DNA of 64,000 nt from Camarhynchus parvulus (taxonomy: Eukaryota; Chordata; Aves; Passeriformes; Thraupidae), in the NCBI RefSeq assembly GCF_901933205.1, contig NC_044585.1:4278001-4342000 (forward strand). Reading direction: 5' to 3'. The position numbers and the translations under genes were made by a program. The notes beneath the pieces are model-generated. The model saw only the letters and a list, made by a program, of their open reading frames with translations, was not told the DNA's origin and did no database searches. Positions 1 through 64,000 of this stretch are shown in pieces. Numbering within the stretch: the stretch's first letter is position 1; every line of letters starts with the position of its first letter.

Positions 1-2151
1 TCCTGTGTATGTCCTTTCCAGAGGGGTTAATTTTTGCAAAAGAGCTGCTTCAGGGTTAAAGGTGATTTTGGCATCTTTGTCAAGGTTAAAGGTGATTTTG
101 GCATCTTTGGGCAGGGTCCAGTGTGTTGGTGTTTAGGTTAATGCTACAAACCATTGCTGCTTGGATCACAGTGTGTTTTGATCCTCGTAAATGTTATATA
201 TTCTGTAATGTAAAGTCCAGGTTCTGATGAAAATATGCTCCTCCTGTAGCTATTAAGCATCAAATGTGAAAAGGTTTTGCTCTCAGGCTGCAGTTTGAGG
301 GAGTCTGTCTTTTTGGGACGCGTCCCCAGGGAAAGCTTGGTAAATAATAACATTTAAGAACTTTTTAGAGCTTGCAATATAACGCTTCTGATTTTTGCAT
401 ATGGCTGTCATCTCTTAGTTAAAAAGCAGACAAACCAGAAGGCTGCCATTCCAGCTCCCTGGATAAATAAAAACTCCATCATTCAGGTTTTTTTTTTTCA
501 AGAGCTGTGCTAAATCAAGGGGTGTGGGGGAGGAACCGGCCTCATTCAAACATTTGTCCAGATTTTGAGTGGTATTTTAAGGGTGTGGGGGAAGCAAGGA
601 AGAGAAACAGGCTTCGTGCTGCAGAATGCTCAGCAACCTGAGTGTGCAATCTGGAAGGTCTTCACAAACTCCAGAGAAATGTTATCTTAATTTGATTTGG
701 GGGTGGAAGAGGCAGCTGTGGCTGTGCACTGGTGAAGGGGCTCTGATTTCTTCCCACTCCCTGCCTCTGCCAGGAGCACATGGTGCCATTTCTCTTGGCG
801 GGTGCAGAGTTTTTGGCATGGGCTCCCTCTCCACTCCAGAGGGTGTTCTGGAGAGACTGAATCAGTAATTCATCCAGGATTATTTTGTCACAGCAAATCT
901 TCAGCAGACTGTCATGAGAGGGGAAGAGAACCTCGTGGTGCTTTTTGCCCACTCTCAGATAACAACTTTGAACACAGAGGGAACGAGCTGCCACACCACA
1001 GCTCCTGTGCTCAAAAAAAAAGGGGGAAATCAGCACTGCTGTGCTGGCAGGCTCAATTTTACATGTACCCACTTTGGGAACATGAGGCACTGGAGGAGGG
1101 AAGTCTCTTCTGAGAGCAGGAACAGCCATGTGATGTGGGAAATGTTTGAAACTCTGAAGAACTGAGAGTGTGGCTAGCTCCACCACAGGCCCTAAGCAGG
1201 TGTCACTGCTGGGGGTTCTTTGCTCAGCATTCTTTGTCAAAGGTAAAATAAAACCCCCAGTCCCAGAAGAAGAAACCAAGTGACATTCCCTTTTTGTGCA
1301 ATAATTGTCTTCTTCTTAGTTTTCATCTGGCTTAATAGCACTGAGGCTGCAGAATGCAAAAATTACTTTGGAGTTTACATACATGCCCTGTATAACTCTC
1401 CTTTGGGAAGGGCACTGTGTATGTGTAGCTCTGCTTGGGACTTGCTTTTTTTGCAATTGAATTGTTTTGGGTTTTTTTAAACAAAACCTTTATTTACAAA
1501 ATCTGTTTAACACATTCAGTATGGCATTGTTCTGTAGTTCTTTGCTGGTGAGAAGGACAGGCACTCAGAAATGTCAGAATTAATGTGTGGAGTGTGAACA
1601 GAAAATTCATCTTGTGGTTTGTTTGCATCAGAGGGGTGTCAGTACTTAGCACCTCAGAGTGTTGATGTGTTATTTAGTGAAGTGCTGGGAGAAATGGGGC
1701 TTTCTGCTCAAAGTACTGACAGCTTCTCTCCTCACATTGGTGCCCCGTGGCAGGGGCAGTGCTGTGGCCATCCTTCCATGGCCTCTGCTCCAGGGACATG
1801 TGCAAAAGCTTCCTGCTCCTTCAGCAATCCCTCCTCACTGGGCTGGCCATCCTGGGAGGCTGGTGGCTGTTACCTGCCTGCTTGTAGATTGTGATGCTGA
1901 TAGCAAGCTCCAGGCATGACAGCACACACCCCTGAGCCAGGAGAGCTGCTTGCTGTACTGAGTAGGAAGCTGTCTCTTCTGATGATCTTCCGGGAGCATC
2001 CCCGCGTGCAAGTGCTGCGTTTGAGTGTCTCTTTAAAGCTCCTACCTGCCAAGAGTCAATTTGTCAGTGTGCAGCTGCCACTTTCCCAGCTGCTGTGGCT
2101 GCCTGTGATCCCAGAGGCTGCTGATGGCTGATCCCTGTTTTTCTGCTGCAG
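1..2151 (+). other. TPCN1: TPCN1 intron upstream of the first visible exon
   Basis: No coding exon can be supported here. The missing TPCN1 N-terminus, expected to be an acidic segment starting with Met-Ala, was looked for and not found. The exon at 2152 begins with the last two bases of a split codon, so an upstream coding exon must exist outside the window. The open frames in this stretch have no family resemblance. Confidence 0.7.
54..109 (+). repeat. Short tandem duplication (30-bp period)
   Basis: A 26-base segment (ggttaaaggtgattttggca, then tctttg) occurs at 54-79 and again at 84-109 without mismatch. It lies in intronic DNA and looks like a recent local duplication. Confidence 0.85.
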
Positions 2152-5100
2152 ATGGAGGCAGCTATGACGTGGTCAGCGATGCCTCCAGCCCCGCGGCCAG
2201 GGAGTGCTGTGCCCAGCAGAGCTCTGCCCGCCACAACTGGGAGATGAACTACCAAGAGGCAGCCATCTACCTCCAGGTGAGCCCTGCTGGGTGGGGGGAC
2301 AGTGCTCTGCAGGAGCTATGCTGGTTCTTGGCCATGGGAAACAAACAGCTTCTGTTCTGAGGCTGAAAATTCAGTGCCTTGCCAAGGATGCTGCTTCGGG
2401 AGTGGGGCAGTGCTGGGGGCACCTCCAGGTAGGCTTTGGGAGTCATTTGGGGCAACCAACAACAAAATCCACATCCTTTCCCAAGGACTGTGCTGGCTGG
2501 GGGTTCAGCATGTGCACAGTTCTGCCACCTTGGCATGGAGGTTTCTGTAGCTGGTCACAGATTGTCATTTCTGCAGTCACTCCAGGGGGAATGGTCAGTG
2601 CTCTCCTGTTCTGGAAGTGCAGGTCCCAATCCTGCCTAGGCCATGGGGTGAGTGGGTGGAGGCCCAATTAGTGTCAGTCAAGTCCTGCCGGTCATGTGAG
2701 GCACGAGGGAAAGCAGAGGTCTTGATTTCTACAGGATTCAAGGATGCTGGGGTTAGGATCAGCCCAGGAGTGAAATTTATATTTGAAACAATGAAGAATC
2801 AAACCCCCCCCATGCTTCAGTTACCAGAAACACCATCCTTACTGCAGCAAAAGGTTTGCTTTTTTAAGTTGCTGTGCATCTGGTGTGAGGAATTAGCCAC
2901 CAAAACTGAGCTTCTCCCAGAGCTGTCCAGTCTGAAGTGGTTGCTGGTTCCATTACTGTCTGTCCTTCCTTCTCTTCGTTCCCTTTCAAAGTTCTGGGGT
3001 GCTTTGGACCCAGCTGGGTTTTTTTTTTGTTTAAGCCACTGCAAGGTGACAGAAACCATTTGTTCCTCTGTGCTCTGACCCCACAGGACTGAGAAATCTC
3101 ACTTCTCAGATATTTTAAGCTAGTGTATTTAAACTAGACCTTGACAACATTTGAACTCCATGGTGTGCTGGAGCAGCCCTGACAATGGCAGGGTGGCTCC
3201 AGCCTCCATCCCAGGCTTTTGTTTAAACTCCTGATTATTGGAGCAGCTCTGCAAAGGGTCATTGAGCTGTGCAGCTCTGATGGTAATGGGCACAGCAGGC
3301 CTGGCCCTTCAGATGGAGATGATTGCTGCTGCTGCCTTCACCGATGGCCACGGTGACACTGTCCTTGAAATGAGGTAGAATCTCTTCAACAGAGTTTTGT
3401 GAGCAGTGGCTGCAGGCAAGTGTTGGGTCTGGATAAGAGGGCTTTGCTGTCCAGGCACGTTTGGAATTGCTTGGCTCCCAGGAGGCAGGATTTAGGCTGT
3501 TTGTCATTCCACAAGTGTGTCCTGCCAGGGTGGATGGGAAGGACCCTGCTGATCCCAGCCTGGGCTCTGTGCAGGGCTGGCTCTGTCCTGCTCCAGCCCA
3601 GCTCTCTGACCCAGCAGTGTTTGTTCTGAAACCCAGTGTGAGCTGGAGTCAGTGAGACACATTGGGAACCCTCTCCTGAGTGAGTCTGGAGAATGCTTCA
3701 CTTCCTAAGGGAGAGTTCCCTGACCTTGTTATCCTTTTGCAATCACAGCTATTCTGCTTTCATAGTAATAGCTTGGCTGTCCTTGCAGTAATTGCCTGCC
3801 TGGAAGATGTTAATTTAAATAAAACCTCACCACTTCTTGTGCATCTCTGTGGCCCTGCTGGGGAAAAGTGGTCCCTTATGACAGTTCCCAAGAGGCAGCA
3901 AGTTTCCTGTGAGTGACAAAGCTCCCTTGCCAGAACTGTTGACTCTAGAAAAAGAAGAATCTGTTGGGTGGTTCTGATGAAAACCCTCTAAATCTCCCCA
4001 GACTAAGTTTCATCCTAGGGGTAAAAATAATCATGATGTAGCTGTTTGAAAATGAGTTGTAGGCAAAGTGTTAAGATGGAGTATCTGACCTTTTAATGTT
4101 AATTAAGCTTTCTAGTTAAGAGAGAGTGACAAATCAGCATAGAGACTTGTTTATTTTGCATGGAGTCTGTCTTACATTCCTGAAGCAGAAAACACTGTGT
4201 GTGCTCCAATGTTTTCTCCCAGACATTTTGCAAGGCCAAGATAAGGAGGAACAACTGTCAGCCAGGTGCCCTGGGGCTTATCTGGGTGTTTTCATGTTCT
4301 GTCCTGGAGAAGTTTAATCAAATAAGTCTGTAAACATGTGGAAGTAGTTGCAAGTAAATGAAGTGCTGTGTTTGTGTTGGGATATTGGCTGAAGTTTCTT
4401 TGCCTGCCTTTACAAACTCTCCCAGCTCTCTGCCTCATTGTGAAAAGGCTCAGGGGTTTCTGAAGCAGGAGTTTGTGGATATTAAAGAGTTTCATTACTG
4501 AAATGTGGTTATGAGCAGAAGGGGATGTCCCGTGTGTGTAGAGTCCATTCCTCAATAAACACATCAACAACAGGCTGTAAATGGGAATAGTCTGTTGGGA
4601 ATTGTATCTAATCCCTGTAAAAATCTGCATTCTTCACTCTTTTATAGTCCCAAGAGTCACTGATGCTGTTCCCTTCTTTATTCTTGCTGCCCTAGGAAGG
4701 AGAAAATAATGACAAGTTCTTCACTCACCCCAAAAATGCCAAAGCACTCGCTGCCTACCTCTTTGCACACAACCACCTTTTCTACCTGATGGAGCTGAGC
4801 ACGGCCCTGCTGCTGCTGCTGCTGTCCCTGTGCGAGGCCCCAGCGGTCCCCATGCTCCGCCTGGGCATCTTTGTGAGTACTGGCCCTAAATGGCAGAGCC
4901 TGCTTGCTCTGCAGCCTGGGGAAGAGGAAAATGATGGCCAAACAGAGAGGAAGGAGGAGGCAGTAAGAGGAAAAAAAATCCACCTGGTTTGTTCTGTAAA
5001 TGGTTGACAGCAGACAGGCCAGACAGCAAAACTTCCTTTTTCCATCTGATCTAGGCAGACCACAATGAAAGTGATACTCATTTAGTGTTATCAATTTGTG

Positions 5101-8100
5101 CAGTTCTTCATTTGGTAACAGAAATAGGTGGGTTTTTCCTTTTTCGTGAGATAACTCGGCAGTCTGTGGGCTTTGATGGGGTGGTTTCAAAGCTGTTGTC
5201 AGGGCTGGTGCCATTACCCCAGCACCACCAGTGGTTCCTAGAACACAGATCAGGACCTTCCTTGTGATTGTCCAGAATTCTAATTCAAGGAAAAACCCTT
5301 CTCTGTATAAACTTTCCCTGCCCAGAAACTCTCCTTCTTGTGTTCCACTAAAAAATTACAGTCTCCATCTTTTTTCAAAGTGTTTCTGCTCCAGTTGTTG
5401 ATGTCTTGGTCTTTTGTTTCAAATGTATCAATAACTTTTTTCCTGTGTTGCTCAAGCCCAGAAGGGACATGGATTTCAGGAAATTCTGGCCTGGTACTGC
5501 TTAGAGAAAAACTGCACAGGCTTTAATAAAAGCACAGAGCAGTAGATATAGAAATGTTGAAAAACACTGCTGTGTTAGCTGTAAAAAAGTGGCTTGGGGT
5601 TTTCCTGCATGCCACAAGGCAATGCTCAGACTGCTGTCAAACCCAGCTGCTCCTTGGAAAAGGAGGGGCAGGAGTGTGGCCTCTGCTGTGCTGCTGTTCT
5701 CACCAAGCTGTGCTGCACAGGTCCACGCTACCCTGGAGCTGTTCGCGTTAATCGTGGTCGTCTTTGAGCTCTCCATGAAGATGAGGTGGCTGGGCTTCCA
5801 AACCTTTATCAGGCACAAAAGGACTATGGTCAAGGTGAGTTATCTGCTTGATTGTCAGGGTTTCTCCTTTAGCACCTCCAAGAATCAAAGATCCAGGTGC
5901 AATCTTGGCCTGCAATGCAGCAGGGCGGTGTAGCTGCTGTGTCCCAGCTGCTGGATGATTCATGTGAGATCCCTCAGCTCTCAGAATCTCTGTTGCTCAC
6001 AGTGACTCTAAGATGTGTTAGAAAGTCTAAGAAGGAGTCAGAACTCTTCTGGTCTCGTTCTCAAGGTTGTGTATTGTATCTTACCTATAAAATTCTTTCT
6101 CCAACCCGCCAAGGTCCATTCAGCAGGTCAGACAGAGGCACACTAACACCCTCAGGGTGGTGGTGTCTTTTTATACTAAAAACTACATGTACATTATTTA
6201 CCATAACTTCCCAATACCTATCACCTATGTTAGACAGTGAGCTTCTACTCTATACCAATCCAAAAGTGCCAGCATCACCTGGAACATGGAGGCCAAGAAG
6301 AAGAAGGAAAAAGGACAAAGCACGCCCAAATTCCTCCATCTTGGGACCCTGAGCCCCCATTCTAAAAACCTCAAAAATCTATTTTTTCACCCCGTGACAA
6401 ACTAACTGTTATTCTACTTAAACTCTCTTGACTTGTAATTCTTCATATAAAGGTGGTAATTTGCTCCATGGGTCAAGATCAAAGGCACAGGGGTCTTGGG
6501 CTCTGTGCCAAGGTCTCTGAGCCTCCCCGGCAGGGGCTCGAGTCCTCCAGGGCAGCCAGAGGAATTTCCTGGGTTCTGACACTCGGGGACACCTCCCATC
6601 CTTCAAATGTGCAGATGAACAGGTGGTGAGGCAGAGCTTTGCCTGTGATCCCCCCTTTCTTGCAGACGTGTGTGCTGTTGGTGCAGTTCATCGAGGCCAT
6701 CGTGGTGCTGGTGCGCCAGACCTCGCACGTGCGCATCACGCGCGCCCTGCGCTGCATCTTCCTCGTGGACTGCCGCTACTGTGGGGCTGTCAGAAGGTGA
6801 TGCTGGGCTCTGCCCTCACTCCTGGGGCTGGGCTGGAGGGAAAGCACTCAGATCCTGGAGTTGGGCGTGGGTCTTGGGTCTTCGAAGAGACAGGAGCTGT
6901 TGTTGGCTGTTGTAAGGTTGTTTATTGTGTGAAAACATCAGTCTCAAAGAGTTCAGAGTATTGAGGTCTGTGCTAAAGCTTCCTGGCATAGAGTCCTGAT
7001 GTTCTGAGCAGCAGCTAGCAGCTACTATCCCCTTTTTCCTTCTTCCCCTTTGCACCCCAATACAGGGGGATTTTATTCATAAATCATCCAATCAGCTAAA
7101 AACACGATTCTAAAACATTCTTCCTATCTGAGCTTGATTCTAATGTGTGAAAGTAGTGTCGGTTCTTGCCCAAAATCTACACATGTAGTTCTGTCTGTTC
7201 TATCCAGAAATGCAAGCAGTGTTCTGCTGTTTTCATTATGTCTGGCACTAAGTTAATTTTGTGAAAGATAACACTACTGAACTTTAAACTAGGCTTTATG
7301 GCTTTTACTAGTTAACACAGTTTCTTAGGGCGCTTAAAATATATTTCTACTTAAAACTAAAGCTTGCGCTTTTACTTCATGTCTGTGTGGCTTAATATAT
7401 TTCATTTTCTCTAAAGGTTCCAATTTAATCCCTGCATTCCTTTCTCTCTCTGAGGGACTCAGAGAGGCTTCTATTTCATGCATTCCAACAAAATCCTGCA
7501 AGCATCCCAGGAAAGTCAGTGTCTTTCACTGGCATTTGTGTTGGAGATGGTTGCACTGTGAGCTAAGTGTGGATGTGCTGGTGGTGCACAGGGCTTGGGT
7601 GTATAAACCAGCTCAGAGAGACCAGCACAGGGTGTGGCTGCACTGGCTCTGCTCCTGGGCTTGCCTGGAAACTGCATAGTGAATCAGGGCTGATCTTCAG
7701 TCTGCAGAAGGGGAGTTGACAACATGACATTAGTGTTGTTTGCAGTACCTGAGAGCTGACTGAAAAGGACAGATGGGTAGCTTGGAAATTATCCTAATTT
7801 AGCAAGCTTTCTACTTTTAATCCTTGGAGGGAGTGGGAAGAAAGCCCTCAAGTGTGGGGGGGGTGGTGGTGGTGGGTTTTTTTCTTTCCCCTGACAACCT
7901 GGAGGAGTAAATGTGCAAATTTTAATTTATTAATGTTTTCTCTTATTTTTTCAGAAATCTGCGACAGATCTTCCAGTCCCTCCCACCATTTATTGACATC
8001 CTTCTCCTCCTGCTTTTCTTCATGGTGATTTTTGCTATTCTGGGTGAGTTGTATTCATGGGTGGAGAAGTGATGCTCTTAACCAGTGATTGTCCAAAAGC

Positions 8101-11100
8101 AACATGAGCAGCCTGGATGAATATAAAGCTGATCAAATCCAAAGTGTTGCCAGGATCTTCCATTTATCCCATTTCATCTGCAGTCAGGAAGGCAGAGTTA
8201 AAACATCAAAAAAATCTGACAGCTGGGTATTTAATTTTGAGACAAAAGCCCTTTTGACCTCTTCCAGAGCACAGTCAGTGGTGTATGTTTTCAAGCTCTG
8301 CTTCCACCAGCTCTTCCTCAGTGTTAACACTTTATTCTGCATCCCCACAAATGCATGTGTCTGGAGTGTACCTGCTACAGCCCAAACCATCCCCAGAAAG
8401 TTTATTTTCCAAAAGGAGGAGTGAAATGCCAATGACATCTATTGGCAAATCTCTGTGGAGAAAGTCTTCCCGACACTCCCATCCTCAGGGTGTCAGAGAG
8501 GATTTGCTGTTAGTGGGACCTTCCCTTTGGGAACTGCTCCACTGCTCGGCATTGAACTGACTTTATTTTTGTTTGTTCTTTCTCCTTTCTTTCCTCCTCT
8601 ATTTCTCTGCTGCCTCTTTAGGTTTTTACTTGTTTTCTCCTAACCACTCGGATCCAGTGAGTATCTTGATTTTTTCATTAAGAATTCAACATTACAGTGC
8701 AGTCATAGTTTATTAAACCATGTGAGACCAAACACAGGCTGCTCCAGGCAGTGTCACCCTGCTCTACCCTCTGTGGGGAGGAAGACTGTGGAAGGAACTT
8801 CCTCCAAGACAGGATGTCCCAAAGGGAACATTCTCAAAGTTGTTCCTTGTTCTTGGTGCCTTCATTCAGCCAAAAGAGCCACCTGCCACTGTCCCCAGGG
8901 GAGGAGGTGTCTGAGGCAAAGCTCAGCCACTTCCACTGCTGTGGTCAGAGTCCAGGAGCCATTGGTTCCTGCTGCTGCCCAGGAAAAAGTGCTTATAAAA
9001 ATGTGCTTTTGGTTTAACTCTTCACACACCATTTCTCAGGGAACTTTAAAAATGCTGAAGCACTTTTCCCTAGGGAGGGCATCAGGGAACTGTGGAAGTG
9101 CCTGTATCCAGAGGGGTGGGGGGAACTGGTTGTTTCTTTGAACAAAATGTCCCTGTGAGTTCCTGCTTGCATTTTGTCATGGGAATTTTTTCTTTCAGTA
9201 CTTCAATACCTTAGAGAACAGCCTGGTGAATCTCTTTGTGCTTTTGACCACTTCAAAGTAAGTTCATGCTCTTCTATCTCAGTCTTTCCCTTTGTCCCAA
9301 AGGAGTCTGGCAGAGCCAAGAGTTTATCTGCAGAAATGCTCTGTCTCCAAATCTGTGACCCCTTTCCTCTGCTTGAGAGAGAGAGAGATGTCCAGGGTCA
9401 GCCTGCATGGGAAGAGCTGCTATTCCATTTTACTTTAGGACACTGTGACCTCAGCTGCAGAGTTATCTCTAAGGACTCAGATGTCTTCATCACTGTGAGG
9501 GCAGTAAGGGGGAAACAGCTTTGTTAGGCCTTGGTTCAGGAAGGGAAAATGTGTTTGTGCTCCTTTGTCAGCCAACAGCTCTCTGTTGAGAAGTAACTTC
9601 CCATTCCTGTGCTGCACTTCACCTGTCTGCTAGGAAATTGGGATAACAGCAGTGAGTAAATATTGATCTGCTGTCAGGGAGAGCCCTGGGGATTAGGAAA
9701 TTAGCAAAGGATGGAAGAAATCTGAGGTGGTAACACCTGCACCAGGGCTGTACTGCTGTTGTTAAGTACCAAAGCATAGCCCTTAACCACACCACAAATC
9801 CCATTTGGTGTTTGGGGCGTGTGAGGAATGTGCTTGCCACATTTATTATTATTCTGAGTTTTGTACAAATGTGCAGATCTTTAGATGTGAGTTCGTACAC
9901 ACACACCCCCCTGCCCTCCCTGTGCCTGTTGCCTGTGCTGTGTGCCATGAGGATTTTGGGGTTCACCCTTGTGTCCTTTGGGATGCAGTTTCCCTGATGT
10001 GATGATGCCGTCCTACGCCCGCAACCCCTGGTCCTGTGTCTTCTTCATCGTGTACCTCTCCATCGAGCTCTACTTCATCATGAACTTGGTGAGTGCCCAG
10101 GGGAGCACTTCCCTTCCCTCTGCCTGCTTTTGGAGCTCATTGCTCAGCAGAGTCTTCCCCATTCCCAGAACTGCTCTGCAATCATCTCAGACCCTTTGGC
10201 AGAACACTTCTAGAGGTGGCAGCTTGGCTACAGATAGAACTCTTTTAATGTCTAACCACGAGGAATTGAACTAAATCACAGAAAACCAAATTATATGAGC
10301 ATCTTTCAACTACTCTGCCATTAATATCGTGCTTGGAGTGACATACTCGGTTGCATGAAATTTATTATCCTTCTCTGTCTTAATTATTTATCATAAAATG
10401 GCATTTTATTATCTGGACTTGCCCGAAATACTTTGTAAATCAGTTTGAAGGGGATGGAATTACTCAGGATGGCAGGGCTGCAGTGCTGATCACTGCAGAG
10501 TGAGAGCATGGCTGCCCAGGGGAGGATGTGAGTGCTGGAAAAGGCCTTGCCAAAGGAGCTGAGGAATTCTGCAGCCCAAGGTGAGGGATTTGATGCTTGT
10601 GGTTGGATTTCACTGCCTCCCCACATGGAGGGTTGGCTTTGCTCTGTGTTAGCCAAAGCTCCCAGGAAGGGTGGATCCAGAGAGCAGCCCTCAAACCCTG
10701 CTTTCCAGGAACAGATCAGGGCATTTTAATCTTTTGATATGGTTTTCTGCTGGCATTTTTGTACCTCTTAAATCCCATTAGCAGGTATTGAGAGGCCAGA
10801 AATATCTGGACCTCCTCCAAAAAGTGGATCAGAGCTTGGGGATCCCTTTGTGGGCTCCCTGGTGCCAGCAAGCCCTCACCAACTCCATCAGCATCTGCTG
10901 TGCCTCCCTGAAACCCTGCAGAGTATAAAGGTCAAAACAGCACTTTTTGGGTTTTTTTTCCTGTCTTCTCAGCTTCTGGCTGTTGTGTTTGACACTTTCA
11001 ATGACATTGAGAAGAGGAAGTTCAAGTCCCTGCTGCTGCACAAGCGCACGGCCATCCAGCACGCGTACCGGCTGCTGGTCACCAAACAGGTACAGCTGGG

Positions 11101-14100
11101 CCAGCAGCACCCTGGGCTGGCTGCTGACCTCCAAAACACGGGCTTTTTTCTCTGTTCATTGTGATCAGGCTCACCATGGGCTGGTGGTTTTTTCTTTCAT
11201 TCACGTTCACCTCTGTTAGTGGAGAAAAAGCAGAGTGCTCTGAATTTCAGCCCTGCGTGAGGTTATGGCTTGGTAAAATGAGGGAGGTTTGTTCTGGAGT
11301 GTATGTGATCATTGATTTCTCTCTGAATCAGTCTGGGTCACTTGAGGACTTGTTTGGCTTACCAGGCATCACTACTGAGAGGAGGGATGGGTCATACAAT
11401 TGAAAATATAATCCATTCTCTACATCCTGCACAAGTGAGCAGTGCAGAAACAGAAGGAATTCACCTACAAACAGCTTTTAACAGGGACAAGCACTGTGGG
11501 GAGAAAGTTGAGTTCTTGCTTAACTTGTTGGAGCAGCAAGAGAAATAAGACCCAAAAATAACTAACCCGCTTCTAGTAGATTAGTTCATGTTTAGTGCAC
11601 ATAGCTGATGGTCTTTAAAAAGTGCCATGATGGGATCTGTTAGGCTGCCTGCTAATTTTCCAAGAAGAGGGGTTGAACTCTGCTTGGGGTGTCTGGTTGG
11701 ACAATTTTCAGGTGATGGGGCAGCAGGGAACAGTTCTGCATTTGCTGGAGGGACCCATTGCCAGAAAGGCTTTCTGATCTCTGTGCCCGGGGATGAGCTT
11801 GGTGTGTTAAAGTAATAGCTCATAGTGCTTTGGGGGCTCAGTTATAACGTATGAAATCCTGCTTAAAACAAATCCAGAGTGAGAATTAAAAGCTCTGTTC
11901 ATTCCTGCCTGCTGCTGCTGCTTCTGACAGCGTTCCTTTGTTGCCAGAGGCCATCTGGAATTTCCTTCAAGCACTTCGAAGGGCTGCTGCGGTTCTACAA
12001 GCCTCGGATGTGTGCCAGGGAGAGGTATCTCACCTTCAAAGCACTGAACCAGAGCAATACCCCTTTAGTCAGGTAGGATGGTCCTGCTGCTGTGTCACTC
12101 ACATATTTGATGAGAATCCTTTCGCTAGGATTTTTCTCCTGAGAAGCTGAGAAGCCTCAGAAAACAAGTGTAAACAATAACTATCTGATGGCTGTGGAAT
12201 GTGGTCTGGAGGTGGTTCACCAACAGGTGCATCTTTGATTGCGCTCATGTGGATTGTTTTTACTTGATGACCAATCATGGTCCAGCTGTGTCGAGGCTCT
12301 GGCCTGTCAGAGATTTTATTATCATTCTTTTCTAGCCTTCTGATGTCTCCTTTCTCTTTCTCTAGTATAGTTTTAGTGTAGTATTTTTAATATAATATAT
12401 ATCATAAAATAATAAATCAGCCTTCTGAAACATGGAGTCAAGATTCTCATCCCTTCCCTCGTCCTGGGGATCCTCAAACACCACCAGCACACTGCTGCAC
12501 CCAGAGCAGGGAGCTTGCTGCACTCCCTGCAGCTGGGCTGTGCTTTGGAGAGGATGGCTGGGTTTATGGAGGGATTTTCTGGCAAGCAGGGAGCTGGGAG
12601 GGGTGAGTACCCTCAGAGCTGAGGTGCTGGAGTTCCTGCGTGCCCTCTTGTGGATACAGCACTGCTGGCACTCCCAGGCAGGAGCTGCTTCCCTCTCCCC
12701 TGGCAGAGCAGAGGCAGGAGCTGGGGAGCAGCACTGGAGCCTGCCTGGAGCATTTCCTCACTCACTGCAGCCTCACAGGCTTAACAAGTTTTTGCTTTTT
12801 TCCAGCAGCTGGCTGTCCCCCCCAGGGCTTTGTTAATTAAAATTTGGTTCTGTTGGTGCTTTCAGGGCTGCCATCCTCTGTGTTATGAGGCAGAGAATTG
12901 CCATTCTGGTGGGGGTGGGTGCAGCTAACGCCAGCCAGCAAGGGAGTAGAGGGAATTAGAGCAGGAGACCTGCTCTTCCTTTTCCTTTGTTCCAGCCACA
13001 GACAGGTTCCAAGTGACTCTCCTATGAAACTGGTGCTGATGCTTCTCCTTGAAGTCAAGTGCCACGGAGAAGTATTGAAAATGGCCCAGGGAGAAAGACT
13101 GAGTTGTGAAATTTAGGCACCAATGTCATCAGTAAGAGTCAGAGAAGTTCAGCATCCTCACTTCCAGACACATAAAAGCTGTTACAGGCCTGACCCTGGG
13201 CACCTAGACAGGCACTCATGTTCTATGAGTTTCTTTGCTTTCATGTCCTTTTTCAAACTTCATTTTTACCTTGAAAAGAAAATGTGCAGAGATGTTAGAA
13301 AAGGACTGTAGGAGTAATTAAGCCAGTCCAAGACTTCTTCATGAAGAGCAGTGCAATCTCCATCCCTTGGAGCTGGCTTCTAAGCCTCAGGTCTTTCCTC
13401 TCGCTGGAGTTCAGCAGAGTCAGAGTTTCCCTTGAGGGCTGAAGCATTACAGAAAGGAGATTCTGGCTATTGTCAATCAGGAACCTTTGGCCAGGCTGGG
13501 AGGAGGTCACTCCTGAGCCCTGTCAGCTGCTGGGCAGTTCTGATAAGGAGTTAATGACTCCCAGGGACTCTCCACTGGTGATGTCTGACAGGGACAATTA
13601 AGGATCTGCTCACCCTCAAGGCTCTGATCAGATGTTTCTTTCTGTTTTGCAGTCTAAAGGATTTTTACAATTTCTATGAAGTTGTTGGCTTAAAATGGAA
13701 GGTAAGAGTTTGTTGGGTGGAGAGGAAGAAAACCATGTGTGGGAGGGAGAGAAAAGGAGTGCTTAGAGAGGAGCTGGATGAGAAACAAAGGCAATCTGAG
13801 AGAAGCACTGCTGGGGATAGGGTGGGTCTCCATCCCTGCCCTGTTTTTTTGCCTGGGTGAGGCTCTGGCTGCTGCTGACTGTGGCTGTTCTGCTTCCAGG
13901 CCAAGCGGAACCGCGAGCACTGGTTCGATGACCTGCCACGGACTGCCTTCCTTATCTTCAAAGGTAACTCACTCTTTTCATGGCAGCTTGGGCTCAGCTG
14001 GCAGGAAGAGCATTCTGTACAAAGACAGGACACTCTGAAGGGACTTTCTCTTGTGTCCCTGGCAAACACCTGAGGAAAGGCATTCTAACCAACTCCATGT

Positions 14101-17100
14101 GTATCCAGAGCCTCCGAGGCCAGAGACTTGGATTCAGAGTCTCCAGGAGGATTTCTGTCCTGGAAATATTCCTGCAGTGACTGTGGACTGGGATTTGGGT
14201 TGTCACAAAAGCTCTCAGGCTGCCTGGTCCTATTCAGGTCGAGGACAGCAGTTTTGGGAAGTGAAGAGAGGCCTGAAACCCCCCTCATGTCCTGCCAATT
14301 TACCTCCTATGTCCCAAGTTCCCTGACTGGATGTCACCATTCAGAATTAGGAACCTGCAGCTCTTCTGAGGTGATGTGTGCTCCTGGGGAGCAGCTGACA
14401 CCCTCTGATCCAAACACAGCTGCCACAGGAGCCCTCAGAGCTCTGCTGATGCTCCCAACCCTCCTTGTTGTTCCAAACACAGAGCATTTACCTCTGTCCA
14501 CTCCAGAATTAGTACATAGAGACCAAACAGGGCATCTTGGGGGCTAAGGATAAGGACTTCATTGCTGCTGAAATTCTAAAGTATATTTAAACTTGTTCCC
14601 CAAAAGTGGAAGTTAATCATCTGCTGATCTGTTTAGCTTCTATGGAAAATGTCTCTAGGGAGAAGACAGAGGGATCTGTGGTGTGGAGGATGGTGTAAAC
14701 CATGGTTTGTTTTGTCATCCTTTCCTCCACACAGGCATCAACATCCTGGTGAAGTCCCGTGTGTTCCAGTACACCATGTGTGAGTAGGAATAATCTGCTT
14801 GGCTCCCTTGCTCGTGTGGCTCTGGTGTGCTGGCTCTGCCAGCCCTCCAAGGAATTTGGAGGAACTTTCACAGAATTCACAGAATCACTGGGCTGGAAGA
14901 GACTTTCAAGATCATCGAGTCCAACCCAGCCCCAACAGCTCAAGCAAACCCTGGCACCCAGTGCCACATCCAGGCTTTGTTAAACACACCCAGGGATGAG
15001 GACTCCACCACCACCTCCCTGGGCAGAACATTCCAGAACTTTATCACTCTTTCTGTAAAAAACTTTTTCCTGCTATCCAACCTGTATTTCCCTGGGTGCA
15101 GCCTGAGGCCGTGTGCTCTGGTTGTGTCAGTGCTGCTGGAGAAAGAGCCCAGCCCCAGCTGAGCACAGGCACCTTTCAGGAGGTTGCAGAGAGTGATGGG
15201 GGCAGCCCTGAGTCTCCTTTTCTCCAGGCTGAGCACCCCCAGCTCCCTCAGGGGTTCCTCACAGGGTTTGTGTTCCCCTCACCAGCCTTGTTGCCTCCTC
15301 TGCATGCACTCAAGCATCCCAATGTCCTTCCCAAACTTGGTGTGGTCTGAGCTGTGGTTCATGGACAAATACTGGAGTTTGGTGGGGAGGGAGGGAACTG
15401 CTGCATTCCAGAACGAGAGCCTGGGCTCTCAGCTCTCGTTCTGGAGAGGCTCCCTGGCTCACTGCACAGCAGCCCTGGGGGGCTTGTTGCATTTAGGTGG
15501 GTTGGTGGTCAGCTTTCCCAGGCCTTGGGGAGTTTATTTTGCAGCTGAAGGATGCTGGGTGAGGAAGTGCCTCCCCAGTGAGCCACCTTGTGTTTGCTCT
15601 CACTGCTGGAGGGATTGTTTGGCAACTGAACTGCCTGAGATAGGGAGTCTGTGCTTCTCTCCTCTAGAGAAGGAACAGTGCTTCCTCCTGGTGCTACCTG
15701 CTGGCTTCTGAGTGATTGTTCCTACTCAGTAATTTGGGGTTTTTTTACATTTTAGTTTTGCTTCTTTTTTGAACATAAAGGCACTGCATCTCTTAAAGGC
15801 CTGGAGAAAGACATGGGGGAAGACTCACAATTTGTGAGTTCCCTTTGTTCACTGACTTGGAACCAATGCCACTTGTCCTATATTGTATTCTTTTTGTTGC
15901 CCTAAGAAATGGATACCCAGGAGTGGTTTTGCTATGGGTTTTTCCTTTCTTTTCCAGACACTGTGGTGGCTGTGAATGGAATTTGGATTCTTGTTGAAAC
16001 CTTCATGCTGCAAGGTAGGAAACATCACAGCTTGTTGCTCCAGTGTGGTGCTGGGGGATTGGAAAAAAAGGGAGGACTTGAGAAAGCTGTTCTTGTGTCT
16101 TGCAGGAGGGAATTTCTTCTCCAGGAATGTCCCTTGGAGCTACATAGTCTTCCTCACAAGTAAGCTGATGCCTCCCAGCAGAGCTGTGTTATTTCCTGAG
16201 GAGCTGGGAAGGGAATTGAAGTTATGGGTGTAGAGCCTCCATCCAGAACAATGGTGTGCCTGGCAGGGATTGTTTTGTAGACTTCTCCAGAGAGAAATCT
16301 CCATGAACACAGGGAAATGTGTTGATTTGGAGGAGAAAAGTCTCTTTGGCACCTCACTGACAATGAGGAGGATGGGTGGGGTCTGTTAAACTCCTGTTTA
16401 TTCCTGTGGGGCTGCTCATTGCTGGTGCTCTTGTGTTGCAGTCTATGGCGTGGAGCTGCTCCTGAAGACCACTGGGCTGGGGCCTGTGGAGTACCTGTCC
16501 TCAGGCTGGAATCTGTAAGTGCACATTCACCTTTTTGGGTTGGAAACACCAACTCCTGAGCCAAGCCTGGAGAGAGGAGGCCATCAGCCAGCTGTTACAA
16601 TTCTTCTGCCCCTGGCCTCGTGCATCTTGTTAGGCTGGAGCAGCACCACCCCCTCTTCTCTGCTGAAGCACTGCTGATAACTCACTGCTCTTACATTAAT
16701 TTTATTTCATTTTTCTTTCCAGCTTTGACTTCTCAGTCACCCTGTTTGCATTTTTGGGGCTCATGGCACTGGCATTCAACATGGAGCCCTTTTACTTCAT
16801 CGTGGTCCTGCGACCCCTCCAGCTGCTGAGGTGAGCTGGGAAAGGCTGGGAAGGAAGAATTCCAGAGAGCAGGTGGGAGAAAACAGGGCTTGTTTTGCAT
16901 CAGTCCCACTGGGGACTGAGCTCCTTAGCAGGAGAGGGCAAGGATTGCTCTGTGGGAATGTGACCGTGGCCAACGGCAATTGCGTGGGGTAATGGGATTA
17001 GCCCGAGTTACCAAAATGAGAGATAACAAAAACTTGGGATGGGATATGAAAACCCCGTGCTTTGGAGCTTAAGCTGATCTCTAATGGAGATCAAGGGATT

Positions 17101-20100
17101 TGCTGGGGGCAGATTATCCTGTGTCTGCCTTCGTGGGGTTCTTACACCTCCTCTAAATTGTCTGATGCTGTTCAGAGAAAAGCTTTTCTGTCAGGGTGAG
17201 ATGGTCTGAGCCAGTTTAATAATTTCCATTGAATTACCAGAAATTACAGCTTTCAAAGGATGCTGCTTTCCAGGGTGAAGTAGTGCCCTGCTCCAACTGC
17301 ATCTCACACTTGGAGCAAGACCATGGCCTGTCACCTCTCTGCAGTTCAGGGAGCTGGGGCTGATTAACCCTCTCATGTCGAGGTACACTCACCTTCACAA
17401 ACACCTCCAGAGCCACAGGGGGAAGGGATTTGAGGTGAAATGTTTCATTAAAAACAAGCTGATGTAATTTAGCTCTTCAGTGAGGATTTTAAGAACACTT
17501 CATGACACTCAAGAGGGGGAAAAAAATAATGTTTTCTCTGTTCCTCCCCTGCCAAAGCCTGTTTGGCAGCTGTGTTTCTCTGTAAAGGCTGATGGGGTTG
17601 CCAAATCTTAAATTAGCAGGCACAGTGTAGTTTTCTTTCATCAATTTTTATTGGGTCATTGGGGAAACACAGAAAAGCTTGTGTCTGGGGGAAGCAGGAA
17701 TGCATCCTGACCCTGTACATGGGCTTAGTGTAAGTTCTTACAATTTTTAGGAGTTTTAAATAGCTGTTTATGCATCATGCCATGTAAAAAGACAGCCTTT
17801 TTTCCCTGACATCCTCAGTCTTGTAGAATATGTCATAAACATTTAGGTGGGACAGCAGGGAGGTGAGCAGAGACCACTTGAGCAAGAGCAGTGAGGTGTC
17901 AGGAAACTTCACTGTCATTGACCTGCAAGGTAGAGAGGGCTGGGATTCTCCTTTTTGCTCTTTCCCCCAACACCAGGAGAGCTGCAGGCTGTGGGTAACT
18001 CCTGGCCTCTCCTTTCAGGCTGTTCAAGCTGAAGAAACGCTACAGGAACGTGCTGGACACCATGTTTGAGCTGTTCCCTCGCATGGCCAGGTACCACCTC
18101 TGCCCCTGGGGTGGTGGCAGGGACAGGGGAATGAAGGTTTGGGGTCAGGGCAGGGACCTGCCCAACCTGCAGAAGGGATTTAGGGGTGATGGCAGAGAGG
18201 GAAATGAAGGTTTGGGGTCAGGGCAGGGACCTGCCCAACCTGCAGAAGGGATTTAGGGGTGATGGCAGAGAGGGGAATGAAGGTTTGGGGTCAGGCTGCG
18301 GACCTGTCCAACCTGCTCTGATGTGTCAGTGGATAGTTACTGGTTCTTCTGAACCAGTGGAGTGTTCATCTTCCAATTCCTTGGAACAGCAACATTGCAG
18401 CACCCCGGGCTCCTCCAGCTTTGGTGGTAGGAGGAAAAGTAAGAGTCCCTGCTTGTTTTAGTTTTTCTCCCCCATCCCAGCTCTTGCTGGAAGACAAAGC
18501 CCCTGTGGGAGGAACATTGGCATGAATCCCCTTGGCCCCAGCTGTTCCCTGTCCTCAGCAGAGCCCCTGGAGAGCATTTTTGTGGAATGGTTGGGCAGAG
18601 GGAGCCTGGAGCTTGAGTGCTGCTCCTCAGCCCTGCCTGAGCTGGCTGGAGAGCCCTGCTCTTGGCACAGTCCCTGCTGCAAGGATGTGGAGAGGGCACA
18701 AACAGTGTGTGGTGTTCTTTAGTGAAGGAGCTGTGGAGAGATGTTTATTGAACAGAAAAGGACAGCCTGGGAGGGGATCCAGGCTGCTCTTTGGTTTCTC
18801 TCTTCAGTGAGTGGCAAACTCCTTGTCCAAGGGCTCCCTGAGTGAGGGCAGCCAAGAGCTGCAGAGCCGCAGCAGCAGGGAGGGCAGGCTGGGGTTTCCA
18901 GTGCTGCTTCCCATCCCTTGGAAATTCCTCCCAGAGCAACCAGCCTAGGATTTTGTGTTTCCCTGCCTTAGCAACCCTTCAGCAGCACAGTACTCTTTCT
19001 GTTTCTGCCTCCAGCCTGGGGTTAACCCTGCTGATCTTCTACTATTGCTTTGCCATTGTTGGCATGGAGTTCTTTGCTGGCGTGGTCTACCCGAACTGCT
19101 GCAAGTGAGTACCTCAATCCAGCCCCCTCAAGAGTGCTGTTGGTGCTCAGCCAGCAGCAGGGAGCTCTGGCAACTCCATTTCCCTGTGGAGAAGTGGCCT
19201 GGGGCTGAATGGGGCTTTGTGGCTAAGGCAACAAGTGGCAAAAATCCAGGAGATAATTCATTTCTCTTGCTCCATGCCTGGAAGTGTCCAAGGTCAGGTT
19301 GGGCAGGGCTTGGAGCAACCTGGGATGATGGAAGGTGTCCCTGCCCATGGCAGGGGGTGGAACTGGATGAGCTTTAAGGTCCTTTCCTACCCAAACCATT
19401 CTGTTTCTATGATGCCAGAGTTGCTTGTCCAGCAGTGAATTCACCCAACATAAATTCATTCACCTGGTCCTGGACTCTAAGCTGTGCTGTGCCCATTTCA
19501 CCTTTAATGATGGCAGACCACTTGGAAATGCCAAGCTTGAAGGGTGTGAGCCAAGGAACTCAAACTCTCAGTTTCTCTGGTATAATATTTGCTGAATGAT
19601 TAGAAAGACTCCATGTGCTCATGTGCTGTGAAGGGGAGAGGATTCCTTTCAGAGGAAAAGACAAATATTGGCTTAGAGGTAGAAATTGTCACTCTTCTTA
19701 CCACGTTCTAGAGGGGCTGCTGTTTATAATTTTTTAGATTTTCCTTGCTTTTCCAATCTCTGCTGATTCTTTATCCTGTTTTCTCCACCCAGCACAAGCA
19801 CGGTCGCAGATTCCTACCGCTGGGTGAACCACACAGTTGGCAACAAAACAGTCGTGGAGGAAGGTTATTACTATCTCAACAACTTTGACAACATTCTGAA
19901 CAGCTTTGGTAAGGGCACTTTTGTCCCTAGAAAAGATTATCCTGTGTTTCTGCAGAGCTGGATGGCTCTGTAGTGCTCATGTGAGCCTGGTCCTCTCGCA
20001 GGCAGTCCTGCTAATGCACCTCACTCGCATCCTGCTCTTTCTGCCTGGAGAGCTCCAGCTGACTGATTGTGCCAGGATGCTCTGCAGGGTAAGCAGAGGT

Positions 20101-23100
20101 CTCTCAGAGCCAGCTGGAAACCAGCAGATCTGTCTGGCTGCTGATCAGACCAGAGGTGCTCAAGGAGGGCATTAAGACACTGCCCTTCTAAAGAACCAAC
20201 AGCGTTGCCTCTCTTTAAACCCTCTGATGAAGAATAATTTGAATGTGTTGATTGCTCTCCATGATTTTTCATAATATGTGAGCAGAATGCTTATCTCCTG
20301 GAGATTTCAGAGGTCTCCATGCTGTCTGGTGAGGAGTCAGGTCTGGTTTCTTTAAGAAACAGAAAGGAACCATGCTGCAGGTTCTGTGGGTCTCACCCTT
20401 TGTCTGAAGGAGCTGCAATGGGGAGGGTCTGCATTCTCTCTGGATTTGCTGTCTTTATTCAAACTTGGCTGTCTTGTGCCAGTCTTCCCTGTCAAACACT
20501 TCATCTAAAAATCACTGTAAAGCAGGTCAGGATGGATAAAACAATTACCTGTGTGTGTTTTCTCCCTCTGTGTGCAGTGACACTGTTTGAGCTGACGGTG
20601 GTCAACGACTGGTACATCATCATGGTGAGTGAGCCCCTGCAGGCAGCACAGGCTGCCAGCTCAGGCACACTTTGCACACCTCCACTGCTTTCTTCCATAG
20701 TGGCTTTGTTGCCTGATATCTTTTGGCCCTGTTGGGAGGCATTTGACCCCTGCCATACTGCTGGGAACGTTTCAGGCTTCACAGGCTGGACAAACAAAGT
20801 CACCCTGTGCTCCAGTTTGTCACCCTGCTGTCCAAAGCCACCAGCTTTGGATGTTCTGTGTGTTTGCCTGTAGGAACATCTCTGTTGGGGCATTGAGCAT
20901 TGCACAAGCAGTCCCTGGGGGCAGAGTGTTTATGCTGCTTTGTGCCTGCTGATAAGCAGTTAACGCTGCCTCTCCCTCCTTTGGTGCACTGCTCACTTCT
21001 TCCCTCTCCTCTTTAGGAAGGGGTGACATCCCAAACCACTCACTGGAGCCGTCTGTACTTCATGATCTTCTACATTGTGACCATGGTGGTGATGACAATC
21101 ATCGTGGCTTTCATCCTGGATGCTTTTGTGTTCCGCATGAACTACACTCGGAAGAACCAGGATTCAGAAGGTCAGAGCTGAGGCCTGGCTGACCTGCAGC
21201 CTTGTGTCTTCTCTCCCTGGTACTTCATGTCTCTAGGAGAAAATGAGATTGGCCAGGAAAAAACAGATTTTTTAATTTGCTTTTTCTAACCTGACATCCT
21301 GAGCTAATTCTTTTGCTCATTGTTCTTTTGCTCGAGCTTGTTCTTTGTGTGATATTTCTGTCTGGTCTTTCTGCTCTGCCCTTCATCTCTCCCCCAGAAT
21401 TCTCCAAAAAGCATGGATGGGTGTATTTATATGGGTTTTACATCTGTCTATGTGCACACACACAAACTTCAACCACTTGAGCCATTTCAACCAAATTCTT
21501 TGAAATAGGAAGTCTCTGTGCATTTCATGCAAGGTTTCTAGGAAATGTTGCAGCAATGATGTAGCAAAGCTCAATGAAGGACCTTGCAGGAAGGGAAGAA
21601 TGATAATTTTTTTAAACCAATTTCCCTTCCTCACTATACACTCACTGGTGGCAGGATGTGTCTCCAAGGTGATTTGCCAGCACTTTTTGCCATGACCTGG
21701 AGGACAACAGACACTGCCTGTCCAGTTCTTCCCACGTTTTCTGGTTGTGCTCAGGCTGCTGACTCTGTGCTGGTTTTGGACATGCCTTTCCCTCTAGGAA
21801 CTGGCAGAAACTGGGCTCTGCATTCCCCTCATCACTTACTCACTGTCCTTTTTCCTCCTGAGCTGGGGGTCTGGAACTGCAGGCCCCTTCCTGACCTGCT
21901 AATTCAGGTGCCAAAGCCACACTCATGGCTTACAGCCCTTCTCCTGCTGTTCCTTCAGGTGAAGGCCCCACCCCCCTGGGGCTTTGGTGCCAGAAGATCA
22001 AATTTGTGTGGCCCAGGAGCTGCTAATTAGGGAAACACTTGTGATTCTTCCTGCACCCAGTTTGAAGGGAGCAGTGAAGGACATTAGTTAGCCCTAGGCT
22101 CCCAAGCTCTCTTAGGCAGGTGAAGGTCAAAAGGCAGCAACTCATGTGTGATTATTTGATTTCTTAACTTACAGGCCAGCAAAAAACCTACAAGATTTTT
22201 TGTTTTTTGTGATACCAAGGAGCCTGATGAGAATAGTTTGAGTCAGAAGGTTTGCTGGCCCTTCTCACTAGCTAACTTTCTCCCTGCCTTGTTGGGTGTT
22301 GAGCATATCCATGTTCCAGTCACAGAAGCAGGTACAGACTGTACCTGAGCTCTGGCTTGGCCCTGTGTGCTTTAGCTTTGCCTTCCAGGTTATCATAGCA
22401 GCTGTTGAAGCAATGCTCATCTTGGTGACTTTTTTTTTCCCCCTCTTTCTGTTTCTTGCATCTCCAGAAGACAATGGCATTGTTCTGGAGAAGGAGATCT
22501 CCAAGGAGGAGGTGATTGGCATAATTGAGCTGTACAAGAGGACTTCAGCTGCCACTGAAACAGCTCAGCTGCAGAAGATTGTGTTGCAGATGGACAAATA
22601 TGGGGTAAGAGGAAACCCTGTGAGTCCTCACCTTCAGGGAGGGAGGTGTGCAGGGCACTGTGTCTGTCTGGAGAGAGAAGATCCACCTGCCTGTGTAGTG
22701 TTGGGGGCTGAGCTGCTGGAAGGACTCTGCAGCATCTCAGAATTTTGCTGCTCTGGAAAGCAGCAGCTGCTCCTTGCATAGCCTTGACAAAGTCTGGTCC
22801 CTGCTGCCTGAAAGCTTCCCTGAGAGCTGTCCTGGCCCCTGCTGACTGTAAAAAAGCATATTTATTTTTCCTCTAAGGAAGCCACTCTCTCTGTGCTGTC
22901 AGAGAGCGCTGGGGCTGGGACAGTCCTGGAGCGTTATGCAGCAGCATGATGGCATTGATTCCTGATCCTTCCTTTCTCCATGGCACTGCTTATGCTTCCA
23001 TTCTAAAACATTCTACACTGGGAAGATGAGCTCTTGTCTCAGAACTGTTGTGTCATGCATCTGGGCAGAGCTGAGTGGTTGTTTTAACAATGCCCACTGT

Positions 23101-24484
23101 ACCCTTGTGTCACCATGGCACAGGGCAGGTGCTGCAGCCTCTCAGGGGACAGCAGAAGGAGCCTGGGGTGGCCTGAGCTCATCAGTGGGTGATGGGTGTC
23201 CACAGGAAGGAAGTTCCAGGACAGATCCAGCTGCTCAGTGACTGATGAATGTCTTTTTTGGTGTTTCCTCCTCCTTCCCCAACTCTCCAGCAAATGTCCA
23301 CAGTGTTCCTGGGACGCAGGTCGAGGACCAAGAGTGACCTGAGTATGAAGATGTATGAGGAGGAGATCCAGGTATGTGGGGCTGAGCTGGAGCTGCCAGC
23401 AGGTCTGTGGTGAGAGCATTCCCTGGGATAATAACCCATCCTGTCAAGCACTGGGCACTGCTTTCCTCTGAGCCCAGGGTTTGTTACCCCACAGAGCACA
23501 CCAGAGCTCCTCAGCGGCTGCAGGTGTGTCAGGCCAGTGACAGTAACCACCCTGGGTGTGTGCACAGGCACTCCTGCTTTGCTGAGCTGCCCTGGGCTCC
23601 CCAGGTGTCTGCTGGGGCTGTGAGCACAGTGTGGTGCTGCCTGGGGCTGAGCTGCTGAGCACTGAGCTCTTAAAGCTCTGCAATGTGGTTGTGTTTGAGC
23701 TTAGGTGTGTCTGTCTGACACAGAAACCAAGGCTGGCTTATCCCAGGCTGGCCTGCCTGGTTTGCAGGCTGAGCAAGATGGGAGACAAGGAAATCAGCAG
23801 ATTCCCTGGAGTTTTAGCACCTTTCTGCCAGTGCCACCCATGGTCAGGAGCTTTCTGCCATGGCTTTGGTTACTGCCAAAGGTAGTTGAAGGTCGTGGGC
23901 TAATGTAATGATTAGTGCTGAAAAAATTAATCTTGTAACCATTTGTATCTGTCCTTTGTCCCCAGAGCAGACAGATTGGGGGTGAGTCTTGAGTTCCCCT
24001 AAGGAAAATGCACATTATTTACCATGGGGCTGGGTCACCTGCAGAGAAACTTCCTGCCTGTTCTGCTTGGTCTGTGGCTGAGGGATGTGACATCCTGGCA
24101 CAGCCTGGGTGCTGCCCAGCCCCAGGAGCTGCTCTGCCAGTCCCAGACATCATGGGAACAGCCATCCTCAAGCCCTGGGTGTTCAGGAGGGATGTCCTGA
24201 GGGTGGGAAGTTCCCTTGTGCAAGGTCTGGGCTGTTCTAGGAGGTTAGGCTGCACCCAGGGCTTTGGGAACAGCGCTCTGTGCCTGGAAAATGTACCCCC
24301 ACTGCAGGCTCTGCCCTTTTGGGGTGATCCTGATTGCTGCCTGTTTCCTCCCCTGCTGCAGGAATGGTATGAGGAGCACTCCAGGAAGGAGGAATCTCAG
24401 CCACCAGTGCAAGAGGCTGCATCTGCTCCCAGCAGCTCCCTGAAGCCCCTGAGCCTCCGGCAGCGCTCCCAGACTGTCATTTAG
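2152..24484 (+). CDS. TPCN1: Two-pore channel 1 (TPC1), 5' partial
   Basis: Endolysosomal cation channel with two six-helix repeats, gated by PI(3,5)P2 and voltage. Coding exons: 2152-2276, 4696-4872, 5721-5834, 6666-6796, 7955-8043, 8622-8656, 9199-9257, 9989-10088, 10973-11089, 11948-12072, 13653-13701, 13900-13963, 14735-14779, 15958-16014, 16106-16159, 16442-16514, 16723-16830, 18019-18090, 19015-19104, 19793-19908, 20578-20624, 21017-21170, 22468-22604, 23291-23371, 24362-24484. All junctions are GT-AG, phases agree throughout, and the reading frame gives 779 residues to TAG. The first ~38 residues of the family are missing, so the starting exon lies upstream. Repeat I spans exons 4696-11089, with filter TSNFPDV and the basic [12 protein letters not shown] stretch after S6. 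Exons 10973-13963 form the linker. Repeat II follows: S4 [17 protein letters not shown], glycosylation sites NHT and NKT, then filter VVNDW. The end RQRSQTVI is family-like. Larger introns (2277-4695, 9258-9988, 10089-10972, 12073-13652, 16831-18018, 21171-22467, 23372-24361) hold no other gene that I see. Confidence 0.97.
6016..6581 (-). mobile_element. Solo LTR, passerine endogenous retrovirus family
   Basis: This ~566-bp segment in TPCN1 intron 4 begins tgttag and ends tgaca on the plus strand, as an LTR does. I recognise it as an LTR repeated widely in songbird genomes. Read on the minus strand it has a TATAAAAAG box (plus-strand ctttttata near 6168) followed by a degenerate polyadenylation region near 6065-6075. 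No internal viral genes are present, so it is a solo LTR. It ends 84 bp before the exon at 6666. Exact ends and family name need a repeat library. Confidence 0.75.
6866..7490 (-). mobile_element. Second solo LTR, passerine type
   Basis: An AT-rich ~620-bp segment starts about 70 bp after the exon at 6666-6796. On the minus strand it starts TGTTGGAATGCATG (plus-strand end near 7490) and carries AATAAA-type signals near 6912-6917 and 7070-7076. I recognise the family as a common songbird LTR, different from the one at 6016. No coding capacity remains. The left boundary is approximate. Confidence 0.65.
12108..12491 (+). mobile_element. Solo LTR, passerine type
   Basis: The segment begins near tgatgagaatcctttcgct and ends near caccaccagcaca, with an AATAAA signal in the stretch aaaataataaatcagcc near 12405-12421. 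I recognise it as a very common songbird solo LTR. It lies in the TPCN1 intron after exon 11948-12072, about 36 bp from the donor site. No internal retroviral region is present. Confidence 0.75.
14869..15345 (-). mobile_element. CR1 LINE 3' fragment
   Basis: The left end reads cagaatcactgggctggaa and gatcatcgagtccaaccc, the reverse complement of the CR1 3' tail. The minus strand still encodes a recognisable end of the CR1 reverse-transcriptase ORF ([18 protein letters not shown], near 15000-15070). It is 5'-truncated, typical of avian CR1, and sits in the TPCN1 intron between exons 14735 and 15958. Confidence 0.92.
18129..18320 (+). repeat. 73-bp minisatellite, about 2.5 copies
   Basis: The anchor atgaaggtttggggtcaggg (last copy slightly diverged) starts at 18131, 18204 and 18277, giving a 73-bp period. 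The last copy is partial. It lies 40 bp into the intron after TPCN1 exon 18019-18090. Confidence 0.9.
19277..19413 (+). mobile_element. CR1 LINE 3' tail
   Basis: The sequence shows the CR1 tail in sense orientation: ggagcaacctggg, then ggtgtccctgcccatggca, gatgagctttaaggtccttt and a degenerate ttctatgat end. It is a short, truncated copy in the TPCN1 intron after exon 19015-19104. Confidence 0.9.
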
Positions 24485-26542
24485 GCCCAGCTAACACAGC
24501 CACCTTCTATGCAATAACCTAGAGTATTCCTGCCCAGCCAGCCTGGATTTTGGGAGGGTGTATATAGATCTGTCAGTGTACCAGTGTAGGGATCAAATCT
24601 TGCCCCCAGCAGTGGTTGCTGAGAAGCCAGAGGCCCAGGGGGCTGGGGGGAAGGCTGCTGCACACAGATGTGATGCACATCTGGGCAGAACAGAGCCCTT
24701 ACCCCTCTGAGCCCCTTCCCAGGCTCCAGCTGCTGCTGTTGCTTGTCTTAGCACTAACAGACCTTGGGGAAAGGGATGTGTAATCCATTAACAGCAGGGA
24801 ATTCGCTGAAGTCACCTGCTTAACAGTAAAACTTGGGCCCTTTTGGAAGATCCCTGTTGCTCAAAGGGTACCACTAACCTAGGGACAAAAGATCAGGGAG
24901 TGAGTTTTTGTTTCTGCTCCACCTTCCTTATGCAAAGAAAGGGGAGGTGGTGTGAAATCTCAGCACTTTTGGAAGGGCAGCCTGCCCTCCCCCTCCTTTT
25001 TGGCACTCCTAGATGCACTCCAGCAGTAGCTCCAGCTCTGTAGTAGCTCCAGCTCTGATTACTGAATTTTGCTGTTCCCAAGTAGTTCTGAGGCAGAACT
25101 GAGGGCCAGCACCTCATCATGCTATGGCCATAGGTGGGGCAGGGCTTTGGGGACTGTCTCTGCATCACTGCTGGTCAGTCCTGCCCGTGGCACTGTCTGG
25201 GCTTGGGGTCACCTCTGCAAACCCCAGAGCTCCTGTCTCTGCTCAGGGAGGGGGATTCTGAGGGTGACATGGCTGTGGGGCTCTGCCACTTGGCCACCTG
25301 CCCTGTGAAACCTCTCTGCCTGGTCCTTAGCTGGCATAAATGGCTGGGAAGGTTAAGCAGAGCTCCTGGGCATCACACACTCCTGCTGATCAGTCCTCAT
25401 CCCAGCTGAGCAAGTCCCAGCCCAGAGTGAGGCTCCCTTGCAGGAATGTTTCTCAGGCTGGAAAAGTTCAGCTCAGTCAGGTGTTGGGAAGATCCACTGA
25501 AGAGCTCTACTGTTCCCCTGGGTTGTGGGTGCAGGAGGAACGTGGAAGTCAAGGATTCTTCTCACCTGTCTGCTTTTCTGCACCTGAGAACTGAGGGATG
25601 AGGAGGAAGAGGGAGAAGGGATCCCTTCCCAGCTCTGCCACGTTTGTGGGATGGTGGCAGTTGTGTCACCTTTGAAGCTGTCTCTCCAAGTCCCTCTTCT
25701 CCCTGTCAGCACTGGAAGTTCTGAGGGCTGGAAGTCCCCGGCAGCTGGGAGGTTCCCTCACCTCTTGCTGTTTGATTTTTCCTCAGGTTCAGATTAAAGA
25801 GTGGAGCTTCCTGAGGAGGCTTCCCCCTTCTCCCAGTGCCCCAGGCAGTGGGAGATGTGTGTCCCAATCCCTTTGTCCCACATGCCTGTCCTTGGTGGCC
25901 TCACCTCGTGGCACGAGGACAGCAGGAGAGGGCTGATCCCACCTGGGCAGCTCAGGAGCATTTCCTGGGTGGGTGAGACTTTCAGAGGGAGGCAAGACAG
26001 AGCTGCTTCTGGAAATCTCTCCCTCCATGGCACGGTGGGAGCACTTGGAAGGAGTGGGAGAGCAGCACACACGCACCAGTGGCTGCTCCCAGCCCTTGCC
26101 AAACTCCCTGGGTGCCTCACGGCAACTCTTTGTTTTCTTTCTGGATACTTGCAGATATGAAACTACTTCTGAGCTGACCCATGAAGGACCTTAAAGGGCT
26201 GTTTTCCAAACCATAAATTCAGCCACAAATGAAGGAGCAGTGCAGTTGTTGCTCTTGCAGTTGCTCTGCGTGGAGTGGCAGCCCGGGAGGTTTATGCAGA
26301 TTAGTCCTGGGGCTGCAGGAGATGGTGTTTATTGTGCTTTAACTTGTGGCCAGGCTGAATGAGCATTATGAAGGTTAGTGGGGAAAAAAATGTGGCTGTG
26401 GTTAATCTCCACATTCCCCTACAGCTGATTTCTCCTGGCAGGGCTATCAGTGACTTTTTTTTTTTTTTTTGGGGGTTTTCTGGGTGTGAAAAGAGCTGTG
26501 GCTTTAAGCTGTGCTGAGGAAGGCACTGAGGGCTGATCATGC

Positions 26543-26548
26543 AATAAA
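26543..26548 (+). promoter_or_regulatory. TPCN1: Candidate proximal poly(A) signal of TPCN1
   Basis: AATAAA in the context gcaataaagggc, about 2.06 kb after the TPCN1 stop codon. Confidence 0.45.
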
Positions 26549-26889
26549 GGGCTCCCTGGAGGGCTGGGGGTCAGGGTGCTGCCTCCAAGGTGTAGATCCT
26601 CCCCCACATACCCCCTGTGTTCATTATTTTTGTATAACCAAGGAGGGCAGCAGCAGTTTGCTTCTTCCATATGACTTTGGAAGGAAACAAAGTTTGAGTA
26701 CGGGGCATCCCCTTCTATTTATCCTCCTCTCCCTCCCCCCACACACAGACTGACAATGGAGACAATCATTTTGTAGGGAGCACGGGAGGAAGCACTGCAG
26801 GATTTTGTATGCTGGCGTTTTGTTTATAAAAAAACCTGATTTTATGGACGTGTCTGTCAGATGTTCTCTAGATTTTTTTCAGGCGCACT

Positions 26890-26895
26890 AATAAA
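26890..26895 (+). promoter_or_regulatory. TPCN1: Candidate distal poly(A) signal of TPCN1
   Basis: AATAAA in the context cactaataaagagcatc. It is the last good signal before the convergent SLC8B1 gene, so it is the likeliest end of the long transcript. Confidence 0.6.
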
Positions 26896-26915
26896 GAGCA
26901 TCCTCGGCTTCGTAA

Positions 26916-27820
26916 AGGCTTCCTTTCCTCCTTCCCTTGTTATTGCAGAGGTGGGGTTGGCCAAGCTGGAGCATTTCCAGTGTTTGAAGAGGAGCCTGCC
27001 TGCCCTCTCTGGTCACAAGTGCTTGTGTTGGGAATATTTTGTGTGCATGCCTCACTGAGCTGCTCCACATTCCTGTTCCAGGACGTTACAGAGCCTGCCT
27101 TCCCTTCTGCCTTCCCCCTGCCAGCTTTTTCCCTAAACATCAATATAACTCTTTCAAAGTTGGGTTTTTTAAGGTGCAGTGTTGAGGCCAGCAGGGGTGT
27201 TTGACCCTGCACCTCTGTGCTGGGACGTGTGCCAGGGTTTGGATTGCTTTAGCCCTGCCTGTGGCAGGAAGTGGGCGTTGTGTCCCGATCGTTCGGCAGC
27301 AAGGTCGGGGCAGAGCCGATGGCTGTGGGCACAGGGAGGGTTATTTTTTGTGAAAGCTGCTGGTGTCTGTTAGAAAAAGGAGAAATGCTCCTCAGGCCCA
27401 GGAGGAAAGGAGGAAGAACCAGGTCTGACAGTTGTGGTGTTTGCTCAACACCCCCCTCTCCTGTGGGGCAGGGATGAGGGTGTCCCTCTGTTCCAGCCTG
27501 TGTCCTGTGTCCCCTCCAGCTGGGAGCAGCACCCCCAGCCCACCCCCCATTATCCTGGCACTGTGGGCCCTGCAGGAGTCCCTGTCCCCAGGGCTGAGCC
27601 GTGCTGACCCCGTTCTCAGTGTGACAGCACGTGACTGCTCTTGGGACATCAGCTACTGGAAACCACTTCCCCACTCCCTTGGGAAAAACCACTCTGGGTG
27701 TCCCAGGCTCCTCAGCCCTGGCTGCTCCCTCTCACCCCAAAGGCTCTGTGCTGAGTAAGGGCTGAGTCAGACCAGCACACAGCAGGAGCAATGACCCTTG
27801 CAGCAGGCAAAAGTCAAGGT
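26916..27820. other. Intergenic spacer between convergent TPCN1 and SLC8B1
   Basis: About 0.9 kb between the inferred 3' ends of the two genes. I see no gene, RNA or obvious repeat in it. The open frames lack any family resemblance. Confidence 0.6.
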
Positions 27821-27837
27821 TGGGTTTGTGTTTGTGT

Positions 27838-27843
27838 TTTATT
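27838..27843 (-). promoter_or_regulatory. SLC8B1: Candidate poly(A) signal of SLC8B1
   Basis: Plus-strand tttatt is AATAAA on the minus strand, about 790 bp downstream of the SLC8B1 stop codon at 28630. It implies a 3' UTR of roughly 0.8 kb (27.82-28.63 kb). That UTR contains an imperfect direct repeat near 28190-28340 (gagctcaggaggggaaggtg and gagctcaggagaggaaggtg). Confidence 0.6.
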
Positions 27844-28629
27844 GCAGTTTTTTACAGTGCCTAAGTCTAGTCCTGCCAGAGGTCAACACTGTGTGTGGAA
27901 ACCTCCAAGTCCTTTCCTACAGCTCTGCCCACCCCAGGAAGAGGAGAAAAGTAGGATCTGAAACTCAGGTTGAAAAACACCACTAAAAAACAGCAGGGGA
28001 AAAACCAGCCTCCCTTGGTTTGGTGCTTGTTTTTCCCTCAGGCTTTGCTTGCACTAAACCCACTGCATCCCTGGAGCACTGTGTCCCCTTAGCCCTGTCT
28101 GGCTGTGCCCTGTCTGCTGCTCCAGCCCCTGATGCCAACAGGGACAGTCTTTCCCAAGGACAGATGTGTGCCTGGGCTGGGGCAGTGCCACCCTGTGCAG
28201 CACAACTGCCCCATGGCACGGAGCTCAGGAGGGGAAGGTGAGCTGAGGAGGCAGAACCAAGGGTGAACTGCCCCAGCTCTGTCCCAGAGCATGGCAGGGA
28301 GCTCAGGAGAGGAAGGTGAGCTGTGGAAGCAGAACCTCCCCTGCTGTGCCCCTGAGCTGGAGCTTCCCCATCCCCTGCTCCTGCTCTGCCCCCCGACACA
28401 GCTGAGGTTTTGATGCTGCCCCTGCCCAGAGTTCCCTAAATTACAGATTAAAGCAGAGGATGTGGGCACGGACAGCTCCTCCCCCAGAGCACAGCAGGGC
28501 CCGAGGGCTGGCTGGCACCTCCAGCAGCACGGTGAGGTGGAGGTGCCCTTGTCCCCTGGCAGGGACAGGGGAGGGCACAGCCAGGCCCCGCTGTGGTGGG
28601 AGGCAGAGCGAGCCTGGGGCTGGAGCCGC

Positions 28630-31600
28630 TCAGGGGGTGGAGAAATGGATGACCCTGAACTCGGTGAGCAGGGCCACGCACAGGAACAGCAGGTAGGAGG
28701 CGATGAGGCAGACGCCATAGGGCTGTCCCAGCTGGAAGCACTGCGCCGGCACCGTCACCAAGGAGAACACCAGGCTCAGCCCCAGCGCCCCGGCCAGCAC
28801 CCACACCAGGGGGCTGTCAGGCTCCAGCTGTGGGGAGAGCAGGGTGATGAGGGGTGACAACGGCTCCTGCTGCCAGCCTGGCCCGTGTCACCATGTCACC
28901 ACAGCCTTACCTTCACCAGCGGCTGGCTGCTGGTCATCTGCAGCAGGCAGCCCAGCCCCACGCCGACCAGGATGTCTGGAGCACGTTCAGGATGGACACA
29001 CAGCACTGAGCCCATCCCTCTGCCCCCCCATCCTCCTCCTTCCTGCACGGCTGAAGCATTCTCTGTGCTGAGTGCCACCCTGAGCACTCGAGGAGAGGCT
29101 TCACCCAAAACCCACTCAAGCGAGGCACAGCCCCCTCCTTCCCTTTGTAAAATCCCAAATCTGCACGCTCCAGCCCAAACTCCCGCCCAGCTGGGGCAGC
29201 TGTGGGGACAAGGGGGGTCCTGTCCCCACAGCTGTGGGTCCTGTCCCCACACGGGGGTGCTGCTGGCTGTGTCTCTGCCCCTCCCAAACCCCTCACTGTC
29301 CCCTTGCACTGTGGGAACACTGCGGGCTTTGCCAGCGTTGGAGGGACTCTGGAATGGATCCCAGCTCCTCTCCAGGGATCCCACAGCACAAAGGGCTCTC
29401 CTGGGCTGTAGGCAGGGAAACTTGGGCAGCTCCTGCCCCAGGTGGCAGCACCCTGGCCCTGGCATGCTCAGGATACTGAAGATGATGCCCCCGAAGCAGG
29501 CGGAGAAGGCCATGCGGGGATAGCCCTGCCGGGCCATGGTGAGGTCGGAGAAGGTGTCTGTGGAGGGACAGAGGAGACCTGGGGCATGGCAGGGGCACCC
29601 CAGCGTGTGCCAGGGGCACTGGGAGCTGCAGAGCCCTCACCCCCGATGCTGTTGCCCCAGGCCAGCAGTGTGAGGCCCAGCACGGTGTTGCTGAGCTGGA
29701 AGATGATGCCCAGGGTGCGCAGGATGTTCACCAGCTCCGTGGCTGCGGCGTTGATCCACATGGCGCTGGCCAAAAACCCAAGGAAGGCAAACACCTGATG
29801 GGAAAAGGAGCAAGCTGGTCCCTGTGTGCATCCCTGCACACCTCCTGGCATCCCTCCTGGGACTTGGGAACTGGGAGAGAGCTCCAGCTTCCTGCTCTGC
29901 CCCAGGACTCCCAGCCCAGTCTGGAGCAGGCTGTGCTGGTCCCTGGTGGGTGCTCAGGGCTGGGGGACACCTTACACAGTGGTACTTGGGTGGCTCCTCA
30001 TTGCTCGTGGTGATGAAGATGATGAGGGCCAGGGCAGAGGCAACCAGTGTGACCAGTGCCCAGACTGGGAAGATGCCCTGGATCTGGTAGAGCCCATCTG
30101 CACATGGTGGGGAGAGGAGGGACAGAGAGGCTGGGACAGGATCCCACCAGGCTTGAGGTGGAGGTAAAGCCTTGTCAGCTAAAGCCACCTCACCCTACAC
30201 CCCCACAGAGTTGCTCCCCTCTGTGCCTCAGTTTCCCCAGGCAGGCCAGGCCTGCTCCATTTTCCCCCCAGGACCTGGATGCTGGTGGGCCCAAGCCCCC
30301 CAGCCTTGTCAGGGTGTATGCAGCTGCAAACACAGCCTGGCTCTCCCCTGCCCATCCCTCCTCCCCACAATGGGGAGCCAGCTCTGATAGGCTCCTGCAG
30401 TCCCCAGGGCTTTGGTGGCCTCTCAGTCCTGTCCCTTCTGCAAGCTGGGACTGCCGCAGGCTCTTACAGGCGCCTGACTTCAGGGTGAGGACGCAGAGCA
30501 GGGGGCTGGTGAGGATGTGCAGGCAGTTGAGGGGTCTCTTCCAGTTCAGGTCATCCTTGTCAGGGTCCACAACAGGAACGGTGAGCAGCAGCACCAGCTC
30601 CACAGGCACCTGGCACAGGGGACACGCACCTGGGACACCCTGTGAGGTGCCCCATGCCCTGCTCCCAACCCCACTGCCCCTGCCCCAAAGCCCCAGGGCA
30701 CAGAGCCCCAGGGGCCAGCAGGGATGGGGATGTCCCTTGGGGGGCTCCTCCTGGCTCCTGTTGCCCCTTACTCACCCTGAAGGCCTTGAAGAGCCGCCAG
30801 TACCAGGGCTTCCTCCTCCACTTGCGGCAGTCCAGGGGGCTGAGGGCCGAGGTGAGGATGCGCAGGGAGCTCTCCCGGGAGGGCAGCAGGGGCCGGTACT
30901 CCTCCCCTGCGAGGGGCCACGGGGCTGAGCGGGCTGGGGGCTCCCTGGGTGTTCCCAGGGAGCTCCCCCTGCCCCACGAGCTGTCACCCCACGGGCTCAG
31001 TCACACCTGCAGCAGCCTGGGGGGAAACAGCCCCCTCTGGGACCCCCGAGGACAGAGCAGAGCCAGCCCTGAGCCCACAGGGTACAACGTACCATAGTCC
31101 CCGCTGTTTGTGCTCGAGGGCTCCGGCTCTTCCACATCTGTCGGCATCTCTGTGGGGAAGAGGAGAGGGCAGGGGCACTGGAAGGGCACCCCCATGCCCC
31201 GGGGGTCCCATCCCAGCGGGGCAGCCCTTACCTGGCTCCCAGGCTCCGGGAGGGGCCAGCCCGTCCCCGCGCTGCCGCCGGTGGATCCAGGTGCAGAGCA
31301 CCACGGTGAGCACGTAGAACACGTAGAGCCCCAGGTAACCTGAGATGGGGGAGTCATGGGGGAGTCACGGCACCCCCGGGCCGCTCCCACCGTGCCCAGC
31401 TCCCACAGCGCTCACCCAGAGCCTCTCCCAGCCTGATCCTGCCCAAGTAGAGCACCACGAAGGTGAGGAAGACGGCCACCATGTAGAAGATGACGTCCCT
31501 GAGGAAGGGCCTGGAGGCGGCCGTGAAGGGCTTGACCAGGGCAATGCCCCCGGCCACCACCGTGGTCACAAACACACCGGCACCTGCCAACACAGGGGGA

Positions 31601-33032
31601 CCCTCTTGGGACACGGGACATCCCACAGCCCCAAAATGTCACCCTGTGAGGACATGGCACTGGGGCTCCCTTACCAAAGATGGCCCCGATGGCCAGCCCC
31701 GCTGTCCGGGGGTCAGAGAAAGCCACCACAGCACTGAAGACATCAGGGGCCCCGTTCCCAAAGGCCAGGAAGGTGACACCATGGAGAGGGGACGTCAAGG
31801 AAAAGACCTGGTGTCCTCCTCCCCGTGGGGACACGGGTGCTGTGCACCTCTGTCCAGCGCCAGCACATGACCACTCGTCCCACTCCAACCTCCCAATGGG
31901 TTTCCCCTGGCACGGCACCAAGGGGACACAAAGTGACCCTGTCATGGCCACCTCCCCTGCCCTGTCCCCACATCCCTCCTGGCTGAGGGCCCTGTGACTT
32001 GCCAAGGATACTGCCACGTTGTGGGACAGCTTCAGGTTGGTGGAGATGGCTGATAAATTAGGGCAGAAGCTGGAAGGGCAGAAAAGGAGACACAGAGAGG
32101 TGATGGGGCTACGTGGGGCTCCTGCTCACTCTGGGGACAGTCCCCTCCTCTGCAGGGCCACTCACAACTTCTCTGCTGTCACACCGAGGATGATGAACAG
32201 GTACAGGAGCCAGAGAGCCTGTGGGGTCAGGAGTGGCACAGAGAGGGGTCAGTGGGGTCCCCATCACACATCCCCCCAGCAGAGCATTCCCAGCACCGCC
32301 CTTTCCTGTCCTTACATAGAGGGTGACAGCCAGGGGCAGCAGCCGGGGTGGGAAGACACAGAAAACCCCATCGAGGTAGTCGAGGAAGCCCCCGTCGATC
32401 CGGCAGTCGGGGTTGCTCCGGACGAAGTGGCACCACTCGGAGCTGTTGTACTCCCGAACCTCCCAGCACTGCGGAGCACAGGGGAGGGTGCTCGGCCCGG
32501 ACCCCCGAGGGGACACTGCCCCCCAAGCGCTGCCATGGGGCTGCTTTGGCGGGTCACTGTCAGCCCTGCCTCAGTTTCCCCACCTGTGCTACACGTGCGT
32601 GGGTGCAGGGCCGTGCGAGGGCCAGCAGAGGTGGAAACCCTTGCTCCCATCCCATCCATGTCCCCACACAGCCCACACCCACCCCGGGCCGTGGGAAAGC
32701 GCCGGCCTGGCAGGCACAGAGGTTTTCGGAGGAAAAAATCCGGGTGAGGAAATCCGGGCAGCGGAGGAAATCCGGGTGAGATCCCTGCTGCGATGGCGGG
32801 GACATGGCACAGGGATGGGACGGGACCCCACCACCCCGGCAGCACCCAAATCCCTCCCGGCGTCCCCCCCCCAAATCCCCAGACTTACATCCAGGCTCAG
32901 AGCATCCCCGCCGGGAGGGACCGTGTGCCCCGCGTCCAGCAGCAGCGGGGGCCCGGCTGGCAGCGCCCCGGGCAGGCTGAGCACCCCGGGCAGGCTGAGC
33001 GCCCCGGGCAGCCCCGCGGGCCCCTGCCCCAT
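28630..33032 (-). CDS. SLC8B1: Mitochondrial sodium/calcium/lithium exchanger NCLX
   Basis: Exchanges matrix Ca2+ for Na+ or Li+ across the inner mitochondrial membrane. Exons in transcript order: 33032-32889, 32468-32316, 32218-32166, 32069-32012, 31780-31675, 31583-31416, 31339-31232, 31149-31093, 30906-30776, 30609-30468, 30097-29976, 29794-29641, 29557-29477, 28975-28911, 28827-28630. They sum to 1740 nt, a 579-residue protein, close to the ~584 of the human one. Alpha-1 repeat: VTFLAFGNGAPDVFSAVVAF (exon 31780-31675). Alpha-2 repeat: LTLLAWGNSIGD then FSDLTMARQGYPRM (exons 29794 and 29557). The regulatory loop between them is acidic. After it comes LLLTVPVVDPDKDDLNWKRP (exon 30609). The N-terminus is Pro/Leu-rich, with a repeated LSLPG unit, so the targeting signal is poorly conserved; the start chosen is the ATG at 33032-33030. 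All introns are GT-AG except 32011-31781, which fits a U12-type intron ending in AT. Promoter side faces PLBD2. Confidence 0.96.
28976..29476 (-). other. SLC8B1: Probable second U12-type intron of SLC8B1
   Basis: The minus-strand donor GTATCCTGAG (29476 downwards) matches seven of eight bases of the U12 donor consensus and is poor as a U2 donor. ATCCTGAAC at 28993-28985 resembles the U12 branch site TTCCTTRAC and lies 10 nt before the CAG acceptor. The splice joins the codon A|AC of FNILVG within the alpha-2 repeat. Confidence 0.6.
31781..32011 (-). other. SLC8B1: U12-type (minor) intron of SLC8B1 with GT...AT termini
   Basis: The minus-strand donor is GTATCCTTGG (32011 downwards), a full match to the U12 5' splice consensus RTATCCTT. 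TTTTCCTTGAC at 31804-31794 is a full match to the U12 branch site. The branch A at 31795 is 14 nt from the intron end. Protein continuity (HNVA then GVTFLAF) requires the downstream exon to start at 31780, so the intron ends in AT, not AG or AC. The next exonic AG is far away. The only nearby upstream AG (CACCAG, ending at 31810) precedes the branch site and would insert nine residues. Confidence 0.85.
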
Positions 33033-33416
33033 GGTGCCCCGTCCCTGGCGGGGACAGCCCCGGGCACACCTAGCACGGGCAGCGCTCCCCGGGGACACCG
33101 AGCGGGGGCTGCACCCCGAGCCCCATCCCGCGCTACCCGGGCGGGGCCAGGAGGGGATAAAAATGAATAGTAAAATTGGATATTATAATTAAAGCTAAAA
33201 ATAATAAAACGGATAAAAAGCAGAGCCTCGCGCGGGCAGGCTGCGCCACGGCCCCGCCGGGGGGATCAGCCCGGGGGGATGGCACCCGCACCCCGCGGAA
33301 AGGGACCCGGAGGCACCCCCGAGGACAGGGAGGGGACAGGGAGGGGACAGGGAGGCTGCGGGGCGGGTGGGGACTGTGACCCCGGGGGTATGGGGGATCC
33401 CGGGCGGGGATGCGGG

Positions 33417-33444
33417 GATGGATGGATGGATGGATGGATGGATG
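33417..33444 (+). repeat. (GGAT)n microsatellite
   Basis: Seven tandem GGAT units in the divergent promoter region of SLC8B1 and PLBD2. Confidence 0.9.
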
Positions 33445-33920
33445 GGGGTACCGGGGGAACCCCACCCGCGGCGCGGCCCCACCGTGTCGGCGCGGCCCCG
33501 CTCCGAGCGCCAGCAGCTGATCCCCGCCGGCCTCCCCGCCTTAAAGGGGCCGCCGCCCTCCGCCCTTAAAGCGACAGCGACACTCTCCCACACGGCCGGC
33601 CGGCCGCCCACAGGGGACACACGCGGCTCTGTGCTCCGGGCCGTCCCTCCGAGGCCGGGCAGCCCCCTGCGGGCTGCGCCCACCCACAGCCCCACACGGG
33701 TGAGCCCCTGAGAACGGGCGGGCTCAGCGCGGGATGTGTCCCGTGTGGGACAGAGCGGGCTGCACAGAGCCCGGGCCGGCGGTCACACACCCCGCACGGG
33801 ACCGGGCCCCTCTCCGCACCGGCGTCCCCAGCTCCAGGACACCCAGCCTCAGCCGTGCCCCGTGTGCCCTGTTTGTGGGGCGCAGGTTGGCCCTCACGGC
33901 CGGAGCCCCAACACCCTCAT

Positions 33921-34022
33921 GGGATTCAAAGAACCCGTGGGATTCAAAGAACTCAGGGGATTCAAAGAACCCATAGGATTCAAAGAACTCGTGGGATTCA
34001 AAGAACCCATAGGATTCAAAGG
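33921..34022 (+). repeat. 18-bp minisatellite, six copies
   Basis: The unit gggattcaaagaacccgt (with ctcgt, ctcag and ccata variants) starts at 33921 and repeats every 18 bp to about 34022. Because the period is a multiple of three, it reads openly as GFKEP or GFKEL repeats, but nothing supports translation. It lies ~650 bp upstream of the PLBD2 start. Confidence 0.9.
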
Positions 34023-34676
34023 TCCATTTCCCACCCTGGCCCGTTTCCACCCCAAGCAGCGTTCTGCCCTTCCCCCGGAGAGAGGTGAAGGGAATTGCGC
34101 AAGGCCCGAGGGAAGCAGCAGCGCCCCGTGTGTCCCCCCTGCCCCGAGCACGGGGTCACGCCGGGGCCGGGCCGCTCACACGAGGGGTCCACGCGTGTCC
34201 CCCGAAGGCGGGGAGGAGGAACCTGCGCCCATCTCCTGAGGGCGTGGGGCTGGGAGAGGCGGGATGGGAGCGGGGGTGTGAGTGTGGGGCTGGGACCGTG
34301 CGTATGTGTGGGGCCGTGGGTGGAAGGGGGGACAGGGGTGTTGTGGGGGGGTCTCAGGTGTCCCCACGCCTCGCAGCGACCGGGGGCGTGGCCCCGCCAG
34401 AAGCCCCGCCCCATGTATGGTATGTCTGGAGTACAGCGGGGGCGCGGCCAATACAACGCCCCGCCCCCAAATCGGGCCAGCCCGTTGTGGCGCGGCTTCT
34501 CCTATGTGGGCGTGGCCACACTGACGCTCCGCCCCAATCCGGCCCCGCCCCACTAAACAACGAGGCGCAGCAGGGCGTGGTCACATTGGAGCCCCGCCCC
34601 ATCCCCGACCATCCACACGCGCCGGCGCTGGCGGGAGCGTGGCCCCTCCCTAGCCCCGCCCCTCTGTGTCCCCGCC

Positions 34677-37600
34677 ATGGCGGCCCCGCGGGCGCTGCTG
34701 GCGGCTTCGCTGCTGTCCCCCCTGCTGTCCCCGCTGCTGTCCCGCGCTGCTCTCCCCGCTCCTGTCCCCGCTCCTCTCTGCCGTCCCGGCCGGCGCAGCC
34801 CCGTCCCCCGTGCCCCGCAATGTCTCCGTGCTGCTGGAGCCCGGCTCCGAGCGGCTGCGCGTCCTCCCCGGCCGCCACCCCGGCGCCGTCGCCTGGGCCA
34901 GCCTGGATGACCGCATCCCGCACGTCGGGTATGACCCGGGCCGGACCGGACGGGACAGAGCCGAGCGGGAATGGGGTGGCCGCGGGGGAGCCGTGGTGGG
35001 TGGGGTGCCCCGTCCCAGCCGTGTCCGTGACCCCCCTGGCCGTGTCCCCACAGCTGGGCCTTCCTGGAGGTGGCCACCAACGCCTCGTACAATGACAGCC
35101 TGCAGGCCTACGCTGCCGGGCTCGCCGAGGCTGCCGTCACCGAGCAGGTAAGGGGGACCCCTCCAGGAACGCGTGCCCTGGTGGCTCCCCGGGCTGTCCC
35201 CGGCGGTGACAGCCTGCCCTGTCCCCCAGCTGATGTACATGCACTGGATGAACACCATGGTGGGCTACTGCGGCCCCTTCAAGTACGAGAGCGAGTACTG
35301 CCAGAAGCTGCGCGGCTACCTGGAGGCCAACCTGGCCTGGATGGAGGAGCAGATGGAGAAAGGGCGTGACACCGAGTACTGGCACCAGGTGAGGATGGGG
35401 AACCCCCACCAGGGGAGCCCCCTGGGTCCTCCTGGGCCTTTAACCCAGAGCACAGCACAGGACAGCGAGCTGTCCTGGCCCAGCTCCAGGTGGGATGACA
35501 GGGACGTGGTCATGCTCCTTCCTGGGGTGAGTAGAGGTGACTTGTGACTTTCTCCTTGCCAGAGCCTCGCATGCTGCAGTTGGGGTGCACAGGAGGTGGC
35601 TTTATCACTCTGAGCTGTGGGTGCTGAGTCATGACCTTGCTGACAGTGACACTTCCCCCCTGTGCCTCTGCAGCAGCACTGAGACCCAACTGATCTGCTC
35701 TGTCCCCTGGGGGAATGAGGGAGCCTGTCCCCCAAAAGCTGCCAGCCTGCCTCCTCGCAGGAGCCGGGTGCCAGCTCTGTCCCCTGTCCCCAGGTGCGCC
35801 TGGCCCTGCTGCAGCTGAAGGGGCTGGAGGACAGCTACAATGGGCGCCTGGACTTCCCCAGGGGCAGGATCACCCTGGCACCCTTTGGCTTCCTGTGAGT
35901 TCCTTCTCAGAACCAGGGGAGAGTGTTGGGGGTTGTCCCAGGGTTTGGAGTGCTGTGGGGACAATTCCTGCGTGTCCAGGAGCAGCCAGTTCTATTCCCA
36001 GTCCACCTTTTCTGGGCATTTGTGTTCTGCTGCTGTGGCAGGTCGGAGCCAAGGCAGGTTGTCCTCTTCCCCACCCCGTTCCCCCCACAGCCCCTGCCTC
36101 GGTGCTCCCCCTTCCCTCCCTGCTCATGCTACCAGGGTGCTGCCAGCACAAGTGCCTGCCCTGGGGTGTGGTGGAGAGGACAGACAGACAGAGAGCTCTG
36201 AGCCAGCTCAGCTCCAGGCCTGGGGCATCCCTCACCTGACATCTTATGCCTTGCTTCCCCCCAGGCTGCTGCAGTTGGGGGGTGACCTGGAGGACCTGGA
36301 GTCTGCCCTGAACCGCTCCTCCCCTCAGCGTGTGCTGGGCTCGGGCTCCTGCTCGGCCCTGGTGAAGCTGCTGCCGGGCCAGCGGGACCTGCTGGTGGCC
36401 CACGACACCTGGAGCTCCTACCAGGCCATGCTGCGCGTCGTCAAGAAGTACACGCTGCCCTTCCGCGCCTCGGCCGGCGGTGCGTGGGCTGTGCTGGGGG
36501 GGCTGCGCCCCACAGCCCCCCTCTGATGCTCTGCATCCCCCCTCCAGGCAAGTCCCAGATCCCTGGGAGCATCCAGGTGTTCTCCTCCTACCCCGGCACC
36601 ATCTTCTCCATGGATGACTTCTACATCCTCAGCAGCGGGTTGGTGAGTGGGTCTGCTCCTCGGGCACCTCCCCCCGGCCCTGCTGCCCTCCCCATTGCTC
36701 CCTGCCCTGCAGGTCACGCTGGAAACCACCATTGGCAACAACAACCCGGCCCTGTGGAAGTACCTGGAGCCGCGGGGCAGCGTGCTGGAGTGGCTGAGGA
36801 ACATCGTGGCCAACAGGCTGGCCCGCAGCGGGCCCGAGTGGGCCGCGGTGTTCCGGCGCTTCAACAGCGGCACGTGAGTGGGGTGGGGATGGGGCCTGGA
36901 GGGATGGTGGTGCCTTGGGAGGCTGATCTACAGCAGGGTTAAAGAATAAAGTCGGGATTTATTAAAAGCCTCAATGAATACACCTTGGGCAGCACAAGAG
37001 CCCAGCCAGGGCTGCACCCAAGATGAACCAAAATGGTCACAAAGTGCATGACCGGTCATGGGGTCTCTCACCTTGATCAGTTCTGCTCCATTTGCATCTT
37101 GGAGTTCATTGTCTACCTACAGCTTTAGGTTATGAAGTCCAATCCTTCTTGTTTTTCTCTCTTCATTCTGCCATTGTTTGTGCTCTTGGGCCTGAGGTTT
37201 GGATCATTTGTCCTTGGTCCCTAGATAGAGAAGGAATTGTTTTGTCTCCCTACTCTGTGCACAGAGCTCACCATCCCCTGATATGAAGCTCAGAACTACA
37301 CTAAAGCAGCACAGAATCTGAAAAATAGAAAAGCTAAAACTTAAGGCATCAGTGGGATGGGATGGGATGGGATGGGATGGGATGGGATGGGATGGGATGG
37401 GATGGGATGGGATGGGATGGGATGGGATGGGATGGGATGGGATGGAGGGTGCCCAGGCTGCCAGAGGGATGCATTCCTTGCTCTCCATGCCAGGTACAAC
37501 AACCAGTGGATGGTGGTGGACTACAATGCCTTCACACCGGGCAGAGCAAGCCCGGCGCCGGGCGTGCTGACAGTGCTGGAGCAGATCCCGTGAGTGGCTC

Positions 37601-38735
37601 CATTCCTCCCCGAGCCCCTGGTGTCTCCTCTCCATCCCTGTGGGTTTGGGAAAGCCCTGAGGGTGGTGCCTGCCCAGCCCAGTGGGTGGTCACAGGGCAG
37701 TGGGTCCTGTCTGTGGCTAAAGGCTCTGGGGGTACTGAGGTGATGGGTGCCCAGCACCTCTGGCTGGGGTGGGGACCCCCAGTGTGTGTTCCCCCCAGCC
37801 CAGCATGCCTCCCACTATCCCCAGTGACTTTTCCCCCCTCTGCTCTGACCAGTGCTCTTCCTCCCAGCACAGGGGCCTGGTGGTGGTGGCTGACCAGACA
37901 AAGCTGCTGTACCAGCAGGGCTACTGGGCCAGCTACAACGTGCCGTGAGTGCCATCCCTCCCTGTGGCCTGCCCTGGAAAGAGGGGCAGCAATGCCCACC
38001 TTGCACCTCCTTGGTGCCAGCTTGCTGGGTTCCCCCTCCCCAGGTACTTCGAGCAGATCTTCAACACCAGTGGGAACCTGGAGCTGGTGAGGAAATACGG
38101 TGACTGGTTCACCTATGACAAGAACCCTCGTGCCCAGATCTTCCGCCGGAACCAGACGCAGGTCCACGACCTGGACTCCATGATCCGCCTGATGCGGTGC
38201 GTGCCGGGCACCCTGAACCCGGGATTCCCTGAGGAACTTCCCCCAAGGGATTTTCTGTGGTCCATGGTTTTCACCGGGCTCTGTCCCCTCCCTCTGCAGG
38301 TCCAACAACTACCTGCAGGACCCCCTGTCGCGGTGCAGGGGCTGTGACCCGCCGCAGAACGCCGAGAACGCCATCTCTGCCCGCTCCGACCTCAACCCTG
38401 CCAACGGCACCTACCCCTTCCCCGCCCTGCGCCAGCGCTGCCACGGCGGCATCGACATGAAGGTGTGCCAGCCGGGCAGCCCTGCTCACCCCACGGGGGC
38501 TCCTCCTGGGGCAGTGCAGCCTGTGCCCAGTGCTGACTCGCTGCCCTGCTCTGTGTCCCCACTGCAGGTCACCTCCTCGGGCATGGTGCCCTCCTTCGGG
38601 CTGGTGGCAGTCAGCGGCCCCGCCTGGGATGACGTGCCACCCTTCCGCTGGAGCACGTCCCCCTGCAGCTCCCTGCTCCACATGGGCCACCCCGACCTCT
38701 GGACCTTCCCCCCAGTCAAGGTCCACTGGGACTGA
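34677..38735 (+). CDS. PLBD2: Phospholipase B-like 2 (lysosomal), frame break in exon 1
   Basis: Soluble lysosomal glycoprotein of the N-terminal-nucleophile hydrolase fold. Exons: 34677-34928, 35054-35147, 35230-35388, 35794-35894, 36265-36479, 36548-36642, 36713-36873, 37494-37589, 37873-37944, 38044-38196, 38300-38462, 38568-38735. Phases agree from the middle of exon 1 to the TGA. Expected length is about 575 residues; the human one is 589. The autocleavage site GSGSC|SAL is in exon 36265-36479, with Cys as the nucleophile of the mature chain. Potential glycosylation sites include NVS, NAS, NRS, NTS, NQT and NGT. The ATG at 34677 has a strong context (gccATGg) and starts a Leu/Ala-rich signal peptide, but that frame does not join the family frame (SPVPRNVSVLLEPG onwards). 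A shift of one extra or two missing bases lies near 34735-34750. An in-frame TAG at 34651 excludes an upstream ATG. Confidence 0.94.
34735..34755 (+). other. PLBD2: Frame break in the PLBD2 signal peptide coding region
   Basis: Upstream of here the ATG frame reads MAAPRALLAASLLSPLLSPL. Downstream the correct frame is one base later (ALLSPLLSPLLSAVPAGAAP). The DNA is a near-repeat of ctgctgtccc and ctcctgtcccc units, prone to slippage and to sequencing or assembly errors. I cannot tell a real mutation from an error. Confidence 0.7.
36918..37351 (-). mobile_element. Solo LTR, passerine type, in PLBD2 intron 7
   Basis: The AT-rich ~430-bp segment begins near gaggctgatctacagcaggg and ends near aaacttaaggcatcag. 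On the minus strand it carries AATAAA (plus-strand tttatt near 36957). I recognise the family from songbird genomes. It abuts a pentanucleotide repeat on its right side. No internal region remains. Confidence 0.7.
37352..37445 (+). repeat. (GGGAT)n microsatellite
   Basis: About 19 uninterrupted GGGAT (ATGGG) units directly after the LTR and about 48 bp before the PLBD2 exon at 37494. The (GWDGM)n open frames over it are artefacts of the repeat. Confidence 0.97.
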
Positions 38736-39050
38736 GCAGGCGCTGGTCCTGTCCGTCCATCTGTCCTGTGGGGGATCCCTCTGTGGGTGTGGGGGGTCTC
38801 AGCTCTGTGTAACAGGGTCCCCCCTGTTCTCTCTGCCTCTGGGGGTCCTGGCTGTGCTGCACAGGCCCAGCGTGTCCCCTCCCTGCCCCTGGGCTCTCCA
38901 GGCTCTTCCCTGGGTGCTGATGCCTGGTTTGGGGGGGCTCTCCCTGGAAAAGGGGCATCCTGGGAGGCTGGGGCTCACCCTCAGCACGGACAGGAGGGCA
39001 GTGAGCTGGTTTGGCTGTGGTAAATAATAAACTGCTCTGTGCTGGTGACT
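38736..39050 (+). other. PLBD2: PLBD2 3' untranslated region with poly(A) signal
   Basis: From the TGA at 38733-38735 to an AATAAA at 39026-39031 (context taaataataaactg), giving a ~310-bp 3' UTR. No competing signal is seen in between. Confidence 0.75.
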
Positions 39051-40605
39051 GTGCTTTGCCCTCTGCTGAGGTTCTCTGGTGGCTTTGTTAGGGCTGGGCT
39101 ATCTCAGGGGTCTTGCCCCCTCCCCATTAACAGGGGGATCTCCTTCTCTGCTGGTGGGAGGGCATGTGCCCAGTGAGGCTTTTGGGGTGCAGGCTGTGCA
39201 GGGCTCTCTGCTGTGGGATGGGGGAGCCCCACTCTCGCCCCCCAGGAGTGGGAGACCATCCTCATCATGCCTTTTGTCTCCCTTTCCTCTGGCACCTGTG
39301 TGCCCCGTTCCCCAAAAGCTGCAAAATCCTCTTAGGCAGCTCCCTTGATCCTTCTGGCTCGTTAGGAGTAACGAGGTCATTACTGGGGGATTAATGAGCT
39401 GTGCCTCGGCTGAGCTTTGAAGGCACCGGGTTCCCACCGGGGCTGGGGGCCCCTGGGGGCTGTGGGGGGTGGGAGGGAGCAGCTCTGGGCTGTCGGGGTG
39501 CTGGCACCCCAAAAACTGGGATGGGTGCCCTGGGGAAGGTGGGGTGTCTGTACCCTGCTGTGCTGGGACAGATTGCAGGCAAGCCTGTGTCCCCTCGTGT
39601 CCCCATGGTAGGGGGGCAGCTTTTGGGCTCCCTGTGCCTCAGTTTCCCCAGACAGATCACCATCACTGGCTGAGGGAGCAGCAAGGAGGAACAGGGCATG
39701 CTGGAAATGCCACAGTGTTGTTGATTCCCTTTTTTTGTTTCCTTAAACATGGAAAAACAAACAGAAAGTTGTTAAATACCGTCCCAGCTGCTGCCACAGT
39801 GTCAGCCAGGGACACTGGCCAAGGGAAGTGAGCAGGTGATGGCCTGGCATGCCTTCCTCATGGCAGGGATGGAGCCAAAGGGGAGCGGGAGAGGCACAGG
39901 GAGGTGGCTATGGGGTGGAAAGGGACCCTGGAGCACCCCAGGGCTGAGCTGCAATGTGGGGTCCTCCCAAGGGGTCCCCAGCCTCACCCCTGGGGGCTGG
40001 GACAGGCTTCTCACAGCCCTGCCCAGCTCCTGCTGCTGTCCCACCCTCATGGAAGTGGCTGCAGTGTCTGCCTGCTCTGAGGTGGGGCGGTCACTCCAAA
40101 GGCCCCAGAGGGACTGGAGCTGTGTCCCCCGATGCCCCCATTCAGGAAATTCTCCTCAGTGCCCTCCATTCCAGGCCCCCGTGTCCCAAAAGCAGCGTGG
40201 CCCTGCAGAGGGGCAGTGCAGTGCTCTGTGCTGCTCTCAGGAGCCCAGGGATGTTTTGTTGGCCCCAAAGATCAGCCCCATGAGGAGCAGGGCAGCCCAG
40301 AGCTCTGTCCCTGCTCGCTGCCTGCCAGCACCGCTGCTCTGGGTGGGTTTGCAGCCCGGTTTGGGTCAGGGCGCTGAAATCCCATATTGTGGTTTCACTG
40401 CTGTGTGCCTGGCACCGGGCAGAGCTGGCACACCGTGGGGTTCCCAGTGCTCCCTGTTTGGCCCGTGTTGGTCCCAGTGCAGCGTCCCCCGCTCGGGACT
40501 CCTTGTGCCCTCTGCTTCCAGGCTGCTCCAGCTTGCCAAGAGCAACAGAGGAGCCTCCTGCGGCTGCGGGGCTGCGGGCCAGGGCTGGCCCTTCCTCCAG
40601 ATCCC

Positions 40606-40632
40606 ACCCTCCTCCTCCTCCTCCTCCTCCTC
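40606..40632 (+). repeat. (TCC)n microsatellite
   Basis: About nine tandem CTC/TCC units in the PLBD2-SDSL intergenic region. Confidence 0.85.
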
Positions 40633-41400
40633 CCTGCGTGCTGTGGACAGAACCAGCCCCTCCGAGCAGAGGTACGACTTTTACCCTGGGCTGTCACCAG
40701 GGCTGGGTGACAAGGAGGGGTCCCAGAGGAAGGGAGGGGGCTCTGCCTGCTTTGCCTGGGGGCTGCTGGACCTTGGGTCTGGGCCAGCCCCTGCCTGGTC
40801 ACTTGGGACAGCCCCTCCCTAAGGGATCCTTGTCCCTGCCGTGCCCGGCATGGCCAGCTGGAGCAGGGGGCCTCATCCCGGGGGTCTGCCCCAGCTGGAG
40901 GGGGGAACCTGGGAGAGGATTGAAGGGCTGCCATGGGCTGGGGGCTTGGCAGGGTGAGCAGAGGGGTGACATGGCTGTTTGGAGGCAATGAGAGGTGTTT
41001 TGGCTGGGGGGTCTGGGGTGTGCAGGCTGCCCTGGCTGCACCAGGGCAAAAATCCTAAAATCTGCTGGTGCATGTTTTTATCTGGACCAGATAATACCCA
41101 GTGCGAACCCTTGAGGGCCCTCATACTCATTTGTGAGCTGCCTTTCCTCCTCCCCCGTCTCCTGGGAGCCCACATCCCGTCTCAGGGCATGTGAGAGCTG
41201 GCAGGGCCACTCGTGTTTGTCCCCGCGGGTCACCGCCTGTAAAACGCGCCCAGGGCGGAGCAAACAGCGAGCAGCCGGGGCAATGTCCGAGCCCTGCCCC
41301 TTGCCCGCCTGCCTGACTGAGCACGGCGGCCTGGGGACACCGGCACGGCCCCTCGGATGTCACCTGTCCCTCTGTGTGGCAGGCTCGGCGGTGGGTGAGG

Positions 41401-41690
41401 ACAAGCAGGGACATCCCAGGGGACAGCAGGTAATGCCAGCCCCGGGGACATCCCACAGGACAGCAGGTAATGCCAGCCCTGGGGACATCCCAGGGGACAG
41501 CAGGTAATCCCAGCCCCGGGGACATCCCAGGGGACAGCAGGTAATCCCAGCCCTGGGGACATCCCAGGGGACAGCAGGTAATGCCAGCCCTGGGGACATC
41601 CCACAGGACAGCAGGTAATGCCAGCCCTGGGGACATCCCAGGGGACAGCAGGTAATGCCAGCCCTGGGGACAGGCCAGGCTGTGCACGGG
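41401..41690 (+). repeat. 37-bp minisatellite, about 7.5 copies
   Basis: The anchor caggtaatgcc or caggtaatccc recurs with taat at 41431, 41468, 41505, 41542, 41579, 41616 and 41653, an exact 37-bp period. The unit has the form ggggacatcccaggggacag plus caggtaatgccagccct. Each copy contains CAG|GTAAT, a good splice-donor match. It lies just upstream of the first SDSL coding exon, possibly within the gene's first intron. Confidence 0.95.
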
Positions 41691-41899
41691 CACCTGGGGA
41701 CACCGGGGCTGGGGACACGGCGAGGATGCAGGAGGGGGTGGCACAGCCTGTGCTGGGATCTTGCAGGGAGAGCTGCTGCATCCTAGAGATGGGAGGGGAC
41801 ACTGGGGACAGCCCAGTCCTCGTCGGGGCTGCGGGGGGACCCTGGGGAGCGGCTGGTGACTCCACCGCCTCTCCCGGGCAGAGCATCCCTCGTCAGGCC

Positions 41900-43892
41900 A
41901 TGGCAGCCCGGCCAGCCGGGGGCCAGAAGCCCCAGAAGCCCTTCCACATCGTCACACCCGTCCTGGAGAGCCTGTCCCTCTCCAAGGCCGCGGGCACCAA
42001 GGTCTTCATGAAGATGGAGAACGTCCAGCCCTCGGGATCCTTCAAGATCCGGGGCATCGGGCACCTGTGCCAGGATGTGAGTGCGGGCACGGTGTGTGCG
42101 GGGGCTGCTCCTGCCCTCACGGGGGGCACAGTGCGGGGCACAGCCGTCCCCTCCCCTCTTTCTCTCCTCCTTTCAGGCTGCCAGGAAGGGCTGCCGCCGC
42201 TTCGTCTGCTCCTCAGGTAACCCCACCCCGAGCTGGGGGATGCTCCTGAGAGATCTGGGGATGTGCGGGGGGGGGGTCGAGCCGTGGCTGAGCCCCCTCC
42301 CTTTGGGCAGGAGGCAACGCGGGGCTGGCAGCGGCGTTCGCGGCCCGGGAGCTGGCCCTGCCCATCACCGTGGTGGTGCCCAGCAGCAGCGGCCCCACCC
42401 CCGTGCGCAAACTGCAGGAGCTGGGGGCCACGGTCGAGGTCTACGGCAAGGTACCCCCAAAACTGGGGTCTGGGGGGGTCCAGAGAAGGCTGAGCCTGAC
42501 CTCAGCTGCTCAGTGGTGCTTGGCAAACCCCATCCCGAAATGTCCCTCCCCTGCATCACAGCAGGGTCACCCTGGGAGCCCTCACTCACTCTGGTGTCCC
42601 ACAGGGACCCATCCCGGGGTTCTGAGGGCTCTGTGGAGCCCAGCTGAGCCTCCCCTTGCCCCCACCAGGTGTGGGATGAAGCCAACAGCAGAGCCCAGGA
42701 GCTGGCTAAGACAGAGGGCTGGGTCATCATCCCCCCCTTCGATCACCCCTTGGTGTGGTGAGTGCTGCCAGGGCTCAGCCCCTGCCCCTGTCTCCATCCC
42801 CGGGACCCAGGGGAGCCCCCGGGCTGCATCCTCAGCTCCTGTCCCCGGTCCCCATCCCAGGGGAGCCCCCGGGCCGCATCCTCCCGTCCCTCCCCCTGCA
42901 GGGAGGGCCACGCCAGCCTGGTGCGGGAGCTGAAGGACTCTCTGGAGGACAAACCAGGGGCCATCGTGGTGGCGGTGGGTGGCGGGGGGCTGCTGGCCGG
43001 GGTGGTGGCCGGCCTGCAGCAGGTGGGCTGGCAGGATGTCCCCATCATCGCCGCCGAGACGCTGGGCGCTCACAGCTTCCACGAGGCGCTCAAGGCCGGC
43101 CGGCTCGTCACCCTGCCCGACATCACCAGGTGAGCAGCCAGGCGTGCAGGGAGCTGGCAGGGCTCGCCGCCGTGTCCTCGCCCTGAGCGCCCTGTCCCCT
43201 GCTGTCCCAGCGTGGCCACCTGCCTGGGAGCCAAGACGGTGGCGGCGCGGGCGCTGGAATGTGCCCGGGAGTGCCAGGTGATCTCGCAGGTGGTGCAGGA
43301 CGAGGAGGCCGTGCGGGCTGTGCAGCAGTTCCTGGGTGAGCAGCGTGACAGGGACACCGCCGGGGTCAGGGGGTGCTGGGGTGGGGGTGACAGGGAGACT
43401 GCCAGATGCTGGGGTCAGGGTGACAGAGCCACCGCCAGGCTCTGGGGACACTGGGGTGGGGGTGACAGGGACACCGCCAGGGTCATGGTGACAGGGACAC
43501 CACCAAACCCTGGGGGTGCTGGGGTCAAGGTGACAGGGACATCACCGGGCACTGGGGTCAGGGTGACAGGGACACCCCCAGGGTCAGGGGACAGGGACAC
43601 CGCTGGGCGCTGGGGTGGGGGTGACAGGGACACCGCCGGGTGCCGGGCGATCTGTCGCTCGGCGGGTGCACAGCGATGTCCCCGCTGTGTCCCCGCAGAT
43701 GACGAGCGGGCGCTGGTGGAGCCGGCGTGCGGGGCGCCCCTGGCCGTGCTCTACTCGGGGCGGCTGCAGCGGCTGCAGAGCGAGGGGCGGCTGCCGAGCC
43801 CGCTGCGCCCCGTGCTGCTCGTGCTCTGCGGCGGCAGCAACATCCACACGGCCCAGCTGCGGGCCCTCCAGAGCCAGCTGGGGCTGCGGTGA
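41900..43892 (+). CDS. SDSL: Serine dehydratase-like, PLP-dependent
   Basis: Fold-type II PLP enzyme that deaminates L-serine and L-threonine to pyruvate and 2-oxobutyrate. Exons: 41900-42076, 42177-42216, 42311-42450, 42669-42757, 42902-43129, 43211-43335, 43699-43892; 993 nt, 330 residues, the family length. The PLP lysine is in PSGSFKIRG, the phosphate loop is VGGGGLLAG, and the substrate loop is SSGGNAGLAAAFAAR. The C-terminal region has LVEPACGA and LCGGSN. It resembles human SDSL more than SDS (KVWDEAN, PPFDHPLVW, LVTLPDITS, GAKTVAARALEC). The ATG is in context gccATGg. The likely acceptor of this exon is at 41880-41881, so an upstream non-coding exon is probable. The poly(A) signal AATAAA is at 43948-43953. 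Assignment to SDSL over SDS rests on my memory of both human proteins. Confidence 0.9.
43345..43640 (+). repeat. Degenerate minisatellite in SDSL intron 6
   Basis: Repeats of ggtgacagggacaccgccag with variable connecting gctggggtgggg blocks fill most of the intron between exons 43211-43335 and 43699-43892. The irregular period is about 40-50 bp. Confidence 0.8.
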
Positions 43893-43975
43893 CGCCGGGC
43901 ACGGCGTGTGGCGGAGCTCTGCTCGCTTTCCATCCCCCAAAAACCGAAATAAAGCCTGGGAACGCGGGGCTCCTC
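43893..43975 (+). other. SDSL: SDSL 3' UTR with poly(A) signal
   Basis: AATAAA at 43948-43953 (context ccgaaataaagcc), 56 bp after the TGA, gives a very short 3' UTR. Confidence 0.75.
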
Positions 43976-44189
43976 ATGCAGCTTTTTGCAGCACGCAGCG
44001 CTCATGCAGGGAGGGGGAAACTGAGGCACGGGGGTCGCACTGCAGGCACAGGGTGGTGCCTGTGCTGAGGGGGGGCTGGGACCCTCACACATCCCATTTT
44101 TCCCCTGGGACGTGCCAGGTATTCTCCTGTGCCCCCCTCTCCTCCCTCCCCGTGCTCCGCCCCAGGCTGCTCGGGCTGCAGCTCCCCAC

Positions 44190-44280
44190 CTCAATTAGCA
44201 AACGCTCCCTCTCTGACTAATTACTTTGCTACTGTCTTTATGCATTATTATTGTAATGATTATTAATTATTACAATCCTC
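44190..44280. promoter_or_regulatory. Candidate conserved homeodomain-site cluster
   Basis: Contains caattagcaaac, gactaattactttgc, atgcattattattg and an inverted repeat with arms attgtaat (44250-44257) and attacaat (44269-44276) around attaat. Such clustered TAAT cores are typical of developmental enhancers. Conservation is inferred, not shown. Confidence 0.45.
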
Positions 44281-44859
44281 TCCCGTTCCTGCCACGTTGG
44301 CTGTGGCCAGACGAGAACAACGCTCTTGTTACGGTGATTTATCCGCGGGAATCCCCGCCCGGGTTTAACACCTGCGGGCTCCGAGGTGCTCTGACATGTG
44401 GAGGGGATATACCCCATCCTAGACCCCCTAAGATCCCCTTTTCCCCCCATCCCACTCTTTTTCCCGTTCTCCCTTTCCCCCAGGCTCTCTCTGTAGCGCT
44501 GTGTTTGCCTTTAGCCCTTTGCTGTGGCGCCTCCTGGGGTTCTTTTTGTGTCCTCCCGGCCTTTCTCCCCTCTCCTTCCTCCCATTCCGGGTGATTTTGC
44601 TCCTGCTGGCGCTCCCCAGCCCGCGGTTCCCCTGCTGAGCCTGTGCCCTGTTCGTTGGGCAGGGAGAGAAGCATTTTGCTGCCCCCAAACCCCTCTCATC
44701 CTCCTCCCCTTTGGAGCAGAAGGGTGCCAGCCCCAGGAGCAGCTCCCCCACATCTCCCCACAAATCCTGACCCGGCTGCCAACCCCAGAAGCCCCTCCCT
44801 GCCCTCAGCCCCTTGCCCTGTACCTCCCACCGGCCGCGCCACCTTCCCAGGTGCTTCGT

Positions 44860-45020
44860 GGAGGCCAAACCCCCATAAATCACAGCTCTGCTGCTCCATC
44901 GTGAGCAATATCTTATGTAAAAAGGTGTTTCCAGGGAGCACCGAAGGCTGGAGAATCCTATTACGAGGCGCACTATTAATTATAAGGAGTCAGCCCAACA
45001 TACTCGGGCTATTTTTTATC
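44860..45020. promoter_or_regulatory. Candidate conserved non-coding element
   Basis: An AT-rich block (cataaatcacagctctgctg, gagcaatatcttatgtaaaa, gcactattaattataagg) inside GC-rich flanks near LHX5. It has no repeat or coding character. Function is inferred only from position and composition. Confidence 0.4.
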
Positions 45021-46009
45021 CCGGGTCCAAAACCTGATTACTTTCCACCTTCTGCAGACCTTCCCCCTTCCCGGAAAAAAAAGAAAAAAGGCAAGAAGGT
45101 CAAGAAAAGAAAAACAAAACAGAACGGAATAGCTTTAAAAAGGAAATTATTCCCGTTATTCTGCTCGGGGTGGGGTCAGGGCAGCCAGGAGCTGCCCGTG
45201 GTGATTCCTCAGCCCAGAGGGGTCATTGCTGGGGGTGGCACGGGCAGACTGGGGGGTTTGGGGTGACCCAGCAGGGAGCTTTCCCCTTCCTCGCCTTCAC
45301 CTGGCCTTTGGGTGCCAGCTGGGGGCTTTGGATGTGCCTGGCACGGATGTGGGGTGCAGGGCGGCTGGGACACCCCCGAGGGTGACCTGTGGTCACTCTG
45401 CAGCTGGAGACAGGCAGGAATCCTGGGTGCTGCTGCCTTCCTGGCACCTCTGGGGTGGTGGGGAGCCCGGCTGGGCTCCTGCACCCAGCTCGGAGCTGCA
45501 GAGCTGCTCTGGGCCAGGGGATTGTTCCTTGGGATCTTCCCTGCTCTGATGGCTGCTCCTGCTGAGTCCCATCCTCCTGGGCAGTGGCAGCTTGGAGCAT
45601 CATCCCCCATCCCTCCTGCAGCCTCTTCTGCCCAGGTCCCACAGATGGGGTGTCCCAGCAGCCTAAAAACAGCCCTCAGCTCTGTGCCTTGAATTTTGAA
45701 TTAATATTAATAAAAAATAATAATAGTAATAATAGTATCAGGTGTTCACCCACTGATTGATCATTTTATACTCCTCCAGATGATGCTGTGAGTGGGTTAT
45801 TTACCAGCACACCACCCTGCCCTTATGAAAATTCCCCATTGCCTGCTAACACTGACAACCTGAAGTGCTGGAGCAGCCAGCTGTGCTCCTGCCTCAGTTT
45901 CCCCGTTTGGGAAAAGGGGAGAAGGTGTTTTTCTTGGGACCGGGGGGGGGAGGGAGCCCCAGTGCTTGTGCTGGCCCCAGCTCCTGGCTGAGGGGCTCAG
46001 TGTGGCTCC

Positions 46010-46230
46010 TTGGCCACCCTGTTATTAATGCCAGTAATGGCAAAGGAAGGATAAATTCCAGCACTTGGCTGAACAGAGAAAATATGCAGAGCTGTGGCTG
46101 GCTTTCCATAAATCATCGCTGCTCCCTGCTACAACCGAGCCAGGACTTAAAATTCAGGTCAGGAGAGAGGGACTCTGGTAAGCCAGCAAGGGAAGGTAAT
46201 TTATTCTGTTTATATCGTTTTACTGCAAGA
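46010..46230. promoter_or_regulatory. Candidate conserved non-coding element
   Basis: Contains gttattaatgccagtaatgg, tttccataaatcatcgctgc and ggtaatttattctgtttata, with many TAAT/ATAAA cores. It lies ~600 bp beyond the LHX5 3' end. Function is inferred from position and composition. Confidence 0.4.
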
Positions 46231-46237
46231 CAAGGAG

Positions 46238-46257
46238 CAGGGGGGGGGGGGGGGGGG
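46238..46257 (+). repeat. Poly(G) run
   Basis: About 20 consecutive G bases following gagca and preceding tgaaaaac. Long G runs are unstable and error-prone in sequencing. Confidence 0.85.
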
Positions 46258-46780
46258 TGAAAAACTCTGCCATGATTTTGCATTTTAAATATTAGTTCAG
46301 AGCTGCAGCCTGCCTGGGACTTTTTATTTTGATATCTCGAAGGATAGAAAGCAGGAGAGAAGGGGAGTGAGCTGGGGTGCTGGGGAGGAGCAGGGAAAAT
46401 GGGGCCAAAGCTGCTGCTGGCACTGCTGAACCCCCGCTTGGGGTGATCCCCCTTGGGGCTGCTGTGCCAGCGGGGCTGCAGGGGCTGCTCTTGGGTGCCC
46501 CCCAGGAGAAGGAAATTGTGCTGTCTGAGCTGGGTAATGTGCCCCTTCCGGGTGCCAGGGAGCTGTGGGACTGGGGGAACGGGGGAGCTCTGGGGTCCGG
46601 GGGATGCAGCAGCATCACCTTGTGCAGGTGCACATCGCTCACCCGGGGCAGCGGTGGGAGCTGGGCTGGGGACGGTGGGGGAGCCCGGCCAGCGTTCCTC
46701 ACGGGCTTGTGTTAAAACAAATTCAAATAAAGTAAAATGAAAGGGACCAGGTGACCGAACAGTAGGTAACTAAAAGGTTT

Positions 46781-46786
46781 TTTATT
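46781..46786 (-). promoter_or_regulatory. LHX5: Candidate distal poly(A) signal of LHX5
   Basis: Minus-strand AATAAA, plus-strand context ggttttttattcac, about 1.07 kb after the stop codon. Confidence 0.55.
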
Positions 46787-47040
46787 CACATTGAACAACA
46801 AGAGCCATTCACACTAACAGCCTCCGCAAGAGGCAGCGGGGACTGGAAACCCACGACGCTTTCAGAAAACAACTTTTTTTTTTCTTTCCTTTTCCATTCT
46901 CCTTCCTTTTATTTCCCCCCTCTCTCTATGCTCTCACCCCCCCTCCCCGGTGCCATCCCCTCCCTGCTTTCAAAATAGAAAAAATTCGGAGCCTCCGATG
47001 ACTAAATTACAATAAATAATCAGTAAACACAAAAACATAC

Positions 47041-47046
47041 TTTATT
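47041..47046 (-). promoter_or_regulatory. LHX5: Candidate proximal poly(A) signal of LHX5
   Basis: Minus-strand AATAAA, plus-strand context atactttatttgtttc, about 0.8 kb after the stop codon. Confidence 0.5.
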
Positions 47047-47850
47047 TGTTTCTCCTTTATACAAAATAAAGAAACTAGAAGCAAAAACTATAATACATCC
47101 TTAAATTGGCGGAGCCTCTGGGAATCGTTGGGGTGGGACTCGGCGTCGAGGCTCGGGTGAAATTTCTGCTGCTGTCGTTGGGTTGGTTTAGTTCGGGGGT
47201 TTATTGTTTGTTTGGGGTTTTATTTTGTTGTTGTGGTGGTGGTTTTTTTTTTCCTGTTTCTGCCTCTTTCTGGCGTCTGTTCCACCACGTGGGAGCCCAA
47301 TCTCAGCCAGTCACTGGGGCCTGGCCCCGCTCAGCCCCCTCCTCCCCACCGCCACAATCCGGCTCCAAACCCACCTTCCCCTCGGGGGTGAAACGGGAAC
47401 AATAAAAACGAGGCCAGGGAGGGGCCGCGGGGGGGTTATTCCTGCTATTCCCCATCCCCCCCCCCCTTCCTGTGGTAGGGGATAATTAAAAAGGACGCTA
47501 ATTAGCAGGGGGCAGCCCTGCCGCAGCCCCTCCCCCGGTGCGGGACCCGTGTCCAGGCGAGTTCAGCTTTGGTCCGAGGGGCGCTGGGCCCGACTCCGGC
47601 GGGGTCTGCAGGGCTGGGCACCCTTCACCGCCCCCCAAAAAGCGTCGGGGGGCAGGGGCCGGGAGGGGGGAGGTAGCGGGGTGGCCCCAAGCTCCCGGGG
47701 GTGCGGGGATGGGGAGGACGGGCGGATGCGTTCGGGCATCTGCGGGGGTTAGCGGCCCCTGCTGCGGGGCGAGGAGGGGGACACGCGTGGGCTGGGGGGA
47801 CCAGGGGGGGTTTCCCCCTGCACACACGCACACGCGTGCCCGGGCCGGGC

Positions 47851-50800
47851 CTACCACACCGCCGCCTCGCTGAGCTCCGGGTTGGGGTGCGACAGAGCCC
47901 CGCTGTAGCCGCTATTGCTGGACATGGAGAAGGGCGGGCTGGGCCCCCCGCTGAAGACCTCGCCCGGAATGGGGTGCAGCGAGCCCGTCATGCCCGGCTC
48001 GGGGCTGGGGGTGTCGGGGTGCGAGATCATATCCGTGTACCTTTGGTTTTCTGAGGAGTGGTGTCCGCTTAGGGGGGGCTCCAAGGGTCCCAGGGGTGTG
48101 GAGCCGGGTCCTGAGTTCTGAAGGTAGCTGGAGTCGGCCGGGGACTGGGCTTGGGAGGGCGGCCCGTGGGGGAAAAAGTCATAGTTGCCTCCCGGCCCGT
48201 AGTAGTCACCTTGGTAATCTGTGGGGAGGAGGGAAAATGGATGGATTTGGTCTCCCGAAATCCCGCTGCGCCCCCAACCAGCCCCGCGCTGCCCCCTCCG
48301 AAACGCTCTGCTGGCTCCCAAACAGGGACCCCAAGGGCGGGTGGGATTTAAATCCAACCTTAGGGGAATGAACTGCCCATTATCCTCTCTTTGCCCAGCC
48401 TGGAGTGAGGGAGGGCAGCGAATCTGGGCTGGGAAAATGGGCTCAGTTTAGTGCTTAATGAATGGGGAAAAAAAACCCCCAAACCCGTGCATTTATTTAT
48501 ATACATGTATATAAAAAGGGAATGGGAAAAATACAGATATAAAAAGAATGGGAAAAATTAATATGAAACGGGAAAATGTATATAATGGGAAAATATATAT
48601 GTACATTGGGGAAATTACATATAATAGGAAAAATACATTAAAATATATATATAATAGGAAAAAATACATTAAAATATATATATAATGCGGCATTCATAGA
48701 TGTGTTTAAGCAGCTTGGAAAGCGTCTAGAAACTAACTGCAGGGCAACAAGGGGCGCCTGGAAAGCCGCTGGTCAGATGGGAGGCTTTGAAAGCGCAGCT
48801 TTTGGGGCGGCTCTGCGGGGCCGCCCCGCTGCGCCCATCCCGCCCCGCCGGGGCAGCGGGGGCGGCCGGCCCGCACTGACCCTCCATATGCTGCGGGCCC
48901 GCGAGGTAATTGCAACAAATGCGGCCTGAAAGGGGGACAAAAGCCCCGCAGCTGGGGCTTTGTTCGCGGGAGAGGGGCCCCGCAATGCCGGGGGGGCGTG
49001 GGGGTGCGTGGAGCCGGCTGTGCGTGTGCCGCGGGCACGCGTGTGAAAGGGGGACACCCGCCGGGAACGGGATGGGAGGAACAAAGGACAGGGCAGGGAG
49101 CGTCCCTCACCTCCGTAGTAGGTGTAGGGCGTGGAGCCGAGCATCTCGGACTCGTCGAGGCGGCCGCCGAGGGGCCGCATCCTGCGGGGGCTGCGGAAGA
49201 ACGCGTGCCGGCGGGCGCCCAGCGCGCTCAGCTGCTTCATCCGCCGCTCCTTCGACCGACGGTTCTGGAACCACACCTGTGGCCGGCCTGGTGTCAGTGC
49301 CCGCCGCGGGTGGGCGAGCAGGGACCCCTCTGGGTCAGCCACATCCCGTCCCAAAGTCTGTGCGGGGAAATCTTGCACCCACACGGTGTCCCCAGGTTTT
49401 CCAGTGTCTGGGGTTTTTAGTTTTTTGGGTTTTTTGTTTTTTACCAACACCGATCCCCATTCCTGCTGCTGCTGCCTCAAAAAGTACATGGGGACACCGC
49501 ACCCCACAAATAACCAGGTTATTTAAAATCCTGCTCCTCCTTCCCCCGGCTGCACACCCTCAACCTCTCTGCCCCTGCAGCTGGAAAATGCAGGCGGGGG
49601 AAATTTCCCCTACGGATAGGGGAAAAAAGGGAGGAAACGTGGGAAGGAAAAAAGGGGATCTGGATCGTGGCAGGAGCAGGCAGAAAGCGGGGAGCACCTG
49701 CGGCAGCAGGCGGGGATTCAGAACAGCCGGCGGTGAGAATGGGAATAAAAGGGAAAGGGGAGATGTGGCCGCCTCTCCGCGGGCATCGCTTCTGCGGAAC
49801 CGCACGCCTCAGCAGCCTGGTGGGGAGCCCGGATTATTGTCTGACTCCCCCGGGGATGGGGCAGCGCAGGGGGACGAGCACAGCGCTCTCCTGCGGGACT
49901 CGTGCTCCCCTCTGCCAGGAGCCGGGAATCGCAGCTCCGCTACCGGCAAAGCCGGAGAGTCCTCCCCTATTAATGCCTCTATTAAAGCCCATTAATCCCT
50001 ACATTTCCGCAGGGATTTTCTTCACGGGGGCAGCGCGGTGAGGAAATGCCGGCTGCCTGCAGAGCGCGATGGATGCGAGGCTGGAGCATCCATCTCCCGG
50101 CACGCCGGGGATCCTGCTCGGCCCCGCGCAAAACCTCGCGTTTTGGGAATGAAACACCTCGTGTTTCATCCCTTCCCACGGCTGGGGTATCCCCGCTCAC
50201 CCACGAGAGACTGAGGGGGCTGCAGGGCTGAGCCTGAGGCGGCGCTGGAAGGGACAAATGGGGTTGGCCCGTTCCCACTTTCACAATGGGGTTGGCCCGT
50301 TCTCACTCTGGAACCGTCCGGCTCCCCCCGGGACCCCCTGTGCTCCCCCCGGGACCCCCTGTGCCCCCCCGGCGGTCTGTCTGTCCCACCTGGATCACTC
50401 TCATGTTGAGGCCGGTCTCCTGGGCCAGCTGCTCCCGGATGTGGCGGGTGGGCTTGGGGGTGGCGGCGAAGGCGGCTTTGAGGGTCTCCAGCTGCTTGGC
50501 TTTAATGGTGGTGCGGGGCCCCCTCCGCTTGGTGCCCGAGTTCTGCTCCTCGTTCTCGTTGTTGGTGGTCTCCTTGTCCGAGGAGGTGGAGTTGTCCGTT
50601 TCCTTGGTGTCGTCCTGCATGGGGTCCTGGAGATCCGGGGACAAACTCCTGTCTGTACATGAGGACACTGTAAAGGAGACCCAGAGAGGAAAGGGGGGGG
50701 TGGATGACTTCGGGGAGACATTGACCCCCCTCTCCTCTGTCCCCCCCGGCCCGCCTGCTTTCCCGGAGAGGGGTTGGGGGGTGCTGGAGAGCAGCAAGGG

Positions 50801-53800
50801 GTGCAGACGGCCTCTGCCCCCGCGGTTCCCCTAAAGCATCGCCCCCCAACACCACGCGCGGCTCCGGGCACCGCTCCAGCCCTGTGGGGGAGCTGGGCAG
50901 GGGTGACCCCCGTGCCCGCGCTGCCCCGCTATTCCCGAGCCGGGAAAAACGCAGCCGGTCCCTGCCGGGGTTTGGGGAGCCCCCCGGTCGCTGCCTCGAG
51001 CGTGGCTCACCCCCCCGCCCCCAGGCACGGTGTTCCCCCCGGGGACCCTGCAGCCAGCACCCCCCCAAGGCCAAGCTCTACTCGCCTCGCTCACAGCAGC
51101 GGCCCCACTGACTGGCGTGGCAGGATCCGGCCCCGGGTGCTGGACGGAGAGAGAGCCCGCGGAAGGGGGTGAGCAGGGGCGCCCGGCATGGCTGGGACAG
51201 CAGGAGGGGGCCTGGCCCTGCTCTCCTGACGCAGAGACAGCTTCCAAGGAAGTCAAATGGGAGCTTTGCCTCTGGGTGAAAGGAGGCGAAGGATCAGGCC
51301 CGCGGCGCGGGGGGAGCGGCCACACTCGCAGGGGGGCTCTGGGGAGTGAGGGGCTCCCGGGGCAGCCCTCGGGGGGATCGCGGCTCCCCCCGCCCCGCAG
51401 CCCCGCTGGATCAGCAGGAGCCGCTGCTGGAGCGGGGAGCTCACCCCACGCGCGTCCGCGTCCCGTGGGGAGTGTCACCGAGGCTTCCACCCGCTTCCAA
51501 GCCTTTCACCCCGCATCGCTCCCTCCCGCGATGGGCTGCGGGGTGCAGCCCCTCATCCCACAAATCCGAAACTCCTGCCCGGCCGGGAGGCGCCTCCACC
51601 GGGGGGTACCGGCAGCTCGGGCCTTGTGCCCGGTGCTCTCAGCGCTGCCCCTCCTGCCGGGGCCGGGGCCGGTGCCGGGATTACCGGGGGTCGGGCCGAC
51701 CCCTCACCCCACACATCCCAACCTCCTGCCCGGCCCGGAGGAACCGGCGGCGGCAACGGAGCGGTGGGCGGGCTGAGCCGCTCGTACCTGAGTTGAGGCT
51801 GCCTTCCTTCAAACTGGGAGAGTTCAAATAATCCTCTTTGCAAACAAATTTGTTTTCGTCGATGATATAGAGTTCCTCGCCCGTGGAGAGCTGCTTGTTG
51901 CAGACCATGCAGGTGAAACAGTTCAGGTGAAACACTTTATTCCGGGCTTTCCGGACGAGGTCGCTGGGAGAGATCCCTTGGGAGCAGCCGGCGCATTTGG
52001 TACCAAACCTCCTGGGAAGGGGAGAAAAGCAAGAGCTGGAGCCCCGGCCAGGACGGGCTGCGGCGGGGGCTGTGTGCGCTCTGTACCGACCCCCCCTCCT
52101 CAAACCCCCCGCGGGAGCCCCGCTTCTCCAGCACCGGGGGACTTTCTTCCATCGTCCCCATGGAAGATTTGGGGGAACAGGCGAACCGCACCTGTGGGGC
52201 GAGGATGAGGAGAGCCTTCATCCCCGCCGGCCCTGGGGCTGCGCTGCGGGCACAGCGCGGGTTTGGGGCGTCCCCAGGCGCGGGGGACACGCGCGGGGAT
52301 CCTCGCCCGGGTTTGGCCCCCGAAGGGACGCGCGGGAGGGGAGAGCGGCCGCGGCTCCCCCCGCACCCCGCGGGGCAGGATTCAGGATTTCGCTTCAACT
52401 GGAGCCTCCTGGGACGGGAACGCGGGGTTCGGGCCTGAAAATCCCCGAAAATGGGGCTGATCACGGCCGGAGAGACGGGAGAAGGAGCGGCGGCTGCGGG
52501 GATCGGAACAACGGGCGGCGGAGGAGGGAGCTGCACTCCCCAAAGCGTCCCATGGTCCCAAATCCCCCATCCGCTCCCCAGCCCGTCCCGCTCTCCCGAG
52601 GGGGAATTTTTTCAGGTCGGGAAGAGTGCTTTGTAAATCTCCGGTTTTCCTTTCCTTCCCAGAACGGGTCTGGGTTTAGGTGTTTTTTTTTTTTCCCCAG
52701 AAGATTTTTTAAAATTAAAAAAAAAAAAAAATCTAGGAAATATGAATCGGCTGGGAACAATCTCCCAAGAAAAAAAAAAGGGGGGGGGGGAAAAGAGACA
52801 AAACCAAACAACGAAAACATGCCACAAACCCCACAAAACAAAATCCAAATCCCCACCAAAGAAAAATAAAAAAAAAGAAGAAAAAATCATAAAACCCACA
52901 GCAAAATAAAACGACAAAAATAAAAACAAAAAAATCCAACAAAGCCCCCCAAACCAACGGAACAAATAAAAAAGAAAATGATACAAGGAAAATGAAAAAA
53001 CCAACCAAACAAAAATTAAAACCAACCCCCAAAACAAACAAAAAAACCCCTCACGGAAACAAAAAATCTGCTCGCAGAACAGGGAGCAGGGGCTGTCCCC
53101 GAGGTCCCCGGCGGCTGCCAGGCCCCGGGGCTCCCACGCAGGGTCCCCCTTTTCCCCCTCGGGCCGCGGCACCAGCGGTGCCCGGGTCGCTGCTGGCCGT
53201 GACGTTGATGTAGTGCCAGCATTAGGAGCCATAAGTCACGGCCCCCCCTTTGCCACGCCGGCCCCTAATTCCCTCCCGGCCCTTATCGCGCTCATTAGGG
53301 GCGTTTAAGGTGCGGGGCCCCGGGGGGGGGGGCGGTTTGGGCACCGTTTCCAGCGGGGCCTGCGGTGCCGGGGGGAGCTGGGGGTGCCAGGCCGGTGCCC
53401 GGTGTCACCGGGGCCCCACGCCACGGGACGGGCGGTGGCAGCGGGGCAAGGTCGTGGGGAGATGCGGAGGGGGGCGCAGCCTCGCCGCCCCCACCTCGGG
53501 CTGCAGCAGCGGCCGCCGGGTCCCCCCGGGGCTCCCCCGGGCCGGGCGCTGCTCCCCACGGAGCAGGGAGGGACCGGAGGGGACCCCCCTGAGCTCCCCA
53601 GAACTCGGGGGGACACCCCAGGGAGGCCGGGTGCGATGAGGAGCTCCTCTCCCTCCGCTCCCCGCTGGGGTGGGGGTGAGGACTCACCTGAAAAAGTCAT
53701 TTTTGCAGTAGAGTTTCCCTTCCCTGGAGAAGCATTTCTCGGTGAGGTTGCACTTGCACTCGCAGCACTGGACGCATTTGATGTGCCATGCCCTGTCCAA

Positions 53801-53860
53801 GACGTTCAGTAGGAAGCGGTCCAAAATCGGCCTCTCGCAGCCCGCACAATGCACCATCAT
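47851..53860 (-). CDS. LHX5: LIM/homeobox protein Lhx5
   Basis: LIM-homeodomain transcription factor of forebrain and hypothalamic development; it acts in the nucleus with LDB cofactors. Exons in transcript order: 53860-53688, 52011-51788, 50667-50390, 49276-49111, 48218-47851; 1209 nt, 402 residues, exactly the human length. LIM1 is at residues ~3-57 ([20 protein letters not shown] onwards), LIM2 at ~62-119 ([14 protein letters not shown] onwards) and the homeodomain at ~180-239, from [20 protein letters not shown] to helix 3 [17 protein letters not shown] Pro/Ser/Gly-rich tail ends in [10 protein letters not shown]. All introns are GT-AG. The start is the first of two tandem ATGs (MMVHCAGC). 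LHX1 is the alternative, but the tail and the neighbourhood fit LHX5. Introns 50668-51787, 49277-50389 and 48219-49110 hold nothing I can support; 52012-53687 contains an A-rich stretch. Confidence 0.98.
48480..48700. repeat. AT-rich tract in LHX5 intron 4
   Basis: Alternating atatat and aatgggaaaa-type units (aaaatatatatataatagga occurs twice near 48636-48682) form a degenerate repeat. No coding character. Confidence 0.7.
52690..53075 (+). repeat. A-rich low-complexity tract in LHX5 intron 1
   Basis: Almost every base on the plus strand is A or C, in aaaac/aaaaat runs, including a poly(A) and a G10 run near 52770-52792. On the sense (minus) strand it is T/G-rich, and the open frames over it are artefacts. 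Confidence 0.85.
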
Positions 53861-53919
53861 AACCTCCGCCGGGGGATGGAGACGCTCAAAAGGAGAAGCC
53901 AGCCCCGCGCCGGCACACG

Positions 53920-54235
53920 GCGGCGGCAAAAAAAGGAAAAAAAACCCCAAAAAACCAAACAAAAAAATCCCCCCAAACAAACAAACAAACAAACAAAAAA
54001 GCGGGGGGAAATAATGGAAAAATAAAATAAAATAGGAAAAAAAAAGACCGGAAAAAAATTCAAATCAAATGAAATTAAATGAAAAGAAATCAAATAAATT
54101 AAAACGGAATAAAATAAAGGAGAATAAAAATAAAATACAAAATAAAAAACTCCGAAGAAAATAAAACCCGAACGAAATAAAATAAAAACTAACAAAATAT
54201 AGAAGAAGGAACAACAAAAAATTCAGGGGAGGGCA
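53920..54235 (+). repeat. A-rich tract just upstream of the LHX5 start codon
   Basis: Runs of aaacaaac and gaaataaaataaaat cover ~315 bp beginning 60 bp upstream of the LHX5 ATG (gene on minus strand). If transcribed, this would be an extremely U-rich 5' leader. Confidence 0.8.
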
Positions 54236-54599
54236 GCGGGGCGGCTGTCAAGTTCTTCCCCCTCTTCTCTCCGGAGCCTCGACGACGGCAGGGAAAAAAC
54301 GATGCCCCCCCCAAGAATAATCCAAACCACCCCCGAGAAATAATAACAACAATAATACTGAGCAGCCCCGGAAATCGCCGCCCTCCGGTGCGTGCGGAGC
54401 GGCGCGGGAGCCGAAGAGCGGCGGCCGCGCTGCTGGCGGGCTCTGCGGCAGCGGGCGCGGCGGGAGGGGCGCATGAACCCCCCCCTGCAGCCGGCAGCCC
54501 CGGTGCCTCGCTGTGCTCCGCCGCCGCCGCGCCGCCACTCTCATGCTGTCCCCATCGCCAGCTTTGTCCCCCGCCTTAGTAATTCGCGCATCCTTATTC

Positions 54600-54780
54600 A
54601 GATTTGGTGACGCCGAGGGCAGCGTCACCCGGGATGCGGCCAATGGTTGGGCGGTAACCATGGCAACCTCTTAATTTATAGCATATCTAAATTGGCTCCA
54701 GCCTTGTGCTTGGCACAGAGGGAAAAAAACAACGCGCCTCTATTGTTGAGGGTGGCTTGTACCTGGGCCGCGAAGTGAGT
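54600..54780 (-). promoter_or_regulatory. LHX5: Candidate LHX5 promoter module
   Basis: About 740-920 bp upstream of the LHX5 start codon. It holds an inverted pair of CRE-like half sites, ggtgacgc (54606-54613) and gcgtcacc (54622-54629), a CCAAT at 54640-54644, a full-consensus RFX X-box gtaaccatggcaac (54654-54667) and an AT stretch taatttatagcatatc just beyond. A SOX-like ctattgttg follows near 54739. The compact grouping at the edge of a CpG island suggests a core promoter; the transcription start is inferred. Confidence 0.55.
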
Positions 54781-55734
54781 ACGCACCTGGCTGGGGGGCC
54801 GGGGGGGCAAGGCCGAAAATCCGCCGGCCCGCCGTTTTTCCTTTAATTTTTATTTTCGTTTGCATTCGTTTCTGTTCAAGGGATGCTCGGGGAGGAGTTG
54901 CGGGGTCCCGAGCTGCTCAGGGCGACAGCATCACCTGGTTTTGGGGGCTTTATTTTGTTTCGCGCAAGGGGAAGAGAGGCTTTTGTCTGGAAGAGCAACA
55001 AGTGGGAAAAAGAAGAGGGGGGGATCGATTTGGGAGGGGGAGGGGGCGGTGGGCATGGGGAGGAGGCCGGGGGCTCCTTCCCGCAGCGGAGCGGGATGAA
55101 AAGTTCCCCCGGAGGTATGCGGCCCCCCCGAAGTCCCCGCGCTTTGTCCCCCGGGCCCTGCCCCGCTGCCGGCGGGGGGAGCGGGGCCGGGGCGTCCCTG
55201 GGGGCGGCGGCCGCGCCCCCTCCCACGCTGAGGTTTCTCTTTAATTCCAGGTGCGGCGGAGCCGAGACCCCGCGGGAGGGACGGGGCAGCGCCGGCCCCG
55301 GCCTGGGCTCGGGGGGTTCGGGGAGGAAGATCCAGCCCGGGGCCGCGGCAGCTCTGCCTCCGCTCCCCGGGGTTTCGGGAGGGGACGGGGCAGCGCTGGG
55401 GTCCGGCCGTGCGGGGAGGGGGAGGAGGAAAGCGGCGGGGCAGGTGAAGGCCGAACATTCCTTCCCATTCTCTGCCGTTTCCTCTAGGCGAAATCCCTGT
55501 ATTTTTATATTAAAAATATATACTTTAAAAAAAAAATATTTTCCCTCGCTCCGGCCCGAAATAACCCGTGGCTGTGGAGCCTCCTGGTGCTGGGAAATGC
55601 TCCTGGTAGTGGCAAAATAAACCCCCCCCAAAACCCACACAACAACAACAAAAACCCCCAGAAAATCCCCACGTCAAAATCCTAACAAATCCTCCATCGG
55701 CGGGAAGTGGAGCAGGTTTTGTGTGTAGGGATGT

Positions 55735-56390
55735 TTGTGGAAAGAGGGAGAATCGAAATGAGAAAATAAACAGAGAGAAGAGATTCAAGGAGGAAAAATA
55801 AAAGAGAAGGAAAAGGGGAATAAAAAAGAGAAAAAGAGCAGGAGTAAAAATGTGTGCAGGAAAATGTGTGCAGGAAAAAAGAGATAGAGAAAGGAAAAAT
55901 AAAAAAAGAGAGAGAGAATGAGGAAAAACAAATTAACGGAAACGAAAAAGGAAGGAACTAAGAAGAGACGGAGGAAAACCACAGAAAAACGAATAAAAAA
56001 AGAGAGAAAAGCAAAGAAGCAAAGAAAGAAGAAATAAATGAACGAAAAAAAATTACACAGAAATAAAGAAGGCAAGGAAGAAGATGGGGGAAATGAAGGA
56101 AAAAGAAGGGAAAAGGAAAAATAAACGGAGGAAAGAAATAAAAATACAGAAAGAACGGCTAGAATAGAAAAGAATGGAAACCAAAAGGGAAGGGCAAAGG
56201 AAAAGCCCCAGAGAAAGGGAGCAAGGAAGAGGAGGAGGAAGAAAAGAAAACAAAGAAAGAAGGGGGGAAAGCCACGGAAGAGAGAAGAAAGGAAATGAAA
56301 ACTGCAGCGAGTTTCAAAGAGGAGAAACGGGCAAAATCGAAGGCACGGGAAGGAGAAGGAGGAGGAGGAGGGACCGGACCCAGGGCCGAT
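55735..56390 (+). repeat. Polypurine tract
   Basis: For ~650 bp the plus strand is nearly all A and G (gagagaag, aaggaaaa, agaaagaag units) with rare pyrimidines. It is directly followed by the 9-bp minisatellite. Long polypurine-polypyrimidine DNA can adopt triplex (H-DNA) structure. Confidence 0.85.
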
Positions 56391-56456
56391 CGCGGCCGCG
56401 CTCCCGCGGGCTCTGCCCAAGTTTGCGGCATTTCCTGGGCGCTCCTGGGGAATTTG

Positions 56457-57112
56457 GGATGTGCGGGGATGTACGGGATGTGCGAGATGTGCGAGATGTG
56501 CGGGATGTGCGGGATGTACGGGATGTGCGGGATGTAGGGGATGTGCGGGATGTGCGGGATGTGCGGGGATGTGCGGGAATGTGTGGGATTGTGCGGGGAT
56601 GTGCGAGATGTGCGGGGATGTGCGGGATGTGGGATGTGCGGGGATGTTCGGGATGTACGGGATGTACGGGATGTTCGGGATGTGCGGGATGTGCGGGATG
56701 TGCGGGATGTGCGGGATGTGCGGGATGTGCGGGATGTGCGGGATGTGGGATGTGCGGGGATGTTCGGGATGTACGGGATGTACGGGATGTTCGGGATGTG
56801 CGGGATGTGCGGGATGTGCGGGATGTGCGGGATGTTCGGGATGTGCGGGATGTGCGGGATGTGTGGGATGTTCGGGATGTGCGGGATGTGCGGGATGTTC
56901 GGGATGTGTGGGATGTGCGAGATGTGCGGGATGTGTGGGATGTGTGGGATGTTCGGGATGTTCGGGATGTGCGGGATGTTCGGGATGTGCGGGATGTGTG
57001 GGATGTTCGGGATGTGCGGGATGTGCGGGATGTTCGGGATGTGTGGGATGTGCGAGATGTGCCGGATGTGTGGGATGTTTGGGATGTTCGGGATGTGTGG
57101 GATGTGCGGGGC
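56457..57112 (+). repeat. 9-bp minisatellite with higher-order repeats
   Basis: About 70 units of gggatgtgc and its variants (gggatgttc, gggatgtac, ggatgtgtg, gagatgtgc) cover ~650 bp. Higher-order copies are visible: the block starting gggatgttcg at 56641 recurs at 56757 (116-bp offset). Another, starting gtgtgggatgttcgggatgt, occurs at 56861 and 56996 (135-bp offset, 15 units). Most units contain a CpG. Every frame stays open because the period is divisible by three and the unit has no stop. Confidence 0.95.
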
Positions 57113-57659
57113 CCGCTGCCAGCGCAGCCTCCACGGATTTCGGGGCAGGATCCAGCCCGGGAGCGGGGTCAGGGCATGGGGAGCACCGGGCAGGCCCCGC
57201 TCCGCGCACGGCGGGGAAAAGCCGGGATGTCGAGGGGCTGGAGAGCCGCGGGCACACGCGTGTCCCGGGCACGGCTGTGCGCTCCCACGGCACCGGGCTG
57301 AGGCACCGCGGGCTGCCCGACACCGAGAGCGGGAGTGCGGCCGTGCCACGTCCCGCTGCCTATGGATAACCTATGGATTATCTGGGCTGTACGGATCGCC
57401 CGCGCTGGCTGCGGGAGCGGCACCCCGTTGTTGTTTTTGCCCACGCACACGCCCGTGGGTCCCCTCCCCGCCACCCTCTGTCCCCTCCACCCAGCCGGGA
57501 CCCCCAGATGGGGACCCCCACCCCATCCCCTGCTCCCCGCGGCCGCCCCCGGTTCCTTTTTCGTTTGAAAATCGAGGAATAAATAAATCCAAGTGGAAAG
57601 GGAGGAGGGGAAAAGCCACCCCGAGCCCCAAGAAACTCCCCCCAGCCACATTCCCCCAC

Positions 57660-57990
57660 GGTAACAGATGGTAATTCAGGGCCCATAAGACCGCCTATAT
57701 GTAACTAATAAACCTTTTGTGTTTTAACAGGGTAATGCGTGGAGAAGCAGCGTCGCTTATACAAGATGTTGATGGAATTTACTATATTATTAAAGGAAAA
57801 AAAAATCCCCTTTCAAGAATAAAGTGTATCAACTTACAACACAACAGACGGCAGAGGGATAAGTGAAACAGACAAAAGACAAACAAGATAATAATCTGTT
57901 TCCAATCAGTTAAGCCCTGTAGAATTTGTAATACGCGGTTTGCATATTCCCCCTGTGTTTTGTAATTAATTATCTATCTGTTCGGATGCT
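57660..57990. promoter_or_regulatory. Candidate conserved enhancer upstream of LHX5
   Basis: A sharply AT-rich, non-repetitive block between GC-rich flanks. It contains catatgtaac-like and ctaataaacc motifs, atttactatattattaaagg, ataataatctgtttccaatc and the palindrome taattaatta at 57963-57972, an ideal LIM-homeodomain core. It is about 3.8 kb upstream of the LHX5 start codon. Conservation is inferred. Confidence 0.5.
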
Positions 57991-58239
57991 CCGCCGCCGA
58001 CTCCGTAGATATTCCCAACTATTTTTGGGGTTGTAGGCGGCGATCACGGCGGGCACGGAGCGCGGAGCGGGGCCGGGCTGTCCGGCTCCGGCCGGCCCGA
58101 GGATGCCGAGCCCGGGCGCGGTGGGAGGCGGCGGCTCCGCGGCGCTCCGCGCTCCTCCGCGGGGCCGCTCCCCCCGCGCTCCCCTCCTTTCCCCTGGTAA
58201 GAGGGGGGACGGGGCAGGTTTTAACATTAAACAAACCCA

Positions 58240-58475
58240 GCAAGCATCTCCTCGCCGGGCCATAGGCGTTTCTGAGTGACTGCGTTACAAATTGTAAATT
58301 TAAATAGCTCACAGGATTCATTACCTCCCGCGTCTGATTTCACCCAGCCGTGAAAAATTGTCCTGGTGTACCACTGAGAAAGGGTTTGCTGCAAAGAGCC
58401 ACAGTCTAATCACCAGCTTTCTCTCGCCAACAAAAGTGTAATTATTTTGTTTTGGGTGTAAATATAACCCACGGT
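58240..58475. promoter_or_regulatory. Candidate conserved enhancer upstream of LHX5
   Basis: A non-repetitive block with gcgttacaaattgtaaattt, accactgagaaagggtttgc, gtctaatcaccagctttctc and aagtgtaattattttg. Balanced composition amid GC-rich DNA suggests a conserved element. The evidence is composition and motif content only. Confidence 0.45.
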
Positions 58476-58476
58476 A

Positions 58477-58479
<3 letters not shown>

Positions 58480-58510
<31 letters not shown>

Positions 58511-58522
58511 AAAAAAAAAAAA
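58480..58522 (+). repeat. Poly(A) run
   Basis: About 30 consecutive A bases, a GG, then 12 more. No retrogene or LINE body is recognisable to the left, so it is taken as simple sequence. Confidence 0.85.
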
Positions 58523-60294
58523 GATAAACCTCCAGCAGCGTCTGAATGTATTACAGGGCTGTTTAAAAAGATCCGTCCTAAATTAATACCAAGGTTAAAA
58601 GGGGAAGGCAGCTGGGACATGGAAATTTCCGTATTATTGGGGCGGGGGGGGACACGAGGTGAGTGTGAGTGTGAGTGTGCGGGCGTGCCCAGCGCGGGTG
58701 AACAACGCGGCCCCCCAGGCCCGCACAAAGCCCCACGCAGCCCCCACGCCCCAGCCGGGCCCCCCACCCGCGGCTGCTTCTCCTCCTCCTCCCCAGCCCG
58801 AAAAGGGGCCCGGGGAAGGTGCAGGCACAGGGGATGCCCCAGCTCCTCGCTCCCCTCGGTGCTGCTGGAACCGCCGGGGGGTGTGAAAAAGAAAACAAAC
58901 AAACCAAGCCCTCCAGCCGCACCGCGGACAAATACAAACGAACAACCGGGGGATTTTTAATCCGGGTTTTTTTACCCGTTTTACTTCATTTTAACGATTT
59001 TTTTTCCTTCCCTCCGAGCTCCGGCACGGGGTTTCGGTGGGAGAAAAGGCACAAAACGAGCGGCGATGCCGGCGGCAGGGAGAACAGGGAGAAGCTCCGG
59101 GAGAGGCGGAGCGGCCGCGGGACCGCGCTCGGTTGAGGCCGTTTAACGGGAAAAAACGAAATAAAACCACTCCACCAATAAAAAAAAATTAAAAAAAAAA
59201 AAGAAAATAAATAAATTGCAAACCAAAGTGAAGACACAAAAATCTCGAGCGGGGGCAGAGAAGCGGCTGGCGGAGCTCGGAGAGCCGTCGGAGCGGGCTC
59301 GGTGCGCAGCGCGGTCTCGGAGCGGCCCGAGAGCCGCGGGACCCCGGCCGGGGCTGCCGCTCCCGGCTCTGGGGGCAGCCAGCGCCGAGCCAGGTGCTGC
59401 TTTTCCCTGCTCTCCTCGACCTTTCCACATCCCCATCCTTCTCCACAGCCATTTTAACCAGTCTCTTTTTTTTTTTTCCTCCGCGGGTTGCGGTAATTGG
59501 CGAAGCTTTAATTGCACCCGCAGCCCTTCCTGGCTGCAGCACGGCCCCGGGACCCCCATTCCCACCGCCCCGACGCTTCCCCGGGGCTAAGCCGGCCCTG
59601 GCTGGGGTCCCGCTCTGCGCGGAGCCGGCCCGGGTGGGCACAGCCCGGCCGTGAGCAGCCTGCGCTGCCAGAAACGAGCCGGAGCCGGGCAAACCCACAC
59701 CTTCGGAAACTTAGTGACTTGAGGGGGATGCGGCAAAGAACTCGCTCCAAATTTCCCCGGGCGATCCCCGGCCCGCTCCAACCTCCCGTCGATGCGACCG
59801 CCCCCCCGGAGGGGCTGCTCGAGCCGTTCCCAGCCGCTCCCCCCGCCGCCTCCGCGCTAATGAGCGTGTGTGTTGACACGGCGAGGCGATGCCCCCGTTT
59901 GCTTTTGTTTGGGAGGTGTGAAAGAGGCAATCTGCATGAGAAAAGCCGGCGGCAACCGCGGAGCTCCGCGCAGCAGCGGCGGGACGGAGCGAGCCCGGTG
60001 CGTGGGGAGCCCGCCCTGGGAGCGGGGGGGTTCGGGGGGCACACGGGGCAGGGAGGAGCAGGGAGCTCGCCCCGCTGCTCCCGTCGGGGGTCGTGGCTGA
60101 GCAGAGCACTGGGGGGGGGGTCTCACCCCGCACACGGGACCCCCAAAGCTGTCGGGGCGTGCGGTGACCCCCTGAGGCCCCTCGGGGTCCTCCTCCCTCC
60201 CCTGGGGTTGTTTGGGCAATGGGAGGGGGAGCGCTGGGGCCGCACCCGCGGGCGGGATGGGGGGAGAGCAGCGCTCGCACCGCGCTGCTCACCG

Positions 60295-60475
60295 CGGGGC
60301 GACACGGGGGCCACGGGGGGACATGGGAGACACACGGGGGGACACATCGGGGCACAGACGGGGGGCACACGGGGGGACAGACGGGGGGCGCATCGGGGCA
60401 CACACGGGGGGACAGATGGGGGCACACAGCGGGACACACGGGGGAGCACCGGGGAGGGACCCACGGGTGTCACAC
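60295..60475 (+). repeat. G-rich minisatellite
   Basis: Irregular tandem units of the type cggggggacacac, cggggggcacac and cggggcacagac. Runs of four to six G at short spacing would allow G-quadruplexes on the plus strand. Long open frames over it are repeat artefacts. Confidence 0.85.
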
Positions 60476-60889
60476 GGGGGGCTGAGCGCGCCCCGCAGCC
60501 ACGCAGAGCGAAGGGTGCTGGCAAAGGAGGGGGAGCAGCTCCTCGGGAGGGGCTCGGGGCGGTTTGCAGGGGGAAAGCGGAGCGGGGACGCCGCTCCTTG
60601 CCTTGCACGTCCCGAGCGGCAGAGGAGCCCCGCGGCAGGACGGAGGTGACAGCGATGCCATCGGCAGGGCTGAGCTCTCCCGCCATGGAGAGCCCTGCTG
60701 GGGTCGCGGTGCCGCCGAGCCCTCCCCGGGCCTGGCCGCGGCCCCGCCGTGTCCCTCTCGGGGTCCCCGGTGTCCCGCCGGAGCCGCGGAGCTCTCCAGG
60801 GTGCTGAACCGCCCGGGCCCCGCTCGTCCCGCGGGCACCGGGCACGGCTGCCCCGCCACCCTGCCCCGTTCTCCATCGCCTTCGTCCTC

Positions 60890-61375
60890 TCCACCTCGAT
60901 ATTCCCGTCTTCGCTTTTCTTTTTTTTCTCCCTTGGTTGATTTTCCTTTTTTTCCTTTTTGTTTTCTCCCATTTTTCTTTATTTTTCCTTTTTTCCTGGT
61001 TTTCAGTATTTCTATGTTTTCCCCTGTTTTCCTCTTTTATTTCTTTTTTTTGTTGTTGTTGTTATTTTTCTCCTTTTCCCATGATTTCTCTCATAATTTT
61101 CCTGCGTTTTTCCTCATTTTTTTTTCTGTTTCTCTCCTTTTCCCTAATTTTCTTCCTTTTTAATTTCTCACCTTTTGTTTTTCCTCCCTCAATTCTTTCT
61201 CTTTTCCTCTCTCGATTCTTCCTCCCTTTCTCTCTCCTCCTTTCTCTCTCCCCACACCCTCTGCTGCTCTATTTTTCGTTTCCCCCTCTCATTTCACAGA
61301 CATTCCCTTCCGATCTCTCGGCCCCTCTCTGCTTTTCTCTCAATTCCCGTTTCCCTTCCCCCACAGAAAGACTGG
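60890..61375 (+). repeat. Pyrimidine-rich tract
   Basis: For ~480 bp the plus strand is mostly T and C (ttttccttttt, ctctctcctccttt). It is the strand-opposite counterpart in composition to the polypurine tract at 55.7-56.4 kb. Confidence 0.8.
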
Positions 61376-63659
61376 AATTTTGGGGAACACCGCCATAGAA
61401 TTATCAGACACCCACCGGGCCCCACTCCTTCATCCCGAGGGGAGGGGGCTGCGCTGCCCAGGACCCCAAGATCCGTTGGGACAGGCGGGATCTCAGTGCG
61501 GTTTTTTTTTAATTTTTCACTTTAAAAACGATTAAAAACGACCCCAAAAAGCCGGGTGCCAGCGCAGGGGGGGAGCTCACGGCGAGAACGCAGCCCCGAG
61601 TGTCACGGAGAGGCGACGCTCGGGCGTTTGTGCGAACGCTCCTGTCCTTGCACGCTCACACAGCCAAAGCACAGCGAGCAGGGGTGTCCCCCCAGGGCTG
61701 GGGCTGGGGGTGTCCCCCTGGCCGCCCGCAGAGCTCTTTGTCTTCCTCATCCTCTCCCGCACCTCCCTTCCCCCCGCCCCGCGCATCCCCGCATTCCTCC
61801 ACGCGTGTGCACAGCCCCTGCTCACACTCACAGCCCAAATCCTCGCTGCCCACACCCCTGTCACACCCCAAACCAAGCCTTGCACACGCACGTCCCCCCC
61901 CATCACCCATGGCCGTGGCCCTGCCTTCTGTGACGTACCCAGCTCCGGGGGGCTGAGCCATCCCCCTGCCCCGTGTTTTATATCGGGGATGAGGTTTGTG
62001 TCTCTCCGGGCAGGTCAGGGGACAGAGCCCTGTCTGGGGGTGTCCTGGAGCCGGGGATGGGGCTCAGAGTGCGGCCCGGGTGGCTCCAGAAGCGGTTTCA
62101 CAGCCCGGGTGATGCCTGGTGTAGGGCAGGGATGGGATAATTCCTCCATGGCCTCAGGGAACGGGAAAGCTGCACCGGGCCTCTCTAACCTCATCAGCTG
62201 CCTAATGTGCAGTTGTGCTGGGGTGCTGGGGCTGTCACTGTCACCTGGGCACGGGGACACGGACTGTCACTGCCACCTGGGCACAGGGGCCACGCTGCTT
62301 TCCCCCTCCTGCACTCCCCTCTCCTCCAGCCCCGCTCCCATCTCCTGACAAGTCCTCGCTGGAAATGCACCCCTGCCTCCCTTAATCGCCATCAGGAACA
62401 CGAAAAGGGCTCCACCCGCTCTGGTTGAGGGCTATCCCGATGATTTCTGGGTATCCTGGGTTTCCCAGGGTGTGTGGAAGACAGAGGATCCAGAAGCAGG
62501 GTACTCTGTGGGGCTGTGCAGGGTTTAAAGGGGATCAGAATCTCTGGGATTTGGGAAGCTGTTGGTTTATTCCATTTTTTTCCTTTTAATACTTCTGATA
62601 GGTTTTAATTTTTTTTTAAATTAAATTGTTGGGTTTTTTTTAATAGCAAGAGGAAAAAAAAACCATCAGGAGAAGAACACAGGTTTAGTTTTTCCATTGG
62701 AAGTCACTCCTCACAAAGGGAGATAGGGATGGCCAAGGATCAGCCCAGCCTGGGTGAGTCCCAAGGCAGGGGCAGCCTTAACCCTTGCAGTGCCTGGGGC
62801 ATGACAAAATCCCCTTGTCCCAAGCCCTGGGAAGGATTGGACAATTTGAATAATGAGCATTCAAAGAGTTGAGGACTTGCTGGGTGCTGTGCTGCTGTCC
62901 TGAATTCCCATAAAGAAACGGGCAGCTTCCCATGAGGGCTCAAATCAGCACAACAGGGGAGTTTGGCAGGGATTTTAGGCCAGGCTGATGCTAATTATGA
63001 GCAGATGAGGGGTCTGTGTGTATATATGTGGATGTGAAGGGTCTCACACAGGCTCTAAACCCCCACAAAGAGCCCAAAGCTTCCCCTGACACCCCAGAGT
63101 GCTCCTCTCCACTCACGGTTTGTGGTGTGCAGGGGGTGGGGCGGGGGGGGAGCCTGCTCCTCCTGAGCCCCCAGGACCCCAAAGCAGAACCAAAGAGGCC
63201 ATTTTCCCTTTGCCTTGAAAGCTGAGGGGGGTTAAACCTGGCAGAGGCAGGCTCAGGCCTTTGGCTCACACATTCTTTGTCCAACTTCTCCAGACTTCAG
63301 CAGGACAGAGCTGGGAGCAGCCCCAGCCCTGGCTCTGGGTTTCTCTGTGTTGGTGCATGAGAGGAGATCACCAGGGAGAGGCTGCACATCTGAGCTCCTT
63401 GGGCACAGCTCCTCCAGCTCCTCTCTTTGTTCCCCCTCCCATCCCCATCCCAAACCCTCTGCAAGCCTTTGGCTGCCTGCAAACCTCAGGCACCAATCCT
63501 GCTACAATTGCCTTACAATTCTTTTTTTTTTCCCTACAGAAACACAAGGGACAAACACAATAATTTCCAAGAAGCAAAAGCTTCCCTCTGGAGAAGCCAA
63601 GAGGGACCTGCAGCAGAGTCCTGGTACGGTGTGGCAGTGACACTGATTCCATCTGACAC

Positions 63660-63775
63660 CTGGGTGTCTCCAAAGCCATCACATTGTGCGCTGCAAATGT
63701 ATATTATTAACATTAGTATGCATTGGCACAATATGGATCCATTATTCCAAATGCTTATGAGAACTAGGTGCTGCC
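63660..63775. promoter_or_regulatory. Candidate conserved non-coding element
   Basis: An AT-rich segment, aaatgtatattattaacatt then atgcattggcacaatatgg and tccaaatgcttatgag, next to an old CR1 relic. It has no repeat or coding character. Function is inferred from composition only. Confidence 0.35.
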
Positions 63776-63807
63776 TAGGAGCAGCTGCTGCTTTTTAAGC
63801 CTCAGAG

Positions 63808-63880
63808 CATCAATAGATTCATAGATTTTAGGGCCAGAAGGGACCCCAGCGAGCCTGGAGTCTGACCTCCCACCGGCTGG
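63808..63880 (-). mobile_element. Ancient CR1-type relic (3' tail)
   Basis: The segment atagattcatagattttag then ggccagaagggacc and gtctgacctcc matches, in reverse complement, the old CR1-like tail I know from turtle and crocodile genomes, rather than the younger avian tails at 14.9 and 19.3 kb. It is short and diverged. Confidence 0.6.
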
Positions 63881-64000
63881 GAGCTGGGGGTGATTTTTGC
63901 ATCCTGCCCCACAACTTGTGGGCTGCCAGCTGAGGGCTGATGTCCCCCTCTGTAAATTTGTTCCCTTGTGTTATCACTCTCCCCGTTAATCCTAAAAGGG

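Follow-up and report, generated by a model that had tools for sequence, protein, structure and literature searches.

Evidence for a U12-type intron with GT-AT ends in the SLC8B1 gene of Camarhynchus parvulus

Intron 4 of SLC8B1 in Camarhynchus parvulus is, with very little doubt, a real minor-class (U12-type) intron that begins with GT and ends with AT. A sequence-only reading of this DNA had proposed a genuine U12-type intron with these ends, and the analysis described here strongly favours that proposal over all others. The finding is not an artefact: the intron is a new member of the known but rare GT-AT minor introns, and it is unusual in its age. What is added here is the apparent tetrapod-wide depth of the non-canonical 3' end, a likely contrast with teleosts, and the steady harm that this splice site does to annotation.

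Results

Gene structure and splice signals of intron 4

SLC8B1, which encodes NCLX, the mitochondrial Na+/Ca2+ exchanger, lies on the minus strand of the window (the whole 64,000-nucleotide stretch that was analysed), with a coding span at 28630..33032 that comprises 15 exons and encodes 579 amino acids (Pfam PF01699). The model was 100% identical to P0001, annotated as the mitochondrial sodium/calcium exchanger protein of Camarhynchus parvulus, and thus the intron 4 junction is already in use in the existing annotation of this species. Exon 4 (32012..32069) ends AACGTGGCA at 32012, giving the protein sequence ...KLSHNVA, and exon 5 (31675..31780) starts GVTFLAFGNGAPD within the alpha-1 repeat, with the DNA reading GGTGTC at 31780. 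Intron 4 (31781..32011, minus strand) is 231 nt long, in phase 0 and open in frame through all 77 codons; it starts GTATCCTTGG and ends TTTTCCTTGACGTCCCCTCTCCAT, and exon 5 opens GGTGTCACC. The other 13 introns of the gene all end in CAG (13/13), and 12 of these 13 have ordinary U2-type donors (GTAAG, GTGAG or GTACG), the exception being the intron at 29476-28976. An intron position shared between the alpha-1 and alpha-2 repeats was considered and dropped, since the two introns lie some residues apart in the alignment.

The 5' splice site of intron 4, GTATCCTT (32004..32011, read from 32011 to 32004), matches the U12-type pattern [AG]TATCCTT, and the branch site, TTTTCCTTGAC (31794..31804, read from 31804 to 31794), is of the TTCCTTRAC kind. 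Both had been described as matches to the minor-spliceosome consensus, and their sequences and coordinates were confirmed. The 3' end follows 13 nt after TTTTCCTTGAC, directly before exon 5 and at the edge of the optimum of 11-13 nt given in an excerpt of PMC3584512. In this one genome the intron ends CCAT, so that its last dinucleotide (31781..31782) is AT. Positions -20 to -4 of the intron are 82% pyrimidine, a stretch that overlaps part of the branch motif.

The pattern [AG]TATCCTT occurred once on the two strands of the window, at 32011, the end of exon 4. A first-order simulation expected 1.4 occurrences anywhere in the window, so the position of the match is informative and not the number. 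At local composition, the probability of GTATCCTT given GT was approximately 8e-5, and that of TTCCTTRAC in the 13 sites before exon 5 was approximately 5e-5. An Rfam search of the window returned no matches.

The reading frame had been said to force the AT end, and this was borne out. Every alternative AG or AC end near exon 5 shifts the frame, lies upstream of the branch site or removes conserved residues, and NCLX chains from solved structures aligned without a gap across KLSHNVA|GVTFLAFGNGAPD. Sliding the junction by one base is formally possible, and would yield TA-TG, which are worse ends. The decoy acceptor CACCAG (31808..31813) lies directly 5' of 27 nt (31781..31807) that encode VFSLTSPLH and that are exonic in many bird records using the decoy; its end is at 31808, and the position of 31810 given for it earlier was incorrect.

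Two tandem repeats were observed elsewhere in the window. A perfect repeat of TGGGA (18.6 copies) occupies 37353-37445, near coding pieces that we take, from human gene order, to be PLBD2. The other, at 33916-34021 between SLC8B1 and this gene, has an 18/36-base unit with about three copies of 36 and 92% matches.

The intron end recorded in protein records

Three protein searches (the best 120 of 1275 matches, and the best 120 of 908 twice) gave 256 distinct listed proteins, which were sorted by rule, and by eye where the rule failed. In 159 of the 256, HNVA was joined straight to GVT. Extra residues before GVT ended in H in 89 listed records, in Y in one and in E in two, and a further record, P0167, lacked VA and carried no insert. 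The remaining four were unusable, two being garbled (P0069 and P0109) and two lacking the exon (P0110 and P0116). These four are records from Tympanuchus, Ara, Bambusicola and Anas that are faulty at the intron 4 junction, and are further signs of a splice site that defeats prediction programs.

The extra residues are translated intron, and their last codon therefore records the intron end. H is encoded by CAY and Y by TAY, so the intron ends in AT or AC in these records and not in AG, although the translation does not separate CAT from CAC. The 159 contiguous records, in which the junction is correct, are uninformative about the last intron base. The 89 listed H records comprised 66 named birds, 22 non-birds and P0127. 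The 22 non-bird records spanned 17 genera among the matches listed (nine mammal, six squamate and two frog), and the sole Y record was from a bird (P0026), which brought the listed bird records with H or Y to 67. The comparison of this intron in other birds, reptiles and mammals, which had been put forward as a check on the finch intron, could be made through translated intron, and it gave AT or AC in the H and Y records. In two of the searches (each the best 120 of 908) the query insert itself ended in H, which favoured such records; a Q or E at that place would have cost only a few bits, and two E records did appear among the matches listed.

The fairest sample was provided by 48 listed records that share the name 'NCLX protein, partial'. 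Insert residues were present in 47 of these 48, 46 by rule and one (P0100) by reading, and the one contiguous record, Eudromia P0081, counts against the pattern. Among 63 listed bird inserts, the last residue was H in 62 and Y in one, the penultimate residue was L in 62, and the third and fourth residues from the end were variable (P/S/T/L/H/V and S/C/T/F/P, respectively). Because the penultimate L is nearly fixed in birds, the constancy is not limited to the last codon. S-L-T, which the branch site encodes, was also nearly fixed in these inserts (S in 60, L in 63 and T in 60 of 63). With a few S and T variants allowed, it preceded exon 5 by exactly four residues in 67 of the 67 listed H records outside the non-bird set, and both frogs had the same spacing.

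The donor was recorded in a similar way. Reading continued past HNVA into V-S in 19 of the 256 listed records, namely ten bird records, one of which is the garbled P0069, eight non-bird records and P0127. The non-bird records, which read V-S-F, were from Varanus (two), Gekko, Ovis, Bos, Callithrix, Zalophus and Elephantulus. V is encoded by GTN, so V-S fits a GTATCCTTT/G donor, where an AT donor would yield I or M. P0076, the one listed record with I after HNVA, carries the nine-residue decoy insert and does not record the donor.

Teleost records

Among 99 records that were new in one of the listings (the best 120 of 908) and came from fishes wherever a species name was given, 96 were contiguous, one was P0167, and two had inserts ending A-E (P0245 from Kryptolebias and P0219 from Collichthys). 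These fish-like records were mostly from spiny-rayed fishes, which the query favoured, with gar, shark, coelacanth and lungfish absent. E is encoded by GAR, which is consistent with an AG end, and in P0219 S-L-T, as expected from a translated U12 branch site, lies a few residues upstream of the insert end. The GAR codons of these two records suggest that teleosts probably keep the AG end. A separate annotation slip was observed in six lizard and fish records (P0124, P0166, P0185, P0192, P0203 and P0213), in which the ALWLLYLF exon is skipped and replaced by VR... or VS....

Transcript hints and the second U12-like intron

Four records in which NVA is joined to GVT derive from contigs. P0005 (577 aa, contig of 2586 nt, 97% to Parus major) and the bird-like P0052 (539 aa, contig of 1966 nt) come from contigs shorter than the 4403-nt coding span in the finch, and for this reason are best read as spliced cDNA. 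The lizard-like P0113 (585 aa, contig of 4505 nt) and P0148 (590 aa, longest contig of 4961 nt, 78% to Ambystoma) may also be spliced transcripts, a weaker case since these contigs are similar in length to that span. The NVA|GVT junction is probably also used in the RNA of Camarhynchus parvulus itself.

The sequence-only reading had anticipated that the intron could easily be mis-annotated as a frameshift or a nine-residue insertion. Nine-residue insertions were found in other bird records, and one record from the same finch translates the whole intron. This record, P0042 (UniRef, Geospiza parvula), contains an exact 77-residue translation of intron 4 and then also enters intron 13, so that exactly the two minor-type introns of SLC8B1 are treated as coding sequence in it. 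The pattern fits either poor handling by prediction programs or real retention. Intron 13 (28976..29476, minus strand), a second U12-like intron, is 501 nt long, in phase 1 and of the GT-AG type (GTATCCTG...CATCCTGAACGTGCTCCAG), with donor GTATCCTG, a branch-like site CATCCTGAAC and a 3' end of CAG. In nine of the 256 listed records, which include bird, mandrill and fish, S-I-L follows GGIIF, as GTATCCT would give.

Discussion

A splice at the decoy would have exon 5 start at 31807, after CACCAG, and add VFSLTSPLH to the alpha-1 repeat. That start keeps the frame open and the nine-residue insert is present in many bird records, but the inserted residues translate the branch site, and mammals, squamates and frogs have different inserts of different lengths at the same point. 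The solved NCLX chains and the presumed cDNA contigs have no insert, nor does P0001, which is from the same species and equal to the model. The sequence upstream of CACCAG is purine-rich and the donor does not fit GTRAGT; we regard a real exon start at 31807 as very improbable. Even less credible, to the point of being extremely improbable, is a normal AG end masked by a sequencing or assembly error or by a private polymorphism. The DNA was read from one genome only, yet CAY or TAY stands at the same codon in 67 named bird records and, outside birds, in 22 records from 17 tetrapod genera among the matches listed. Since the A-pyrimidine end is common to so many tetrapod records, this comparison of sequences indicates that the AT end of the finch intron is not a sequencing error.

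GT-AT is the reverse complement of AT-AC, and the plus-strand ends are formally AT...AC; the same confusion is described for unstranded fly RNA-seq in a portion of PMC4528330. However, the plus-strand ends read ATGGAGAGG...GGATAC, which holds no U12 donor, and the conserved protein is on the minus strand, which leaves an AT-AC intron of a plus-strand gene a vanishingly small probability. A less remote proposal, though still an unlikely one, is that other tetrapods mostly have GT-AC and that GT-AT is a variant of the finch or of songbirds. H and Y codons cannot tell T from C, and CAC|GG contains a CpG that may decay to CAT|GG. Against this, GT-AC is called disfavoured in an excerpt of PMC3584512, for which reason T rather than C is expected in other tetrapods, and a passage of PMC4176328 describes a 5' G as compatible with a 3' G or T. 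The non-AG end of intron 4 (AT or AC) is probably old and tetrapod-wide, as the translated inserts suggest.

U11, U6atac and U12 pair with the motifs of minor introns. In intron 4, U11 and then U6atac would pair with GTATCCTT, and U12 would pair with TTTTCCTTGAC. A short distance from the branch site would be the main determinant of the 3' splice site, with the end fixed by position, and with selection of this kind the last intron base need not be G. The minor spliceosome would then join GCA to GGT, giving NVA|GVT. An excerpt of PMC3584512 describes linked recognition of the U12-type donor and branch site, and contact of Urp (ZRSR2) with the 3' end without U2AF.

Compared with U12-type GT-AG introns, the commonest minor class, SLC8B1 intron 4 has the same GTATCCTT donor, TTCCTTRAC branch site and short distance from branch to end, but it ends in AT and not in AG. 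The description of GT-AT as very rare agrees with the recognised rare class of minor introns in passages of PMC4176328 and PMC8280824. The former summarises mutational and database work in which a U12 5' G can join a 3' G or T, and the latter, the CENATAC paper, lists GT-AT among the G-type minor introns of human cells. Intron 4 shares termini and class with these GT-AT/GT-AN introns; it differs in that its non-AG end was traced across tetrapods by protein-level read-through, and the gene is not named in those passages. According to an excerpt of PMC10639083, about 3.8% of orthologous minor introns in animals have non-canonical ends. The BANP GT-GG site described in part of PMC4176328 is likewise a non-canonical 3' end, kept in most vertebrates with AG in fishes, but it is GG and not AT and is an alternative site; the likeness drawn here concerns its 3' end. 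A literature search, supplements excepted, found no paper linking SLC8B1 to U12-type or minor introns, the single match for SLC24A6 with U12 being unrelated to judge by its title and the opening of its abstract, and SLC8B1 may already be in some list of human GT-AT introns.

The two teleost A-E records, set beside the tetrapod inserts, suggest a switch between AG and A-pyrimidine, probably placed between teleosts and the most recent ancestor shared by frogs and amniotes. Its direction was probably from AG to A-pyrimidine, the tetrapod end having arisen from an AG end such as teleosts seem to keep. A GT-AT end fixed before crown tetrapods would be about 350 million years old. It is conceivable, if rather unlikely, that the AT end was fixed at that stage and has been held by selection, with a weak and slow 3' end setting the amount of exchanger made from a gene with two minor introns. 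If this were true, the loss of AG would be a working part of the gene and not a tolerated defect.

For annotation, the intron is the source of a recurrent error, in which translated intron stands beside the ion-binding alpha-1 repeat in 90 of the 256 listed NCLX-type proteins. The same error provides a general means of recovering intron ends, which are recorded in mis-annotated proteins. SLC8B1 intron 4 would offer a well-delimited natural system for probing the 3'-end requirements of the minor spliceosome, as a single orthologous minor intron that ends in A-pyrimidine in tetrapods and probably in AG in teleosts.
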